Shown here: positions 1-64,000 of the stretch, in pieces
Layout: every line of letters starts with the position of its first letter
Numbering within the stretch: position 1 is the stretch's first letter
DNA from: Chitinophagaceae bacterium
GTDB lineage: Bacteria > Bacteroidota > Bacteroidia > Chitinophagales > Chitinophagaceae
DNA: 64,000 nucleotides
Reading direction: 5' to 3'
Assembly: GCA_022843585.1 (NCBI GenBank)
Contig: JALHNJ010000008.1
Location: 62,001-126,000 of the forward strand
Translations under genes and position numbers: made by a program
The notes under the pieces: model-generated
Database searches by the model: none
Seen by the model: the letters and a program-made list of their open reading frames with translations, nothing else
Told to the model about the DNA's origin: nothing

Positions 1-1
1 C

Positions 2-199
2 CAGGTTGTAGTAACTGCAAAATTCTGGAAAGAAGGCTTCCCGGATGAATATAAAAAAACAGATGCAATAGCAAAGCAAGTTTTAGAACAAGCATTTCCC
101 GGAAGGAAAATTGTACAGATAGATTGCATACCATTACACCACGATGGAGCAGGTTTACATTGTCATTCGAGAAATGAACCAACAACTAAAATTAAATAA
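2..199 (+). CDS. C-terminal end of an agmatine deiminase / peptidyl-arginine deiminase family protein (partial)
   Basis: The last 65 codons of a gene that begins before the window; reading frame 2 is open up to a TAA stop. The tail carries HHDGAGLHCHSRNEP. In agmatine deiminases and Porphyromonas-type peptidyl-arginine deiminases the C-terminal block is a glycine-rich stretch followed by HC, where the Cys is the catalytic nucleophile; the GLHC here fits that position. Members hydrolyse guanidino groups (agmatine to N-carbamoylputrescine, or protein arginine to citrulline). The local sequence differs from the usual GGGxxHC, so the substrate cannot be named. The assignment rests on this short tail only. 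Confidence 0.55.
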   Translation, partial: QVVVTAKFWKEGFPDEYKKTDAIAKQVLEQAFPGRKIVQIDCIPLHHDGAGLHCHSRNEPTTKIK

Positions 200-266
200 A
201 CATAACTGCGGATACTCATCAAATTGAAACTTGATCTTTAAAGAACTATATCCTAAATGTGTTTAA

Positions 267-1355
267 TCAGAACCGATATTGCAACCGAAAATCAATTAAA
301 TCAGCTACTTCTTTATGGGCCTTTAAATTAAAGCCGGCAAACCAATGGCTGCTTAATTGATATCGCAATCCCCAGCGATGATAAAACCCTGTATGAAATG
401 ATGGATAGCGGGTGATATATTTTCCTATTTGTTGGCTGAAAGTAACTTTTCCTAATAGAAATTCATGACCAAGTGTTATTGCTGTTGTTAATCCGGGCTT
501 ACTATTATCATGTGGTGCTGTAGCATCATTTTTGTAACTGCTATAAGAAATTTCAGCACCCCCGGTAAGTGCATTAATTCTGCTTACAGGAATGGAAACC
601 TGCGTAAACATGCCTAACATAAACCGGCGTTTTGCTTTCCAGGAAAGATGATAAGCCTGACTTGGAGTAAACACTATTCCTGCATCAATAAAAAGCCCCT
701 CAGGTTTTCTTTTTGCCCGAACAAATTTGTGCCTGGGTAGTATATTATTATCCGGATAGTAAAGTATAGATGCCGACAACATCATCCAATTAAGACCAGC
801 ATTGGGTTGATTGGCATGACCATTCGAAATATGATTAAAGTTCCCATTTATTTCTGTGGTAATTTTTTTGCTTACCCGAAAACCAATACCAGAACTTACA
901 TGAAGATAAGGAGTAACATGATTGCTATATGCAAGGTTGGTGTTATTAGAAATCTCATCATAAGGTTTTGAAAAATAACCTATACCTACATCTCCTCTGA
1001 ACTGGAATTGAAAACTTTTGCCAATCCGATAAACAGGTTGTAAAAAAATGGAGGCGATTACACCTTTCCCAAATACAGGGCTTTTAAAATCCAGATATGA
1101 CAAATTAAAACCACGACGTAAATAGGTACGACAAATACTGAAAGAGGAATAATCCAATCGCTGAAGCGAATAATCAATACCCAATGCAAAAGGCTTTACA
1201 CCTTTTGCACTATTTACGGATTCTTTGTGAACCAGTGCGGAACCTCGTTGAAAAGTAAATGCAAATACCTTTTTAGAAATAATACTATCAACTTGTTCCT
1301 GTGCAATAAGACAGCATGGGAAAAACAAAAACAGAATAAAAAATAGTCTAATCAT
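267..1355 (-). CDS. acyloxyacyl hydrolase, PagL-like lipid A deacylase
   Basis: 362 aa with an N-terminal signal peptide (hydrophobic residues 3-18, cleavage near AQ at 18-19), so probably an outer-membrane beta-barrel. The motif NHISNGHANQPNAGLNW around residues 174-190 matches the PagL active-site region, with His175 and Ser177 spaced as the His-x-Ser pair of lipid A 3-O-deacylases. The protein is about twice the length of Pseudomonas PagL and has a second beta-rich half after residue 215 ending in an aromatic residue, which is usual for Bacteroidota members. The Glu of the PagL triad (12 residues after Ser) is not at the same spacing here: residue 189 is Asn. Likely role is trimming lipid A acyl chains; the substrate is inferred. 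It stands alone, separated from accC by about 220 bases. Confidence 0.75.
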   Translation of the reverse strand: MIRLFFILFLFFPCCLIAQEQVDSIISKKVFAFTFQRGSALVHKESVNSAKGVKPFALGIDYSLQRLDYSSFSICRTYLRRGFNLSYLDFKSPVFGKGVIASIFLQPVYRIGKSFQFQFRGDVGIGYFSKPYDEISNNTNLAYSNHVTPYLHVSSGIGFRVSKKITTEINGNFNHISNGHANQPNAGLNWMMLSASILYYPDNNILPRHKFVRAKRKPEGLFIDAGIVFTPSQAYHLSWKAKRRFMLGMFTQVSIPVSRINALTGGAEISYSSYKNDATAPHDNSKPGLTTAITLGHEFLLGKVTFSQQIGKYITRYPSFHTGFYHRWGLRYQLSSHWFAGFNLKAHKEVADLIDFRLQYRF

Positions 1356-1577
1356 TTAACTGAAATAACATTATTACTTTATTACAAGTACGGAATTTCC
1401 AACCATCCCTGTAAATCACTGTATTGAGAGAGATATGAAATATCGGCTCCCGAAGGCACAGGAATTAATTAGCTTTTGTAATTGGTAGTTATTATTTCAA
1501 TCGAAAGCCCTTGCCAGCTTATGCTGCATTCAAACGCAGTGAAAGGAAGGTACTAAAGGAAGATTATAAAACAGTAT

Positions 1578-2915
1578 TTATTTTAAAGTAAACCCCTCCA
1601 GGAATTTAGTATTAAAATCACCGCTTCTGAAACGTTCGTCCTGCATTAATTGCAAATGGAATGGAATGGTTGTTTTTACTCCTTCAATAACATATTCACT
1701 TAATGCACGGTACATTGTTTGAATGGCCTCCGGACGGGTTTGCGCTACAGTAATTAATTTTCCAATCATGGAATCATAGTATGGTGGAATTACATAGCCA
1801 GCATACACATGGCTATCCACTCTTACACCATGACCACCGGGTTGGTGCAACACGGTAATTTTTCCGGGAGATGGTCGAAAATCATTATACGGATCTTCTG
1901 CATTGATGCGACATTCTATAGAGTGATTGCGGGGGATATAATCCTGGCCAGAAATTCTTTCGCCCATAGCAATCTTAATCTGCTCTTTTATCAAATCAAA
2001 ATTGATGACTTCTTCTGTAACGCAATGTTCCACCTGTATACGGGTGTTCATTTCCATAAAGTAGAAATTGCGATGCTTATCTACCAAAAATTCAATTGTT
2101 CCAACACTTTCATAATTGATAGCACTAGCCGCTTTCTTAGCCGCCTCTCCCATTTTAAAGCGAAGCTCATCAGTCATAAATGGTGAAGGTGATTCTTCCA
2201 CCAATTTTTGATGTCTTCTTTGTATGGAACAATCTCTTTCACTCAAATGACACACTGTGCCATATTGATCACCGGCTACCTGTATTTCTATATGGCGTGG
2301 CTCTTCTACAAATTTTTCCATATAGATGCCATCGTTCTTAAACGAGGCAGCGGCTTCTGCCTTTGCAGTATCGTATGCTTTTTCTATTTCGCTTTCTTCC
2401 CACACAATTCTCATTCCTTTACCACCACCACCTGCAGTTGCTTTTAATATTACCGGGTAGCCCATATCTTTTGCAAGACCCTTTGCTTCATCCACACTTT
2501 GCAACAAACCTTCACCACCGGGTACCACCGGAACACCTGCTTTTATCATGGTTTCTTTTGCTGTGATCTTATCCCCCATAGAATTGATCATATCAGGTGT
2601 TGGCCCGATAAATTTTATTCCATGATCATTACATATCTGTGCGAATCTTGAATTTTCTGCCAGGAAACCATAGCCTGGATGTATTGCATCTGCATTGGTA
2701 ATTTCAGCAGCGGCCATAAGGTGAGCTATGTTAAGATAAGAGTCTGAACTTTGTGGTTTGCCAATACAAACTGCTTCGTCAGCAAATTTTACATGCAAAC
2801 TATCTCTGTCGGCAGTAGAATATACAGCAACTGTTTTAATACCCATTTCTCTTGCTGTACGAATAACTCTTAAAGCAATTTCTCCTCTATTGGCAATTAG
2901 TATTTTTTTAAACAC
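1578..2915 (-). CDS. accC: acetyl-CoA carboxylase, biotin carboxylase subunit
   Basis: 445 aa, the normal AccC length. It carboxylates the biotin on BCCP using ATP and bicarbonate, the first half-reaction of malonyl-CoA synthesis. Visible features: N-terminal [18 protein letters not shown], the glycine-rich ATP-grasp loop [14 protein letters not shown] near residues 158-171, and [16 protein letters not shown] near 288-303 with the catalytic Glu and Arg. The start is GTG, fixed by the family N-terminus. It follows accB by 87 bases on the same strand and is presumably co-transcribed; accA lies 17 kb away and accD is not in the window. Confidence 0.97.
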
Positions 2916-2926
2916 AGAAGTAAATT

Positions 2927-2954
2927 AAAAAGTAAAAAATAAAAAGTAAAAAAT
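2927..2954. repeat. two tandem 14-base A-rich units between accB and accC
   Basis: The unit AAAAAGTAAAAAAT occurs twice without interruption at 2927-2940 and 2941-2954, inside the 87-base spacer of the accB-accC pair. It is low-complexity sequence and may simply be replication slippage; on the transcribed strand it gives T-rich RNA without a stem. Confidence 0.8.
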
Positions 2955-3002
2955 CCAGTCCTCCCAGAGTCTTTTGAATTTCGACTTTTTGCTTTTGAAT
3001 TA

Positions 3003-3488
3003 TTATGCAGGCTCAACAAGGAACAACGGCTGATCGTATTCTACCGGAGAAGCATCTTCTACCAGCACTTTTACGATCTTTCCTTTTACTTCACTTTCAA
3101 TTTCGTTGAAGAGTTTCATGGCTTCAATAATGCAAACCACTTTGCCCGGTGATACCTCTGTGCCAATATCGGCAAGATTGGGTTTATCAGGAGCCGACTT
3201 CCGGTAAAAAGTACCGATCATCGGACTTTTAATAGTGATCGTGTTAGAAGCCGGAGCCGCTGGCTTATCAGCCGCAGACGGTAATTCACTTGCTGGTTGG
3301 TTTGCTACTGCCTGTTGAGGTGCGGGAGTAAAAGCTGGTGCTTGCTGAAAAGAAGAAGAAACGATTTGTGCTACATGTTCTTCTTTTTGTTTTATAGTTA
3401 CTTTAAAGTCTTTCTGCTCAATTGTTAGTTCTCCAATATTCGATTTGTTGACCATCTTGATCAACTCTTGAATTTGTTTGTAGTCCAT
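3003..3488 (-). CDS. accB: acetyl-CoA carboxylase, biotin carboxyl carrier protein
   Basis: 161 aa from the ATG at 3488 (MDYKQIQELI), preferred over an in-frame TTG three codons upstream because the family starts this way. The N-terminal segment is followed by a Pro/Ala-rich linker (about residues 45-80) and a C-terminal biotinyl domain with the biotinylation motif EAMKLFNEI, whose Lys is the attachment site. It carries carboxybiotin between AccC and the AccAD transferase. It is encoded just upstream of accC on the same strand. A near-consensus -7 element (TACCTTAG on the minus strand, 3549-3556) lies upstream but has a poor match. Confidence 0.96.
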   Translation of the reverse strand: MDYKQIQELIKMVNKSNIGELTIEQKDFKVTIKQKEEHVAQIVSSSFQQAPAFTPAPQQAVANQPASELPSAADKPAAPASNTITIKSPMIGTFYRKSAPDKPNLADIGTEVSPGKVVCIIEAMKLFNEIESEVKGKIVKVLVEDASPVEYDQPLFLVEPA

Positions 3489-3617
3489 GTTTTTCAATTT
3501 AATAGACGTTTTGGTTTTAGAAAGCTGCTTACCATTTGGTAAGGACGGCTAAGGTAGTGAAATCAAAATGAGAAAATCAATGATTTTTTGCAGGTTTAGG
3601 CCCAAAACGGGACAAAA

Positions 3618-3659
3618 TCATATAAAAATGGCCTTAAATCGGTGATTTCAGGCCATTTT
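3618..3659 (-). terminator. rho-independent terminator after efp
   Basis: Inverted arms AAAATGGCCT at 3625-3634 and AGGCCATTTT at 3650-3659, with a second inner pairing of AAATC and GATTT, form a long stem. On the minus strand it is followed by a T-rich tail (TTTTTAT). It lies 18 bases after the efp stop and separates efp from accB. Confidence 0.85.
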
Positions 3660-3676
3660 CAGTCTTTTTTATGAAG

Positions 3677-4243
3677 TCATTCTTTTACTCTTTCAACGTA
3701 TTCACCCGTCTTGGTGTTTACCCGAATAAGCTCCCCTTCATTAACAAATAAAGGAACACCAATGGTAGCACCGGTTTCAACTGTTGCCTGCTTCAACGTT
3801 CTGGTTGCAGTATCGCCTCTAAGACCAGGCTCTGTGTAAGTAATTAATAAAACTATTTTATCAGGTAATTCAGCCCCCAATATTTGGTCTGTTTCGGTAT
3901 TGATCAGCACACCTACTTCCTGCCCTTCTTTTAAATATTGTGGTGCATCAATAGCAGATTCCTGTAAGGCCACCTGTTCAAAAGTTTCATTATCCATGAA
4001 ATTATACCCGGTATCATCTTTGTACAAGAATTGGTAAGTACGTCTTTCAACTCTTACTGGAAAGATATTATCGCCTGAGTTCCAGGTTTTTTCAATAGAA
4101 CGGTTGTTATCAACCCCTTTTAGTTTTGCCCATACTTTTGCTGCGGCACGGGCCGTTTTGTTTTCGCCAAACTCTACGATAGTGTATAAACTTCCATCAA
4201 GGTTGATAATTAAACCACGGCTGATATCTGATGTTGTTGCCAT
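3677..4243 (-). CDS. efp: translation elongation factor P
   Basis: 188 aa, full length. EF-P binds between the P and E sites and relieves ribosome stalling at polyproline stretches. The sequence starts MATTSDISRGLIINLDGSLYTIVEF and keeps the three-domain layout, with the C-terminal OB-fold ending GEYVERVKE. In the domain I loop it reads ENKTARAAAKVWAKLK, so the residue usually modified (Lys34 in E. coli) sits in a changed context (GENKTARAA). The modification system cannot be read from here. It is a single-gene transcript, with a strong promoter at 4301-4332 and a terminator at 3618-3659. Confidence 0.96.
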   Translation of the reverse strand: MATTSDISRGLIINLDGSLYTIVEFGENKTARAAAKVWAKLKGVDNNRSIEKTWNSGDNIFPVRVERRTYQFLYKDDTGYNFMDNETFEQVALQESAIDAPQYLKEGQEVGVLINTETDQILGAELPDKIVLLITYTEPGLRGDTATRTLKQATVETGATIGVPLFVNEGELIRVNTKTGEYVERVKE

Positions 4244-4300
4244 AAATAAAAATGTTTTAATCTATATTAACCCTGAGCTACGCTAAAGGGTTTGGGGCGG

Positions 4301-4332
4301 CAAAGATAAGGGAGCAGTGCCTGACGACAAAA
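4301..4332 (-). promoter_or_regulatory. Bacteroidota-type promoter of efp
   Basis: On the minus strand TTTTG (4332-4328), 19 bases, then TATCTTTG (4308-4301). This matches the -33 TTTG / -7 TAnnTTTG pattern of Bacteroidota housekeeping promoters. The predicted RNA start is about 50 bases before the efp ATG. Confidence 0.8.
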
Positions 4333-4431
4333 GGAAAAGAAAGGCAAGTTTTAAAGCCGGTACAACTGAATATTGAACCCGGTCGTCGTTTATGGCATCA
4401 TTTATAATTATTTATCTTTTCTTTGAGTGCA

Positions 4432-4932
4432 ATGAAAAAAAATATAATTCTCATATTGTTGCTGGCAGTTTCATTTGCAGCATCATCCCAGGTAGATACC
4501 ATTCAACCCCCGTATAAAAAATTTCCAACTTATCCGCCGGTAAAATTGCTGCTACCCGATAGCAGTTCTTTTTACACAAAAGTTGACCTTCCAAAAAAGT
4601 TACCTGTAATACTGATGCTTTTTAACCCTCAATGTGAGCATTGCCAGCATGAAACCAGTGAGATAACTAAAAACATAGAAAAATTTAAAGGCCTGCATAT
4701 TGTAATGGCCACTTTTGCTCCTTTTGATTCGATGATGAAGTTTAGAGCACAGTATAATCTGGCATCATTCAAAAATATAGTTGTAGCGCAAGACACACAT
4801 TATTTTTTACCTAGCTTTTTCAATATTCGCAACCTTCCCTTTCATGCATTCTATAATAAAAAGAAAGAATTAATTTCAGCCTTTGAGGGCTCGTTGCCAC
4901 TTGAACGTATTCTTTCAATTTATAAAGATTGA
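4432..4932 (+). CDS. exported thioredoxin-like protein (CEHC motif), first of a tandem pair
   Basis: 166 aa from the ATG at 4432; an in-frame TTG nine bases upstream is less likely because the ATG gives a clean signal peptide (MKKNIILILLLAVSFAASSQ). The thioredoxin fold is suggested by PVILMLFNPQCEHCQHE, with a CxxC redox pair (Cys-Glu-His-Cys), and by a later LPFHAFYNKK segment standing in for the cis-Pro loop. It is probably periplasmic. The next gene, 20 bases downstream, is a paralogue. The redox partner is unknown. Confidence 0.8.
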   Translation: MKKNIILILLLAVSFAASSQVDTIQPPYKKFPTYPPVKLLLPDSSSFYTKVDLPKKLPVILMLFNPQCEHCQHETSEITKNIEKFKGLHIVMATFAPFDSMMKFRAQYNLASFKNIVVAQDTHYFLPSFFNIRNLPFHAFYNKKKELISAFEGSLPLERILSIYKD

Positions 4933-4952
4933 ATCAATTAAAACTTTACGCT

Positions 4953-5456
4953 ATGAAAAGAATTGGATTATTCCTTTTAGCAACTTGTTTTGCAGCTCTA
5001 ACATTTGCACAAAGTACAGAAGGCGACCCCGCAAATAAATTAAAACCAGATTTACCTGCTTTTAAATTACTCTCGCTTGATAGTACTAAAGTGCAAACAA
5101 AGGATGCTCTTAGTAAAGACATGCCCACAATGATAATCATTTTCAGCCCCGATTGCGACCATTGCAATATGCTGGCAAAAGAATTAGTAATCCACCAAAA
5201 AAAATTTGAAGATATACAGATAGTAATGGGTTCATTTTTTAAAGGGTTGAAGGAGATACAGTCTTTTTACGAAAGAAATGAACTATCTAAACTCAAGCAC
5301 CTTGCTATAGGAAAAGATCACAGCTATTTTTTTGCCAGCTACTATAAAGCCAGCAAATTCCCATTTACCGCACTGTACAATAAAGACCAGCAGCTAATCG
5401 CCACTTATGAGCTAAACATTGACATCACTCAAATAGCCGAAATTTTCAATAAATAA
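4953..5456 (+). CDS. exported thioredoxin-like protein (CDHC motif), second of a tandem pair
   Basis: 167 aa from the ATG at 4953, which opens a signal peptide (MKRIGLFLLATCFAALTFAQ). The CxxC pair lies in IIIFSPDCDHCNMLAKEL, and KFPFTALYNKDQQLIATYE matches the C-terminal part of the preceding protein. The pair looks like a local duplication: similar length, motif position and C-terminus with divergent sequence. It probably acts as a periplasmic thiol-disulfide protein; whether it is a peroxiredoxin-like reductase or a maturation factor cannot be told. Confidence 0.8.
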   Translation: MKRIGLFLLATCFAALTFAQSTEGDPANKLKPDLPAFKLLSLDSTKVQTKDALSKDMPTMIIIFSPDCDHCNMLAKELVIHQKKFEDIQIVMGSFFKGLKEIQSFYERNELSKLKHLAIGKDHSYFFASYYKASKFPFTALYNKDQQLIATYELNIDITQIAEIFNK

Positions 5457-5463
5457 GCCACTA

Positions 5464-5500
5464 TTTGCTATCCGGAAAACGTCGTGTTCTCCTACCTTTG
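5464..5500 (+). promoter_or_regulatory. probable promoter of mdh
   Basis: TACCTTTG at 5493-5500 is a perfect -7 element. TTTG at 5464-5467 could be the -33 element, but the 25-base spacing is longer than the 19-20 seen at the best promoters of this window. The predicted start is about 50 bases before the mdh ATG. Confidence 0.55.
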
Positions 5501-5509
5501 CGCCGCAAA

Positions 5510-5529
5510 CCTGCCTGTCGGCAGACAGG
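5510..5529. repeat. short palindromic element in the mdh leader
   Basis: CCTGCCTGTCGGCAGACAGG can fold in two registers (CCTGTC with GACAGG, or CTGCC with GGCAG). It lies between the mdh promoter and start codon, so it would be in the mRNA leader. It has the look of a dispersed intergenic palindrome; no second copy was noticed in this window. Confidence 0.6.
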
Positions 5530-5556
5530 TAATTCTCAATTAATAAATTATTCTTC

Positions 5557-6486
5557 ATGAAAGTAACTGTTGTAGGTGCTGGTGCCGTAGGTGCTACCTG
5601 TGCTGATAATATTGCCCGTAAGGAGCTTTGTACTGAACTTGTTTTACTTGATATTAAAGAAGGCATTGCCGAAGGCAAGGCTCAGGATATGATGCAAACA
5701 GCCACACTTCTTGGCTTCGACACAAAGATTACCGGCAGCACAAATGATTATACCAAGACAGCTAACAGTGATGTAGTAGTAATTACATCTGGCTTGCCCC
5801 GCAAACCCGGTATGACCCGTGAAGAACTAATTGGAGTAAACGCCGGCATCGTTAAAGGTGTTTGCGAAAATATTTTAAAGCATTCTCCCAATGCCATCAT
5901 TATTGTTATCAGCAACCCGATGGATACAATGACTTATTTAGCATTGCAATCAACCGGCATTCCTAAGCACAGAATAATTGGAATGGGCGGCACATTAGAC
6001 AGTAGCCGTTTCAAATATCAATTAAGCCAGCATTTAGAATGCAGCCCTGCTGATTTAAATGCAGTGGTTGTTGGCGGACATGGTGATACAACGATGATAC
6101 CGCTTATTCGCCTGGCAACCTGGAACAGTACACCCGTTACTAATTTCTTATCTGCAGAACAGCAAGATAAAATTGTAAAAGATACCATGGTGGGCGGTGC
6201 TACTTTAACTGCTTTGATCGGTACCTCTGCCTGGTATGCACCGGGTGCTGCAGGAGCTGCATTGGTTGAAGCTATTGTAAGAGATGAAAAGAAACTCTTT
6301 ACCTGCTGCGTTGCATTAGATGGGGAATATGGACAGAAAGATATTTGTCTTGGTGTTCCGGTCACTATCGGCAAAAATGGTTGGGAAAAAATTCTTGATT
6401 TTAAATTGAACGATGCAGAACAAGCAGCCTTTAATAAAAGTGCAGATGCGGTGAGAAATATGAATGATGTGTTGAAGACTTTGTAA
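5557..6486 (+). CDS. mdh: malate dehydrogenase
   Basis: 309 aa, NAD-dependent oxidation of malate to oxaloacetate in the TCA cycle. N-terminal Rossmann motif GAGAVGA (residues 7-13), Arg82 and Arg89 in SGLPRKPGMTREE (the first Arg marks malate rather than lactate specificity), and the catalytic His175 in VVGGHGDTTM. The length and motifs match the LDH-like, tetrameric MDH group usual in Bacteroidota. It is a single-gene unit with its own promoter and a clear terminator. Confidence 0.97.
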   Translation: MKVTVVGAGAVGATCADNIARKELCTELVLLDIKEGIAEGKAQDMMQTATLLGFDTKITGSTNDYTKTANSDVVVITSGLPRKPGMTREELIGVNAGIVKGVCENILKHSPNAIIIVISNPMDTMTYLALQSTGIPKHRIIGMGGTLDSSRFKYQLSQHLECSPADLNAVVVGGHGDTTMIPLIRLATWNSTPVTNFLSAEQQDKIVKDTMVGGATLTALIGTSAWYAPGAAGAALVEAIVRDEKKLFTCCVALDGEYGQKDICLGVPVTIGKNGWEKILDFKLNDAEQAAFNKSADAVRNMNDVLKTL

Positions 6487-6506
6487 TAAATAATAACTAA
6501 CTTATG

Positions 6507-6540
6507 AAACGGCTGATATTATAATCAGCCGTTTTTATTA
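6507..6540 (+). terminator. rho-independent terminator after mdh
   Basis: Arms AAACGGCTGAT (6507-6517) and ATCAGCCGTTT (6524-6534) form a perfect 11-bp stem followed by a T-rich tail, 21 bases after the mdh stop. Confidence 0.9.
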
Positions 6541-6584
6541 TTTGAATGCCCTCAAGAAAGAAACCTTATTAAAAATATTTAACT

Positions 6585-6848
6585 TTATAATAAAAGAAAA
6601 AGCATACCTAAAAAAAAGAAAAAATAGAATAAGTATACCGCAGTATTTGCTCTCTTTTTCAAACTTTTCTCTTCTAATTTGATTGCTCTTTTTGCAATTG
6701 GGAAAATAACACTTCCTCCAAAGTTAGAATTCAGTATTCTGGCAAGAATGGAAGAGCTACTTCTATCAACTCTCTCAAATTTAAGTGTATAGTAAATTTT
6801 TAATGCCAAAAAAAACATACTTATTATGAGAAGTACTTTACTTGCCAT
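6585..6848 (-). CDS. small membrane protein of unknown function
   Basis: 87 aa, not recognised. It has two predicted membrane segments, residues about 4-20 and 69-87, joined by a basic, Ser-rich region (DRSSSSILARILNSN and KLEEKSLKKRAN). The start is ATG and the ORF fills the gap between the mdh terminator and the next gene. Nothing in the sequence points to a role; it could be a stand-alone small inner-membrane protein. Confidence 0.55.
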   Translation of the reverse strand: MASKVLLIISMFFLALKIYYTLKFERVDRSSSSILARILNSNFGGSVIFPIAKRAIKLEEKSLKKRANTAVYLFYFFFFLGMLFLLL

Positions 6849-6951
6849 TTTAAATCAGTTTTTATGAAGTAGCTAGTGCTTTCTCCCACTAAACACTCGT
6901 CTGTAGCTTGCCCCTAAATTTCTAGCTTGATTTTATTATATAACAGGCTTT

Positions 6952-7899
6952 TTATTTAGTTAAATGAAAACAATACCGAAACAACTTCCCTTCAAAATCA
7001 AAAGGCGTTGTAGCTTTTGTAATATCTTTTATCGCAGCAGAATTTATTGCGGTAGTATCCAGTTCAAATTTTCTAAAGTTGGTACTAAAGTAAATGGCAC
7101 CTCCTTTTTTTAAACCCTTTATACAATCATTTATCAATCCCACATGATCCCGTTGTATATCTAAAATATCTCCCATCCGCTTGCTATTACTAAAAGTTGG
7201 CGGGTCCATAATGATAATATCAAAATAACCAGCAGGCAAGGTTTTAAGATACTGTTTAACATCTGCATGAATAAATTGGTATTTTACTTCGTCTGAATAA
7301 TTATTCAGTTTTAAATTCCGCTCAGCCCATCCCAGGTATGTTTTTGACAGATCCACCGTCACCACCTCATCAGCTCCACCTGCAGCAGCATATACGGAGA
7401 ACGATCCGGTATAAGCAAAAAGATTCAATACTTTTTTTCCCTTACTCTGTTCCCGCATCATTTGCCTTGTAATGCGATGATCAAGAAATAATCCCGTATC
7501 TAAATAATCACTAAGGTTCACCAAAAATTGCAACCCGTTTTCTTCCACTATAAACTCATGTTGCACTTCATCATATTTCTGGTACTGCCCCAGGCGGCCC
7601 GGTTTTCGTTGCCGGAGTTTTAAAAATATATTCTCCTTCTCTATCCCTGTAATTTCAGAAATAATGGCCAGGCTTTTTTCCATCCAGTTGTCATGTTCTT
7701 CCTCCATCATCCCATGCCGGCGTTTATATTCCGCCACATATAATTTGTCGCCATACAATTCAATACAAAAAGGAAATTCCGGCAGGTCATGGTCATACAC
7801 TCTATAACAGTTGATCCCCTGCCGCTTTGCATGCTTGTGGATGTGCCGCCACACTTTTGTCAACCGGTTATGTAGCATCGAAAATTTCTCGTCCGTCAT
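6952..7899 (-). CDS. RlmK-like 23S rRNA methyltransferase (class I SAM-dependent)
   Basis: 315 aa. It resembles the C-terminal (RlmK) half of E. coli RlmKL, which makes m7G2069 in 23S rRNA: the start NRLTKVWRHIHKHAKRQGIN followed by CYRVYDHDLPEFP, the SAM-binding VLNLFAYTGSFSVYAAAGGA, and the catalytic-domain block MDPPTFSNSKRMGDILDIQR all align by eye with that protein. It lacks the THUMP/RlmL N-terminal half, so it is the stand-alone form. Rossmann fold from about residue 150. It is divergently arranged with the DnaQ/GIY-YIG gene, only 34 bases apart. The exact target base is inferred from similarity. Confidence 0.85.
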   Translation of the reverse strand: MTDEKFSMLHNRLTKVWRHIHKHAKRQGINCYRVYDHDLPEFPFCIELYGDKLYVAEYKRRHGMMEEEHDNWMEKSLAIISEITGIEKENIFLKLRQRKPGRLGQYQKYDEVQHEFIVEENGLQFLVNLSDYLDTGLFLDHRITRQMMREQSKGKKVLNLFAYTGSFSVYAAAGGADEVVTVDLSKTYLGWAERNLKLNNYSDEVKYQFIHADVKQYLKTLPAGYFDIIIMDPPTFSNSKRMGDILDIQRDHVGLINDCIKGLKKGGAIYFSTNFRKFELDTTAINSAAIKDITKATTPFDFEGKLFRYCFHLTK

Positions 7900-7933
7900 C
7901 CGCTTATTTTTAACGAAATTAGCTGTTCCTTTT

Positions 7934-9316
7934 ATGTATGCAATCGTTGATATAGAAACAACCGGAAGTTATGCTGCGGCTAACGGCATAACAGAGATCT
8001 CCATTCATGTTTTTGATGGAGATAAAGTGATTAAAAAATTTGAAACGTTAATTAACCCGCAACAACCTATTCCTTATTACATACAAAGTATGACAGGCAT
8101 TACAGATGCTATGGTGGCTAAAGCTCCTTTGTTTGCTGATGTAGCAGAAGAAATATACAATCATCTTACGGGCAATATATTCGTAGCCCACAATGTAAAC
8201 TTTGATTATTCTTTTGTAAATGCGCATTTAAAAGAAGCCGGGTTTAATCTGGATAGCAAAAAACTTTGCACGGTAAGGTTAAGCCGCAAGATCTTTCCCG
8301 GTTTTCCATCCTATAGCCTCGGCAATCTTTGCCAGTCGTTAAATATTCGCATTACCGACAGGCACCGGGCCGGTGGAGATACCGCGGCCACAGTAGAAGT
8401 ATTTCGCCTGTTATTACAACATGATAAAGAACAGCATATTCAAAAAAGTCTTCTAAGAAACTCTAAGGAATCTACGCTACCCCCGAATGTACCTAAGCAA
8501 CATTTTGACCAATTACCCTATACACCGGGAGTTTATTTTTTTCACAATGAAAAAGGCAAAGTAGTTTATGTTGGGAAAGCAAATAATATACGTTACCGGG
8601 TAAATAGTCATTTCAGTAACAATTCCGAAAGCAAACAAAAACAAAATTTCCTCAAACATATTCATGCCATCAGCTATCAACCGTGCGGCACAGAATTAAT
8701 GGCCTGTATATTAGAATCAACAGAAATAAAAAAAAGATGGCCTATTTTCAACTCTTCGCAAAAAAGATGGGAAGATGTGTACGGTATTTTTATGTATGAA
8801 GATCAAAATGGTTATTTACGATTAGCGATTGATAAAAACAGGAAACGATTACACCCGGTATATACTTTTCATTACCTCGTAGATGGACATGCTATCATTA
8901 GAAAATTAATAAAGGAGTTTGACCTTTGTCCTAAATTATGCTTCCTACAAAAAGATCCCGGTAGATGTGATGGCATTAGCGAAGGTTATTGCCAGGCCGC
9001 CTGCGAACAAAAAGAACAAGCTGCATCTTATAATAAACGGGTGCAACAAGCCTGTGAACATATCCGTACACTACCAACTTTTGCCATTGTTGACAAGGGA
9101 TTGAACGGAGAAGATCAATCCTGTATATTAGTTTGCGAAGGTATATTTTATGGCATGGGCTATATACCTGCTGATGCACAAATAACAAATCCTGATTCAC
9201 TAAAAGACTACCTGACGTCCTATAAAGAGAATAGTTTTATAAGAAATCTTATTCACGGTTATGCAGCCAGGTTTCCGGCAAAAGTGATTCGATTTAGTAC
9301 AGAGCTTGCTGGTTAA
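7934..9316 (+). CDS. DnaQ-like 3'-5' exonuclease fused to a GIY-YIG (UvrC/Cho-like) nuclease
   Basis: 460 aa from the ATG at 7934 (MYAIVDIETTGSYAA); the open frame runs 41 codons further upstream but overlaps the divergent rRNA methyltransferase gene. Residues 1-170 are a DEDDh exonuclease: DIETTG, NVNFDYSFVNAH, and HRAGGDTAATVEVF supplying the late His and Asp. From about residue 195 a GIY-YIG domain reads YTPGVYFFHNEKGKVVYVGK. The C-terminal part has cysteines at 332, 336, 345, 353 and 357; the last four follow C-x8-C-x7-C-x3-C, like the cysteine cluster between the UvrC nuclease and UVR domains. The likely role is DNA repair incision or processing. It overlaps the 3' end of the thioesterase gene by 4 bases. 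Confidence 0.85.
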   Translation: MYAIVDIETTGSYAAANGITEISIHVFDGDKVIKKFETLINPQQPIPYYIQSMTGITDAMVAKAPLFADVAEEIYNHLTGNIFVAHNVNFDYSFVNAHLKEAGFNLDSKKLCTVRLSRKIFPGFPSYSLGNLCQSLNIRITDRHRAGGDTAATVEVFRLLLQHDKEQHIQKSLLRNSKESTLPPNVPKQHFDQLPYTPGVYFFHNEKGKVVYVGKANNIRYRVNSHFSNNSESKQKQNFLKHIHAISYQPCGTELMACILESTEIKKRWPIFNSSQKRWEDVYGIFMYEDQNGYLRLAIDKNRKRLHPVYTFHYLVDGHAIIRKLIKEFDLCPKLCFLQKDPGRCDGISEGYCQAACEQKEQAASYNKRVQQACEHIRTLPTFAIVDKGLNGEDQSCILVCEGIFYGMGYIPADAQITNPDSLKDYLTSYKENSFIRNLIHGYAARFPAKVIRFSTELAG

Positions 9317-9750
9317 TCAACCCACTCAAAATTTTCTGCAAACGGACCTGTTTTAAACTTTTCAACTTCAGCTGAAGGCAAAACTGCTAACTTTCTTGTT
9401 ACACCATTCATCCAAGCAATATCAACAGTGAGTATAGCGGATACTGTTTCCGGATTCTTCATTATTTCATGCTGAATAGTGAACCGGGAAAAATCTCTTT
9501 TCGCTTTTAATAATTTCAGATTAATAGTTACAGGATCACCTGGTCTTATTTCTCTTCTAAAAATGCACTCTTCCCTAAAAATGATGGGGCCGATTTGTAA
9601 CTCAACCATACGTTTCCAGCTTAATCCTTCCTTCTCAAGATATGCAACCCTGCACATGGCTCCCCAGTCGTAATAAACGGAATGACGGAGGTGAAAATTC
9701 GGGTCCAGATCTGACCATCTTACCTGTACCGGAAAAGTAAAAGCATCCAT
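9313..9750 (-). CDS. acyl-CoA thioesterase, 4HBT/YbgC-like hotdog fold
   Basis: 145 aa. A single hotdog domain: the N-terminal VRWSDLDPNFHLRHSVYYDW fits the Asp-containing active-site segment of 4-hydroxybenzoyl-CoA thioesterase-like proteins (WxDxDxxxHxxxxxY), and FRREIRPGDPVTINLKLL is the usual central strand pair. Such enzymes hydrolyse acyl-CoA thioesters; the chain length is not predictable. It converges on the nuclease gene with a 4-base overlap of the two 3' ends. Confidence 0.85.
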   Translation of the reverse strand: MDAFTFPVQVRWSDLDPNFHLRHSVYYDWGAMCRVAYLEKEGLSWKRMVELQIGPIIFREECIFRREIRPGDPVTINLKLLKAKRDFSRFTIQHEIMKNPETVSAILTVDIAWMNGVTRKLAVLPSAEVEKFKTGPFAENFEWVD

Positions 9751-9810
9751 AAATCGTAAATTTTAAGGCTAAATTAAACGATTGATGCAGCCGAAGTCCT
9801 TTTCAACCTG

Positions 9811-9818
9811 TATTTTTG
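9811..9818 (+). promoter_or_regulatory. -7 promoter element before the FKBP gene
   Basis: TATTTTTG matches TAnnTTTG and would start transcription about 10 bases before the ATG at 9836, supporting that start over the upstream in-frame ATG. No convincing -33 element at 19-21 bases. Confidence 0.45.
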
Positions 9819-9835
9819 TCAACTTAAATTTTTAT

Positions 9836-10573
9836 ATGAAGTTACTATTATCGTTTGCCGTGCTATTTTTTACACTTACATTAAAAGCACAAACAGGTAC
9901 TACTAAACCAGCTACAAAGCCTGTTGCGAAACCTGTTACAAAACCCGTTGCTAAAGCCCCTGTACCAGTATTAAAAAATATGTATGACTCTGTTAGCTAT
10001 GCAGCAGGTGTTAGCGTAGCCAATTTTTATAAACAACAAGGAATTAAAAAATTGAATACCGTAATGGTATCTAAAGCTGTTAATGATATTCTTGGCGGCA
10101 AAACTCCATTACTAGACGATCAGGCATGCAATAATGTAATGAATAGTTACATGAGCAAAATGCAAGCAGAAAAATCTAAGCCGAATATTGAAGCCGGGCA
10201 GAAATTTTTAGCTCAGAATAAATTAAAACCTGGTGTAAAAACAACTGCCAGTGGTTTGCAATATGAAATAATTAACGAAGGAAGCGGCGAAAGACCAAGC
10301 GGTACTGATAGTGTAACCTGCCACTACAGAGGTACATTTATAAACGGCAGCGGTTTTGATAATTCATATGACCGTGGTGCTCCTATTACCTTTTCTTTAG
10401 CAGGTGTTATTCCCGGATGGACAGAAGGTCTACAGTTGATGACTCCGGGTTCAAAATATAAATTCTACGTTCCTTACACACTGGGTTACGGTGCATTTGA
10501 CTATATGTCAATACCCGGCGGTTCTATGTTAATCTTTGAAGTGGAGCTACTAGAAGTTAAGAAAAAACTATAG
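9836..10573 (+). CDS. exported FKBP-type peptidyl-prolyl cis-trans isomerase
   Basis: 245 aa from the ATG at 9836, giving a signal peptide (MKLLLSFAVLFFTLTLKAQ); the longer frame from 9782 would bury it. After the signal comes a repetitive linker, TKPATKPVAKPVTKPVAK, then an FKBP N-terminal dimerisation-type region (DSVSYAAGVSVANFYKQQG) and a C-terminal FKBP domain from about residue 140 (VTCHYRGTFINGSGFDNSYD, GVIPGWTEGLQLM, YKFYVPYTLGYG). This is the Mip/FkpA layout. It probably assists folding of exported proteins in the periplasm. Confidence 0.9.
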   Translation: MKLLLSFAVLFFTLTLKAQTGTTKPATKPVAKPVTKPVAKAPVPVLKNMYDSVSYAAGVSVANFYKQQGIKKLNTVMVSKAVNDILGGKTPLLDDQACNNVMNSYMSKMQAEKSKPNIEAGQKFLAQNKLKPGVKTTASGLQYEIINEGSGERPSGTDSVTCHYRGTFINGSGFDNSYDRGAPITFSLAGVIPGWTEGLQLMTPGSKYKFYVPYTLGYGAFDYMSIPGGSMLIFEVELLEVKKKL

Positions 10574-10670
10574 ATTTTATTTTCCTTATTCTATGGCTTC
10601 AATTCATGGTTGAAAATTTGTATTTAGACCAAAGGACTCGCAGATAGTGGGACTTGAACATACAAAACAG

Positions 10671-10704
10671 GTAATAAAAAGGGGATGGCTAATAAGCCAC
10701 CCCC
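10671..10704 (-). terminator. terminator between the FKBP gene and the T9SS-sorted protein gene
   Basis: Stem GGGG(A)TGGCT / AGCCA(C)CCCC at 10681-10704 with an AATA loop. On the minus strand it runs straight into a TTTTTATTAC tail (10680-10671), so it best serves the gene ending at 10731; on the plus strand the tail is weaker, but it may also stop FKBP transcription. Confidence 0.85.
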
Positions 10705-10730
10705 TAAGTTTTAATAAAAAATCCTGAGCA

Positions 10731-11693
10731 TTATCTTTTACTTACTATAATTTTTTCTATTGTCTTTTCACCGGTCTCCGGTATTAAAATTATAAGGCTG
10801 TACATTCCCGGATTTAAGTTTTCAACCTGGATATTGTTATTTGTAAAGACTTTCCATTGCTGTAATATACGGCCGCTCATATCAATCAAAGTCAATTGCC
10901 GGGGTGAAGAAATCTCTTCCAATACTATATTTACTTTGCCAGTACTGCTTGGATTAGGATAAACAATTGCTTTCCCTAATTGACCTTCGCCACGAACTGC
11001 ACGGATCTCGCTGAATTTATACTTTGTGTCTAAATCTATTTGTTTCAGGCGGTATTGAGTGACACCTTTTGTGTTATTCAAATCAGTATAAGTATAAGTA
11101 AGGTCAGAGGAACTATTGCCTCCGGCAGCTTGAGAGGGAATAGTTATGAGTGTTTGCCAATTCCCATTACCAACTAATCGCTGAATTTCAAAACCTGAAT
11201 TATTGGTCTCTGTAGCTGTTATCCACTTTATCGCTACGCTGCTATTATAACGTGTAGCGCTGAAGAGACTCAAAGATATAGGAAGGGGAATATTTGAGCC
11301 ACATGGAACTCCACCATTAAAAAATACAATAAATCTAAAAGTCCTGCTACGACCCTGAAGGTTATTATTATTATTTGGTCCTGTGTAATAACAATAAGTT
11401 ACCGTACCATTATTATTTAATGTTCCTCTGCCGAAGGAAATTCCCGTTAAAATTACAGGGGGATTAGTAGTAGTTTCCTGCACCAATCCAATCGCTGGAA
11501 TATTGTTAGGATCAACTGGGGCTTCAAATGTTAAGGTGACTGTTCCTGTAGCTGTTACTGTAACACCATTTATTACAGTATCGGGGCAATTACCACCACC
11601 ATTGTTAAGCCTATATTCAATTGGACAAGGGGTTTGTGCAAAAACCAAAGTTCCCGACATTAATAGTAATAGCGAGAGTAAAATCTTTTTCAT
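10731..11693 (-). CDS. type IX secretion-sorted exported protein of unknown function
   Basis: 320 aa with a signal peptide (MKKILLSLLLLMSGTLVFAQ). The C-terminal about 75 residues are a type A T9SS sorting domain: IVYPNPSSTGKVNIVL, a central LTLIDMSGRILQQW, and NLNPGMYSLIILIPETGEK before a basic end. The middle part (residues 150-235, ITATETNNSGFEIQRL and TYTDLNNTKGVTQYRLKQID) resembles the beta-sandwich repeat common before such domains. The N-terminal third has a Gly/Asn-rich stretch and no recognised enzyme motif. It is probably exported across the outer membrane and attached to the surface or released. Confidence 0.85.
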   Translation of the reverse strand: MKKILLSLLLLMSGTLVFAQTPCPIEYRLNNGGGNCPDTVINGVTVTATGTVTLTFEAPVDPNNIPAIGLVQETTTNPPVILTGISFGRGTLNNNGTVTYCYYTGPNNNNNLQGRSRTFRFIVFFNGGVPCGSNIPLPISLSLFSATRYNSSVAIKWITATETNNSGFEIQRLVGNGNWQTLITIPSQAAGGNSSSDLTYTYTDLNNTKGVTQYRLKQIDLDTKYKFSEIRAVRGEGQLGKAIVYPNPSSTGKVNIVLEEISSPRQLTLIDMSGRILQQWKVFTNNNIQVENLNPGMYSLIILIPETGEKTIEKIIVSKR

Positions 11694-11753
11694 TTTTCAA
11701 GTTTTTAATTAAAAATTAGTTTACATGTACAGAAATATGAGCAGTTGTTTCAT

Positions 11754-11765
11754 CCACAATTGTGG
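11754..11765. other. 12-bp perfect palindrome upstream of the T9SS-sorted protein gene
   Basis: CCACAATTGTGG lies about 60 bases upstream of the ATG at 11693 in a 258-base intergenic region that is otherwise featureless. It could be a dimeric regulator site; nothing else supports that, and a palindrome of this size can occur by chance. Confidence 0.3.
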
Positions 11766-11951
11766 TGATTCAAAACCCGGGTTTTAGGCATTCAAATAGG
11801 AAAAGACTTCGAAGTCTCGAACAGCGTTTTTAAGTAATTTGCTTTTTAGAGGAGTGGATGGAGAATGCAAATAGATTTTCCAGAAGAAAAATGTTACTGC
11901 ATATCTGATAAATCAGAATTTACAAAAGCAATGCCGGGGGGAATTATAATT

Positions 11952-12629
11952 TTAAAAAAGTTTTTTAATCCATTCCATTACCTTTTTAAATTGCTGGTCC
12001 TCAGTAAGTTCAGTATTATCCAGCACTAGTGCATCAGCAGCCTTTTGAAGTGGGCTTACGGCACGGTGAGAGTCGATATAATCTCTCATTTCGAGGTTAT
12101 TTTTCACCTCATCAATACCCACATTGGGGTTTTTTTCATATAATTCTTTAAATCTACGTTGCACTCTAACTGCATTATCTGCGGTCATAAATATTTTAAG
12201 TTCTGCTTTAGGGAAAACGACTGTTCCAATATCTCTCCCATCCATAACAATTCCCTTTTTCTCACCCATTTTTTGTTGTTGAGCAACGGCAAACTCTCGA
12301 ACTTCTTTAATTGCAGCTACATCACTTACTTTTTCTGCAACAACTAAATCCCGAATCAAGTATTCAACATTCTCTCCGTTCAGATGCATTTCGCTATTAT
12401 TGCTCTTGGGGTTAAATACAAATTCAAGACTGATACTTTTTAGCGCATTTTTTACTTCTTTTTTATCCGCCCAATCAATATTATTTCGCAAAAAGTATAA
12501 TGTGATGGCCCGGTACATTGCTCCGCTATCCACATATAAATAGCCAAGTTTTTGAGAAAGCTGTTTGGCCAATGTGCTTTTACCGCAACTTGACCAACCA
12601 TCAATTGTTATCACAATCTTTTTTTCCAT
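11952..12629 (-). CDS. cmk: cytidylate kinase
   Basis: 225 aa. It phosphorylates CMP and dCMP with ATP. P-loop GWSSCGKST at residues 11-19, then YVDSGAMYRAITLYFL, and the conserved VMDGRDIGTVVFPKA; the C-terminal MRDYIDSHRAVSPLQKAADA is the usual (d)CMP kinase R-D-x-x-D-x-x-R block. The length is normal. It lies downstream of clpC but is separated from it by a strong terminator, so it needs its own promoter, not identified. Confidence 0.96.
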   Translation of the reverse strand: MEKKIVITIDGWSSCGKSTLAKQLSQKLGYLYVDSGAMYRAITLYFLRNNIDWADKKEVKNALKSISLEFVFNPKSNNSEMHLNGENVEYLIRDLVVAEKVSDVAAIKEVREFAVAQQQKMGEKKGIVMDGRDIGTVVFPKAELKIFMTADNAVRVQRRFKELYEKNPNVGIDEVKNNLEMRDYIDSHRAVSPLQKAADALVLDNTELTEDQQFKKVMEWIKKLF

Positions 12630-12684
12630 TCAGAGCAAAAATACAAATGCTGTAGCACACTTGAAATCTATCCGAACAATTCTC

Positions 12685-12723
12685 CAAATAAAAAATCCGC
12701 CTCTTTTAAAAGAGACGGATTTA
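12685..12723 (-). terminator. rho-independent terminator after clpC
   Basis: AAATCCG(C)CTCTTTT at 12693-12707 pairs with AAAAGAG(A)CGGATTT at 12709-12723, and on the minus strand the stem is followed by TTTTTTATTTGG. It lies 17 bases beyond the clpC stop. Confidence 0.9.
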
Positions 12724-12740
12724 CTATTCCTAATTAGCTT

Positions 12741-15269
12741 TTAAGCTTTTGATTTTTCTTCTGTTTGACCTTTAAAAGAAAATTTAAGTTTGCCATTCTC
12801 TTTGTCCTCATCAGCTTCCAATACATCCCCGGCTTTTACATTCAGGTTAAGTATTTCTTCTGCAAGCGGATCTTCCAAATACTTTTGAATAGCCCTGTGA
12901 AGTGGCCGTGCCCCAAATTGCTGATCGTATCCTTTATCAGCTAAGAATGATTTTGCAGCTTCTGTTAACTCAAGACTAAAGCCAAGTGTTGCCAGTCTTT
13001 TTGTAACACCTTTCATCAGAATGTCGATAATATTGAAAATATTTTCTTTTGTAAGACTATTAAAAATGATAACATCATCAATACGATTCAAGAACTCCGG
13101 AGAGAAAGTCCGTTTTAGTGCTTTTTCAATTACCAACTTGTTATTTTCTTCCTGGTTATCTGTACGGGCTTGTGTTGCAAAACCAACACCGTCACCAAAG
13201 TCTTTCAATTGACGAGCTCCAATATTGGAGGTCATGATTATTAAGCTGTTCTTAAAATCAACCTTTCGGCCAAGTCCGTCTGTCAACTGACCATCATCTA
13301 ACACCTGCAATAAAATGTTATAAATATCCGGGTGTGCTTTTTCAATTTCATCCAGCAGAATTACACTGTATGGTTTACGACGAACTTTTTCGGTAAGCTG
13401 TCCTCCTTCTTCATATCCTACATAGCCCGGAGGTGCACCTACTAAACGGCTTACTGTAAATTTCTCCATGTACTCACTCATATCAATACGAATAAGTGCA
13501 TCTTCTGAGTCGAACATATATCGGGCAAGAGACCTGGCCAACTCTGTTTTACCAACTCCTGTTGGACCAAGAAATATAAATGACCCAATCGGTTTTTTTG
13601 GATCTTTTAACCCCACTCTATTCCTTTGAATTGCTTTTACCACTTTTAGGATTGCGTCATTCTGGCCAACAACCATTCCCTGCATATCATCGGCCATTCT
13701 CCTCAACTTTTCAGTTTCAGCCTGCACCATACGTTTTACCGGAATGCCAGTCATCATACTCACTACTTCAGCAATATCTTCTTCGCCAATAGGGAAACGT
13801 TTATGCTTGCTTTCCTCTTCCCATTCGTTTTTGGCTTTCTCTAAATCTTCCTGCAACCGTTTTTCAGTATCTCTTAGCGAAGCCGCTTCTTCAAACTTCT
13901 GACTTTTGACTACTTTATTTTTTTCATTCTTAACATCTTCGATTTTTCCTTCCAGGTCAACTATGTTTTGAGGAACATTGATATTTTTCAAGTGCACTCT
14001 TGCACCCACTTCATCCATTACATCAATTGCCTTGTCAGGGAGTAATCTGTCGGTAACATAGCGATCACTCAATTTTACACAGGCATCAATTGCTTCCTGG
14101 TCATAATTTACATTGTGATAATCTTCGTATTTCGATTTAATATTATTTAATATTTGAATGGTATCATCTACACTTGGCGGTTCTACCATTACTTTTTGGA
14201 AACGACGATCCAATGCACCATCTTTTTCAATATACATTCTGTATTCATCTAATGTAGAAGCACCAATACATTGAAGTTCTCCTCTTGCCAATGCTGGTTT
14301 AAATATATTGCTTGCATCCAAGGATCCACTGGCACCACCAGCACCAACTATTGTATGCAACTCATCAATAAATAGGATCACATCCCGGTTTTTCTCCAGT
14401 TCATTCATGATAGCCTTCATCCTTTCTTCAAACTGGCCACGGTATTTTGTACCGGCTACTAATGCAGCAAGATCCAAAGAGATCACTCGTTTATCAAACA
14501 GCACTCTTGAAACTTTTCGCTGAACTATACGTAATGCCAATCCTTCTACGATGGCCGTTTTACCCACACCTGGCTCTCCAATTAAAATTGGGTTATTCTT
14601 TTTACGGCGGGAAAGAATTTGGGAAACTCTTTCAATTTCTGATTCACGGCCAACGATTGGATCTAATGCACCCAATTCGGCCATTTTAGTAATATCTCTG
14701 CCGAAATTATCTAATACAGGTGTCTTACTTTTTGTAGCACCTTGTTTAGCACCGCCTTTTTGCTGAGAATATTTTTTCTCTTCATCAAAATCATCGTCAT
14801 TCTCATCCTGAAATTCGGCACGGGGATCATTTGATTTTACAATCCCCAACTCTTGTCTGAAAAGATCGTAATCCACGTCAAATTGATTTAAGATTTGTGT
14901 TGCAATATTTTCTTTATTCTTTAAAATAGAGAGCATCAGGTGTTCTGTTTCTACTGTAGCACTTTTTAATGCTTTTGCCTCCAGTACGGTTACCCTGATC
15001 ACTTTTTCTGCCTGCTTGGTAAGCGGCAGACTATTTATATTGGCAATATTCTTACCAGTTTTATCTTTTACGGCGAGTTCTATTTCCTTTCGTAATTCAT
15101 AGAGGTCAACATTAAAGCTTTTAAGTATGCGAACAGCGGTATTATCCCCTTCACGAATGAGACCGAGTAAGAGATGTTCTGTGCCGATGAAATCATTTCC
15201 CAAACGCAATGCTTCTTCCCTGCTAAACGAAATAATTTCTTTGACTTGAGTAGAAAAATTATTATCCAT
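12741..15269 (-). CDS. clpC: ATP-dependent Clp protease ATP-binding subunit ClpC
   Basis: 842 aa AAA+ unfoldase that feeds substrates to ClpP. Two Clp N-repeats (residues 1-145), an acidic linker, AAA1 with Walker A GEPGVGKTA near residue 230, a UVR/middle domain near 450-480 (SQKFEEAASLRDTEKRL), and AAA2 with Walker A GPTGVGKTE near 568 and the C-terminal D2-small domain. The UVR motif and length mark ClpC rather than ClpA or ClpB. It is transcribed alone and closed by a strong terminator; no CtsR-type regulator gene is nearby. Confidence 0.97.
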   Translation of the reverse strand: MDNNFSTQVKEIISFSREEALRLGNDFIGTEHLLLGLIREGDNTAVRILKSFNVDLYELRKEIELAVKDKTGKNIANINSLPLTKQAEKVIRVTVLEAKALKSATVETEHLMLSILKNKENIATQILNQFDVDYDLFRQELGIVKSNDPRAEFQDENDDDFDEEKKYSQQKGGAKQGATKSKTPVLDNFGRDITKMAELGALDPIVGRESEIERVSQILSRRKKNNPILIGEPGVGKTAIVEGLALRIVQRKVSRVLFDKRVISLDLAALVAGTKYRGQFEERMKAIMNELEKNRDVILFIDELHTIVGAGGASGSLDASNIFKPALARGELQCIGASTLDEYRMYIEKDGALDRRFQKVMVEPPSVDDTIQILNNIKSKYEDYHNVNYDQEAIDACVKLSDRYVTDRLLPDKAIDVMDEVGARVHLKNINVPQNIVDLEGKIEDVKNEKNKVVKSQKFEEAASLRDTEKRLQEDLEKAKNEWEEESKHKRFPIGEEDIAEVVSMMTGIPVKRMVQAETEKLRRMADDMQGMVVGQNDAILKVVKAIQRNRVGLKDPKKPIGSFIFLGPTGVGKTELARSLARYMFDSEDALIRIDMSEYMEKFTVSRLVGAPPGYVGYEEGGQLTEKVRRKPYSVILLDEIEKAHPDIYNILLQVLDDGQLTDGLGRKVDFKNSLIIMTSNIGARQLKDFGDGVGFATQARTDNQEENNKLVIEKALKRTFSPEFLNRIDDVIIFNSLTKENIFNIIDILMKGVTKRLATLGFSLELTEAAKSFLADKGYDQQFGARPLHRAIQKYLEDPLAEEILNLNVKAGDVLEADEDKENGKLKFSFKGQTEEKSKA

Positions 15270-15283
15270 ATTAAGATAATTGG

Positions 15284-15312
15284 TTGTTATACAATATTAA
15301 CGAATAAATTTG
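15284..15312 (+). promoter_or_regulatory. candidate promoter for the STAS protein-rnz pair
   Basis: TTG at 15284-15286, 18 bases, then TAAATTTG at 15305-15312. It points toward the STAS gene and would leave a leader of about 120 bases. The match is good but the long leader is unusual for this genome. Confidence 0.4.
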
Positions 15313-15435
15313 GTTCCCGTTCTCCTGTACTTATAAACGGAATGTTGATAATTTAAGTTGTTTGGGGAGGACAGTTTTAGCAGTTTTCAGGGTATTTTAA
15401 TGTGTCCCGATTCAAACAAATTAACTTCTGTACTA

Positions 15436-15813
15436 ATGCAAGTCAAAACGGATACCAAAGAGAAATTTCATGCCATCACAGTTGATGAGCCAGTTCTTTC
15501 TGCTACTATGACAGATGAACTGGATGTTTGTTTGCTGCCTTACCTGCAAAATGACGTTAAAAATGTAGTGTTAATAGCAAAGAATATTGAGGAAGTTGAT
15601 ATACCCGCTGCTGAAAAACTGGTACAAATACAACAAAAATTTTATGAGAATAATGCCTCTTTTGTTATTTGTGAATTACAAAAACCGGTAGAAGATTTTT
15701 TGGATGAAAATGAACTTTTGGAAATGATGAATGTAACGCCAACCGAAAGCGAAGCTTGGGATATTGTACAAATGGAAGAGATAGAAAGGGAGTTTTTAAA
15801 TGATGAAGAATAA
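15436..15813 (+). CDS. STAS-domain-like protein
   Basis: 125 aa from the ATG at 15436 (MQVKTDTKEKFHAITVDEP); a longer frame begins at 15358 but its first 26 codons do not look coding. The centre (DVKNVVLIAKNIEEVDIPAAEKLVQIQQKF, then ASFVICELQKPVEDFLDENEL) has the strand-helix pattern of STAS domains such as anti-sigma factor antagonists, with an acidic C-terminal tail. The phosphorylatable Ser of SpoIIAA-type proteins is not clearly present (VDIPAAEKL in its place), so it may be non-switching. It lies 81 bases upstream of rnz on the same strand. Confidence 0.65.
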   Translation: MQVKTDTKEKFHAITVDEPVLSATMTDELDVCLLPYLQNDVKNVVLIAKNIEEVDIPAAEKLVQIQQKFYENNASFVICELQKPVEDFLDENELLEMMNVTPTESEAWDIVQMEEIEREFLNDEE

Positions 15814-15894
15814 TTATGTAAGACCAGGCAGCATTTAGTTTTCCTTTACCGTCTTTACTCTTTTCAATAATACAGCAAAATCGTAGATTGTCAC

Positions 15895-16797
15895 ATGTTT
15901 GCAGTTACCATACTTGGAAATAACTCTGCCGTACCGGCTTTTGACCGTCATCCTACCAGCCAGGTAGTAACATTGGACGGAAATAATTATTTAGTAGACT
16001 GCGGAGAAGGCACACAAATACAATTGATCAATTACAAGATCAGGCGAAGCAAAATATCACACATTTTTATTTCTCACTTACATGGCGATCATTATTTCGG
16101 ATTAATAGGACTATTAAACTCACTTAGTTTATTAGGGCATAAACAGGAGATGCATGTATTTGGACCATCCCCTTTAAAAGAAATAATTGAGCTGCAACTA
16201 AAAGTGGCGGATACGCAAATCTGTTATCCATTAGAAATTCACCATATAACAGAAGCTGCTACATTGGTTGATAATGAAAAGCTCCGGGTAAAATGCTTTC
16301 GTACCAATCACCGGATTGAGTGTTATGGTTTTACGTTCGAACAAAAAAAACAGCCAAGAAAATTAAATGTAGAAAAAGCAAAAGAATTTGAAATTCCTTC
16401 TGTTTTTTATGATCGTTTGAAAAATGGGGAAGATTATACCCGCAAAGACGGGACAATTATTACCAATGAGTTAGTAACAACGACAGCGGAGCCAGCGAAA
16501 AAATATGCATTTTGTGCTGATACAAAATATGACGAAACAATAATTCCGCATATCCAAAGTGCAGATATGATATATCATGAAACAACTTATCTTGACAACC
16601 TGCGGGAAAGAGCTGAAAGCCGTTTTCATTCCACAACCAAACAAGCTGCACTCATTGCACAGAAAGCCGGGGTAAAAAAATTACTAATCGGTCATTTCAG
16701 TAGCAAGTATGATACTTTAGAAGAGTTTGAGGCTGAAGCAAGAGAAGTTTTCCAAAACACTGAATTGGCATTGGAAGGTGTTTGTTACGAAGTATAG
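15895..16797 (+). CDS. rnz: ribonuclease Z
   Basis: 300 aa metallo-beta-lactamase-fold endonuclease that removes tRNA 3' trailers. The zinc motif HLHGDH is at residues 61-66; FRTNHRIECYGFTFE and CADTKYDE follow, and the late HSTTKQAALIAQKAGVKKLLIGHFSSKYD block is the RNase Z C-terminal ligand region. Length and motifs are standard. It is relevant here because five of the six tRNA genes in this window do not encode CCA, so their trailers need processing and CCA addition. Confidence 0.95.
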   Translation: MFAVTILGNNSAVPAFDRHPTSQVVTLDGNNYLVDCGEGTQIQLINYKIRRSKISHIFISHLHGDHYFGLIGLLNSLSLLGHKQEMHVFGPSPLKEIIELQLKVADTQICYPLEIHHITEAATLVDNEKLRVKCFRTNHRIECYGFTFEQKKQPRKLNVEKAKEFEIPSVFYDRLKNGEDYTRKDGTIITNELVTTTAEPAKKYAFCADTKYDETIIPHIQSADMIYHETTYLDNLRERAESRFHSTTKQAALIAQKAGVKKLLIGHFSSKYDTLEEFEAEAREVFQNTELALEGVCYEV

Positions 16798-16803
16798 AAA
16801 AAA

Positions 16804-17268
16804 TTATTCTTTTCTTACAAGAATTACATTATAAGATTCATTTGAAGCAATAGCACTAATGTAGATAATACTATTTTCAAATTCCTCAACATTGTGGCTG
16901 TTTCCCAAAGACTTAAACTCTAATTCAATAAAATTTTGTTTTAATTCATCAAATAGCGCCTTACTATATGTAAAAAAACGTAACTGAATAACATGATAAT
17001 CTTTAGTGGTTGTAACACTCAACAAGTTCCCCATTTTCTTGTCCTCTTCAGCACTATAAATTATTTCTCCTTCTTGAGTACTAAGCGTATCAATTACCGA
17101 ATACCCTGCTATATTTATTAGCCTTTTAAAATTTTGAAAACTACTGTCTCTGATAATCTCTACTAATTTATTAGAACTAATAATATTAGAACTAGCTACC
17201 TGCTTTTGTTTTTTGACATTGCACCCAACTAATATATAAATTAGATTTAATAGTAAAATTTGTCTCAT
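16804..17268 (-). CDS. small exported lipoprotein-like protein, paralogue of the 18198-18680 gene
   Basis: 154 aa, family not recognised. The N-terminus (MRQILLLNLIYILVGCN) looks like a lipoprotein signal with Cys16. NKLVEIIRDSSFQNFKRLINIAGYSVID corresponds to TKLVEIAEKADFSILVQLVSSLNYIVLD in the 160-aa gene upstream, and the rest aligns in pattern, so the two are paralogues. The start overlaps the esterase stop by one base (TAATG), implying translational coupling. The function is unknown. Confidence 0.7.
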   Translation of the reverse strand: MRQILLLNLIYILVGCNVKKQKQVASSNIISSNKLVEIIRDSSFQNFKRLINIAGYSVIDTLSTQEGEIIYSAEEDKKMGNLLSVTTTKDYHVIQLRFFTYSKALFDELKQNFIELEFKSLGNSHNVEEFENSIIYISAIASNESYNVILVRKE

Positions 17269-18134
17269 TAAGGCTTATTTATTACCCAATTATAAAACAA
17301 AGGAAATTCGTTTCGCCAGGTAGCTTCATTATGTTTGCCATCGTCCCTTATTACAGTAATCATTTTTGATTTGGAAACTTTAGCCATTTGTTCAAAGGCT
17401 CTTAGCATATCCGGCACCATTGATTCTCCTTCTTCTTTACCGGCATAGAAATAAAATTTAGATTTTACTTTCTTTCCCTTTGATTCTATGTAACTATATA
17501 TCTCTGGTGACACCCAAAACGATGGAGAGAATACTCCTGCACCACCAAAAACTTTAGGATATTTTAAAGCTGCATACATCGAAATCAATCCACCCATTGA
17601 ACTACCGGCTATGATCGTTTTCTTTCTGCATTTTAAAACCCGGTAATTTTTATGAATATAAGGTCGTATTGTTTTTACAATAAAATCAACATAGGCATCG
17701 CCTTCTCCTTTTCCAAAACGAGTATTATCATAGGGATTGTATTCGTTCATCCTTTTATCACCACCATTATCTATTGCTACAACGATACAGTTTTTCGTAC
17801 TGGTTGAATCTAAGAACTCATCCACACCCCATTCCCCGGAAAATGAGCTGCTATCTTCAAAAATATTTTGACCGTCGTTCATATACAGCACCGGATATTT
17901 AGTTTTTGATGATGTATAATTTTCTGGAAGATAAATCCAAACTCTTCTGTTTCGATTTAGCTGCGGAATGAAAAATGAAGTTTCTATGATGCGGACATTT
18001 TTGCTGGCAGAGCTAGTTGTTTTTTTAGATGGATATTTATCCTGCCGATCTTCAATTTCAAGACGGGTAGTGCTTTGTGATAAAGCAGAAAACGCAAAGA
18101 AAAGGGCAATGATAATTGAAGGGAGCTTGTACAT
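17268..18134 (-). CDS. exported alpha/beta-hydrolase, esterase D / enterochelin esterase family
   Basis: 288 aa with a signal peptide (MYKLPSIIIALFFAFSALSQ). Beta-sheet start FIPQLNRNRRVWIYLPENYT, then YPVLYMNDGQNIFED, VVAIDNGG, and the nucleophile elbow GSSMGG (about residue 180); FYFYAGKEEGES and a late GKHNEATWR could supply the acid and the catalytic His. This is the PF00756-type esterase fold (feruloyl/enterochelin esterases, mycolyltransferases). The substrate is unknown. It sits between two paralogous small exported proteins, downstream of dapA. Confidence 0.85.
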   Translation of the reverse strand: MYKLPSIIIALFFAFSALSQSTTRLEIEDRQDKYPSKKTTSSASKNVRIIETSFFIPQLNRNRRVWIYLPENYTSSKTKYPVLYMNDGQNIFEDSSSFSGEWGVDEFLDSTSTKNCIVVAIDNGGDKRMNEYNPYDNTRFGKGEGDAYVDFIVKTIRPYIHKNYRVLKCRKKTIIAGSSMGGLISMYAALKYPKVFGGAGVFSPSFWVSPEIYSYIESKGKKVKSKFYFYAGKEEGESMVPDMLRAFEQMAKVSKSKMITVIRDDGKHNEATWRNEFPLFYNWVINKP

Positions 18135-18197
18135 GAAACTATTATTAGAAAAGACTATGCCGAAAATTTTTTGAATAATACCAGGGAGAATGAAAAG

Positions 18198-18680
18198 CTA
18201 CAGCTTTATAAAAGTAAACTCAAAGAAATTCTTTCCATGCTTGTTTTCAACCGTAGCAGTGGCAACTAAAAGGCTACCCTTTTCAAAATCCTCCGTTTCT
18301 ATTAATCCTTCTGTGTTATTTTTTTTTATTCCGGAAGATTTGAACCCAAGTGTCTTTAATTGAGACTTCAAATCATTATTGATTTCCGAAATAAAAGTGT
18401 TGAAAGTAAATTCTGTTATTTTATTCTGTTCATCTGATGAGCAAGCTAAAACATTTCCGTTGGTCTTTGGCTCTTTGCCAAAGTAGAATAACATCCCTTT
18501 CTCATCCCTGCTGCTATCCAGCACTATATAGTTTAATGAAGAAACCAGTTGTACTAAAATTGAAAAATCTGCTTTTTCTGCAATCTCTACCAACTTTGTA
18601 GCAGTAATTGATTGCTGCTCCTGGGAATTTGCTTTTAAAAATATTAGAGCAAAGGAAATAAGTAGTAATACATTTTTCAT
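18198..18680 (-). CDS. small exported protein, paralogue of the 16804-17268 gene
   Basis: 160 aa with a signal peptide (MKNVLLLISFALIFLKANSQ), no lipobox. The shared pattern with the 154-aa protein covers the whole length: TKLVEIAEKADF near the start, a strand with YFGKEPKTNGNVLACSS, and a late LKSQLKTLGFKSSG corresponding to LKQNFIELEFKSLG. It begins 11 bases after the dapA stop. Unknown function; probably periplasmic. Confidence 0.7.
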   Translation of the reverse strand: MKNVLLLISFALIFLKANSQEQQSITATKLVEIAEKADFSILVQLVSSLNYIVLDSSRDEKGMLFYFGKEPKTNGNVLACSSDEQNKITEFTFNTFISEINNDLKSQLKTLGFKSSGIKKNNTEGLIETEDFEKGSLLVATATVENKHGKNFFEFTFIKL

Positions 18681-18691
18681 TCGAAAAGTTT

Positions 18692-19573
18692 TTATCCCTT
18701 CATCAACTCCTTAATTTTCTGGTGATGTTTTTCACTCACCGGCCAAACAGGTAAACGAAAAGTGTTTTTACATAATCCCATTTCTGACAGATAAGCTTTT
18801 ACACCGCTTGGGCTTCCTTCTGCAAACATGGAAGCGATAATATCAATGTATTTAGAATGTAACACAGTAGCCTCTTTAAATTTTCCTTGTAAACAAAGAC
18901 GCACCATATCAGAATAGTCTTGAGGGTACGCATTCGCCACAACAGAGATCAATCCTTCTGCTCCCGCAGCTATCATGTGCAGTGTTATCGGGTCATCCCC
19001 ACTAATGACCATAAAATCAGCTGGTTTGTTTTTAATGATCTGGTTGAACAGATCGAAATTGCCGCTGGCTTCTTTGGTGGCGAAAATATTTTTCAGTTCA
19101 TGTGCGATGCGTAGCTGCGTTTCAGCAGTTACAGTTTGCCCTGTACGTCCCGGAACATTGTACATGATAATTGGCAACGGTGTAGCGGCATCTAATGCTT
19201 TGTAATGTTGAAAAATTCCTTCCTGGTTGGGTTTATTATAATAGGGAGCTACAGAAAGTATCGCATCGTACTCCACAAGATTAAATGATTCAAAAGCGTC
19301 AACAACTTCAGCCGTATCATTGCCGCCAATACCGGCTACTAATGGCAAGCGACCTGCCACTTTTTCCGCTACAAAAGAGAATACTTCTTGCTTTTCTGCA
19401 CCATGAATGGTTGCACTTTCACCAGTTGTCCCTAATACAACGAGGTATTCTACCCTTCCCTTTATCCAAAACTCAATCAGTTTACCGAAGCTTTCCCAAT
19501 CAACTGTTCCATCTGTATGAAATGGAGTTACTACTGCTATTCCTGTTCCGGTAAATTTTTCTCTAAGGGACAT
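18692..19573 (-). CDS. dapA: 4-hydroxy-tetrahydrodipicolinate synthase
   Basis: 293 aa. It condenses pyruvate with aspartate semialdehyde in the lysine/diaminopimelate pathway. The Schiff-base Lys167 lies in FATKEASGN and Tyr138 in IIMYNVPGRTG; LVVLGTTGESAT near residues 44-55 binds the substrate carboxylate. Full-length (beta/alpha)8 barrel. The two small exported proteins and the esterase follow downstream on the same strand and may be co-transcribed with it. Confidence 0.96.
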   Translation of the reverse strand: MSLREKFTGTGIAVVTPFHTDGTVDWESFGKLIEFWIKGRVEYLVVLGTTGESATIHGAEKQEVFSFVAEKVAGRLPLVAGIGGNDTAEVVDAFESFNLVEYDAILSVAPYYNKPNQEGIFQHYKALDAATPLPIIMYNVPGRTGQTVTAETQLRIAHELKNIFATKEASGNFDLFNQIIKNKPADFMVISGDDPITLHMIAAGAEGLISVVANAYPQDYSDMVRLCLQGKFKEATVLHSKYIDIIASMFAEGSPSGVKAYLSEMGLCKNTFRLPVWPVSEKHHQKIKELMKG

Positions 19574-19635
19574 TTTTTGTAGATGATTAAAATTTAATAA
19601 TTGCTGATTTTGAAATGTTCATCTGTGTTATTGCA

Positions 19636-19665
19636 GTACAAGTTTGCTACGCAACAGATGATGCC
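19636..19665. repeat. possible divergent copy of the dispersed GTTGCGTxGCA repeat
   Basis: On the minus strand this reads CATCATCTGTTGCGTAGCAA and continues into ACTTGTACTG, sharing TGTTGCGT-GCA and a following CTT with the 27-base repeat found twice around the tRNA cluster (46750-46776, 47587-47613). It lies in the accA-dapA intergenic region. The relation is by eye and short. Confidence 0.35.
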
Positions 19666-19735
19666 ATGAAAAACTATAGCCCGGCTAATAATTGTATTAC
19701 TCCCGACTCATGACTAACGACTCCCAACCCTTTCT

Positions 19736-20707
19736 CTACACTTCTTCCCAGAATCCCATCTTGCCAAACTTTTCAATTCTTGTCTTCACTCTATCTTCTG
19801 GTGTTGCTTCTTTCAATTGTTTGATAACGGGGATCAAATAATCTTTTAGAATTTGTGCCGCACCATCATAATCCCAATGTGCACCACCCACTGGTTCTGG
19901 AATAATTCCATCGATCAATCCAAAGCCCAGCATTTTATCTGCAGTTAATCGCAACTGTTCTGCCGCAACTTCTTTTTTATCCCAACTGCGCCAAAGTATA
20001 GATGAACAACTTTCCGGACTGATAACTGTGTACCAGGTATTCTCCATCATAAACACTTTATCACCCACTCCAATTCCTAATGCACCACCACTTGCACCTT
20101 CTCCAATAATAACACAGATAACCGGTACTTTCAAACGGATCATCTCATAGATATTACGGGCAATCGCTTCACCTTGTCCTCTTTCTTCTGCTTCAAGGCC
20201 CGGATATGCACCGGGTGTATCTATTAATGTAATAACTGGTTTATTAAACTTCTCTGCCAATCGCATCAACCGCAATGCTTTTCTATATCCTTCCGGATTA
20301 GCCATACCAAAATTTCGCATCTGCCGCATTTTGGTATTAATTCCTTTTTGCTGCCCGATGATCATTACTGTTTCTCCACCTAAACTGGCGAAGCCGCCTA
20401 CCATTGCTTTATCGTCTTTTACATTGCGGTCGCCATAGAGCTCCACAAAATTCTCCGCCATTTTATCTATGTACTTAAGTGTATATGGCCGGTCAGGATG
20501 GCGGCTGAGTTGTACCCGCTGCCAGCTACTGAGGTTTTCGGTAATTTCTTTTCGTTTATCTAATATGCCCTGCTCCAGCTTTTGAATCGTATCGCTGAGA
20601 TCCAGTTTGGTCTTTTCCTGGCGATGTTTCATGCTGGCAATCTCATCAATAAGGTCTTTGATGGGCTTTTCGAAATCGAGAAATTGTCGGTTAGCGTCGG
20701 TTGGCAT
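19736..20707 (-). CDS. accA: acetyl-CoA carboxylase, carboxyltransferase alpha subunit
   Basis: 323 aa, full length. With AccD it transfers CO2 from carboxybiotin-BCCP to acetyl-CoA. N-terminal coiled-coil ([20 protein letters not shown]), then the crotonase-like core with [19 protein letters not shown] and [16 protein letters not shown], the oxyanion-hole glycines. It is far from accB-accC in this genome. accD is not in the window. Confidence 0.97.
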
Positions 20708-20801
20708 AGGTTCTAAAATGTGCGGCTAAATTAAGGATTATATAATAATGGGAATTTTTCTCCGGAAAGGTTGATTGTCAGTGGATAAATAATAGAAAAA
20801 C

Positions 20802-20834
20802 TTTTGGCTGAAAAAGATTGCGGGGCTATCTTTG
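20802..20834 (+). promoter_or_regulatory. promoter of tRNA-Asp
   Basis: TTTTG at 20802-20806, 20 bases, then TATCTTTG at 20827-20834 followed by CCG. It starts about 40 bases before the tRNA 5' end. Confidence 0.8.
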
Positions 20835-20878
20835 CCGTCCTGAAAAATGGCTCGGCTTACGAATCATTCAAAGGAAAC

Positions 20879-20952
20879 GGATCGGTAGTTCAGTTGGTTA
20901 GAATGCCGCCCTGTCACGGCGGAGGTCGCGGGTTCGAGTCCCGTCCGGTCCG
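20879..20952 (+). tRNA. tRNA-Asp (GTC)
   Basis: Cloverleaf of 74 bases. Acceptor GGATCGG pairs with CCGGTCC (one T-G wobble); the anticodon arm CCGCC-CTGTCAC-GGCGG carries GTC; the T arm contains GGTTCGAGTCC. The discriminator is G at 20952, as required for tRNA-Asp. CCA is not encoded. The terminator at 21012-21047 ends the transcript. Confidence 0.97.
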
Positions 20953-21011
20953 CATCAAGAAGAAAGGCTGATTTATTGTGATTTTATTTCAGCTAAAAAC
21001 CTAAATAAACT

Positions 21012-21047
21012 GCCCGTTGAGAAAGAAATTTCTGACGGGCTTTTTTA
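21012..21047 (+). terminator. rho-independent terminator after tRNA-Asp
   Basis: GCCCGT (21012-21017) pairs with ACGGGC (21035-21040), with additional inner AGAAA/TTTCT pairing, followed by TTTTTTATT. Confidence 0.85.
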
Positions 21048-21129
21048 TTGATTGAGGTTAAGCCATCTTCTGCAATAAAAAAACATATAAGACGTCTAAA
21101 GGGTACGGTTATTGGTTAAACGTGTAGCT

Positions 21130-21885
21130 ATGAAAAACAAGGTTAAAGGATTCTATTTTTATATTTCTTCTATTTTTATTGCATTGCTGCATTTACCCGC
21201 AGCATTTGCAAAATCAGCGGCAGCAAATAAATTATTCTATACGCCACCGGCAGATTCTACTACTAAAGCAACTATAGAGACAGTAACGAAGCCTACTCCT
21301 TTTTTAAAATCGGTGTATGATAGTCTGCACCTGAACTTAAAAGGTTTAAGTAAAGAAGCCTACGATTATGCTAAAAAAGGAATGGAAACATTGATAGCAG
21401 AAGGCAAGCTTTTCAATCAATCCATAATTTCTATTATTGACTTTAGCCAACCAAGCGGCAAGAAAAGATTATTCATTATTGATTTGAATAATTATAAAGT
21501 TCTCTTCAATACGTTGGTGGCACATGGCAAAAATACAGGACAGGAAATTGCCAACTCTTTCTCCAATCAAAACGAATCTTTTAAAAGTAGCCCGGGTTTT
21601 TACATTACCAGGGAAACCTACCAGGGAAAAAACGGCTACTCCTTAAAGTTGGAAGGTGTAGAAAGAGGCATTAATGATAAAGCCTATGAAAGAGGCATTG
21701 TAATGCATGGCGCTGAATATGTTTCGGATGCTTTTGTAAATGCCCGGGGTTTTATTGGCCGCAGCCACGGTTGCCCTGCTGTGCCGGTACAATTGAACCG
21801 CCCCATCATCAATACAATCAAAGAAGGCACCTGTCTTTTCATTTATCATCCTTCGTATGTTGACAGGTCGGTAGTTTTAGACTAA
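21130..21885 (+). CDS. exported murein L,D-transpeptidase catalytic domain family protein (YkuD_2-like)
   Basis: 251 aa from the ATG at 21130; a TTG six codons earlier is less likely. An N-terminal signal/anchor (KGFYFYISSIFIALLHLPAAFA) is followed by a catalytic domain from about residue 95. GIVMHGAEYVSDAFVNARGF then IGRSHGCPAVPVQLN give the His and Cys of the YkuD-type active site (HGA...SHGCPAV). These proteins exchange or form peptidoglycan cross-links; members of this wider variant are often annotated only by family. Periplasmic. It stands alone between tRNA-Asp and the Gfo/Idh operon. Confidence 0.85.
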   Translation: MKNKVKGFYFYISSIFIALLHLPAAFAKSAAANKLFYTPPADSTTKATIETVTKPTPFLKSVYDSLHLNLKGLSKEAYDYAKKGMETLIAEGKLFNQSIISIIDFSQPSGKKRLFIIDLNNYKVLFNTLVAHGKNTGQEIANSFSNQNESFKSSPGFYITRETYQGKNGYSLKLEGVERGINDKAYERGIVMHGAEYVSDAFVNARGFIGRSHGCPAVPVQLNRPIINTIKEGTCLFIYHPSYVDRSVVLD

Positions 21886-21930
21886 TCCACCACTGTTTAA
21901 AACTCAATCCCCACTCCATTTGCCAATCTT

Positions 21931-21938
21931 TATCTTTG
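21931..21938 (+). promoter_or_regulatory. -7 element before the Gfo/Idh operon
   Basis: TATCTTTG exactly matches TAnnTTTG, 17 bases before the ATG at 21956. No good -33 element at the expected spacing, so the leader would be very short. Confidence 0.5.
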
Positions 21939-21955
21939 AGCATTAATAAATTATT

Positions 21956-22933
21956 ATGCTCAAGATCGGCGTTATTGGTGTAGGTCATTTAGGAAAGTTC
22001 CATCTTAACAACTGGAAAGAAATAGCTGGTGTGGAAATAGTTGGTTTTTACGACCCGCATGATGACACTGCAAAAGAAGTGTCTGATAAATACCAGCTAC
22101 CCCGCTTTCTCGACGCCGATGAACTGATCAATGCCTGCGATGCCATCGATGTAGTTGCTCCAACCAATTTTCATTTTGAATGGTGCGAAAAAGCCATCAA
22201 AAAAGGCAAGCATGTTTTTGTAGAAAAACCATTGGCTAATACCATGGATGAAGCAAGGCAATTAGTAAAGTTTGTAAAAGAGTCGGGCATTAAATTCCAG
22301 GTAGGACATGTAGAACGTTTTAACCCTGCTTTTTTGGCTATAAAAGATATGCAGTTAAACCCGATGTTCATTGAAGTGCATCGTTTGGCACAATTCAACC
22401 CAAGGGGTACAGAAGTAAGTGTGATATTGGATCTAATGATACATGATATTGATATTATTTTAAGCATTATAAAAAGCGATGTAAAAACTATTTCTGCCAG
22501 CGGTGTAGGTGTGATGACAGAAACACCTGACATCGCCAACGTTCGTATAGAGTTTGATAATGGCTGTGTAGCCAATCTTACCTCCAGCCGTATTTCCATG
22601 AAGAAGATGAGAAAGATCCGACTCTTTCAAAAAGATTCTTATATCGGCATTGATTTTCTGAATAAGAAAACTGAAATCATTAAACTGAAAGAGCCACAAG
22701 ATTCCAATGTATTTGCTTTCGATATAGAAACTCCAACAGGAAAAAAAACTATTGCTATGGCCAATCCTATTGTGCCGGAAGTAAATGCTATTAAGAAAGA
22801 GTTGGAAGAATTTAGAGATGCTATTCTCAACAATACAAAAACAGTTGTATCTGAAATGGATGGCCTGTCGGCTATGGATGTAGCCCACCAGATACTGGAG
22901 AAGATTGGCAATAATGTTATTACTCACGGATGA
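21956..22933 (+). CDS. Gfo/Idh/MocA family oxidoreductase
   Basis: 325 aa NAD(P)-dependent sugar-type dehydrogenase. N-terminal Rossmann [14 protein letters not shown], the conserved [16 protein letters not shown], and the second-domain helix with [16 protein letters not shown], where the catalytic Lys/His/Asp set of the family lies (the EKP Lys and HDID). In this group the substrate is often a UDP-sugar or sugar acid. The gene overlaps the next one, a sugar-phosphate transferase, by 4 bases (ATGA), suggesting it prepares or modifies the sugar that enzyme loads. The substrate is inferred, not shown. Confidence 0.9.
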
Positions 22934-24348
22934 ACCCAGGCAAAAAAATATCCATTGCCTGGTATGCCATAGCTGATTTTATCAGTGCAGCACTGGCATG
23001 GGCTTGTTTCTTTTTTGCTCGTAGGGCATTACTTGATCAGCCGGTAATTGAATCAGGTGTACTACAAACCGATGAAAATTTTTGGTACGGCATTTTTTTT
23101 ATTCCAGTTGGATGGCTAATATTATATACCATTGTAGGGTCTTATAAACATCTCTATAAAAAATCGAGACTGTTTGAATTTACCAGCACTTTTGTTTGCA
23201 GTCTTATCGGTTGCATTGTTCTCTTCTTTGCACTTTTATTGGATGATGTAAAAAACGATTACTCGTATTACTATATCGCTTTTCTCTGTTTATTCGGACT
23301 ACATTTTGTTTTTACTTTTATGGGCCGCTGGATTATTCTCAACAAAATGAAAAGACAGTTACTGAATGGAAAAGTTTTCTTTAATACCTTAATGATAGGC
23401 AGCCAGGAAAATGCTATTCGTGTATTAAAGGAAACAACAAAAAGTTTGCATGATGGCGGCTACCGCTATACAGGTTTTGCAACAACAGATAATCTCTGTA
23501 AAAACGGTATTCATAAGCTGATCCCAAAATTGGGTTCCGCAGATGATATTGAAAATATAATTGACAACCACCATATTGAATTAGTTGTGCTTGCGTTAGA
23601 AAAAACGGAACAGCCGCTACTGGAAGATATTATCAATCGACTGAGTGAAAAAGATGTAGAAATAAAAATACAGCCCAATACATTGGATATTCTTTCCGGC
23701 TCTGTAAAAACGAGCAATGTAATGGGTGCCGCCCTTATTGATTTGCAAACAGGACTGATGCCGGAATGGCAACAAAATATAAAACGGTTAATCGATATCG
23801 CTGTTGCGCTATTCGGTAGTATTATTCTTTCCCCTTTTATTTTATACATTGCTATACGGGTAAAATTATCTTCAAAGGGATCTGTTTTATTTCCACAGGA
23901 AAGGATTGGATACAAGGGTAAACCATTCAGGATGTATAAATTCCGGTCTATGGTGCAGGATGCAGAAAAAGATGGCCCAGCTCTTTCTTCTGAAAACGAT
24001 CCCCGCATTACCAAATGGGGTAAAACCATGCGTAAATGGCGATTGGACGAACTACCACAACTCTGGAATATATTAATTGGTGAAATGAGTTTGGTAGGAC
24101 CAAGAGCAGAACGACGTTTTTACATTGACCAGATCATTGCCCGGAATCCCTTTTATAAATACCTGTTGAAAGTAAAGCCGGGCCTAACCAGTTGGGGTAT
24201 GGTACAATTTGGCTATGCGGAAAATGTAGAAGAGATGGTGGAGCGAAGCAAATTCGATTTACTTTATATCGAAAACATTTCACTGGCTCTTGATTTTAAA
24301 ATAATGATTCATACTCTGCGGATCATATTTAAAGGAAAAGGCAAATAA
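22930..24348 (+). CDS. polyprenyl-phosphate sugar phosphotransferase (WcaJ/WbaP-like)
   Basis: 472 aa. Four or five membrane helices in the first 130 residues, a CoA-binding-like Rossmann region (about 145-245), a further helix near residue 290, then the bacterial sugar transferase domain with [31 protein letters not shown] and [13 protein letters not shown]. It transfers a sugar-1-phosphate to undecaprenyl phosphate, the first step of exopolysaccharide or O-antigen repeat synthesis. Translationally coupled to the oxidoreductase upstream. No glycosyltransferase, flippase or polymerase genes adjoin, so the rest of the pathway is elsewhere. Confidence 0.92.
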
Positions 24349-24446
24349 GGAATTTTAGATTATTCCTGCCCGACTTTCAAAAATATTTATTGAGGTCAGG
24401 CGGGGATTGCAGAATTTTGATTTTACATTTGAGAAAACTCCAACCT

Positions 24447-27284
24447 TTGAGAAAATTCATTTTCTTACTGCTTTTGATTCCTGCCGTAAAAATCACTGCA
24501 TACTCTCAATACTGGCAGCAACAAGTCAATTACACTATTGATGTTTCCTTAAACGATAAAGAACATACATTAAACGGATTTGAAAAAATTGAATATACTA
24601 ACAACTCTCCTGACACATTGCGTTTTATCTGGTTTCACATTTGGCCAAATGCGCATAAAAATGATAAAACGGCTTATACCGACCAGGCTTTGGAAAACGG
24701 TAGCACTAAATTTTATTTTTCCGGTAAAGAGGACAAAGGATATATTAACCGGCTGGAGTTTAAAGTAAATAATGTAACCGCAACGATTGAGGATCATCCT
24801 AACCATATTGATATTATTAAACTCGTCTTGCCTTCTCCCCTATTACCCGGCGAGAAAACAATTATCACCACACCGTTTCATGTAAAGCTTCCCTTTAATT
24901 TTTCAAGAGGGGGACATGATGGGCAGAGTTATCAGATCACTCAATGGTTTCCAAAACCAGCCGTATATGACAAAAATGGCTGGCACCCGATGACCTATCT
25001 GGACCAAGGGGAATTTTATAGCGAGTTCGGGCAATTTGATGTGAGCATTACCCTTCCCGAAAATTATGTGGTAGCTGCTACAGGTGAATTGCAAAATGCA
25101 CAAGAAAAAGAATGGCTGAAAACAAGAAGTAATTACACCTGGGAGCCAGTTACCGCAAAAGAGAAAAATACTTACGGCCAAACAAAAACAACTTTGCAGC
25201 TTTTTCCCCCATCAGCTACTAAAACAAAAACATTGCAATACCGCCAAAATAATATTCATGATTTTGCATGGTTTGCTGATAAACGGTATATAGTAAATTA
25301 TGATAGTTGTCAATTGACGTCAGGCAAAATCGTTGAGGTTTATAGTTTTTATACTCCGAAACATAAAAAATTATGGGAAGCCACTGTTGGCTATGCGAAA
25401 GGTGCAATAAGGCATTACTCAAATTTGGTGGGAGAATATCCTTATTCTATTGTAAGTGTGGTGCAAGGACCGGATAACCTTGGCGGTGGTATGGAATATC
25501 CAACCATCACTTCCATTTCTCCAATGAATGATGAAAAAGCACTGGATGTTGTTATTGCACATGAAATAGGTCACAACTGGTTTTATGGAATCCTGGGCAG
25601 CAATGAAAGGAAACATCCGTGGATGGATGAAGGCATTAACAGTTACTACGATGCCAGTTATAAAAAAGCTAAGTATGGCGAGCCATCAAAATTGGAGCAA
25701 CTGATCTTTGAAACAAAAGTGGTTACAAAAACAGATCAGCCAATTGAGTTGCCAGCAGAAAAATATAGCTATATTAATTATGCGCTTACAGCTTATTATA
25801 AAACTGCTGAATGGCTCCGTTACCTCGAATCACAACTTGGCACTTCCGCATTTAATAAAGCCATGCAAGATTATTACAACCGCTGGAAATTTAAACACCC
25901 ACAACCGGAAGATTTTAAAAGATCAATAGAAGAAAGTGCAGGTAAAAACTTAGATAAAGAATTTTCTTACTTAAACAAAAAGGGAACACTGTCTACACAG
26001 CAACGAAACGGAACTACGGTGGCCTCCATATTCAGTATAAAAAAACTGGATGCATTTAGTAAGAAGCCAACCAGGAATTTAATTGTATTTGGACCTTTGA
26101 TTGGCATAAATAGTTATGATAAAATAATGCCCGGGGCTTTTATCACTAATATCAAATTGCCTCCATCCAACTTTGAATTTTTTATTGCCCCCATGTATTC
26201 AACCGGAGCAAAGAAATTAACCGGTCTTGGAATGGCCTGGTACAACTTCTATCCCAATAATATTTTCAAGAAAATAGAATTGGGTGTTAGTGGTTCCACT
26301 TTTACAATGGATGAGTTTACAGATAGCGACGGCAACAAAAACTATTTTGGTTTCCATAAAATCGTTCCGGGCATAAAGCTTACGTTGCAAGAGAAAAATC
26401 CACGCAGCTCTCTTACCCGTTTTGTACAATTCAAAACCTTCTTGATTGGCGAAGAAGCTCTTCGCTTTTATCGTGACACTGTAATTACTCAACCGGGCCC
26501 GGATACAACTATTACCAATAAATACAGAACTATCAACGAAAACAGAACACTCAACCAATTACAATTCGTTGTAGAAAATAACCGGATACTATATCCTTAT
26601 CGTGGCGAATTAAAAATAGAGCAGGGTGAGGATTTTGTTCGAACTGCATTTACAGGAAAATACTTTTTCAATTATCCTAATAAAGGAGGTTTGGATGTTC
26701 GTTTGTTTGCAGGAAAATTCTTTTATACCAGCAGCAAAACTTTTACCAAACAGTTTGCTACAGACCGTTATCATCTGAACATGACCGGTGCAAATGGATA
26801 TGAGGATTATACCTACAGCGATTATTTTGTTGGACGCAATAAATTTGAAGGAACTGCCAGTCAGCAAATAATGGTTAGAGATGGAGCTTTTAAAGTAAGA
26901 ACAGATTTGCTCGCCGATAAGGTTGGGAGAACTGATGATTGGTTGATAGCAGCTAATTTTAGTACCACTATTCCTGCTGGCATAAACCCGTTAGAGCTCT
27001 TACCAATTAAAATTCCGTTGAAACTATTTTTTGATATCGGCACTTACGCGGAAGCATGGAAACAAGGTACAGAACTAGACCGCTTTATTTTTGATGCGGG
27101 ATTACATATCCCCCTATTCAAAGAAACCGTGAATATATACATGCCGCTTGTTTACAGCAGCGTATTCAAAGATTATATACAATCTACCATCCCTGAAAAA
27201 GGAAGATTCTGGAAAAAGATCTCCTTCTCCATTGACATCTCCAATTTTAGTCTTCGGAAAATAGACCGCAACTTTGCTTTCTGA
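24447..27284 (+). CDS. M1-family zinc metallopeptidase, exported, non-ATG start
   Basis: 945 aa if begun at the TTG at 24447, giving a clean signal sequence (RKFIFLLLLIPAVKITAYSQ). The frame is open back to a TTG at 24390, and no in-frame ATG occurs for about 200 codons, so initiation is TTG or an upstream base is wrong. Zinc site HEIGH at about residues 372-376, then the Glu in MDEGINSYYD 18 residues later; GGGMEYPTI stands for the substrate-binding GAMEN. The C-terminal about 400 residues are beta-rich (repeated YFFNYPNKGGLDVRLF-type strands), as in long Bacteroidota M1 proteins. It presumably trims peptides in the envelope. The next gene overlaps by one base (TGATG). Confidence 0.85.
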   Translation: MRKFIFLLLLIPAVKITAYSQYWQQQVNYTIDVSLNDKEHTLNGFEKIEYTNNSPDTLRFIWFHIWPNAHKNDKTAYTDQALENGSTKFYFSGKEDKGYINRLEFKVNNVTATIEDHPNHIDIIKLVLPSPLLPGEKTIITTPFHVKLPFNFSRGGHDGQSYQITQWFPKPAVYDKNGWHPMTYLDQGEFYSEFGQFDVSITLPENYVVAATGELQNAQEKEWLKTRSNYTWEPVTAKEKNTYGQTKTTLQLFPPSATKTKTLQYRQNNIHDFAWFADKRYIVNYDSCQLTSGKIVEVYSFYTPKHKKLWEATVGYAKGAIRHYSNLVGEYPYSIVSVVQGPDNLGGGMEYPTITSISPMNDEKALDVVIAHEIGHNWFYGILGSNERKHPWMDEGINSYYDASYKKAKYGEPSKLEQLIFETKVVTKTDQPIELPAEKYSYINYALTAYYKTAEWLRYLESQLGTSAFNKAMQDYYNRWKFKHPQPEDFKRSIEESAGKNLDKEFSYLNKKGTLSTQQRNGTTVASIFSIKKLDAFSKKPTRNLIVFGPLIGINSYDKIMPGAFITNIKLPPSNFEFFIAPMYSTGAKKLTGLGMAWYNFYPNNIFKKIELGVSGSTFTMDEFTDSDGNKNYFGFHKIVPGIKLTLQEKNPRSSLTRFVQFKTFLIGEEALRFYRDTVITQPGPDTTITNKYRTINENRTLNQLQFVVENNRILYPYRGELKIEQGEDFVRTAFTGKYFFNYPNKGGLDVRLFAGKFFYTSSKTFTKQFATDRYHLNMTGANGYEDYTYSDYFVGRNKFEGTASQQIMVRDGAFKVRTDLLADKVGRTDDWLIAANFSTTIPAGINPLELLPIKIPLKLFFDIGTYAEAWKQGTELDRFIFDAGLHIPLFKETVNIYMPLVYSSVFKDYIQSTIPEKGRFWKKISFSIDISNFSLRKIDRNFAF

Positions 27285-28204
27285 TGAGTGAGCTACAGCA
27301 AATACAATATCTTACTAACCGGAAAATTGATAAGGTTAAGTGGGACAATTGTATAAGCAAAGCAGGTAATGGCCTTATTTATGCGTACTCGTTTTACTTA
27401 GATACCATGGCAAAGCATTGGGATGCTTTGGTATTAAACGACTATGAAGCAGTGATGCCTTTAGCTTGGAATAGCAAATACGGAATTATCTATTTATATC
27501 AACCTTTTTTGGCTGCGCAACTGGGTGTTTTTGGAAACTGTATTACAGAAGAACTGGTTGAAAATTTTATCCGGGAAATTCCAACTTCTTTTCGGCTGAT
27601 TGAAATTTCTTTGAACAGTAAAAATATTTTTGGCTCACCTACAGGTTTCACCATTCACAGAAGTAATTATGTGTTGGATTTGAATAAGCCATATCAAACT
27701 CTATTGGGCAATTACCGGGAAAATATTCGAAGGAATATAAAAAAAGCCGAACAACTTCGTTGTACTATAAAAAAAGATTTTGATGTAGAAGAAGTGATTA
27801 CACTGGCTGTACAACAGATGAAAGCACAAAATAATGAACCAACTGACAACATCAATCGCTTTCGAAAATTGTATCAATCATTGAAGGAGAAAAAAATGAC
27901 AGCTACTTATGGCATCACACTCAATAATGAGTTGCAGGCATCCTGTGTTTTTTTCTTTTCGCATAACCGGGCCTATTATATTTTAGTAGGCAATCATCCC
28001 AATGGAAAAACAATAGGCGCATCTCATCTTTTAATTGATGCGTTTATCAGGGATAACGCAGGAAAAGAAATGGTGCTTGACTTTGAAGGTTCCGATATAT
28101 CCAGCCTCGCATTTTTCTATAACAGCTTTGGAGCTGAGCATGAAGTGTACCCTGCGGTAAAAATAAACCGGCTTCCTTTTTATTTGAAATGGCTGAAGAG
28201 ATGA
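27284..28204 (+). CDS. FemAB/GNAT-like acyltransferase, possible BioF2-type
   Basis: 306 aa. Two tandem GNAT-like halves: the C-terminal half with RENIRRNIKKAEQLRC, AVQQMKAQNNE, and ASCVFFFSHNRAYYILVGNHPNG followed by IGASHLLIDAFIRD and LDFEGSDISSLAFFYNSFGA, a pattern common in FemAB/BioF2-type acyltransferases that ligate amino acids or acyl groups. The substrate is not predictable. Translationally coupled to the M1 peptidase and last gene of the run from 21956, so it may act in envelope or polysaccharide modification. Confidence 0.65.
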   Translation: MSELQQIQYLTNRKIDKVKWDNCISKAGNGLIYAYSFYLDTMAKHWDALVLNDYEAVMPLAWNSKYGIIYLYQPFLAAQLGVFGNCITEELVENFIREIPTSFRLIEISLNSKNIFGSPTGFTIHRSNYVLDLNKPYQTLLGNYRENIRRNIKKAEQLRCTIKKDFDVEEVITLAVQQMKAQNNEPTDNINRFRKLYQSLKEKKMTATYGITLNNELQASCVFFFSHNRAYYILVGNHPNGKTIGASHLLIDAFIRDNAGKEMVLDFEGSDISSLAFFYNSFGAEHEVYPAVKINRLPFYLKWLKR

Positions 28205-28247
28205 GTACGGAGTTCGAAGCCGAACCCTCCTAATTTGAAATTTCTCA

Positions 28248-28916
28248 CTAATGACTACTGACAATACTCTCAGCAAACAATAAATCAATTGGCCTTGTGA
28301 TCTTGATATTATTCTCTTCCCCTTCTACCAGTGAAACTTTCATTCCGTATGCTTCTGCCACAGTCGCCTCATCGGTAAATTTATCTTTGTAGTCAATTTG
28401 AAAAGCAGGTAGCAATATTTTACTATGAAAAGTTTGTGGAGTTTGTATCAGCATTACTTTATTTCTATCAAACGCATCACTTCCTTCTTCTGTAATTAAC
28501 CGGATGCTGTCTTTTGATGCTATGGCAGGAATTGCAGTACCTGTTTCTACAGCCTGTGCATAGCAGCGATGAATTAATCCCTTTGTCAATAAACAACGAA
28601 CTCCATCATGCACAAAGATGATAGACTCTTCTTCTACCAATGCCAATCCATTTTTTACTGATTGAAAACGGGTGTCACCTCCTGCTGTAATTCGTATCCG
28701 GTCTTTATCAAAGTAGGCATCAATAATTTCCTGACCCATATCTGTATAATCAACCGGCAATACAAGTATTATCTGCAAATCTTCATACGCTTCCAAAAAA
28801 GTCTTCAACGTGTAATAAAGTACCGGCTTATCCTTCAACAACATGAATTGCTTTGGAAGATTGCTTTCCATCCTTGTTCCAGAGCCTCCGGCTACTATTA
28901 TGGCGTATTTTTTCAT
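28248..28916 (-). CDS. ispD: 2-C-methyl-D-erythritol 4-phosphate cytidylyltransferase
   Basis: 222 aa. MEP-pathway step that joins CTP and methylerythritol phosphate. The CTP-binding GGSGTRMESNLPKQF follows the AIIVAG strand at residues 5-10; the VHDGVR block near residue 103 and TPQTFHSKILLPAF with TDEATVAEAYG near the end are typical. Convergent with the FemAB-like gene 44 bases away, and 7 bases after the stop of the upstream asparaginase gene on the same strand. Confidence 0.93.
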   Translation of the reverse strand: MKKYAIIVAGGSGTRMESNLPKQFMLLKDKPVLYYTLKTFLEAYEDLQIILVLPVDYTDMGQEIIDAYFDKDRIRITAGGDTRFQSVKNGLALVEEESIIFVHDGVRCLLTKGLIHRCYAQAVETGTAIPAIASKDSIRLITEEGSDAFDRNKVMLIQTPQTFHSKILLPAFQIDYKDKFTDEATVAEAYGMKVSLVEGEENNIKITRPIDLLFAESIVSSH

Positions 28917-28923
28917 TAGCTAT

Positions 28924-29856
28924 TTACTTATAAATCTTCACTTCATTTATTCCATTGCTACTCCTCATTCCTCTGTACATCCCTTCACTATTAAAAACCA
29001 TGGCTGCATTTCCTTTTGCATCTACCCCAATCATTCCTCCTTCGCCATCAATCTTCATCAGCTTATCATGCACCACAATATTCATGGCTTGTTCTAATGA
29101 AAGCCCTTTGTATTCCATCAGGCAACTAACATCATAGGCTGTAACAGCTCTTATAAAAGGCTCACCATGGCCAGTACAACTGATAGCACAGGTTTTGTTA
29201 TTGGCATAAGTACCAGCTCCAATTATTGGGCTATCTCCTACTCTTCCAAATTGTTTATTGGTCATTCCACCGGTGCTGGTAGCCGCAGCGATATTGCCAT
29301 GCATATCTACTGCAACTGCCCCAACAGTTCCAAATTTCTTATCCTTAACTATTACATTATGATCTAAAGCTGCTTCATCTGATCCTTGCATTTGTATCCA
29401 TTGATCATGCCGAAACTCTGAGAAAAAATATTCATCTGCTTCAGTTTTCAACCCATTTAGTACAGCAAAATCATAAGCCCCTTTTCCATTCAACATTACA
29501 TGTTGGCTCCTGGTCATAATTGCATAGGCTAATTCTACCGGGTTGCGAATATGTTGTACAGCACTAACAGCACCCGCCATTGTAGTTTTTCCATCCATGA
29601 TGGAAGCATCCATTTCCTGGCTACCATCCTTACCAAAAACAGAACCACGACCTGCATTAAAAAGAATATTGTCTTCTAATGAAACAGTGGCAGCCCGAAC
29701 AGCGTCAACCGCAGCTCCTCCTTTTGCTAACACTTCACTTCCTTTAGTAAGTGCATCTTCAAGAGCTGTATGATATGCAAGCTCCTTCTCATCTGTCATA
29801 TCCGTTTTAAGGATTGTTCCTGCTCCCCCGTGAATCACCAAAGTGTATTTAAACAT
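28924..29856 (-). CDS. isoaspartyl peptidase / L-asparaginase (Ntn hydrolase)
   Basis: 310 aa plant-type asparaginase. It self-cleaves before the nucleophile Thr177 in GTVGAVAVD; STGGMTNKQFGRVGDSPIIGAG and CTGHGEPFIR form the substrate pocket. The N-terminal IHGGAGTI is a family signature. There is no signal peptide, so it is cytoplasmic, unlike some members. It hydrolyses asparagine and beta-aspartyl peptides. It lies immediately upstream of ispD and is probably co-transcribed. Confidence 0.93.
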   Translation of the reverse strand: MFKYTLVIHGGAGTILKTDMTDEKELAYHTALEDALTKGSEVLAKGGAAVDAVRAATVSLEDNILFNAGRGSVFGKDGSQEMDASIMDGKTTMAGAVSAVQHIRNPVELAYAIMTRSQHVMLNGKGAYDFAVLNGLKTEADEYFFSEFRHDQWIQMQGSDEAALDHNVIVKDKKFGTVGAVAVDMHGNIAAATSTGGMTNKQFGRVGDSPIIGAGTYANNKTCAISCTGHGEPFIRAVTAYDVSCLMEYKGLSLEQAMNIVVHDKLMKIDGEGGMIGVDAKGNAAMVFNSEGMYRGMRSSNGINEVKIYK

Positions 29857-29897
29857 ACGTGTAAATGGGTATTATTTAAAAGGCGAAATTAGTTAAT

Positions 29898-30602
29898 TTG
29901 GGCCCTATTAAAATTAAGGCTTTGCAATTCCCGAAAAGAAAGCTTACTCAAGGTGATATTATTCTGATAATCGCCAACCTGGTTCCAATTTTTGGAGTTT
30001 GGTTCTTAAACTGGAGTGCCGTAGAAGCATTTATTGTTTATGCACTGGAGACATTAATGATTGGGGTGTTGACAGTATTAAAAATGCTTGTAGTAACAGC
30101 ATTTCGAAAAAAAGATATCTGGCACAACCGGGGAAGTTCTTCACAAGTATCCGGGCTTTTCTTTATTCTTTTTTTTATTATGCACTTTGGCATTTTTGCA
30201 CTAGTACAAACAACCATCTTCTCTCAATCAGCAGGCATCACACCTCCTGGTAAAGGTATGATGCACTTTTTCTTTCATTGGTATGAATACATCACTAAAG
30301 ATGTCGGGATTATGCTTATGAGTTTAGGTGTTGGACATTTGGCAAAGAACTTTATTCCTTTTGTTGCAACCGGGGAGTACAAAACGACTTCGATGATGAA
30401 TTTAATGTTTCAGCCCTATGGAAGAATATTTATTCAACAGTTTACAGTAATCCTGGGAAGTATGTTCCTTAATTTCGGATTAGGAAAGGTCTTTATTTTA
30501 ATATTCGTGGTAGCAAAAATATTTTTTGATGTGTTTGTAAACTTTGAGGACACTATTAATAAATCAATATCCAAAATGGAAAAAGAATCAGGAAAGCAAT
30601 AG
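29898..30602 (+). CDS. polytopic membrane protein, DUF6498-like
   Basis: 234 aa with about six hydrophobic segments (IILIIANLVPIFGVWFL, YALETLMIGVLTVLKMLVV, GLFFILFFIMHFGIFALV and others). The WSAVEAFIVYALETLMIG block resembles the DUF6498 family of unknown function. The start is TTG at 29898; another in-frame TTG follows at 29922, and no ATG lies near the beginning. It overlaps the 3' end of the convergent rfaE1 by 15 bases. Function unknown. Confidence 0.6.
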   Translation: MGPIKIKALQFPKRKLTQGDIILIIANLVPIFGVWFLNWSAVEAFIVYALETLMIGVLTVLKMLVVTAFRKKDIWHNRGSSSQVSGLFFILFFIMHFGIFALVQTTIFSQSAGITPPGKGMMHFFFHWYEYITKDVGIMLMSLGVGHLAKNFIPFVATGEYKTTSMMNLMFQPYGRIFIQQFTVILGSMFLNFGLGKVFILIFVVAKIFFDVFVNFEDTINKSISKMEKESGKQ

Positions 30603-31577
30603 TTCACACTCATGCAATAATTTCTCCTTAGAGATAGTTACAGTTCCTACTTCTTCACAAACTAAGCCTCCCGCAATATTTGCAACTTCGGCCATTAAGT
30701 GAATATTTTTTGTGACTGCATATACCATTGAGGCTACAGCAATCACCGTATCGCCAGCACCAGATACATCTGCAATATTTCTGAAGTGTGAAGGAATGAT
30801 GCTGGAGTGTTTATCCTGCTGATAAAAAACTCCTTTTTCGGAAAGTGTAATAAAAGAGATTTTATGCTGCAACAACTTTTGTAACTCCATATGGATATCC
30901 TGTAGCAAGGGTAAAGTTACCTTGTCGAAAAGAAGGTTCAAACCTTCTTTAACTTCTTTAAGATTAGGTTTAAAAATATCTGTGTTCTGATAGGAAAAAA
31001 AATTCTTTCGCTTTGGGTCTACCGCTGTAATTACATTTGCTTTTTTACACAATGCGATTACTTCCTGAATAATTTTTTCTGTAAGAACACCTTTATTATA
31101 ATCTTCAAAAATAATTATATTAGGCTTTTGTGCTGCAATAAATTTGTTTACTTCAGCCAGTAAATCCTTTTCATCTTTGCCAGCAAGGTCATTGGTCACT
31201 TCAGCATCCAAACGCATCATTTGCTGATTGCGACTGATGATACGGGTTTTGCTGGTGGTAATTCTTTCCGTACTCTTCAATAAATAATTTGTATGTATAA
31301 CATTGGTAGTAAATAATTCGTCCAGCAATTTGCCTTCCGAATCATTACCAGCAACAGACAATATAAAGACCTCTGCCCCAAGTGATTTACAGTTCAACGC
31401 CACATTACCAGCACCACCGATTCTATACTCTTTATTATTCAGCGATACAACAGGCACAGGTGCCTCCGGTGAAATCCGATCCACTTTGCCCCACATATAA
31501 GTGTCAAGCATTACATCGCCTATTACACCAATTTTTAGTTTCGAAAAAGAATCAAATAGTTTTTTGAAATCTTCCAT
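30588..31577 (-). CDS. rfaE1: D-glycero-beta-D-manno-heptose-7-phosphate kinase
   Basis: 329 aa, the kinase-only form (HldE N-terminal domain). It phosphorylates heptose-7-phosphate at C1 for LPS inner-core synthesis. GDVMLDTYMWGKVDRISPEAP matches RfaE; EYRIGGAGNVALN and the PfkB signature DVSGAGDTVIAVASM with the catalytic Asp are clear. The separate adenylyltransferase (rfaE2) is not in the window. Its 3' end overlaps the convergent membrane protein gene by 15 bases. Confidence 0.92.
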   Translation of the reverse strand: MEDFKKLFDSFSKLKIGVIGDVMLDTYMWGKVDRISPEAPVPVVSLNNKEYRIGGAGNVALNCKSLGAEVFILSVAGNDSEGKLLDELFTTNVIHTNYLLKSTERITTSKTRIISRNQQMMRLDAEVTNDLAGKDEKDLLAEVNKFIAAQKPNIIIFEDYNKGVLTEKIIQEVIALCKKANVITAVDPKRKNFFSYQNTDIFKPNLKEVKEGLNLLFDKVTLPLLQDIHMELQKLLQHKISFITLSEKGVFYQQDKHSSIIPSHFRNIADVSGAGDTVIAVASMVYAVTKNIHLMAEVANIAGGLVCEEVGTVTISKEKLLHECELLLS

Positions 31578-31604
31578 ACCTCAAAATAAGGGATTATTTT
31601 TTGA

Positions 31605-31639
31605 ACAAAAGAAAACGTCCTGCGTGAGGCAGGACGTTT
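31605..31639 (-). terminator. rho-independent terminator after the OmpH-like gene
   Basis: AAACGTCCTGC (31613-31623) pairs with GCAGGACGTTT (31629-31639) around GTGAG, and the minus-strand tail is TCTTTTGTTC. It lies between the OmpH-like gene and rfaE1, separating their transcripts. Confidence 0.85.
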
Positions 31640-31654
31640 CTACTATTTTGCGAT

Positions 31655-32260
31655 TTAATTTTTCTTCGGCTTGTGTAATTGATTCAATCCTTTCACCACA
31701 TCTGCTGTAATGTTATATGCTGTATCCCGGTAATAAAAAAGACCCTGCTCATAAGAAACGATATATGAGTAGTCTTTTGTTTGATTATATTCTTTTAAAA
31801 ATCCTTCAATTTTTGTTTTGATATCATTCTGTCTTCTCACCATAAAGTCGCTGTACTCCTGGTCAAGCTGTTGTTTTCTTAATTTCAGCTGGTCATCCAG
31901 CTTTTTCATTTCTTCACTTGCTACCTGTGATTGTGCTTCACTAAGACTTCCGGACTGAGCCTGGTTTTGGTAGTAATTAAATTTTTGTTGCAGGTTCTTG
32001 GTAAGTCTATCTATTTCTTGATTTATAACTTGCTCTTTTTTGCTTAATTCATCTTTCACTTCTTTTACCATATCAAAGTTGGCTGCCACGGAGTCCATTT
32101 CAAAATAGGCAATTTTAAATTGTCCATTTGATACGGATGAATCAGACCCTGGGTTTTTTGCACTTGCTTTATTCCCTTTTCCGGAACTGAAATGCATGAT
32201 AAGAAGATAACCGGCTACAAGGCTCAAAAGCACATTCCAAATTAATAATCCGTTTTTCAT
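31655..32260 (-). CDS. OmpH/Skp-family periplasmic chaperone-like protein
   Basis: 201 aa. An N-terminal membrane anchor (LLIWNVLLSLVAGYLLIMHF), a Ser/Gly/Asn-rich linker, then the OmpH start KIAYFEMDSVAANFDMVKEV and a long charged coiled coil (about residues 65-165; KKLDDQLKLRKQQLDQEYSDF). Skp holds unfolded outer-membrane proteins. Being anchored rather than cleaved differs from soluble Skp. A TATATTTG -7 element lies about 40 bases upstream. A terminator follows the gene. Confidence 0.85.
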   Translation of the reverse strand: MKNGLLIWNVLLSLVAGYLLIMHFSSGKGNKASAKNPGSDSSVSNGQFKIAYFEMDSVAANFDMVKEVKDELSKKEQVINQEIDRLTKNLQQKFNYYQNQAQSGSLSEAQSQVASEEMKKLDDQLKLRKQQLDQEYSDFMVRRQNDIKTKIEGFLKEYNQTKDYSYIVSYEQGLFYYRDTAYNITADVVKGLNQLHKPKKN

Positions 32261-32298
32261 TCAGTTCTTTTTTTGCAAATTAAGTATGATTAGGGTGG

Positions 32299-32306
32299 CA
32301 AATATA
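32299..32306 (-). promoter_or_regulatory. -7 element of the OmpH-like gene
   Basis: CAAATATA on the plus strand reads TATATTTG on the minus strand, TAnnTTTG, about 40 bases upstream of the ATG at 32260. No clear -33. Confidence 0.45.
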
Positions 32307-32350
32307 AGCATTCAGTCCACTTTAGGAAAGACTTAACAGCCAATGTTATA

Positions 32351-32381
32351 ATAAAAAAGGAGCAAGAAAAATCCTTGCTCC
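32351..32381 (-). terminator. terminator after rpoC
   Basis: Arms GGAGCAAG (32359-32366) and CTTGCTCC (32374-32381); on the minus strand followed by TTTTTTATTAT. It lies 41 bases past the rpoC stop. Confidence 0.9.
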
Positions 32382-32421
32382 TCGTAATCGTTTTAATCAA
32401 TTTTTAAGCGAAAATTCATGA

Positions 32422-35400
32422 TTATTCTTCTTCGTCAAAAGCCATAGCCTCACGGGTGCTTTGCAGCAACTCGTATTCTTCCTTGCTTCCTACGATCATG
32501 TTCTCAAACTCTCTCAAACCAGTACCAGCAGGTATCGGATGACCAGTGATTACATTCTCTTTCAATCCAAGCATATCATCTGTTTTACCATTGATAGCAG
32601 CTGAAGACAACACTTTAGTAGTTTCCTGGAATGACGCCGCTGATATCCAGCTTGGCACACCTAAGGAAGCTTTAGTGATACCCAACAACGTCGGAGAAGA
32701 AGTAGCAGGTTTTGCATCACGGAATTCAACCAGCTTCTTGTCGTTACGACGAAGGATTGAATTCTCTTCTCTTACTTCACGCAGTGTTACAATCTGACCT
32801 GCACGAAGTTTAGTACTATCGCCGATTTCTGTTACAACCTTCTTATCATAAATGAAATCGTTCTCTTCTACAAACTCAAACTTATCAGTTAAATCATCTT
32901 CCAGGAATCTTGTATCTCCGGGATCAACGATGTTTACTTTACGCATCATCTGGCGAACGATACACTCAATGTGTTTATCATTGATCTTCACACCCTGTAA
33001 ACGATAAACTTCCTGGATCTCATTCACTACATACTCTTGTACAGCGAATGGTCCTTTAATAGAAAGAATATCGAATGGTGCAATCTGTCCGTCACTTAAT
33101 GGAACACCTGCTTTTACAAAGTCGCCATCCTGTGCAAGGATCTGTCTTGTTAATGGAACAAGATATTTTTTCTGTACACCATCTTTTGCTTCAATGATAA
33201 TTTCACGGTTACCTCTCTTGATAGCACCCATCATAACTACACCATCAATTTCAGAAACTACAGCAGGATTGCTTGGGTTTCTTGCTTCGAACAATTCAGT
33301 TACACGAGGGAGACCACCGGTAATATCTCTCAATTTACCTAATACTCGAGGAATCTTCACGATTACCTGACCTGCTTTCACTTCTTCACCTTCTTCCATA
33401 ATGATATGGCTTCCGGTAGGTAAGTTGTATGATTTTTTATCCTTTCCTTCTACTAAGATGGAAGGTATCTTGGTTTTATCTCTTGTTTCGATAACCACTT
33501 TTTCACGGTGACCAGTTTGCTCATCAGCCTCTTCACGGTAAGTAACACCTTCGATAACGTTATCAAACTTCACTGTACCGTTGATCTCTGCCATGATTAC
33601 GTTGTTGAACGGATCCCATGTGCAAAGAACATCACCTTTATTTATCTTCTGGCCATCCTTCACATTCAAGGTAGCACCATAAGGAATGTTATTAGTGATC
33701 AATAAACGATCATTCTTGGTATCGATGATACGAACCTCACCAGTACGTCCGATTACGATTTGTGCTTTAGCGCCATCTTTGTTTTCAATGATAACAGTAC
33801 GTAATCCATCAAACTGTATGGTACCATCAAACTTAGCAGCTAATGTAGATTCAACCGAAGCAGAACCTGCTACACCACCTACGTGGAATGTACGAAGTGT
33901 TAGCTGGGTACCCGGCTCACCAATTGATTGCGCTGCGATGATACCAACAGCATCACCTCTTTGTGCAATGTTGCCAGAAGCAAGGTTCTTACCATAACAT
34001 TTCACACAAACTCCACGTTTGCTTTCGCAAGTCAATACAGAACGAATTTCTACAGTTTCAATTCCGGCTTCTTCAATCTTCCTGGAAATATCTACTGTAA
34101 TTTCATCGCCACCTGATACCAATAATTGTTCACTAACCGGATCAAATACATCATGCAATGAAGTACGACCAGCTATTCTATCACTCAATGGTTCAATTAC
34201 GTCTTCGTTATCTTTTAATGCTGATGTTGCAATACCACGCAGTGTACCACAATCTTCCTCAGTAATAACCATATCCTGTGATACGTCAACTAAACGACGG
34301 GTCAGGTAACCTGCATCCGCTGTTTTAAGAGCCGTATCCGCCAGACCTTTTCTAGCACCGTGTGTAGAGATAAAGTAATCTAATACGTTCAATCCACCTT
34401 TAAAGTTGGAAAGAATTGGATTCTCAATGATCTCAGAACCCGTAGAACCAGATTTTCTTGGCTTTGCCATCAATCCTCTGATACCAGCCAGCTGTTTGAT
34501 TTGCTGCTTAGAACCCCTTGCTCCGGAATCAAGCATCATATAAACAGAGTTGAAACCTTGTTTATCGGCTGCTAACTCACGGATCAATGTTTCAGTAATT
34601 CTTGTATCCACACGGCTCCAGATATCAACGATCTGGTTATAACGTTCATTGTTAGTAATGAGACCCATGTTATAACTATCCCATACTTCATCTACTTCAA
34701 CCTTAGCGTTGTCAAGTAATTCTTCTTTTATATCCGGGATAATAAGGTCATTAATACTGAAGGATAATCCACCCTGGAACGCCGTACGGAAACCTAAGGT
34801 TTTAATATCATCCAGGAACTTCGCTGTTTTTGGAACGTTGGTAATTTTAATGATATCACCAATGATCTCACGAAGATTCTTCTTGGTTAATAATGTATTT
34901 ACAAAACCAACCTCAGCCGGTACGTGTTGGTTAAATATTACACGACCAACAGTTGTTTCAATTAATTTATGCTCCAGCAAACCATCAGCATTGCGGATGT
35001 TTGTTTTTACTTTAATCCAGGCATGCATATCAATGACACCTTCGTTATAAGCAATCAATACTTCTTCAGATGAGTAGAATGCCTTGCCTTCACCTCTTAC
35101 TGTTTCAGTTGCATTGGTTCTTTTCCCTTTGGTAATATAGTACAGACCCAATACCATGTCCTGAGAAGGAAGAGTGATTGGAGTACCATTTTGTGGGTTA
35201 AGAATGTTATGCGATGCAAGCATCAACAATTGGGCTTCCAGGATAGCAGCATGGCTCAATGGTACATGCACAGCCATTTGGTCACCATCAAAGTCGGCGT
35301 TGAACGCAGAACATACCAATGGGTGAAGTTGTATCGCTTTACCTTCGATCAACTTAGGTTGGAAAGCCTGAATTGATAAACGGTGAAGTGTTGGGGCACG

Positions 35401-36714
35401 GTTCAACATGATCGGATGCCCTTTTAATATATTTTCTAAGATATCCCAAACCACAGCTTCCTTCTTGTCTACCAGTTTCCTTGCAGACTTCACTGTTTTT
35501 ACGATACCTCTTTCAATTAATTTACGAATGATAAAAGGTTTGAATAATTCCGCCCCCATATCTTTTGGTAAACCACACTCATGCAATTTCAATTCAGGAC
35601 CTACCACGATAACAGAACGACCAGAATAGTCAACCCTTTTACCCAATAAGTTCTGACGGAAACGACCTTGCTTACCTTTCAATACATCGCTCAATGATTT
35701 CAATGCCCGTCCACCTTCTGCTTTTACAGCATTTGATTTTCGACTGTTATCAAACAATGAGTCAACGGCTTCCTGCAACATCCTTTTTTCATTACGAAGG
35801 ATTACTTCAGGTGCTTTAATTTCTAACAATCTTTTCAAACGGTTATTACGAATAATAACCCGACGATAAAGATCATTCAGATCAGATGATGCAAAACGAC
35901 CACCATCCAAAGGCACTAACGGACGCAGTTCTGGTGGAATAACCGGAATGTATTGCATAACCATCCATTCAGGACGGTTATTAATTCTTGTATTTGCATC
36001 ACGGAAAGCTTCCACTACACTTAAACGCTTTAAAGCATCTGCTTTACGTTGTTGTGAAGTTTCAGTAGCCGCTGCATTTCTTAGATCAAACGATAATTGA
36101 TCCAGATCGATGCGCTGTAACATATCATGCACCGCTTCTGCACCCATCTTAGCGATGAATTTATTTGGATCGTCATCAGGTAGATACTGATTGTCTTTTG
36201 GCAATGTATCAAGGATATCCAAATACTCTTCTTCCGTTAACAGATCACCAGGATTTTGTCCTTTGTCTGCACGGATACCTGATTGGATCACTACAAAACG
36301 TTCATAATAAACGATGGTTTCTAATTTCTTAGAACTAACGCCTAACAGGTAACCGATTTTATTTGGCAATGATTTGAAATACCAGATATGAACTACAGGC
36401 ACCACCAATTTGATGTGTCCCATTCTTTCACGACGAACTTTTTTCTCCGTTACTTCCACACCACAACGGTCGCAAACGATTCCTTTGTAACGGATACGTT
36501 TGTACTTACCGCAAGCACACTCATAATCTTTTACCGGGCCAAAAATTCTTTCGCAGAACAAACCATCTCTTTCAGGTTTGTACGTACGATAGTTGATCGT
36601 TTCGGGCTTTAATATTTCACCATAGCTTCTTTCCAGAATGGTATCCGGAGAAGCAAGACCGATGGTAATTTTTGAAAAAGCCGCTTTGGGACGATTCTCT
36701 TTTTTCATAGCCAT
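32422..36714 (-). CDS. rpoC: RNA polymerase subunit beta'
   Basis: 1430 aa. N-terminal zinc ribbon with Cys66, Cys68, Cys81 and Cys84 ([20 protein letters not shown]), the catalytic Mg-binding [12 protein letters not shown] near residues 468-479, and a second zinc cluster near residue 900 ([15 protein letters not shown]). Sequence is intact through a C-terminal acidic tail (AMAFDEEE). Two possible ATGs lie two codons apart (MAMKK); the first is listed. It is 117 bases downstream of rpoB, with no promoter or terminator seen between. Confidence 0.98.
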
Positions 36715-36831
36715 TTATTGTTTCTAGTTTCTTTTAATGTTGTTTACAAGTCCTAAAGTCCGTGAGACCGAAAGTGAGAAAGTTTTACTCATTCCAATTA
36801 AAACTGTCTTCCTGACTTTCCGTCTTTCCGA

Positions 36832-39800
36832 CTATTCAAACTTCAGATCAAGACCTAAACCTCTCAGCTCATGCACCAATACATTGAATGATTCAGGTAC
36901 ACCTGGTCTTGGAATATTCTCGCCTTTTACAATTGCCTCGTAGGTTTTTGCACGGCCAATAATATCATCTGATTTCAGTGTCAATAATTCCTGAAGAATG
37001 TTTGATGCACCATAAGCCTCGAGTGCCCAAACCTCCATCTCACCAAAACGCTGACCTCCAAACTGAGCCTTACCACCCAACGGTTGTTGAGTAATCAAAC
37101 TGTATGGTCCGATCGAACGGGCATGCATCTTATCATCCACCATGTGGTGTAATTTGATAACATAGATAATACCCACAGTTGCTTTCTGGTGGAATTTTTC
37201 TCCTGTTTCACCATCATACAAGTAAGTGTGACCATACATTGGTATGTTGGCATCCTTACAATATCCGGCTATTTCATCCACAGAAGCACCATCGAAAATT
37301 GGAGTAGAGAATTTCAATCCCAATTTTTCGCCAGTCCATCCAAGGATAGTTTCATAAATCTGTCCGAGGTTCATACGACTTGGTACACCCAATGGATTCA
37401 ACACCACATCAACCGGTGTTCCATCTTCTAAGAACGGCATATCTTCTGCACGAACGATCTTAGCAACAATACCTTTGTTACCGTGACGGCCCGCCATTTT
37501 ATCACCCACTTTCAACTTACGTTTTACAGCGAGGTAAACTTTGGCCAGTTTCAATACACCTGCAGGTAATTCATCACCAATACTGATGTTGAATTTCTCT
37601 CTCTTATAACGACCTAATTCTTCGTTGAACTTGATATTGTAGTTGTGCAATAAAATATTTACCTGGTCGTCAACTTTTTTATCGCCGGTCCAACCCAATG
37701 GATTGATGTTAGCATAATCAAGGCCACGGAGATTTTTCTCAGTGAACTTAGCACCTTTGCCAATTTGTATTTCACCAAAGTTGTTACCTACACCAGCAGA
37801 AGTATGATTTGCAAGAAGCGTAGAAAGTTTTTCTAACAATACTTCCATCAGATCATTTTCATTCTTCTCATGCATCTTCTCCAACTTTTCGATCATTGCC
37901 TTCTCTCTCACTTTGCCATTCTTATCTTTCTTGGCTCTTTGGAAAAGTTTCTTGCCGATCACAACACCCTCTACTCCATTTGGAGCTTTCAATGAAGCAT
38001 CTTTTGCATCACCAGCTTTATCACCAAAGATGGCACGGAGTAATTTTTCTTCCGGTGTTGGATCTGATTCTCCTTTAGGAGTGATCTTGCCAATTAAAAT
38101 ATCACCTTCTTTTACTTGCGCGCCAATTCTGATAATTCCATTCTCATCCAAATCTTTGGTAGCTTCTTCTGATACGTTTGGAATATCTGGCGTCAATTCT
38201 TCTTCACCCAGCTTAGTATCTCTTACTTCCAATTCATATTCTGAAATGTGAACAGAAGTAAACATATCTTCTTTAACTACTCTTTCGCTGATAACGATAG
38301 CATCCTCGAAGTTGTAACCCTTCCATGGCATGAATGCCACTTTCAGGTTTTTACCCAATGCTATCTCCCCATTCTGTGTTGCATAACCTTCAGTTAAGAA
38401 ATCGCCTTTCTTCACTTTCTGACCCTTCTTAACAGCAGGGTTCAGGTTAATACAAGTTTCCTGGTTTGTTTTTATGAATTTGGTAAGTCTGTAAACAACT
38501 AAGTCGTCTTCAAAGCTTACTAATTTTTCTTCTGCTTCACGATCGTAACGAACATGAATTTCGTTTGCATCAACAAACTCAACCACGCCATTACCATCTG
38601 CATGAATTTGAATTCTCGCATCTCTTGCTGCTTTTGCTTCCAACCCTGTACCAACAATAGGTACATCAGGACGTAACAATGGAACAGCCTGGCGTTGCAT
38701 GTTCGATCCCATCAATGCACGGTTGGCATCATCATGCTCCAAGAATGGAATTAAGGAAGCACTCAAACCAACAATTTGGTTTGGAGCAACGTCCATAAAT
38801 TCTACATCACCTTTATCTAGAATAGGGAAATCACCAGTCTCACGACTTACAATTTTCTCTTCTGTAAAGTTGCCTTTTTCATCCAGCGGTGTATTTGCCT
38901 GTGCAATTTTTGCCAGATCTTCTTCTTCTGCACTCAGGTAAGTTAATTCCTTACTTACTTTAGCATCATGCACTTTACGATATGGAGTTTCGATAAAGCC
39001 CATGTCATTGATCTTGGCATGTACACAAAGTGTAGATATCAAACCAATGTTTGGACCTTCCGGCGTTTCAATTGTACACAAACGACCATAGTGAGAATAG
39101 TGTACGTCACGAACCTCGAAACCAGCTCTTTCACGACTTAAGCCTCCTGGCCCGAGAGCGGAGATACGACGTTTGTGAGTGATCTCAGATAATGGATTTG
39201 TTTGATCCAGGAACTGCGATAACTGAGATGTTCCGAAGAATGAATTGATAACAGAAGAAAGAGTTCTTGCATTGATCAAATCCACCGGAGTAAATACCTC
39301 ATTATCTCTAACATTCATTCTCTCACGGATCGTTCTTGCCATACGGGCAAGACCAACACCGAACTGAGCATATAATTGTTCCCCAACAGTACGTACACGA
39401 CGATTACTTAAGTGATCAATATCATCGATCTCTGCTTTACCATTGGTTAAGCGAACAAGATATTTGATGATCAAAATAATATCTTCTTTCGTCAACGTCT
39501 TCTTCTGCAATGGCAAATCAACATTTAACTTACGGTTGATCTTGTAACGACCAACTTCGCCTAAGTCATAACGTTTATCACTGAAGAATAATTTGTCGAT
39601 GATACCACGGGCAGTTTCATTATCCGGCGCATCAGCTCCACGAAGCTGGCGATAGATAAACTGAACCGCTTCCAGCTCACTGTTAGAAGTATCTTTATTC
39701 AACGTGTTGTATATGATTGCATAATCACCACCAACATCTTCTCTCTGAATGAAAATACTCTTTACATCCATTTCAGAAATAGTATCGATACCTTCTTCAT

Positions 39801-40632
39801 CCAATACAGTATCTCTTTCCATTACAATTTCGTTTCTTTCGATAGAAACAACCTCGCCGGTATCTTCATCCACAAAATCTTCAACCCAAGTACGGAGTAC
39901 ACGGGCAGCTAATCTTTTACCGATATATTTTTGTAATGATTTTTTATCTGTTTTTACTTCATCAGCCATACCAAACAACTCAAGGATATCCTTGTCTGTT
40001 TCGTAACCGATAGAACGTAACAAAGTAGTAACCGGGAATTTTTTCTTACGGTCAATGTATGCATACATCACATTGTTGATGTCTGTAGCAAACTCCATCC
40101 AGGCACCTTTGAAAGGAATAACCCTTGCAGAGTAAATTTTAGTTCCGTTCGGGTGAACAGACTGACCAAAGAATACACCAGGTGAACGGTGTAACTGTGA
40201 TACTACTACCCTTTCAGCTCCGTTGATAACGAAAGTACCACGGGGAGTCATGTAAGGGATGTTACCCAGGAATACGTCTTGTACAATTGTTTGGAAGTCC
40301 ACATGCTCCTCATCGTTACAGCTCAAACGAAGTTTGGCTTTAAGAGGAACTGCGTAAGTCAATCCACGTTCCATACACTCTTCGATAGTGTAGCGGGGCG
40401 GATCGATAAAATAGTCTAGGAATTCCAATACGAAAATGTTCCGGGTATCCGTGATCGGAAAATTTTCTTTAAACACACGGAACAAACCTTCGATGTTGCG
40501 TTTGTCAGGTGTGGTTTCTAACTGGAAAAACTCTTTAAAAGACTGAATTTGCACTTCGAGCAGATCTGGGGCTTCAGCGAGGTGCTTAATCTTACCAAAA
40601 TCCACTCTTGAGTTCACTTTAGTTGAAGACAT
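36832..40632 (-). CDS. rpoB: RNA polymerase subunit beta
   Basis: 1266 aa. Intact from the protrusion and lobe through the [21 protein letters not shown]-terminus, the rifampicin-region block [20 protein letters not shown] followed by [18 protein letters not shown] (wild-type-looking), and the C-terminal [20 protein letters not shown]. It has its own promoter at 40774-40803 and a leader of about 135 bases. The cluster normally puts rplL directly upstream; here a plus-strand gene (40895-41863) intervenes. Confidence 0.98.
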
Positions 40633-40773
40633 ATGCGAAAACCGGTTTTACAACGTTCAAGACATAACAAATCACTCACAGGCCATCATTTTTAAAAAAT
40701 GAAAACCAATGAAAGTCAACTACTTGCGCATGATTTGGGATGTCAAAATATATTTGGCCAAAATAAAGGATGG

Positions 40774-40803
40774 CAAAGGTAGGGATTTATACTTCTTAAA
40801 CAA
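40774..40803 (-). promoter_or_regulatory. promoter of rpoB-rpoC
   Basis: On the minus strand TTG (40803-40801), 19 bases, then TACCTTTG (40781-40774). The predicted start is about 135 bases before the rpoB ATG. Confidence 0.75.
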
Positions 40804-40894
40804 GAAAAATTTGCCAACAATAACCCGGCCAAAATACCACTAATAGGCCATTTTTGAGACCGCCTGATTGCTGTATTTTGAAGCAAAATTCTAC

Positions 40895-41863
40895 ATGACC
40901 TGGAAAGAATTAATAATCGATTATTTCACCCTTACAAGAAAGGAAAGGATTGGAATTATTGTTGTTGTTCTTCTCATTACAAGTATCTTCTTTTTACCAA
41001 AAGCATTTATTAGGAATACCCAGGCAAATGCCGCAGCTGCTGATACCAGTTGGATAGCTGCAATGAAGAAACTAGAGACTACTGATACCGTCAATAATTA
41101 TCAGAAAACCGGGCAATACAATGATGATAATAACAGTAACTACTATCAATACGACAGAACCAAAAACAAATATTATGGAGAGCCAAAAGGAGAATTGTTC
41201 TATTTCGACCCCAATACTATTTCTGCAGAAGGCTGGAAGAAGCTAGGTCTCCGGGAAAAGACAATCGGTACTATTTTAAATTATTTAAACAAAGGCGGCA
41301 AATTCAGAAAGCCGGAAGATGTAAAAAGAATTTATGGTCTTTTTACAAATGAGTATGAACGAATAGCCCCTTATATAAAAATTGAATCAACAAGCGATAA
41401 TAAGAATTATGCTGAGAATACACCTCCAGGAAACACAACTCCCAAAACTTATGCACCCCGCTACGTAGTTGTTGATCTTAATATTGCCGATACTAGTGCC
41501 TTAATTGCATTGCCGGGTATTGGCAGTAAACTGGCAGCCCGGATAATTAATTTCAGAGATAAGCTGGGTGGTTTCTATTCGATCAACCAGGTAAAAGAAA
41601 CTTTCGGTTTACCCGATTCTACTTTTCAAAAGATTAAGCAATACCTGAAATTGGAAAATGGCTCTCTGAAAAAAATCAATATTAATACTGCAACGGTTGA
41701 TGAGATGAAAACACATCCCTATATCAAATACAGTTTAGCTAACCCCATTATTGCTTATCGAAATCAGCATGGACCTTTTGCGAAAGTAGAGGATGTAAAA
41801 AAAATAATGGCGGTGACCGATGAGGTTTACAATAAAATTTCACCCTACCTCTCACTGCAATAA
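40895..41863 (+). CDS. helix-hairpin-helix (ComEA-like) protein, anchored, inside the ribosomal-protein/RNA polymerase cluster
   Basis: 322 aa from the ATG at 40895. A membrane anchor near the N-terminus (IGIIVVVLLITSIFFL) is followed by a low-complexity region rich in Asn and Tyr (about residues 65-100), then repeated helix-hairpin-helix units: FDPNTISAEGWKKLGLREKT, VDLNIADTSALIALPGIG with KLAARIINFRDKLGGFYS, and ININTATVDEMKTHPYIKY. These are DNA-binding folds as in the ComEA competence protein. It may bind DNA at the envelope. It sits opposite and between rplL and rpoB and shares a bidirectional terminator with rplL. Confidence 0.85.
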   Translation: MTWKELIIDYFTLTRKERIGIIVVVLLITSIFFLPKAFIRNTQANAAAADTSWIAAMKKLETTDTVNNYQKTGQYNDDNNSNYYQYDRTKNKYYGEPKGELFYFDPNTISAEGWKKLGLREKTIGTILNYLNKGGKFRKPEDVKRIYGLFTNEYERIAPYIKIESTSDNKNYAENTPPGNTTPKTYAPRYVVVDLNIADTSALIALPGIGSKLAARIINFRDKLGGFYSINQVKETFGLPDSTFQKIKQYLKLENGSLKKININTATVDEMKTHPYIKYSLANPIIAYRNQHGPFAKVEDVKKIMAVTDEVYNKISPYLSLQ

Positions 41864-41893
41864 AAAACCCTCTGCAAAAAAGCAAAGGGTTTT
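41864..41893. terminator. bidirectional terminator between the HhH gene and rplL
   Basis: AAAACCCT(C)TGC and GCA(A)AGGGTTTT form a stem between the two convergent stops, with A- and T-rich flanks on both sides. Confidence 0.8.
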
Positions 41894-41914
41894 AAAATTT
41901 ATTCAGTTACAGAA

Positions 41915-42289
41915 TTAAGCGATCTCAACATCTGCACCAGCTTCTTTCAATTTAGCTGCAATATCTTCAGCTTCTGCTTTAGATACACCTTCTTTGATAG
42001 GCTTTGGAGCTCCATCAACTAAATCTTTTGCTTCTTTCAAACCTAAGCCAGTCAAATCTTTTACAATTTTAACTACACCTAATTTAGAAGCACCACCGCT
42101 CTTTAATATTACATCAAATGCAGTTTTTTCTTCAGCTGCTGCTGCACCTTCGCCACCACCTGCTGCTACTACTACTGCTGCTGCTGCTGGTTCGATACCG
42201 TATTCTGATTTTAAGAAGTCAGCTAATTCCTGTACTTCTTTTACTGTTAAGGCAACTAGGCCTTCTGCTAATGCTTTTACGTCTGCCAT
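41915..42289 (-). CDS. rplL: 50S ribosomal protein L7/L12
   Basis: 124 aa. N-terminal dimerisation helices, an Ala/Glu hinge ([20 protein letters not shown]), and the factor-binding domain [20 protein letters not shown]. The stalk protein that recruits elongation factors. It follows rplJ by 130 bases, which contain a small ATTGC/GCAAT hairpin (42397-42410) without a T tail. Confidence 0.97.
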
Positions 42290-42419
42290 TGTTTTGAATT
42301 TTTCCCGTCTTCACCGCTCTATTTAGCTCCGACGGAGTTTAAAAAAATTTGTTGTCTGCCTTTATTTTTATACCATCTGGCCAGGTAGTTATTTAAATTG
42401 CTTTCGCAATGAAATACTC

Positions 42420-42950
42420 TTATTCTGCTGCTTCAGCCGCTACCTCAGCACCACCAGCTTTCTGCTCATGATGATTTAGTAAAGCTGCCAATACTCTCTT
42501 CGCAGGAGATTGCAATAAGCCGATAACTTCACCGATAAGCTCATTCTTAGTTTTGATCTGAGTAAGTGCTTTCAATTGATTATCGCCAGTGTAAATATCA
42601 CCATTGATAAAGGCTGCTTTTAATACTGGTTTTTCACCGTTGCTTTCTTTGCGGAAAGAACTAATGATCAACGCAGGATCTTTAGGGTTTTCAGAAAACA
42701 TCAACGCTGTTACTTTATGCAATGAGTCGTAAACGCCTGCATATTTTTCACTGTCTAATGATTCCAATGCTTTTTTAATGAGAGTGTTCTTAGCCACTTT
42801 CATTTCTACGTCTTTGCTAAAACAAGCACGGCGTAATTTGCCAACTTGTGCTACTGACAGAGATTCTGTATCTGCCACATAGAAGTTGTTATATTGAGAG
42901 AACTTGCCTTTCAGCAATTCAATCACTTCATTTTTTTGATCTTTAGTCAT
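42420..42950 (-). CDS. rplJ: 50S ribosomal protein L10
   Basis: 176 aa. MTKDQKNEVIELLKGKFSQY, the rRNA-binding RRACFSKDVEMKVAKNTLI block, and a C-terminal helix where L7/L12 dimers attach, ending in Ala/Glu-rich sequence. Part of the minus-strand rplK-rplA-rplJ-rplL unit; 49 bases separate it from rplA. No attenuator was identified in that short gap. Confidence 0.97.
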   Translation of the reverse strand: MTKDQKNEVIELLKGKFSQYNNFYVADTESLSVAQVGKLRRACFSKDVEMKVAKNTLIKKALESLDSEKYAGVYDSLHKVTALMFSENPKDPALIISSFRKESNGEKPVLKAAFINGDIYTGDNQLKALTQIKTKNELIGEVIGLLQSPAKRVLAALLNHHEQKAGGAEVAAEAAE

Positions 42951-42999
42951 TTTATAAAGTTTTGACTGTTCGTTTTAATTGTTTCTTCTAAAGTTCAGC

Positions 43000-43695
43000 T
43001 TAGTGAACAAATGCTTTTGCATCAATAGTAATACCAGGGCTCATTGAGCTGGCCATACTAACTCCTCTTACATAAGTTCCTTTAGAAGAAGATGGTTTTG
43101 CTTTCAAAATTGCATTGATCAACTCAAGGCTGTTCTCTGCAATTTTTTCAGGTGTAAAGCTTACACGACCAATTGAAGCATGGATGATACCTACTTTATC
43201 AACTTTGAAAGCGATTTTACCACCTTTTACATCGTTGATAGCATTTGCTACATCGTTAGTAACAGTGCCAGTTTTAGGATTCGGCATTAAGTTACGAGGA
43301 CCTAATACTTTACCTAATTTACCAATCTTAGGCATTACAGATGGGGTAGCGATGATAACATCAACATCTACCCAACCGCCTTCGATCTTTGTTACATACT
43401 CATCAAGGCCAACATAGTCAGCACCTGCTGCTTTTGCTTCAGCCTCTTTATCAGGGGGACAAAGAACCAATACCGTTTTTGTTTTACCAGTTCCGTGAGG
43501 AAGTGATACAGTACCACGGATGGCCTGGTCTGCTTTTTTAGGATCAACACCCAAGCGGATGTGAAGATCTACAGATGCATCAAATTTGCAAGTGGTAATA
43601 CTTTTTACCAATGCAGACGCTTCTTTTAAAGTATACGCTTTGTTGCCATCCACTTTTGGATTTACAACTTTTCTTTTTTTACTAATGAATGCCAT
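43000..43695 (-). CDS. rplA: 50S ribosomal protein L1
   Basis: 231 aa. It binds 23S rRNA at the L1 stalk. [20 protein letters not shown], the [19 protein letters not shown] and [20 protein letters not shown] signatures are intact. It follows rplK by 25 bases. L1 is the repressor of its own operon mRNA in many bacteria; no site could be identified here. Confidence 0.97.
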
Positions 43696-43720
43696 TTTAA
43701 TTCGTTTAAGGGTTCTTTAA

Positions 43721-44164
43721 TTAGTTTTCCCAAGGGGCTTTTCCTTCTACGTTAAGTCCCATGCTGCGTGCAGTACCAGCTACCATTTTCATGGCACTTT
43801 CAATTGTAAAGCAATTCAGATCAGGCATTTTGTCCTCAGCAATTGCTTTAACCTGATCCCAATTTACTTTACCAACTTTTGCACGGTTGCTTTCTTTGGA
43901 ACCCTTTTGAATTTTAGCGGCTTCCATCAGCTGAATAGCTGCAGGTGGAGTTTTTAAAACGAAATCAAAACTCTTGTCCGTATAAACTGTGATTAATACA
44001 GGGATTACTTTCCCTTGTTTGTCCTGCGTTCTTGCGTTGAACTGTTTGCAGAATTCCATGATGTTAATACCCTTGGAACCCAAAGCAGGACCGATTGGAG
44101 GTGCGGGGTTAGCCTGGCCACCTTTACACTGCAGCTTTACATAGCCGCCGATTTCTTTTGCCAT
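43721..44164 (-). CDS. rplK: 50S ribosomal protein L11
   Basis: 147 aa, full length. Starts [20 protein letters not shown]; the [19 protein letters not shown] signature and the C-terminal rRNA-binding half are intact. First gene of the L11-L1-L10-L7/L12 unit. It has its own promoter (44317-44347), with a leader of about 150 bases, and is separated from nusG by a terminator. Confidence 0.97.
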
Positions 44165-44316
44165 TTTTTTATCTTTTTTGGTTATAGCGACCTTTCGTCT
44201 CTTGGATTACTTAGTCTCCCAAATTCAATTGACTGTCAAAGCTTTCTGCTTAGCAGCCCCGTTTTTATCTTGATTTATACAAGATTAGAACAGTTAAAAA
44301 GAACTAATTGGGGCGG

Positions 44317-44347
44317 CAAAGGTAAGGGTAAACAGCGGATGGGCAAA
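44317..44347 (-). promoter_or_regulatory. promoter of rplK-rplA-rplJ-rplL
   Basis: On the minus strand TTTG (44347-44344), 19 bases, then TACCTTTG (44324-44317). It lies between the nusG terminator and rplK. Confidence 0.8.
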
Positions 44348-44403
44348 GGTTTTGAGAATATTTTTTTATTGGCCCTTCTTTACAGGAAAGCTATTTGTAA
44401 TAA

Positions 44404-44435
44404 AAAAGCCATTCGAAGGTTTTCGAATGGCTTTT
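44404..44435 (-). terminator. rho-independent terminator after nusG
   Basis: AAAAGCCATTCGAA (44404-44417) and TTCGAATGGCTTTT (44422-44435) with a GGTT loop form a perfect 14-bp stem; the minus-strand tail is TTTTATTAC. It lies 20 bases past the nusG stop. Confidence 0.92.
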
Positions 44436-44454
44436 AATATTTTAAAGTAAACCC

Positions 44455-45042
44455 CTAGCTCACTTTCTCTACCTGCATATAAGTCAACTCCACAGGCTGA
44501 GAACGGCCAAATATCTTAACCGACACTTTTAATTTTTTCTTCTCGTCATTTACTTCTTCAATAATTCCGTTGAAGTCGTTAAATGCACCTTCAATGATCT
44601 TAATTGTTTCACCTACTATGAAAGGCTCACTCATGCTCAATCCACCAGCTTCGGCCATTTCATCCATTTTACCCAGCATCTTATTTACTTCGGCTTTACG
44701 AAGTGCAATTGGGTTTTCTTTTCCTAAGAAATGGATTACGTTAGTAGTATTCTTAATGATGTCTCTTAGATCATCATTTAATTTGCCATCTGCAATTTCA
44801 ATCATTACATAACCGGGATAATAGTTTCTTTCCCGCATTACCTTTTTGCCATTCGCAACTTTGTACACTTTTTCAACAGGTAAGAAAACCTGTTTTACCT
44901 GCGTCCAACCGCCACGGGACACCTCTTTATCAAGGTACTCTTTTACTTTTTTTTCTTTACCGCTAACTACCCGTAGCACAAACCATTTGGTATCCTGCTG
45001 CTGGGTATTTTCAGTACTTGTAGTATTCGTAGTTACTTCCAT
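44455..45042 (-). CDS. nusG: transcription termination/antitermination protein NusG
   Basis: 195 aa. NGN domain with KWFVLRVVSGKEKKVKEYL and NYYPGYVMIE, then a C-terminal KOW domain (GETIKIIEGAFNDFNGIIEE). It links RNA polymerase to the ribosome and to Rho. It follows secE by 6 bases and ends in a strong terminator. Confidence 0.97.
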   Translation of the reverse strand: MEVTTNTTSTENTQQQDTKWFVLRVVSGKEKKVKEYLDKEVSRGGWTQVKQVFLPVEKVYKVANGKKVMRERNYYPGYVMIEIADGKLNDDLRDIIKNTTNVIHFLGKENPIALRKAEVNKMLGKMDEMAEAGGLSMSEPFIVGETIKIIEGAFNDFNGIIEEVNDEKKKLKVSVKIFGRSQPVELTYMQVEKVS

Positions 45043-45048
45043 GACCTC

Positions 45049-45243
45049 TTAGTAAAGTTGATTATAAAAAAGCTTCAATGCATTACCGATGGCGGTATCC
45101 ATTCCAAGCACTACAAATGTGATTACAATGGTAGCAGCCAGTACAATCATAGTTGATTGTTGTAACTGAGGCCAGGTAGGCCAGGTCACTTTTTCTGTCA
45201 GCTCTTTATAAGACTCCTTAAAATAATTAGCAATCTTGATCAT
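45049..45243 (-). CDS. secE: preprotein translocase subunit SecE
   Basis: 64 aa from the ATG at 45243 (MIKIANYFKESYKELTEKVT); an in-frame TTG three codons upstream is discounted. An amphipathic helix ending TWPTWPQLQQS is followed by one membrane segment (TMIVLAATIVITFVVLGM), the minimal single-span SecE. It clamps SecY in the translocon. It lies between tRNA-Trp and nusG. Confidence 0.93.
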   Translation of the reverse strand: MIKIANYFKESYKELTEKVTWPTWPQLQQSTMIVLAATIVITFVVLGMDTAIGNALKLFYNQLY

Positions 45244-45309
45244 AAAATTCAATGTTTGATAAGTTCAGCTATTACAGTTTGTTGTTTATAAAACCTCAAA
45301 CTTAATCAG

Positions 45310-45380
45310 CACGGGCACTAGGATTCGAACCCAGATCAAAGGTTTTGGAGACCCGTATGCTACCGTTGCACCATGCCCGT
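45310..45380 (-). tRNA. tRNA-Trp (CCA)
   Basis: 71 bases. Acceptor ACGGGCA pairs with TGCCCGT, the anticodon loop contains CCA (TCTCCAAAA), and the T arm has GGGTTCGAATCC. Discriminator G. CCA end not encoded. Placed between tuf and secE, a position seen in many bacteria. Confidence 0.97.
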
Positions 45381-45391
45381 ATGAAAGCTAA

Positions 45392-45419
45392 AAGCTATTA
45401 GCGGTTAAGCCAATAGCTT
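45392..45419 (-). other. hairpin in the tRNA-Trp leader
   Basis: AAGCTATT (45392-45399) and AATAGCTT (45412-45419) pair around GGTTAAGCC-type sequence. The minus-strand copy is followed by TTTAGCTTTC, terminator-like but weak, 12 bases before the tRNA 5' end. It could be the tuf terminator, a processing site or an attenuator. Confidence 0.45.
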
Positions 45420-45432
45420 CTAACATTATTTT

Positions 45433-45440
45433 CAAAGATA
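45433..45440 (-). promoter_or_regulatory. -7 element for tRNA-Trp-secE-nusG
   Basis: CAAAGATA, TATCTTTG on the minus strand, lies 53 bases before the tRNA-Trp 5' end. No clear -33 element; the 19-base position falls within the hairpin arms after tuf. Confidence 0.5.
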
Positions 45441-45453
45441 ACTTTTTACTGTG

Positions 45454-45481
45454 AAGTTTTTAGGCTATCAGCTAAAAACTT
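45454..45481 (-). other. hairpin after tuf
   Basis: AAGTTTTTAG (45454-45463) and CTAAAAACTT (45472-45481) form a perfect 10-bp A/T-rich stem 16 bases past the tuf stop. There is no T tail on the minus strand, so terminator activity is uncertain. Confidence 0.55.
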
Positions 45482-45497
45482 CAAGCTATCTACTTTT

Positions 45498-46685
<1,188 letters not shown>

Positions 46686-46749
46686 TGTTATCGGTTTTTA
46701 ATTGTGTTTTACTAATTGTTGTTTTTATTCAATGAAGCCAGCAGTATTG

Positions 46750-46776
46750 CTACTATCAGCTTTTGTTGCGTCGCAC
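46750..46776. repeat. 27-bp inverted repeat, copy 1 (between tuf and the tRNA cluster)
   Basis: The 27 bases from CTACTATCAG to GCGTCGCAC are found, exactly inverted, at 47587-47613 on the other side of the tRNA cluster. Partial similarity continues about 13 bases beyond the GCAC end. Confidence 0.95.
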
Positions 46777-46842
46777 TCTTCGTCGTCCTTTTTTCTACTC
46801 AGCAATACTTTCGAAAATTTCTATTGCTACCTGCCAGCTTAG

Positions 46843-46914
<72 letters not shown>

Positions 46915-46946
46915 TTTTCACTGCCGTCGCAGGCAGTATTCGAAAC

Positions 46947-47022
46947 TGGAGCGGAAGACCGGGCTCGAACCGGCCACCTGAAGCTTGGAAGGCTACCGCT
47001 CTACCAAATGAGCTACTTCCGC
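46947..47022 (-). tRNA. tRNA-Gly (TCC), CCA encoded
   Basis: 73-base cloverleaf (46950-47022) plus an encoded CCA (46947-46949). Acceptor GCGGAAG with CTTCCGC, anticodon loop CTTCCAA, T arm with GGTTCGAGCCC. The anticodon stem GTAGC/GCTTC has a T-T mismatch at its second pair. Discriminator T. It matches glyT in the E. coli order. Confidence 0.95.
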
Positions 47023-47099
47023 TGGTAAATTCTTTTAAAGAACTATTTATTAAATCAACCGCATTTGTCTCGTTTTAAAAGAGACTTTGGCGGGTAAAG

Positions 47100-47182
47100 T
47101 GGGCAGAGCTGGATTCGAACCAACGTACTCGTGAGAGAACAGATTTACAGTCTGTCGCCTTTAGCCACTCGGCCATCTGCCC
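47100..47182 (-). tRNA. tRNA-Tyr (GTA)
   Basis: 83 bases with a long class II variable arm. Acceptor GGGCAGA with TCTGCCC, anticodon GTA in ACTGTAAAT, T arm with GGTTCGAATCC. Discriminator A. It matches tyrU in the E. coli order. Confidence 0.97.
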
Positions 47183-47214
47183 CCAATTAATCCGACGCTA
47201 CCGTCTGATTAGTG

Positions 47215-47287
47215 AGCCGAAAACTGGAGTCGAACCAGCGACCTACTGATTACAAATCAGTTGCTCTACCAACTGAGCTATTTCGGC
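47215..47287 (-). tRNA. tRNA-Thr (TGT)
   Basis: 73 bases. Acceptor GCCGAAA with TTTCGGC, anticodon arm CTGAT-TTGTAA-ATCAG giving TGT, T arm with GGTTCGACTCC. Discriminator T. First gene of the tRNA-tuf transcript, matching thrU in the E. coli order. Confidence 0.97.
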
Positions 47288-47329
47288 TTGTTTAAATGCA
47301 ATAAAGAACTACCCCCATTTTTGGGAAGG

Positions 47330-47337
47330 CAAAGGTA
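47330..47337 (-). promoter_or_regulatory. -7 element of the tRNA-tuf operon
   Basis: CAAAGGTA, TACCTTTG on the minus strand, lies 43 bases before tRNA-Thr(TGT). The -33 position holds only a T-rich run rather than TTTG. Confidence 0.6.
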
Positions 47338-47629
47338 AGGGAATTTAATAATTGGAAAAATTTTGGAGGAGGAATTTTTTGTTTGTTTTCAACTACTTGT
47401 GAATAATTGAATGAAAATAATTGAATGTGCCGAAAAATTTGCTTGCGGAACATTCAATATTGTTGTGACTGGAAGCAGATTTCGACTTTCATAATCAGAG
47501 TTTCCCCAATGCCTTTTGCCATACTGGTTTGCCAATAAAGATTTTGCTTTTTGCAAATGGTGAATAGAATTACAGAACGATGAATGGTGCGACGCAACAA
47601 AAGCTGATAGTAGTAATTGAGTTGGTAAT
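47338..47629. other. intergenic stretch upstream of the tRNA-tuf promoter
   Basis: About 290 bases with no credible gene (the one 63-codon frame on the minus strand is Tyr/Gln-rich and lacks a family signature). Structure present: a direct repeat of AATAATTGAATG-type sequence (47402-47426), a hairpin at 47420-47458 with arms ATTGAATGT and ACATTCAAT plus inner CCG/CGG, and the second copy of the 27-bp inverted repeat at 47587-47613. Confidence 0.6.
47587..47613. repeat. 27-bp inverted repeat, copy 2
   Basis: Exact inverse of 46750-46776, from GTGCGACGCA to TGATAGTAG. Between the two copies lie all four clustered tRNAs and the promoter region. See findings. Confidence 0.95.
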
Positions 47630-47658
47630 ATAAAAAAGACCCCACCGAAGTGAGGTCT
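47630..47658 (-). terminator. rho-independent terminator after hpf
   Basis: On the minus strand AGACCTCAC-TTCG-GTGGGGTCT (47658-47637), a 9-bp stem with a TTCG tetraloop and one wobble, then TTTTTTATAT. It lies 8 bases past the hpf stop. Confidence 0.92.
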
Positions 47659-47666
47659 GTAGTTTT

Positions 47667-47972
47667 TTAAGCTGCTTGTTTTTCTTTATTTCTTTTGATT
47701 TGAGTTACCATCGAGTCGAAAGCATTATCAAACGACTCTTCAAATGATTTACTAGTTGATTTTACAAAAAAATTGTGTCTCGGCACATGCACCCTAATCT
47801 CAGCAATCTTGTCCTTAATGTTATGGACAACATTGTCTAGTTTTAAAAACACATTTACCTGAATGATGCGGTCACTGAATTGTTTCAGTTTCTCCAGTTT
47901 GCGGTTAACATACTCAATTAACTTACTGTCTGCATCAAAATGAACAGATTGAATTTTTACGTTCATAGTCAT
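47667..47972 (-). CDS. hpf: ribosome hibernation promoting factor (short HPF/RaiA family)
   Basis: 101 aa from the ATG at 47972 (a second ATG two codons on, MNVKIQ, is an equally good start). The single S30AE/sigma-54 modulation domain: VKIQSVHFDADSKLIEYVNR, RKLEKLKQFSDRIIQVNVFL, and RVHVPRHNFFVKSTSKSFEE. No C-terminal dimerisation domain, so it is the short form. It binds the 30S decoding region in stationary phase. It sits next to xerC and rpsU and is closed by a strong terminator. Confidence 0.92.
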   Translation of the reverse strand: MTMNVKIQSVHFDADSKLIEYVNRKLEKLKQFSDRIIQVNVFLKLDNVVHNIKDKIAEIRVHVPRHNFFVKSTSKSFEESFDNAFDSMVTQIKRNKEKQAA

Positions 47973-48124
47973 CTTTTTTAAAACGATAAAATAATAAATA
48001 AAGAACTTTTGTTGGCCTTCTTTTAGGGATTTGGAGTTCTTCTGTCTGACTTCAAGTTAGTTCATATGAGGGTTTCTCCCAAACAAAATTCTCTTAATTT
48101 TTTATTGTTCTGCAGGTAAATTTT

Positions 48125-49027
48125 TCAAGCTTTTGGATGAGCTTTTTTGTGTATATTTTTTAGCTTTTCTATAGTATTGTGTGTATAAATCTGGGTAGAA
48201 GCGAGGCTACTATGACCGAGCAATTCTTTTACGGCGTTTAGATCGGCTCCATTGTTCATTAAATGCGTGGCAAAAGTATGCCGAAGTACATGGGGGCTTT
48301 TCTTGTCGATTGTGCCGACGGTTCCGAGATATTGATTTACCAGCAAATAGGCATATTTGGGATAGAGTTTTTTGCCTTTTTCTGTTACAAGGAGAAAACC
48401 ATCGGTGCTTCCTATTTCTTTATTCCTTAATTCCTGGTATTGTTTAATATTTTCAATTGTCTCTTGGCTTACAGGAATGACTCTTTCTTTATTTCCCTTC
48501 CCTAACACTTTAATAGAAGACCGGCTAAAATCAATTTGCTTTTCTTTTAGTGTGATCAATTCACTTAAACGCATCCCAGTACTATAAAATATAGTTATCA
48601 GCATTTTGGCATTCAAGCTTTTCCAGGTATCACTAGTTTGTGTGATGGTTTCAACCAACTTTTTTGTTTCTTCTTCATTTACAAATACGGGTAATCGTTT
48701 ACCAATTTTTGGACTAATAATTTTTCCCATGGGGCTACTTGCCAATATCTCTGTTCTTACACAGTATTTAAAAAATGATTTTAGACTTGATATTTTTCTG
48801 TTGATGGATTTTGAAGTAAGGCCATTGTCCTTGAGACTGGCTAGCCAACTGCGAATGAATGTATGATTGATGTGTTTTAATGATGTTTCACCGAATTGTA
48901 CACTCAGATAGGAGAAAAAATCGTTCAGGTCTGCGGTGTAAGATGTGATAGTATTGACAGAATACCTTTTTTCGTATTGCAAGTAGCCAATGAAGGGCTG
49001 AATGATTTGTTCGGGATTAGCAGGCAT
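48125..49027 (-). CDS. xerC: tyrosine recombinase, XerC-like
   Basis: 300 aa. N-terminal SAM-like core-binding domain (residues 1-100), then the catalytic domain with Arg153 (STGMRLSELI), Lys177, the HxxR pair His246/Arg249 (PHVLRHTFATHL), His272 and the nucleophile Tyr281 (GHSSLASTQIYTH). It resolves chromosome dimers at dif. XerC is preferred over XerD because of the neighbouring rpsU and hpf, but XerC/XerD cannot be separated by sequence alone; a non-Xer integrase is unlikely given the absence of other mobile genes. Confidence 0.85.
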   Translation of the reverse strand: MPANPEQIIQPFIGYLQYEKRYSVNTITSYTADLNDFFSYLSVQFGETSLKHINHTFIRSWLASLKDNGLTSKSINRKISSLKSFFKYCVRTEILASSPMGKIISPKIGKRLPVFVNEEETKKLVETITQTSDTWKSLNAKMLITIFYSTGMRLSELITLKEKQIDFSRSSIKVLGKGNKERVIPVSQETIENIKQYQELRNKEIGSTDGFLLVTEKGKKLYPKYAYLLVNQYLGTVGTIDKKSPHVLRHTFATHLMNNGADLNAVKELLGHSSLASTQIYTHNTIEKLKNIHKKAHPKA

Positions 49028-49053
49028 AAGATATTGCAGGGACTTTACCTTAT

Positions 49054-49101
49054 AAATAAAAGAAGGATAGCAGCAAAGTTATACAACTTGCTGCTATCCT
49101 T
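49054..49101 (-). terminator. long hairpin after rpsU
   Basis: AAGGATAGCAGC (49063-49074) and GCTGCTATCCTT (49090-49101) pair perfectly, with more pairing inside (AAGTT/AACTT); the minus-strand tail is CTTTTATTTAT. It lies 22 bases after rpsU and before xerC. Confidence 0.85.
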
Positions 49102-49122
49102 GAATATGATTAACCTAATAGG

Positions 49123-49320
49123 TTATTTTTCGATTTTGCCGCTGGCCAGGTTCTGCTTGTACACAGCTTTAAGCACTTCACCTCTGCGTCTTACAGAAGG
49201 TTTAATGAAAGCCTGACGTTCACGCAACTGAAGTAATACTTTAGATTTTTCGAATTTCTTCTTGTACTTCTTTAGAGCTTTGTCTATGTTTTCGCAGTCT
49301 TTAGAATCAATAATCAGCAT
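49123..49320 (-). CDS. rpsU: 30S ribosomal protein S21
   Basis: 65 aa. MLIIDSKDCENIDKALKKYK, then the S21 block KKFEKSKVLLQLRERQAFIK and a basic PSVRRRGEVLKAVYKQN. In Bacteroidota, bS21 sits near the 3' end of 16S rRNA and helps hide the anti-Shine-Dalgarno sequence. This is the only start among those I inspected in the window with a strong Shine-Dalgarno sequence (see the next entry), which fits autoregulation by S21. Divergent from ribE. Confidence 0.95.
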   Translation of the reverse strand: MLIIDSKDCENIDKALKKYKKKFEKSKVLLQLRERQAFIKPSVRRRGEVLKAVYKQNLASGKIEK

Positions 49321-49328
49321 AAAATTTT

Positions 49329-49344
49329 ATACCTCCTTCGGTAT
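49329..49344 (-). promoter_or_regulatory. Shine-Dalgarno sequence of rpsU, inside a potential hairpin
   Basis: On the minus strand AAGGAGG (49338-49332), 11 bases before the ATG. The flanks ATACC (49344-49340) and GGTAT (49333-49329) form a 5-bp stem with a GAAGGA loop, so part of the SD would be exposed in the loop and its last two Gs paired. Most other starts here have no SD at all. Confidence 0.8.
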
Positions 49345-49358
49345 TTTTTTTAGGAGTG

Positions 49359-49366
49359 CAAAGATA
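49359..49366 (-). promoter_or_regulatory. -7 element of rpsU
   Basis: CAAAGATA, TATCTTTG on the minus strand. The predicted RNA start gives a leader of about 33 bases that contains the SD hairpin. The -33 match is weak. Confidence 0.6.
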
Positions 49367-49418
49367 AGGGGGAAAAGTGAAACTCTGAAACGAGTGAGGA
49401 AAAGATTTATCTTGCCTT

Positions 49419-50006
49419 ATGTTTACTGGCATAATTGAATCTATTGCGATAGTTAAAGAGGTCATTATCAACGGCTCGAATAAAACATTTTGGCTTGAGT
49501 CACCAATATCTACTGAGTTGAAAATTGACCAAAGTGTGAGCCATAATGGCATTTGCCTTACTGTTGAAGAAATAAACGGATCCGCTCACCGGGTAACGGC
49601 TATAGAAGAAACCTTGCAAAAAACAAATGTAGGTAGTTGGGAAAAGGGCAATCTTGTAAATCTTGAACGTTGCCTTCGCTTAAATGATAGAATTGACGGA
49701 CACCTGGTGCAGGGTCATGTTGATACAACAGGAGTTTGCCTAAGTAGAAAAGAAAAAGGTGGTAGCTGGTTGTTTGAATTTGAGTTTCCAAAAAAATTTG
49801 CAGATCTGATAATTGAGAAGGGGTCTATTTGTGTTGACGGCATAAGTTTTACAGCTTTTAATGTAAGAAAGAGGACTTTTAGCGTTGCCGTTATACCATA
49901 CACTTTTGAACACACCAATATAAAAAGTGTAAAAAAAGGCGACAGTATAAACCTTGAGTTCGACTTAATTGGTAAGTATCTGCTTAGAAGATTATCTTTG
50001 AAATAG
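49419..50006 (+). CDS. ribE: riboflavin synthase alpha chain
   Basis: 195 aa with two lumazine-binding halves: MFTGIIESIAIVKEVI and DQSVSHNGICLTVEEINGSA in the first, GHLVQGHVDTTGVCLSRKEK and EKGSICVDGISFTAFNVRKR in the second. It dismutates dimethyl-ribityl-lumazine into riboflavin. Divergent from rpsU. The promoter of the next gene overlaps its last codons. No FMN riboswitch was recognised in the 98-base gap upstream. Confidence 0.95.
   Translation: MFTGIIESIAIVKEVIINGSNKTFWLESPISTELKIDQSVSHNGICLTVEEINGSAHRVTAIEETLQKTNVGSWEKGNLVNLERCLRLNDRIDGHLVQGHVDTTGVCLSRKEKGGSWLFEFEFPKKFADLIIEKGSICVDGISFTAFNVRKRTFSVAVIPYTFEHTNIKSVKKGDSINLEFDLIGKYLLRRLSLK
49969..50000 (+). promoter_or_regulatory. promoter inside the ribE 3' end, for the acyltransferase operon
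   Basis: TTG at 49969-49971, 21 bases, then TATCTTTG at 49993-50000, overlapping the last codons of ribE. It would start RNA about 30 bases before the ATG at 50037. Confidence 0.6.
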
Positions 50007-50036
50007 AAATAACTAACCCATTTCTTCTATCGCTCC

Positions 50037-51131
50037 ATGACTGCCGACAATACCGCCAGGTCTTACTACCCTGCCCTTGATGGTTTGCGTGGAGTTGCTA
50101 TTTTACTCGTTGTCTTCTTACACAACTTCGGTTTCATGAATTATTTCTTTTTCGGTTGGTTAGGCGTTGATTTATTTTTTGTTCTTTCCGGGTTTCTTAT
50201 TACCGAAATTCTTTTAAACACAATTGACAAACCAAACTTTCTCAGGAACTTTTTTATGCGTCGGGTTTTGCGCATTTTTCCTCTCTTTTACCTTACATTG
50301 ATTATTTGCCTTTTAATCTTACCTACTATCAAAAGCATTAACATTGAAAGTAGTTATTACACCAATAATCAATTGTGGCTCTGGACATATTTACAAAACT
50401 GGCTCTTTGTTTTTAAGGAGCCCTATGGCGATAAAATATTATTGCACACATGGTCTTTAGCTGTAGAGGAGCAATTTTACCTTGTCTGGCCTTTTATTAT
50501 ACTACTCATTCGTAAGCCAAAGCGACTTCTTGTAATAGCCGCATTAATATTAGTAGTAGTAATAATTGCTCGATATGCAATTTGGATGTACAAAATTGAA
50601 GACTTATCCTATGGCAGCCTCTATACATTTACAAGAATAGATGGTCTATGTATAGGAAGTATACTTGCCTTGCTTATGCGAACTAATCCCGGCTTTTTAA
50701 AAAAATATACAACATTTATTGTGCTACTGATGGCTGGAATAAATTTTGGCTTCTATTTTATTAATACGCAGCAATCAGTTACCCTTCCCTATCTTTCTTT
50801 TGTAGGATATACTACGTTTGCAGTTCTTTTTGGAATTCTTGTATACGAAGCTGTTACCGGTGAATCAAAAATCATTCAATTTCTTTTAAATATTCGCATC
50901 CTAAAATTTTTTGGGAGAATATCATACGGTCTTTATGTTTATCACTGGCCGGTTTATATTTTGTTATTCCCCTATTTTCGTGACTTAATTCTCAACAAAA
51001 TAAATATCAGTTACAGAGTTGCTGAAACCGGAAGTGGCATTATTGTAACAACTGCTGCAGTTCTCTTAAGCCTCTTAAGCTACCGTCATTTTGAAAAACC
51101 ATTTTTACAATTGAAAAACAAGTATGCATAA
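50037..51131 (+). CDS. acyltransferase 3 family membrane protein (OafA/YrhL-like)
   Basis: 364 aa, about ten membrane segments. Family signature near the N-terminus: SYYPALDGLRGVAILLVVF with the HNFGF His, then FGWLGVDLFFVLSGFLITE and the FFMRRVLRIFPLFY block, and HTWSLAVEEQFYLVWP. Such proteins O-acetylate or otherwise acylate cell-surface sugars at the membrane. The C-terminal SGNH domain is absent, so transfer may be direct or to a carrier. First gene of the run to 55232; the gap to the next gene is 93 bases. Confidence 0.85.
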   Translation: MTADNTARSYYPALDGLRGVAILLVVFLHNFGFMNYFFFGWLGVDLFFVLSGFLITEILLNTIDKPNFLRNFFMRRVLRIFPLFYLTLIICLLILPTIKSINIESSYYTNNQLWLWTYLQNWLFVFKEPYGDKILLHTWSLAVEEQFYLVWPFIILLIRKPKRLLVIAALILVVVIIARYAIWMYKIEDLSYGSLYTFTRIDGLCIGSILALLMRTNPGFLKKYTTFIVLLMAGINFGFYFINTQQSVTLPYLSFVGYTTFAVLFGILVYEAVTGESKIIQFLLNIRILKFFGRISYGLYVYHWPVYILLFPYFRDLILNKINISYRVAETGSGIIVTTAAVLLSLLSYRHFEKPFLQLKNKYA

Positions 51132-51224
51132 ACCCTATGCAATGCTTAATTCTTACTACTTTTAACAATCACCGGCAACAGTTTTACAATCAAAAACAAT
51201 AGACTTTGCCGGTGTAACTACACT

Positions 51225-52400
51225 ATGTACTCTGCAAAAAACTATATAAATAGAGGACTCACTTTTCTTAATAATCAGTGGAGACCCGGTCATAAAAAAT
51301 TATCTACATTGATGATTTATGGCACAGATCTGTGTGACTCTGCCTGTAAACATTGTCTTATCTGGACAAAAAGACCGGTTAACTATTTGCCTTTTGAAAA
51401 AATAAAAGAAATAATGAACAGCCGTTGTGTTACGAAAAAAACAACAGTTGGACTAGAAGGTGGTGAGTTTCTCTTGCACCCTGATGCAATGGATATAATG
51501 GCCTGGTTTAGTAAACATCATCCCAATTTTGATTTGCTTACAAATGCATTAAAACCAGAAAGTGTAATTGAAGCTGTTGAAAAATGTCCACCACAACGTT
51601 TGTTTATTTCTGTCGATGGCGACAAAGACTCTTACCTGCACATGAGAGGAAAAGACGGATATGAAGGCATCATTAATGTATTAGAGAAAACGCACAAGAA
51701 AGTACCTATCAGTTTAATGTTTACATTATCTCCGTATAATGATTTCGACGACATGAAGCATGTGGCAGGTGTGGCTAAAAAATATGGCATTGATATGCGG
51801 GTTGGTGTTTATAACGACATATCATTTTTTGACACAATAGAAACAGCTCACTTTAACGATATTGGTTCGCTTAAATCTGATGAGATACGTTCTTATAAAG
51901 AAGCAAAACAATTAATTGGTGAGAAGCCAGAGCACACAACTGGAATGATGCCACCACCTGTAACTAAAGAACAGTTGATCAACATAAGGGAAAATATTCC
52001 TGATATAATTAAAGAGTTTCCGGAAAATTTTGATTTTCTTGTTTTGTATGATGAGTGGAGACGGGGTGGATTAAATTTGAATTGTTATAGCATACTTGAT
52101 AGCCTTGTTATATTACCCAACGGCGATGTACCTATTTGCCAGAATTTAAATGTCATGATCGGCAATGTTTTTACCAATAGCCTCGATGAGGTTTTTAACG
52201 GAACAGAGGCGCAAGAAAAACAAAAACATTACAGCAAGAATTGCAATGCCTGCTGGATAAATTTTCATCGTAAGTATGATGTAATATTATATCGAAGTTT
52301 TGAAAAGTATTTTGGTCAATTTGCTACAAGAAAAATGTTAGGTCAATACTGGTGGGAAAAAGAAAAGAAAAAAAGCTATAAGCAAATAGTTCGTTCATGA
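51225..52400 (+). CDS. radical SAM protein with SPASM-like C-terminus
   Basis: 391 aa. The radical SAM cluster CDSACKHC places Cys37, Cys41 and Cys44 (CxxxCxxC). The barrel continues with GLEGGEFLLHP, RLFISVDGDKDSYLHMRGKD. The C-terminal region has CYSILDSLVILPNGDVPICQ, GNVFTNSLDEVFNG, and KNCNACWINFHRKYD, Cys residues in the SPASM arrangement that binds extra Fe-S clusters. Radical SAM/SPASM enzymes modify peptides or sugars. No precursor peptide was found nearby. It overlaps the next gene (ATGA). The substrate is unknown. Confidence 0.85.
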   Translation: MYSAKNYINRGLTFLNNQWRPGHKKLSTLMIYGTDLCDSACKHCLIWTKRPVNYLPFEKIKEIMNSRCVTKKTTVGLEGGEFLLHPDAMDIMAWFSKHHPNFDLLTNALKPESVIEAVEKCPPQRLFISVDGDKDSYLHMRGKDGYEGIINVLEKTHKKVPISLMFTLSPYNDFDDMKHVAGVAKKYGIDMRVGVYNDISFFDTIETAHFNDIGSLKSDEIRSYKEAKQLIGEKPEHTTGMMPPPVTKEQLINIRENIPDIIKEFPENFDFLVLYDEWRRGGLNLNCYSILDSLVILPNGDVPICQNLNVMIGNVFTNSLDEVFNGTEAQEKQKHYSKNCNACWINFHRKYDVILYRSFEKYFGQFATRKMLGQYWWEKEKKKSYKQIVRS

Positions 52401-53146
52401 GTAAGAAAGTCATCATCATTGGTGCTAGCTCGGGCCTGGGAAGAAGGCTTGCAGAATTATACGCTGAAGAAGAATGTATTATTGGCATAATGGCCCGAAG
52501 AGGTAATCTATTGAAAGAGCTGGAAATCCAGTATCCTGGAAAAATATTCAGTCACCAAGCAGATATGGCCGACGAGAATATTTCATTACATATAAAAGAG
52601 TTAATCAAAAAAATAAATGGTGTTGATATTATTATCATTGCTGCCTCTGTAATTAATTTCAACAATACATTGGCAGAGAAACCCGAATTAGAAACAACTA
52701 TAATTAATGTAACAGGTTTTACAAAAATTATTACTGCTGCCTGGGAATATTTTCTTCAAGCAGGCAAAGGACATATTGTTGGCGTAACATCTATAGCGGC
52801 AGCAAGAGGAAATAAAGCAGCCCCGGCCTATCATGCCAGTAAATCCTTTCAATCTATTTACCTGGAAAGTTTACGGGTAAAATCAAAAAGTGACAAAGCA
52901 AATATTAGCATAACAGAATTAATTCCGGGATACATTGATACTGCAATGGGAAAAGGAGATCGGTTATTTTGGGTTGCTTCCCCAAATAAAGCTGCCAAGC
53001 AATCAAAAAGAGCAATCGACAAAAGGAAAGCAAGAGCATTCATAACAAAAAGATGGTGGTTTGTGTTCCATCTCCAGCGACTTTTACCGATTTTTATTTA
53101 TGATGCAGTGGTGAACGGTTCGTGGAAGTTGAAACGTAACAACTAA
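52397..53146 (+). CDS. short-chain dehydrogenase/reductase
   Basis: 249 aa. Rossmann GASSGLGRRLAELYAEE near residues 8-24; catalytic Ser in VTSIAAARG, then YHASK (Tyr-x-x-x-Lys). SDRs reduce or oxidise keto groups with NAD(P). Overlaps the radical SAM gene by 4 bases, so the two proteins are probably made together and act in one pathway. Confidence 0.92.
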   Translation: MSKKVIIIGASSGLGRRLAELYAEEECIIGIMARRGNLLKELEIQYPGKIFSHQADMADENISLHIKELIKKINGVDIIIIAASVINFNNTLAEKPELETTIINVTGFTKIITAAWEYFLQAGKGHIVGVTSIAAARGNKAAPAYHASKSFQSIYLESLRVKSKSDKANISITELIPGYIDTAMGKGDRLFWVASPNKAAKQSKRAIDKRKARAFITKRWWFVFHLQRLLPIFIYDAVVNGSWKLKRNN

Positions 53147-53156
53147 ACTGGATACT

Positions 53157-55232
53157 TTGAAAGAGGAACAACCTTCTTTAAAAAAAATTTTACAGCCTTA
53201 CCTGCTCATATCTATTGCTGGCTTATTTGCATTTGCTCCTGTTAGTTTTATGTTACGATCTCTAAAGAACGACATTATAGCTCTTGAGTATCCTATCAAT
53301 CACTTCATCAGCCAGTCAATACACAACGGAGAAATTCCCTATTGGTTTAATACATGGGGAATGGGGTTCCCATTGCAAAGCAATCTTACATGGGGGATAT
53401 TTAGCACCCCTCAAATGCTTTTTAGCTCTCTTTTTAATTATAATATCTATACACTGCATATAGAGTTTATGTTTTTTGTACTACTTGCCGGATGGGGTAT
53501 GTTTTATTTGCTACAAAAACACATTCTAAAAGATCAAAACCTCTCACAGTTATTGGCTATATGCTATATGCTTTCCGGGTTTATGGTAGGTTCTACACAA
53601 TGGCTTTTATATATTACCGCTGCCGCATTTATTCCGCTCATTATTTCCAGCTTGCTCAGCCTATTGAAAAATCCGTCATTAAAAAAATCAATCCAATTTG
53701 CCATTGTTTATACATTGATGTTTACAAGTGTGTATGCAGCGTTTAATATTATTACTACATATAGTCTAGCCATTTTCATTTTACTCTGGTTTTTATTTTT
53801 TGAAAAGGAAAAAAATAAGAGAGTTTCAAGATTGAAATATTTGGGGGTTGCTGCTTTTTTTACAATACTTCTTTGCATCCCTTGTTTATATTATACAATG
53901 GAAGTGCTAAAAAATATTGGCAGAGGGAGTTCAATTACAACTGACGTTGGATTCTTTAATTCGAATTACCTGCACCCTTACTCTCTAAGTAATTTACTTC
54001 TGCCATTCACTTCTGTAAAGATGAATTTTACGAATACAGAAGGAACTATGCTGCACAGTTATATGGGCTTATTTATACTACTTCTTTTACCACTTGCAGT
54101 ATGGAGGACTGTAAAAGAAAAAAACAAACCAGCTTTATTTCTTCTTATTGCAGCCTTTTTGTTTTTACTAACCTCTTTTGGAGGAGTAACCCCGGTAAGA
54201 AATTTACTAAACATTTTACCCGGATTTCCATATTTCCGAAATCCGGCAATTTTCCGCCTATATTTTATTATAGCCCTTATCATTTTTATAGGAATAGCAT
54301 TCCGAAATAAAAATATGAAGGAACTATTCTTTTTAAAGAACCTTGAAACAAAAACTATTGTTCGCCTGACAGGGTTATTATTGACTATTTGCCTGATTGT
54401 TGTCTTCCTTAATATTAATAATTTAGAAACATCTTCCTTAAGCAATTTTACGGCTTTTGTAAGAAAAATTAATTACAAAAGCTCATTACTGATAAGTTCT
54501 ATTATACAGGCATGTTTTCTAATTATAATTCTTTTACTGATAAAATCAAACCGACAAGATTTATTACGAATAACTTTTACATTAGACCTTTTAATAAATA
54601 CGCTTATTTGTACACCCTTTTTCTCGGTGAGCAGTTCCTCCATTTCAGAAGTAAATGCTATTTTACTTCCGTCCAAAGGGTTTCCATTGCAATTAAAAGG
54701 GCCAGATGATGTTACCACCACTTACATGGATAGTAAAAACAACACTTGGCATAACATAAATATTTTTAGAAAAGAAATCTCTACCAAAGATGCATACAGA
54801 GGACCATTAACTTTAAACAATTTCTATTCTGATTCCTCAGCAACAAAAAATAAAGTAACCAAGACTAAAAACCTTGTTGTTTATTTTGAAAATGATTCTA
54901 CGACCAGCTCCATTCAGTTATTGATTCAACGACCAACAAATATCAAAGCATCTGTAAACGTCGAAGACTCTTCAACTTTAATCGTTTTGCAAAACTATTA
55001 TGCCGGATGGAGGGCATTTTATAACAATAGAGAAGTTGAAATAATAAGCGATAACCGACCTGGAATGAGCATTAAAATTCCCAAAGGAGAAGGCATAGTG
55101 GAATTTAAATATGAAAGAAAGCTTGTTTGGCTTGCTGCTCTTGCTTTACATCTTATCGTAATATTATTCCTTGTATGGAAAGGCATTAATGGGATTAGAA
55201 GACATAGAGTTAAATCACCTTACCCTTCATAG
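53157..55232 (+). CDS. YfhO-like polytopic membrane protein
   Basis: 691 aa, start TTG at 53157. About twelve membrane segments in the first 470 residues, then a soluble beta-rich part with NYYAGWRAFYNNREVEIIS and GEGIVEFKYERKLVWLAALA before a last helix. The layout matches the YfhO family, used in lipoteichoic acid glycosylation in Bacillus, otherwise linked to envelope glycans. It follows the SDR gene by 10 bases. The 3' end overlaps hscA by 23 bases in convergent orientation. Role inferred. Confidence 0.75.
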   Translation: MKEEQPSLKKILQPYLLISIAGLFAFAPVSFMLRSLKNDIIALEYPINHFISQSIHNGEIPYWFNTWGMGFPLQSNLTWGIFSTPQMLFSSLFNYNIYTLHIEFMFFVLLAGWGMFYLLQKHILKDQNLSQLLAICYMLSGFMVGSTQWLLYITAAAFIPLIISSLLSLLKNPSLKKSIQFAIVYTLMFTSVYAAFNIITTYSLAIFILLWFLFFEKEKNKRVSRLKYLGVAAFFTILLCIPCLYYTMEVLKNIGRGSSITTDVGFFNSNYLHPYSLSNLLLPFTSVKMNFTNTEGTMLHSYMGLFILLLLPLAVWRTVKEKNKPALFLLIAAFLFLLTSFGGVTPVRNLLNILPGFPYFRNPAIFRLYFIIALIIFIGIAFRNKNMKELFFLKNLETKTIVRLTGLLLTICLIVVFLNINNLETSSLSNFTAFVRKINYKSSLLISSIIQACFLIIILLLIKSNRQDLLRITFTLDLLINTLICTPFFSVSSSSISEVNAILLPSKGFPLQLKGPDDVTTTYMDSKNNTWHNINIFRKEISTKDAYRGPLTLNNFYSDSSATKNKVTKTKNLVVYFENDSTTSSIQLLIQRPTNIKASVNVEDSSTLIVLQNYYAGWRAFYNNREVEIISDNRPGMSIKIPKGEGIVEFKYERKLVWLAALALHLIVILFLVWKGINGIRRHRVKSPYPS

Positions 55233-57066
55233 CCTTATTCACCGCCTCATCCATTAGTCGTTCAGCATATGGTCTTGAGATTTCATTTAGTTTTTCGATA
55301 GCAGTTTGAATTGAATCTTTATTTGCCAAGGGCAACAAGTTAGTCAACTCATTCATGGCATTTTCTGTTTTACTTAATTCATCAGCAGTTAGAAAAGAAC
55401 GATTCTTTTTCAAAAATTGGCTTGTAGTATCCAATAAAATGGTTGCTTCAGTTTGTGCTTCAACTAATGCTCTTATTTGTATATCTTCTTTTGCATGAGT
55501 AATAGATGCAAAAAGCATTTTTTCTACTTCATCATCTGTTAACCCATACTGGGGTTTTACTTCGATAGTTTGCTCTACGCCGCTTCTTAACTCTTTGGCT
55601 TTTACCTGAAGAATACCATCTGCATTAATCAAAAAAGATATTTCTACTTTAGGCAATCCTGCCGGCATACCGGGAATTCCTGAGAGGCTGAATTCGGCAA
55701 GTTTTCTATTATCCTTTACTAAATCTCTTTCCCCTTGGTAAACGGCAATCCGCATACTTCCCTGCCCATCTTTTTGTGTAGTGTATTGACGGGAGGCCTT
55801 AGAAGGTATTTTAGAATTACGAGCCATTAGCACATCCATTAATCCACCCATTGTTTCAATGCCAAGTGATAATGGAGTAATATCCAGCAATAAAAGATCT
55901 TTATTGTTTCCGGCAAGAATATCGGCTTGTATAGCAGCTCCAAGTGCTACTACTTCATCTGGGTCCAATGAATCATTGATTTTTCTTTGAAAAAAATCCC
56001 CCACCATTTTCTTCACCATTGGCACTCTGGTTGAACCTCCTACCATTACTATTTCATCAATACTACCAACTGTAAGACCAGCATCGCTAAGAGCATTTTT
56101 GCAACAAACAATTGTTTTGTCAACAAATTGTTTTATCAATTGCTCAAATTCAATCCTGGATAAATGCACTTTTTTATCAATAACATTTCCAGCAAATGAA
56201 TCTTTTGAGCTCAGGTAAATTTTGGCTTCTTCTGCAAGTAGGCGTAATTCTTGAGAAAGGTTTTTATTCTCAGACAATTCACTTTCCGATATTCCTATCT
56301 GAAAAATCCAATGCTTTACGATAGCACTATCAAAGTCATCTCCTCCAAGATAGGTATCTCCATTGGTGGATAGCACTTCAAATATGCCTCCTGCAATTCT
56401 TAGTACGGATATATCAAAAGTTCCTCCACCCAGATCATAAACAGCAATAGTTTTAATTTCATCTTTATTCAAGCCTATTCCGTATGCAAGGCTTGCAGCT
56501 GTAGGCTCATTAACTATACGCAACACATCGAGGCCTGCTAGTTTTCCGGCATCTCTTGTTGCTTGTCGTTGCGAATCGTTAAAGTAGGCGGGAACAGTTA
56601 TTACCGCTTTGTTGACCGGAGTTTTGAGAATATGTTCTGCTCTTGTTTTAAGCTCCTTTAATATCAAAGAAGACAACTCAACAGGTGAGTAGAACTTATC
56701 ACCCGCCTGAACTTTTACAAGACTATCGGTATTATCATCAATTACTTTATAAGTAAAAAAGGAAGATGTGTTACGAACATCATTGTAGGATTTACCCATT
56801 AATCTTTTAACGGAAAAAATTGTGTTCTGTGGTTCCTTTATAAGGTATTTTTTGGCATCATCTCCAACGGAGATACCAGCTGCTTCGCCAAAATGAATAA
56901 CAGATGGCACTAATGCATTTCCGTCAAACTCCTTCAACACCACTGGCTTTTTGCTATCTGGATGTATTACAGCCACTAAACTGTTGGTAGTTCCTAAGTC
57001 AATACCCACAATCATTTCTTGTTGCTGAATACTTCCCGTTGCTATGTTGATGCCAATTTTTGCCAT
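55210..57066 (-). CDS. hscA: Hsp70-family chaperone HscA (Fe-S cluster assembly type)
   Basis: 618 aa from the ATG at 57066 (MAKIGINIATGSIQQQEMIVGIDLGTTNS); the frame is open 27 codons further but the -7 element at 57086-57093 lies within that part. Actin-like ATPase: IDLGTTNSLVAV, VYDLGGGTFDISVL, GGSTRVPMVKKM. The extended N-terminus before the first strand and the C-terminal QYGLTDDEVEKMLFASITHA resemble HscA rather than DnaK. Assists Fe-S cluster transfer from IscU. The other isc genes are not adjacent. Confidence 0.85.
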   Translation of the reverse strand: MAKIGINIATGSIQQQEMIVGIDLGTTNSLVAVIHPDSKKPVVLKEFDGNALVPSVIHFGEAAGISVGDDAKKYLIKEPQNTIFSVKRLMGKSYNDVRNTSSFFTYKVIDDNTDSLVKVQAGDKFYSPVELSSLILKELKTRAEHILKTPVNKAVITVPAYFNDSQRQATRDAGKLAGLDVLRIVNEPTAASLAYGIGLNKDEIKTIAVYDLGGGTFDISVLRIAGGIFEVLSTNGDTYLGGDDFDSAIVKHWIFQIGISESELSENKNLSQELRLLAEEAKIYLSSKDSFAGNVIDKKVHLSRIEFEQLIKQFVDKTIVCCKNALSDAGLTVGSIDEIVMVGGSTRVPMVKKMVGDFFQRKINDSLDPDEVVALGAAIQADILAGNNKDLLLLDITPLSLGIETMGGLMDVLMARNSKIPSKASRQYTTQKDGQGSMRIAVYQGERDLVKDNRKLAEFSLSGIPGMPAGLPKVEISFLINADGILQVKAKELRSGVEQTIEVKPQYGLTDDEVEKMLFASITHAKEDIQIRALVEAQTEATILLDTTSQFLKKNRSFLTADELSKTENAMNELTNLLPLANKDSIQTAIEKLNEISRPYAERLMDEAVNKAMKGKVI

Positions 57067-57085
57067 TTCAAGAATTAAAGGTCTG

Positions 57086-57093
57086 CAAATGTA
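57086..57093 (-). promoter_or_regulatory. -7 element of hscA
   Basis: CAAATGTA, TACATTTG on the minus strand, about 20 bases before the ATG at 57066. No clear -33; it supports the shorter hscA start. Confidence 0.45.
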
Positions 57094-57150
57094 TAACAAG
57101 TCAGGCGGAGGATGTTTTGAAAAAGGGAACTTTTGTGTGTCTACCACCTG

Positions 57151-57184
57151 AAAATAAAAAAGGAGAGTGATTTACACTCTCCTT
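57151..57184 (-). terminator. rho-independent terminator after the C25 peptidase gene
   Basis: AGGAGAGTG (57161-57169) and CACTCTCCT (57175-57183), loop ATTTA; minus-strand tail TTTTTATTTT. It lies 21 bases past the stop at 57205. Confidence 0.92.
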
Positions 57185-57204
57185 TAAGCCTTATAGATTG
57201 CTGA

Positions 57205-60200
57205 TTATCGCATCAGGTACATTTTACCGTAACCTTTGTTAAAGTATTTGTCAGTTTTATCGCTCTGTGATTTATACTTATCCAGCGATTTGCCATTCAA
57301 GTTTGTAACTACGCGGTAGAGATAAATACCATTTGCCAATTTTTGTCCGTACTGATCGGTACCATCCCATTTAAACTCGGTTATATTACGCCCAATTTGC
57401 AATGGCCCTAATTCATCTTTTGTGATTTCCCGAACAATTTTTCCGGTAATAGTCATTATCTCAATCTTTATGTTCTGTGGAACTTCGCTACCTGTTATGG
57501 TGAAAACGAAGGCCGTTGATGTTGTAAAAGGATTTGGATAATTGAGCATATTTGAAATCATTGGCTTATTAATCACTTCAAATATTATTCTATACTCAAT
57601 TGCACCTGCTGCGTTTTCGCTTCTATCCTTACCTGTTACAATTAACTCGTATTCTCCATCCTCGGTAAAGTATGGTTTAAAATTAATCATCGCTGTGTTA
57701 TCAACACTTGGCGCCTGACCAGCTGGTGTAAACTGTAATGTATCATTATTAAAGTAAAATCTTCTTATAGCTCCGTTGGGGTAACGAACATTCAATGTAA
57801 GCAATGAAGTATCATTCAGTATCATCCACCTTGCTTCGTCCTTGAGTTTAACAACAATATCAGGCTTTGAAGAAACAATATCTCTATTCAAAATATGCAC
57901 TCCATCAAACGTAACATCCAACAATGGATTGAGGCTATCGGGCTTTACATACAAATTGCGGAATGCAAAATTATTAAAATGATATTGCTCTGGCTGGTCA
58001 TCATCTGGGTTTACTTCCAGGTACAAAGTGTTTAATCCAGAGAAATTTTCCGTATTGATTAATGCTCCTACATGCAGGGTATCATTTACCGGATCATTAC
58101 CCGGAAGGGGTCTTTTTCTTGGTAGTGGAATTATATGAGGCACATTATTTTTGTCTGTAATTACCATTTTTACTTTTACACTATCAAAGTCTACATGGGT
58201 TACATTTTTAAACGCAATTTTAAAGTCTAGAGGTTCTCCCACATCAACAGTATCTTTTACTTTTAAAAATATATTGGCAGCCATTGCCCCTTCAGGAACC
58301 GGGTCGTAAGTAATTTTCCAAAATTTCAATTGGTATGCCGTGTAATTAATAGAATCAGCATTTCGCATTCTTAATTTTAAATATGGATAAGCTTCGGCAT
58401 CAATAGAACTAATATTAAAATCTTGCTGATTAATATCCAATCCAGAAAATAAAAGAGACTCATTACCTGAACCTTCAACACCAATAACATCAACCGTTGG
58501 CGCATCACCAGGTGTTACATCAGGAGCCTCTGTTCCGCGCCATTGTATTTCTTTCCAGGCCTTAGCTTTTCCAAAAGCAGGTGATGTAATATAACCAACA
58601 GTATCGGGAGTCATAAAATCTCTGGTCATTGATACTAAATCAAACTGGCCGACACTCATTGCGGAAGACGGCGCAAAACCTGTATTCCCTTTTATATACA
58701 TATGAATAAATGATCTCGGCTGGTTAAATGAATCAAGAACATTAAACCCAACATTCTTTAATTTATGATATAAAGTATTGCCAGCCCCATTGATACCTTC
58801 GTCAGCAATCCAAGAATCAATATACCCACCAGCAGGTTGTCCGGCGTTCATTATATTTCTAACCACCACAATGTAACCAGGAGGAATTGAGTCCATAAAA
58901 TCCATAGCCAACTTTCTGGTTGCCGGGGTCATATAACTGTACTCATAATTCCATTGTCTGCTTGGTTGGCATGGTAAAGCTGAACCATACCTGCCCGTTA
59001 GATTTTTATCCGCTTGAAATGTAAGAGGGTTAAAAATATTGAAAATAAGAGAAAAACCTACACAAGCACTCCGTATAAAAGGAACACCATCAGGAGACAC
59101 AATTAAATCCCCTTCTTGTCCTGTCGCAGATCCAAACACACCATTCTTTGCAAAAATAAAATGTTCTGTAGAATCAAATTTCCAGGTTCTGATTTGACCA
59201 TCCAATGTAATATTATCGTGGTCAGACTTAAGGTGTTGAAAATAATGGCCCTGACTGAATCCTAAATCGCTATTAGGCAGGTAAATAAATGAAGAAGTAT
59301 TCCAAAGTGGAGAACCAGATGTTGGAACCGCCCCAACCCTCCAATAATAAACAGCACTATCCTGAAATGCGAAACCGGGAATAAATTCTAATACACCACC
59401 TGTTGAATTTATTGATCTTGTAACTTTTAATGGCGAATTAAACAGCTCAGTTGTATCAATCTCCATATTATATTGACGGAGGGAAACAAACGGATTAGCC
59501 GTTGTTGCTATTAATTTAATATCCTGTCTGTTAACAATTGAATAAGGATAAGGATAGATGGGACGAGCCTCGTCTTCGAAAATAAATACATCCTTAGTAA
59601 TCGTATTATTTGTTTCGTATAGCTCATCAACTGAATTATCTGCATCTACTGTTACAGTAATCTTATTGAGGCCTTTATCCCTTGTAGCTACAATGGGTAT
59701 ATTAAAACTGAGAGAATCCGCAAAACGAATACCTGGAATAGTTTCTCTATGAATTACTTCAGTTGTAAGATCAGGATAAGTTCGCTTTACTTCTATAACT
59801 ATCTCCTTATTAGTAGCTCTGCCTAAATTCAAAAACTTAGCGTCAACTTTAAAAAAAGGCTCTGCCACTGAAATAAACGTTGGTGAAACTTTAACCAAGG
59901 GATCTTCAATAGCATAATCAGGCTTATCAAATGCATGTAATTTCAATGCAGGATCTCCATGCAAAGTTGTCTGTTCACATTGCATTCTTGCATAAAAATC
60001 GTTTTGTGTAGTGAGATTAAAGGTCTGAGTTATAGCCTCTTTCATTATCTCCCCAATTGATTTACCATACTTAGTTTTTGAGAAAGCATCATAAGTCCGG
60101 GTATTATATATATCCAGATAATGAACAATTCCCAGAGAGCTGCTTGCTAATGATGCTACACCACCCCGTTCATTTGCCAATACATATTTTTCAGATATAG

Positions 60201-62262
60201 TTTCATTGGTTTGTAGTCGTGCAAGATTAAAATTGAAAAAATTACCGGCGTTACAACCAAGAAAAATAAATACTGGGTATTTCCCCTGGTTGTTATAGTT
60301 CTCTGGATCATCAAGGTTATACTCAAGTGTAGTCGCAGAAGAGTGACCAAAATATGTAACCACTCCTATTCCTTCAGTAAAGAGGCTTTTTAACCTCGCA
60401 CTATTTGATTGCTCAACAGGGTCCGTAGACGTTTTACTAAATGTATGAACGTTAGCACCAAAAAGTGTATCCTGAGCTATGGCCTTGTAGTTCGTCATAT
60501 TGATATCGAGTATAGACTGTAAATTCTGATCGCTGGCACCAACTATATGCACTATATTTTTCTTCCACTGCTGAATGCCTATAGAAGGAGACGAGATAGC
60601 CTGAGCTTGCTCATACTGTTTTACCTTGTTCAAATACAAACTAACCTCATCAGGCTTTATTACTGAAAGACGACCAATAGGGGTAATCGGAATTTCACTT
60701 CCCGGCTCGCAGCTTAACAATATATCGGAACCCGGGCTACCAAAAGATGGTATTAAGGCCAATTTACTAATGTCGGGGTGTGCCCTGTTACTACGATACT
60801 GATAATACAAAACAGATTTCCCAATAAGAAAAACATTCTTGATCTCACCTGTAGTAAAATTTCTTCTTGCCCACATTAAAAAGTTTCTAATACCCAGTGG
60901 AGTTTTTGTAATACCAAAGCCAAATTGATCAATCAGCTCATCAATCATATAAATTTTTGCATTAAACCCGCCGCCGAGAGCAGAGCTTCTATATGCTTTA
61001 TATTCTTCAACTGGATTTATTCCTCCTGTCCCATTAAGTAATGCCGGGTGACTGATGATTAAATAATTTCCTTGATTTGCAGCATTAGTAAAATTTACAA
61101 AATTGCGTTGTTGAGCATTGGTAATTGCTGCAATATTTGATGCATCATGACTAACGAGAATAAGCTTTCTGGCACTTGCAGATGGAAGCAGCAATACTTT
61201 TAATAAAATAGGATTATCTATGTTAACGACATATCTTTTCCCATTTGTAATATCATACAGTATTGGCGCTGTACCGTTATGATTAAAGTTTGTAATCTCT
61301 AAATAATTTCCTGCAGGATTTGCTGATAATTCGAAATAAAAATTTTTATTGCCGCCAAAATCAAAAATGCGGGGATAAATCAATTGATGCTTGGCTATTA
61401 CCATCCTGTTATTTGCCGTAGTAGAAGCATTTTTTATTTGAATAGCTGCGGTTCCAGAACTGATATCTGCTAACGGAACTGTTGCAGTGGCTTTGATATA
61501 ATCAAAAAAGTCCATTGTTTGATTTAGAATAGGACTACCGTTTATAGTCACTTCAACTTGTCGTGGTGTTAATGAATTACCTGCTGCGTTAAGTTTAAAA
61601 ATAGCATTAGGCGCACCAGTACCATTAAATACATGGAGGTTTGAAAGTGTGACAGTACGTATACCACCTGTACCAATATTTGCAGAAGTTAAACCTTCAC
61701 CAATATCATAGGCCGAAGAATAAATGGTAGATCCAACCACAGCCCCAAAGCCCTGATTAAAAATTTCATTATAAAAGGTTTCTTCATTATGTATAAAATA
61801 TGGTTCAACAGTTGGTAGTGGCCCACTCAAATTATTAGGTGTTGGCGAAAATCTTAAATTACTACCTGATGTATTTACTGTAAGAAAAAATGCAGCAGTA
61901 TCTGTCTGTCCATTCCATTTTTCATTTAGCTGATAATCTGGATTTCTGTACAAATCTTTGTCTGGCTTTCCATCAGCCATTTCACCCCAAAACTCAATAT
62001 AATCGCTGCTTCCCATTATACCTGTTTGTACAGATGTATATAATGTAATCTGCTCGCCATTGCGCCATAATTGAAAATGTTCAGCCGGAACAGCTCCTAA
62101 TCCCAATGAAGAAAGAGTAGGTTGACTTATTCTGTATAAACCAGTGGTCCAAACTGGAAATTTATAATACGTTTTATTATAATCAATCCACTCGTTATTA
62201 AATGTCTGCGATTGTGCAAAAAGACTTACAAAAATCGACAGCGTAAGTAAAAATTTTTTCAT
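57205..62262 (-). CDS. C25-family (gingipain-like) cysteine peptidase, putative T9SS sortase PorU2
   Basis: 1685 aa from the ATG at 62262 (signal MKKFLLTLSIFVSLFAQSQ). The C25 core holds a His in VVTYFGHSSATTLEYN (about residue 640) and the nucleophile Cys in FIFLGCNAGNFFN (about 670). It continues through Ig-like beta domains and ends in a type A T9SS sorting domain (MLNYPNPFTTSTAFVF, GQKLANGIYLYRV). PorU attaches T9SS cargo to surface A-LPS; the long size and the neighbouring PorV-like gene suit the PorU2/PorV2 type rather than canonical PorU. It is 29 bases after that gene, on the same strand. Confidence 0.8.
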   Translation of the reverse strand: MKKFLLTLSIFVSLFAQSQTFNNEWIDYNKTYYKFPVWTTGLYRISQPTLSSLGLGAVPAEHFQLWRNGEQITLYTSVQTGIMGSSDYIEFWGEMADGKPDKDLYRNPDYQLNEKWNGQTDTAAFFLTVNTSGSNLRFSPTPNNLSGPLPTVEPYFIHNEETFYNEIFNQGFGAVVGSTIYSSAYDIGEGLTSANIGTGGIRTVTLSNLHVFNGTGAPNAIFKLNAAGNSLTPRQVEVTINGSPILNQTMDFFDYIKATATVPLADISSGTAAIQIKNASTTANNRMVIAKHQLIYPRIFDFGGNKNFYFELSANPAGNYLEITNFNHNGTAPILYDITNGKRYVVNIDNPILLKVLLLPSASARKLILVSHDASNIAAITNAQQRNFVNFTNAANQGNYLIISHPALLNGTGGINPVEEYKAYRSSALGGGFNAKIYMIDELIDQFGFGITKTPLGIRNFLMWARRNFTTGEIKNVFLIGKSVLYYQYRSNRAHPDISKLALIPSFGSPGSDILLSCEPGSEIPITPIGRLSVIKPDEVSLYLNKVKQYEQAQAISSPSIGIQQWKKNIVHIVGASDQNLQSILDINMTNYKAIAQDTLFGANVHTFSKTSTDPVEQSNSARLKSLFTEGIGVVTYFGHSSATTLEYNLDDPENYNNQGKYPVFIFLGCNAGNFFNFNLARLQTNETISEKYVLANERGGVASLASSSLGIVHYLDIYNTRTYDAFSKTKYGKSIGEIMKEAITQTFNLTTQNDFYARMQCEQTTLHGDPALKLHAFDKPDYAIEDPLVKVSPTFISVAEPFFKVDAKFLNLGRATNKEIVIEVKRTYPDLTTEVIHRETIPGIRFADSLSFNIPIVATRDKGLNKITVTVDADNSVDELYETNNTITKDVFIFEDEARPIYPYPYSIVNRQDIKLIATTANPFVSLRQYNMEIDTTELFNSPLKVTRSINSTGGVLEFIPGFAFQDSAVYYWRVGAVPTSGSPLWNTSSFIYLPNSDLGFSQGHYFQHLKSDHDNITLDGQIRTWKFDSTEHFIFAKNGVFGSATGQEGDLIVSPDGVPFIRSACVGFSLIFNIFNPLTFQADKNLTGRYGSALPCQPSRQWNYEYSYMTPATRKLAMDFMDSIPPGYIVVVRNIMNAGQPAGGYIDSWIADEGINGAGNTLYHKLKNVGFNVLDSFNQPRSFIHMYIKGNTGFAPSSAMSVGQFDLVSMTRDFMTPDTVGYITSPAFGKAKAWKEIQWRGTEAPDVTPGDAPTVDVIGVEGSGNESLLFSGLDINQQDFNISSIDAEAYPYLKLRMRNADSINYTAYQLKFWKITYDPVPEGAMAANIFLKVKDTVDVGEPLDFKIAFKNVTHVDFDSVKVKMVITDKNNVPHIIPLPRKRPLPGNDPVNDTLHVGALINTENFSGLNTLYLEVNPDDDQPEQYHFNNFAFRNLYVKPDSLNPLLDVTFDGVHILNRDIVSSKPDIVVKLKDEARWMILNDTSLLTLNVRYPNGAIRRFYFNNDTLQFTPAGQAPSVDNTAMINFKPYFTEDGEYELIVTGKDRSENAAGAIEYRIIFEVINKPMISNMLNYPNPFTTSTAFVFTITGSEVPQNIKIEIMTITGKIVREITKDELGPLQIGRNITEFKWDGTDQYGQKLANGIYLYRVVTNLNGKSLDKYKSQSDKTDKYFNKGYGKMYLMR

Positions 62263-62291
62263 GAAAGCAGGTTTTATCAGGTACAATTAGT

Positions 62292-63404
62292 TTAGTTCGT
62301 TTTTTCTTTTCTTCCTACAAGGTTTAGTTGCAGAGAAAATACATGGGTAAATAAAGGGTTCGATTGGTTGGCCAGATTAGTAAATGAATAATCGATCGTA
62401 ACATTTTGAATACGAAATCCAGCTCCGGCACTTGGCTGATAAACCCATACTTTTCTTTGGTTTATCGTATCACCATCTGCCAGTGCTTTTTGAAAATTAT
62501 TTATCCCACCCCGTAGAAAAAAAATATTATTTACATTTAATTCTAAACCCAATTTTGGATCGGCGCTTACCGGATTAGAACTAATCAGCGTATTTCGTTG
62601 CCCATCAAATGTTACATCAATATTTGCTTCGGCTAATAAACTTGATTTTTTACCCAACAAAAACTCTCTGGCAATACCTAACACCACTCTTGGAGCAGTA
62701 AGCTCTGTTGATTTAACAGGAATCTCGTTATTCGTAAGGTATAAAACCTCTTTCTCCCTTTCTGTAAAAGTGAATGACCATGCATTAAAAGTGCTGGTAA
62801 TATCCCTGCCAGCGATACCAAAACGCCATTTATTGCTGCGAATCTGCAAACCTGCATCTAAACCAAATCCCCAGGCTTTTGCAAACTTGCCTACACTACG
62901 ATGAATGACTTTTGCATTTAAACCAAAGTTTATATTCTTATTAGCCTTCTCTTTTATTTTTTGTGCAAACGAAAAAATAAATGCATAGTCTGCAGAAGAA
63001 AAGGCCTGTATATTATTATAATTAATGGAACCATCCGGCTCTACCAAAAACAAGGTATTCATAATGTCATCAACAGCGAAGCGTAAACCAGTTATACCGA
63101 TTGTACGTTTGTTGTTTGAAGTAGGAAGAGCAATACTGGCATAATCATATTTACCAATACCAGCAAAATACTCCGCATGCATCAGGTTAATTTGAGGATT
63201 GTCTTTAACACCAACAAGGCCGGCTGGGTTCCAATAACCTGCAGTACCATCATTAACAGACGCCACCTGGGCGCTACCCATAGCTAAGCCCCGGGCACCG
63301 GCTCCAATATTTAAAAACTCATTGGAATACTTTCTGAATTGTGCGTTGGCAGAAAAGAAAAATAAAGTTGTAATTAGGGGTAGGTATAAGCGGTTCGTTT
63401 TCAT
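62292..63404 (-). CDS. PorV/PorQ-family outer-membrane protein, putative PorV2
   Basis: 370 aa with a signal peptide (RLYLPLITTLFFFSANAQ). The block FLNIGAGARGLAMGSAQVAS then YWNPAGLVGV is the N-terminal signature of the PorV/PorQ family (UPF0164-like barrels); beta-strands follow to the C-terminal. PorV carries T9SS cargo from the translocon to PorU; the pairing with a C25 peptidase suggests PorV2. It opens the operon that ends in the peptidase. Confidence 0.8.
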   Translation of the reverse strand: MKTNRLYLPLITTLFFFSANAQFRKYSNEFLNIGAGARGLAMGSAQVASVNDGTAGYWNPAGLVGVKDNPQINLMHAEYFAGIGKYDYASIALPTSNNKRTIGITGLRFAVDDIMNTLFLVEPDGSINYNNIQAFSSADYAFIFSFAQKIKEKANKNINFGLNAKVIHRSVGKFAKAWGFGLDAGLQIRSNKWRFGIAGRDITSTFNAWSFTFTEREKEVLYLTNNEIPVKSTELTAPRVVLGIAREFLLGKKSSLLAEANIDVTFDGQRNTLISSNPVSADPKLGLELNVNNIFFLRGGINNFQKALADGDTINQRKVWVYQPSAGAGFRIQNVTIDYSFTNLANQSNPLFTHVFSLQLNLVGRKEKTN

Positions 63405-63580
63405 TCATAGAATTTTCTAATAAGCAAATGGTAGAGGTATGCTTTCATTAAGTACGGGATTCTTGTAAAATTAGTCTTAAAGCCTGTAAAATCATAGGTT
63501 TGGTGGCAAAAAGAACAGATATTGAAAACGAATTAATTAGAAAAATATTGCCTTTGAGAACAGACTATAAGATTCTCCCT

Positions 63581-63588
63581 TACTTTTG
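63581..63588 (+). promoter_or_regulatory. -7 element of tyrS
   Basis: TACTTTTG matches TAnnTTTG 20 bases before the tyrS ATG. A TTTG at 63553-63556 is 24 bases upstream, looser than usual. Confidence 0.5.
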
Positions 63589-63608
63589 TGTAAATCACTG
63601 CTTTAGAT

Positions 63609-64000
63609 ATGAATTTGATAGAAGAATTACGTTGGAGAGGAATGATTTCGGACATTATGCCCGGAACTGAAGAACAACTTAAAAAAGAGGTTACTACCGG
63701 GTATATTGGTTTTGACCCTACTGCGGACAGTCTCCATATTGGCAGCCTGGTACCCATAATTCTATTAATTCATTTTCAAAAAGCTGGACATAAACCCATT
63801 GCATTGATTGGTGGTGCCACAGGAATGGTAGGCGACCCCAGCGGAAAAAGCGAAGAAAGAAATCTACTCAGTGAAGAGGCATTGCAAAAGAATGTGGCGG
63901 GTATAAAAGCACAATTAGAAAAATTTCTTGACTTTAACCCATCGCTCCCGAATGCTGCGGAGCTAGTCAACAACTATGACTGGTTCAAAGCTATTTCTTT
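63609..64000 (+). CDS. tyrS: tyrosyl-tRNA synthetase, N-terminal part (runs off the window)
   Basis: 130 codons. [20 protein letters not shown], then [19 protein letters not shown] with the HIGH-like HIGS signature, and [20 protein letters not shown], all typical of bacterial TyrRS. It charges tRNA-Tyr. The C-terminal catalytic half (KMSKS loop) and S4 domain lie beyond the window. Divergent from the PorV2-like gene. Confidence 0.95.

Follow-up and report, generated by a model that had tools for sequence, protein, structure and literature searches.

The rpsU leader of this Chitinophagaceae genome raises the question why the gene for ribosomal protein bS21 carries a strong Shine-Dalgarno (SD) sequence in a genome with few SDs, and what the short inverted repeat that includes part of this SD may add to its control. 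The window is the whole stretch of DNA analysed, 64,000 nucleotides in length. We consider it somewhat probable that the leader is a bS21-feedback site in which a hairpin formed with the left arm of the repeat lowers initiation by bS21-replete ribosomes. The SD feedback is already published; what is new here is the left arm. The features of the locus are as follows.

49123..49320, minus strand: rpsU, encoding bS21 of 65 amino acids (open reading frame with a Pfam Ribosomal_S21 match, 3.2e-14).
49321..49354, minus strand: predicted 5′ UTR of about 34 nt, inferred from the position of the promoter box with a start 5 nt past the −7 box.
49329..49339, minus strand: extended SD GAAGGAGGUAU, pairing (one G-U) with 16S 5′-AUACCUCCUUU-3′.
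49338-49332, minus strand: AAGGAGG, 11 bases 5′ of the ATG (49320).
49329..49333, minus strand: right arm of the inverted repeat, GGTAT, forming the 3′ half of the extended SD.
49334..49339, minus strand: predicted hairpin loop GAAGGA, the unpaired 5′ half of the SD.
49340..49344, minus strand: left arm ATACC, letter for letter the AUACC of 16S rRNA (a cis anti-SD).
49359..49366, minus strand: −7 promoter box TATCTTTG, assigned by sequence to the sigma-A type of Bacteroidota.

Read along the minus strand, the order is TATCTTTG-CACTCCTAAAAAAA-ATACC-GAAGGA-GGTAT-AAAATTTT-ATG. The sequence-only reading had placed AAGGAGG 11 bases before the ATG, which is right in coordinates and sequence, and had proposed that ATACC and GGTAT pair with GAAGGA in the loop, a 5-bp hairpin that can indeed form. 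Its leader of about 33 bases fits the predicted 34-nt transcript leader, but the distance from the box TATCTTTG to the ATG is 38 bases. In F. psychrophilum the promoter box TAnnTTTG is located at −12 to −5 (PMC9723704). A search of Rfam around the rpsU leader gave three sub-threshold matches, none of them overlapping the leader. There is one match to S21 in the genome. The encoded bS21 has Tyr at position 54, the residue contacting the 16S tail, and an effect of Y54A has been described (PMC9976891). Among named records, the closest are Chitinophagaceae bacterium IBVUCB2 and a metagenome-assembled genome of Bacteroidia, and both encode an identical bS21. Genome g80 (G313, locus L031) contains two S21 genes, and the leader of the divergent copy has no SD.

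The 16S rRNA of the analysed genome was searched for in the assembly and was not found. All six relatives of the genus with a readable 16S 3′ end share the end GAAUACCUCCUUUUU (in longer form, GGCTGGAATACCTCCTTTTTAG), with an intact anti-SD segment and the matching extension GAATACCTCCTTTTT. Against this tail, taken from the relatives, GAAGGAGGUAU forms an 11-nt extended SD with 11 pairs at −16.5 kcal/mol, below the published limit of −13 kcal/mol. Because the genus tail reads AUACCUCC, the GGTAT arm is itself SD besides being a stem arm, and by this match the UAU of GGUAU is part of the rpsU SD. The base following GGU fits the 16S in all 17 genomes for which both the 16S and an rpsU leader with an SD were read. 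Fourteen of these combine GAAUACC with GGUAU (5 of the genus, 7 other family members and 2 of family f36), and three combine GAACACC with GGUG (2 of f50 and 1 of f26); two further genomes with the 16S read have no rpsU SD. Another covariation of SD and 16S, with Chryseobacterium-type tails, was described by McNutt et al. (PMC9976891).

That relatives keep the SD was borne out in the family. Among the best-scoring S21 matches listed, which gave 232 distinct family leaders, pairing reaches −13 kcal/mol or below in 176 and is weaker than −7 kcal/mol in 24, the genus tail being applied to all 232; AT follows GG[AG]GGT in 175 of the 176 leaders having that motif. These 232 leaders derive from 260 loci, comprising 30 loci and 117 of 120 chosen regions (the other 3 being of the genus), a further 30 loci of the genus and the 80 best loci of another search. 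At class level 68 of 70 leaders were read. The canonical rpsU SD is absent from 10 of 60 genera among the matches listed.

SD strength was also compared over 380 other starts from 464 kb of the 4.49-Mb genome (about 10%), some of which are wrong because the start of each long open frame was set at its first ATG. None of the 380 is as strong as rpsU, the best being greA at −14.0 kcal/mol. Weak SD-like pairing is depleted at the starts of this genome: 26 starts reached −6 kcal/mol or below vs 42 in a mock region, each of 380, and 8 vs 10 reached −8 kcal/mol. At −10 kcal/mol the counts were 5 vs 3 and at −12 kcal/mol 4 vs 0, and a small number of real SDs therefore exist in the genome. The pattern AAGGAGG-N4-11-ATG occurs at 65 places genome-wide vs 77 for the reversed control pattern; among the 30 of 65 with loci examined, greA and a 324-aa frame resemble gene starts, while a 64-aa frame and a 493-aa frame are uncertain as such. 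Of the ribosomal-protein genes, which the sample covers in part, rpsR gave −9.3 kcal/mol, rplI −3.6 kcal/mol and rpsF −2.4 kcal/mol. The claim that the genome otherwise lacks SDs is too strong, since greA and rpsR are among a few other genes with good SDs. The rpsR gene (bS18; L281, minus strand) has a moderate SD, AGTGGAGGCATAATATC-ATG, and an rpsR SD has been described for other Bacteroidia orders (PMC9976891).

The best-pairing start among these 380 belongs to the following gene.

L270:5932-6402, contig C4 of this genome (G000), minus strand: greA (Pfam GreA_GreB), with the SD AAAGGAGGTGAAC-ATG at −14.0 kcal/mol, found by SD scan.

Its leader reads CAAAGGAGGTGAAC-ATG. Among 30 family genera including our own, 11 greA leaders pair at −8 kcal/mol or below, and all 11 at −11.7 kcal/mol or below, as compared with 8 of 380 sampled starts of this genome at −8 kcal/mol or below, greA included; the 30 leaders are those most like the GreA of this genome among 60 genomes searched. 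Judged from these leaders, greA may be a second target of bS21-free ribosomes, and its SD suggests that the target set may be larger than rpsU outside Flavobacteriales. In the collection of papers searched, none was found that treats greA together with Shine-Dalgarno sequences in Bacteroidetes.

Jha et al. 2021 reportedly described autoregulation of bS21 via an extended SD in rpsU, preceding McNutt 2023. In the latter study SD-controlled bS21 feedback was presented together with strong extended rpsU SDs and natural SD/anti-SD covariation, and ribosomes of F. johnsoniae without bS21 favoured rpsU mRNA; about half of the Chitinophagales satisfied the two criteria of those authors, who see in bS21-free ribosomes an unambiguous bacterial example of ribosome specialisation (PMC9976891). 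To read the rpsU SD as bS21 feedback, as the sequence-only reading did, is sound and had already been published there. In the main text of that article the word "hairpin" does not occur, and "secondary structure" occurs twice, in the contexts of general initiation and of a reporter (PMC9976891). Our literature search for the rpsU SD of Chitinophagaceae found no paper, although the wider literature may differ, and a search for rpsU hairpin or SD autoregulation in Bacteroidota gave only a review.

The left arm recurs among relatives. TACC ending 2–5 nt 5′ of the SD core is present, on average, in 16.0 of 50 Chitinophagaceae genera among the matches listed, vs a mean of 1.6 and a maximum of 6 in 300 rounds of shuffled leaders; the eleven remaining permutations of these letters gave 0 to 6.3 of 50 genera. 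It is the commonest four-letter word at that spot, found in 19 of the 50 genera, and 31 of 50 have no member with it, again among the matches listed. One random leader was drawn per genus from 138–139 loci of the 50 genera with a canonical SD, genera being used as the sampling unit because edit-distance clustering merged 159 of 175 leaders into one cluster. In the genus, where leaders were read from 33 of 37 genomes with a match (two leaders being identical over their last 60 nt, and the four other genomes all being small), the arm in the form T[AG]CC is present in 22 of 33. Among species with genomes of at least 2.6 Mb it was found in 22 of 23, despite changing flanks and spacing, and among those of 2.1 Mb or less in 0 of 10; these ten account for all but one of the 11 leaders of the genus without the arm. 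The stem expected to be conserved is thus conserved in only part of the family, in the genera and species just given. In SD-bearing leaders of other families TACC was found at this place in 0 of 12, one of which has CACC beside the promoter box.

Some of the variation among relatives bears on the form of the stem. In a set of 75 leaders chosen for having T[AG]CC, the spacer from arm to SD core is 2 to 5 nt. The first arm base is pairable in 46 of the 75 (A in 41, G in 5) and unpairable in 29, and the shared stem is therefore 4 bp. A hairpin of the same type is found elsewhere, where ATACC-TTTACGGG-GGTAT, with GGGGGTAT, lies upstream of a Pfam Ala_racemase_N gene (L273:10143-10790, minus strand), which we take to be YggS-like; its GGGGG ends 16 nt from the ATG.

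The isolated ATACC-GAAGGA-GGTAT element was predicted to fold at −4.3 kcal/mol, and natural hairpin variants at −3.0 to −4.3 kcal/mol. When the leader of this genome was folded with 40 nt of the gene, the mean pair probability of the ATACC hairpin was 0.58–0.67, beside a rival fold at 0.31–0.41. The best fold of this leader (−5.5 kcal/mol) is this rival, pairing GGUAUAA with UUAUGCU across the start codon (minus strand 49333-49311, most pairs at probability 0.30–0.41), vs −5.3 kcal/mol for the ATACC hairpin. In the T[AG]CC set of 75 leaders, the best fold of 59 contains the hairpin, and over the set its closing pair has a median probability of 0.87. Scrambling TACC in these leaders cut the opening cost of the SD by 0.16–1.0 kcal/mol on average, the native cost exceeding the scrambled one in 42 to 63 of 75 depending on the word. 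The predicted effect of TACC on the opening cost is small beside the SD helix of −16.5 kcal/mol, and the predicted hairpin is weak next to the helix of SD and 16S. Across the 50 genera no family-wide masking of the SD was seen, the opening cost being 3.62 kcal/mol vs 3.56 kcal/mol in shuffles (p = 0.53). On geometric reasoning, a pseudoknot between the 5′ UCC and the hairpin loop was dropped.

Covariation of ATACC and GGTAT, which the sequence-only reading had put forward as a check, was not seen. In 66 windows from 22 genera (61 distinct), one cell changed on both sides and 152 of 500 shuffles scored as high; the alignment was gapless, and loops of other lengths count in it as unpaired. Covariation is hardly detectable here because the right arm is the almost invariant SD sequence. 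The suggestion that the hairpin adds a second control is kept as possible, since the hairpin can form and recurs, but it goes no further, given the lack of covariation, the lack of family-wide masking and the different best fold of the leader itself.

The same results bear on the most serious alternative, that the SD feedback is real and the left arm functionless, an inherited or chance stretch from which a hairpin arises as it would from any ACC near GGU. We regard this as quite plausible, if doubtful. The absent covariation and masking gain agree with it, as do the absence of the arm from most genera and from the ten small-genome species of the genus, a rival fold equally stable in the leader of this genome, and the arm's history: a GreA tree of 30 genera, 21 of them with data, requires at least six state changes, although this tree is poorly resolved, with stars on 7 of its 27 inner branches. 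Such an arm would not explain why TACC occurs at ten times its expected number of genera and as the commonest word there, nor its retention in all but one of the larger-genome species of the genus.

A different fold may be the real lock, either GGUAUAA/UUAUGCU over the start codon or a pairing of UCCU at the 5′ end with AGGA, which we consider improbable. The former belongs to the best fold for each of the four transcript starts assumed, mostly at the pair probabilities given above. The latter joins it if the transcript starts at the fourth base beyond the box, but reaches a probability of 0.13–0.15 and is cut into if the start is 5 nt past the box; moreover, C-rich bases are seen after other −7 boxes too, with CC within positions 3–7 in 16 of 45. 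Leaders of species of the genus with genomes of 1.5–2.1 Mb are shorter by roughly 10 nt (L003, L012, L014, L017, L020; L004-L006, L023) and have CCTCC or CCTC directly after the −7 box, plus AGGAGGTAT or a weakened AGAGGTA. In these small genomes, ACCUCC-AUUAAA-GGAGGU (−9.7 kcal/mol) was rejected as a full SD lock: with transcription starting 5 nt past the −7 box, most of the ACCUCC is outside the predicted RNA.

Direct binding of the hairpin by bS21 or another ribosomal protein, in the manner of classical ribosomal-protein operators, would suit the small size of the hairpin and its place at the start of a gene for a ribosomal protein, but the stem of 4–5 bp with a changing loop and the absence of the hairpin from the 12 SD-bearing leaders of other families make it very unlikely. 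Least credible of all is a role of ATACC-N6-GGTAT at the DNA level, as an operator to which a dimeric regulator would bind to control rpsU or the divergent gene (49419 onwards, presumably riboflavin synthase-like): the repeat is a perfect 5-bp inverted repeat between divergent genes, with arms 11 bp apart centre to centre, and occurs at 9 genome places vs 1 for a control pattern, but the varying spacer changes the loop length in relatives, all four examined of the 8 other places are inside long open frames, and GGTAT is accounted for by pairing with 16S.

We return to the reading we prefer, a bS21-feedback site with a left-arm hairpin. As in Flavobacterium, and here judged from sequence, bS21-bearing ribosomes would keep the 16S tail bound in a pocket and start translation of rpsU mRNA inefficiently. 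On ribosomes short of bS21 the free 16S tail would pair with the 11-nt SD, and more bS21 would be made until the pool is replete. The AUACC of the rpsU mRNA, a copy of the 16S sequence, may fold a weak hairpin in which GGUAU is covered and GAAGGA stays open. Intracellular folding of the leader, and its consequences for translation if any, are our inference. Replete ribosomes require a start region free of structure and would initiate less often in the presence of the hairpin, while the 16S tail, when free, could land on the open GAAGGA and its AUACC displace the cis AUACC stepwise. More tentatively, and rather against expectation, such strand exchange may act as a switch in part of the Chitinophagaceae, with bS21-free ribosomes also serving a wider set of SDs of which greA would be the first candidate; if true, ribosome composition would control a transcription factor in addition to bS21. 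If the left arm works, it offers a simple mutable handle on how bS21-free and replete ribosomes pick mRNA.

Among known systems, the locus resembles the published bS21 autoregulation in its single rpsU, the intact 16S anti-SD of its relatives, a pairing below −13 kcal/mol, Tyr54 and the rank of rpsU as the strongest of the sampled starts. It differs in that the left arm equals the 16S AUACC and may form a weak hairpin, in that the SD ends in GGUAU, fitting a GAAUACC tail, and in that greA and rpsR also have SDs in this genome. In other bacteria, start sites are masked by cis anti-SD hairpins, in which a short stretch complementary to the SD pairs back with it. A short SD complement can likewise fold back on the rpsU SD, but the stem is 4–5 bp, it covers half of the SD, and the intended users of the site would be a special class of ribosomes, those free of bS21. 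The locus fits an extended-SD bS21-feedback leader of known kind to which a lineage-specific cis anti-SD arm, of putative function, has been joined.
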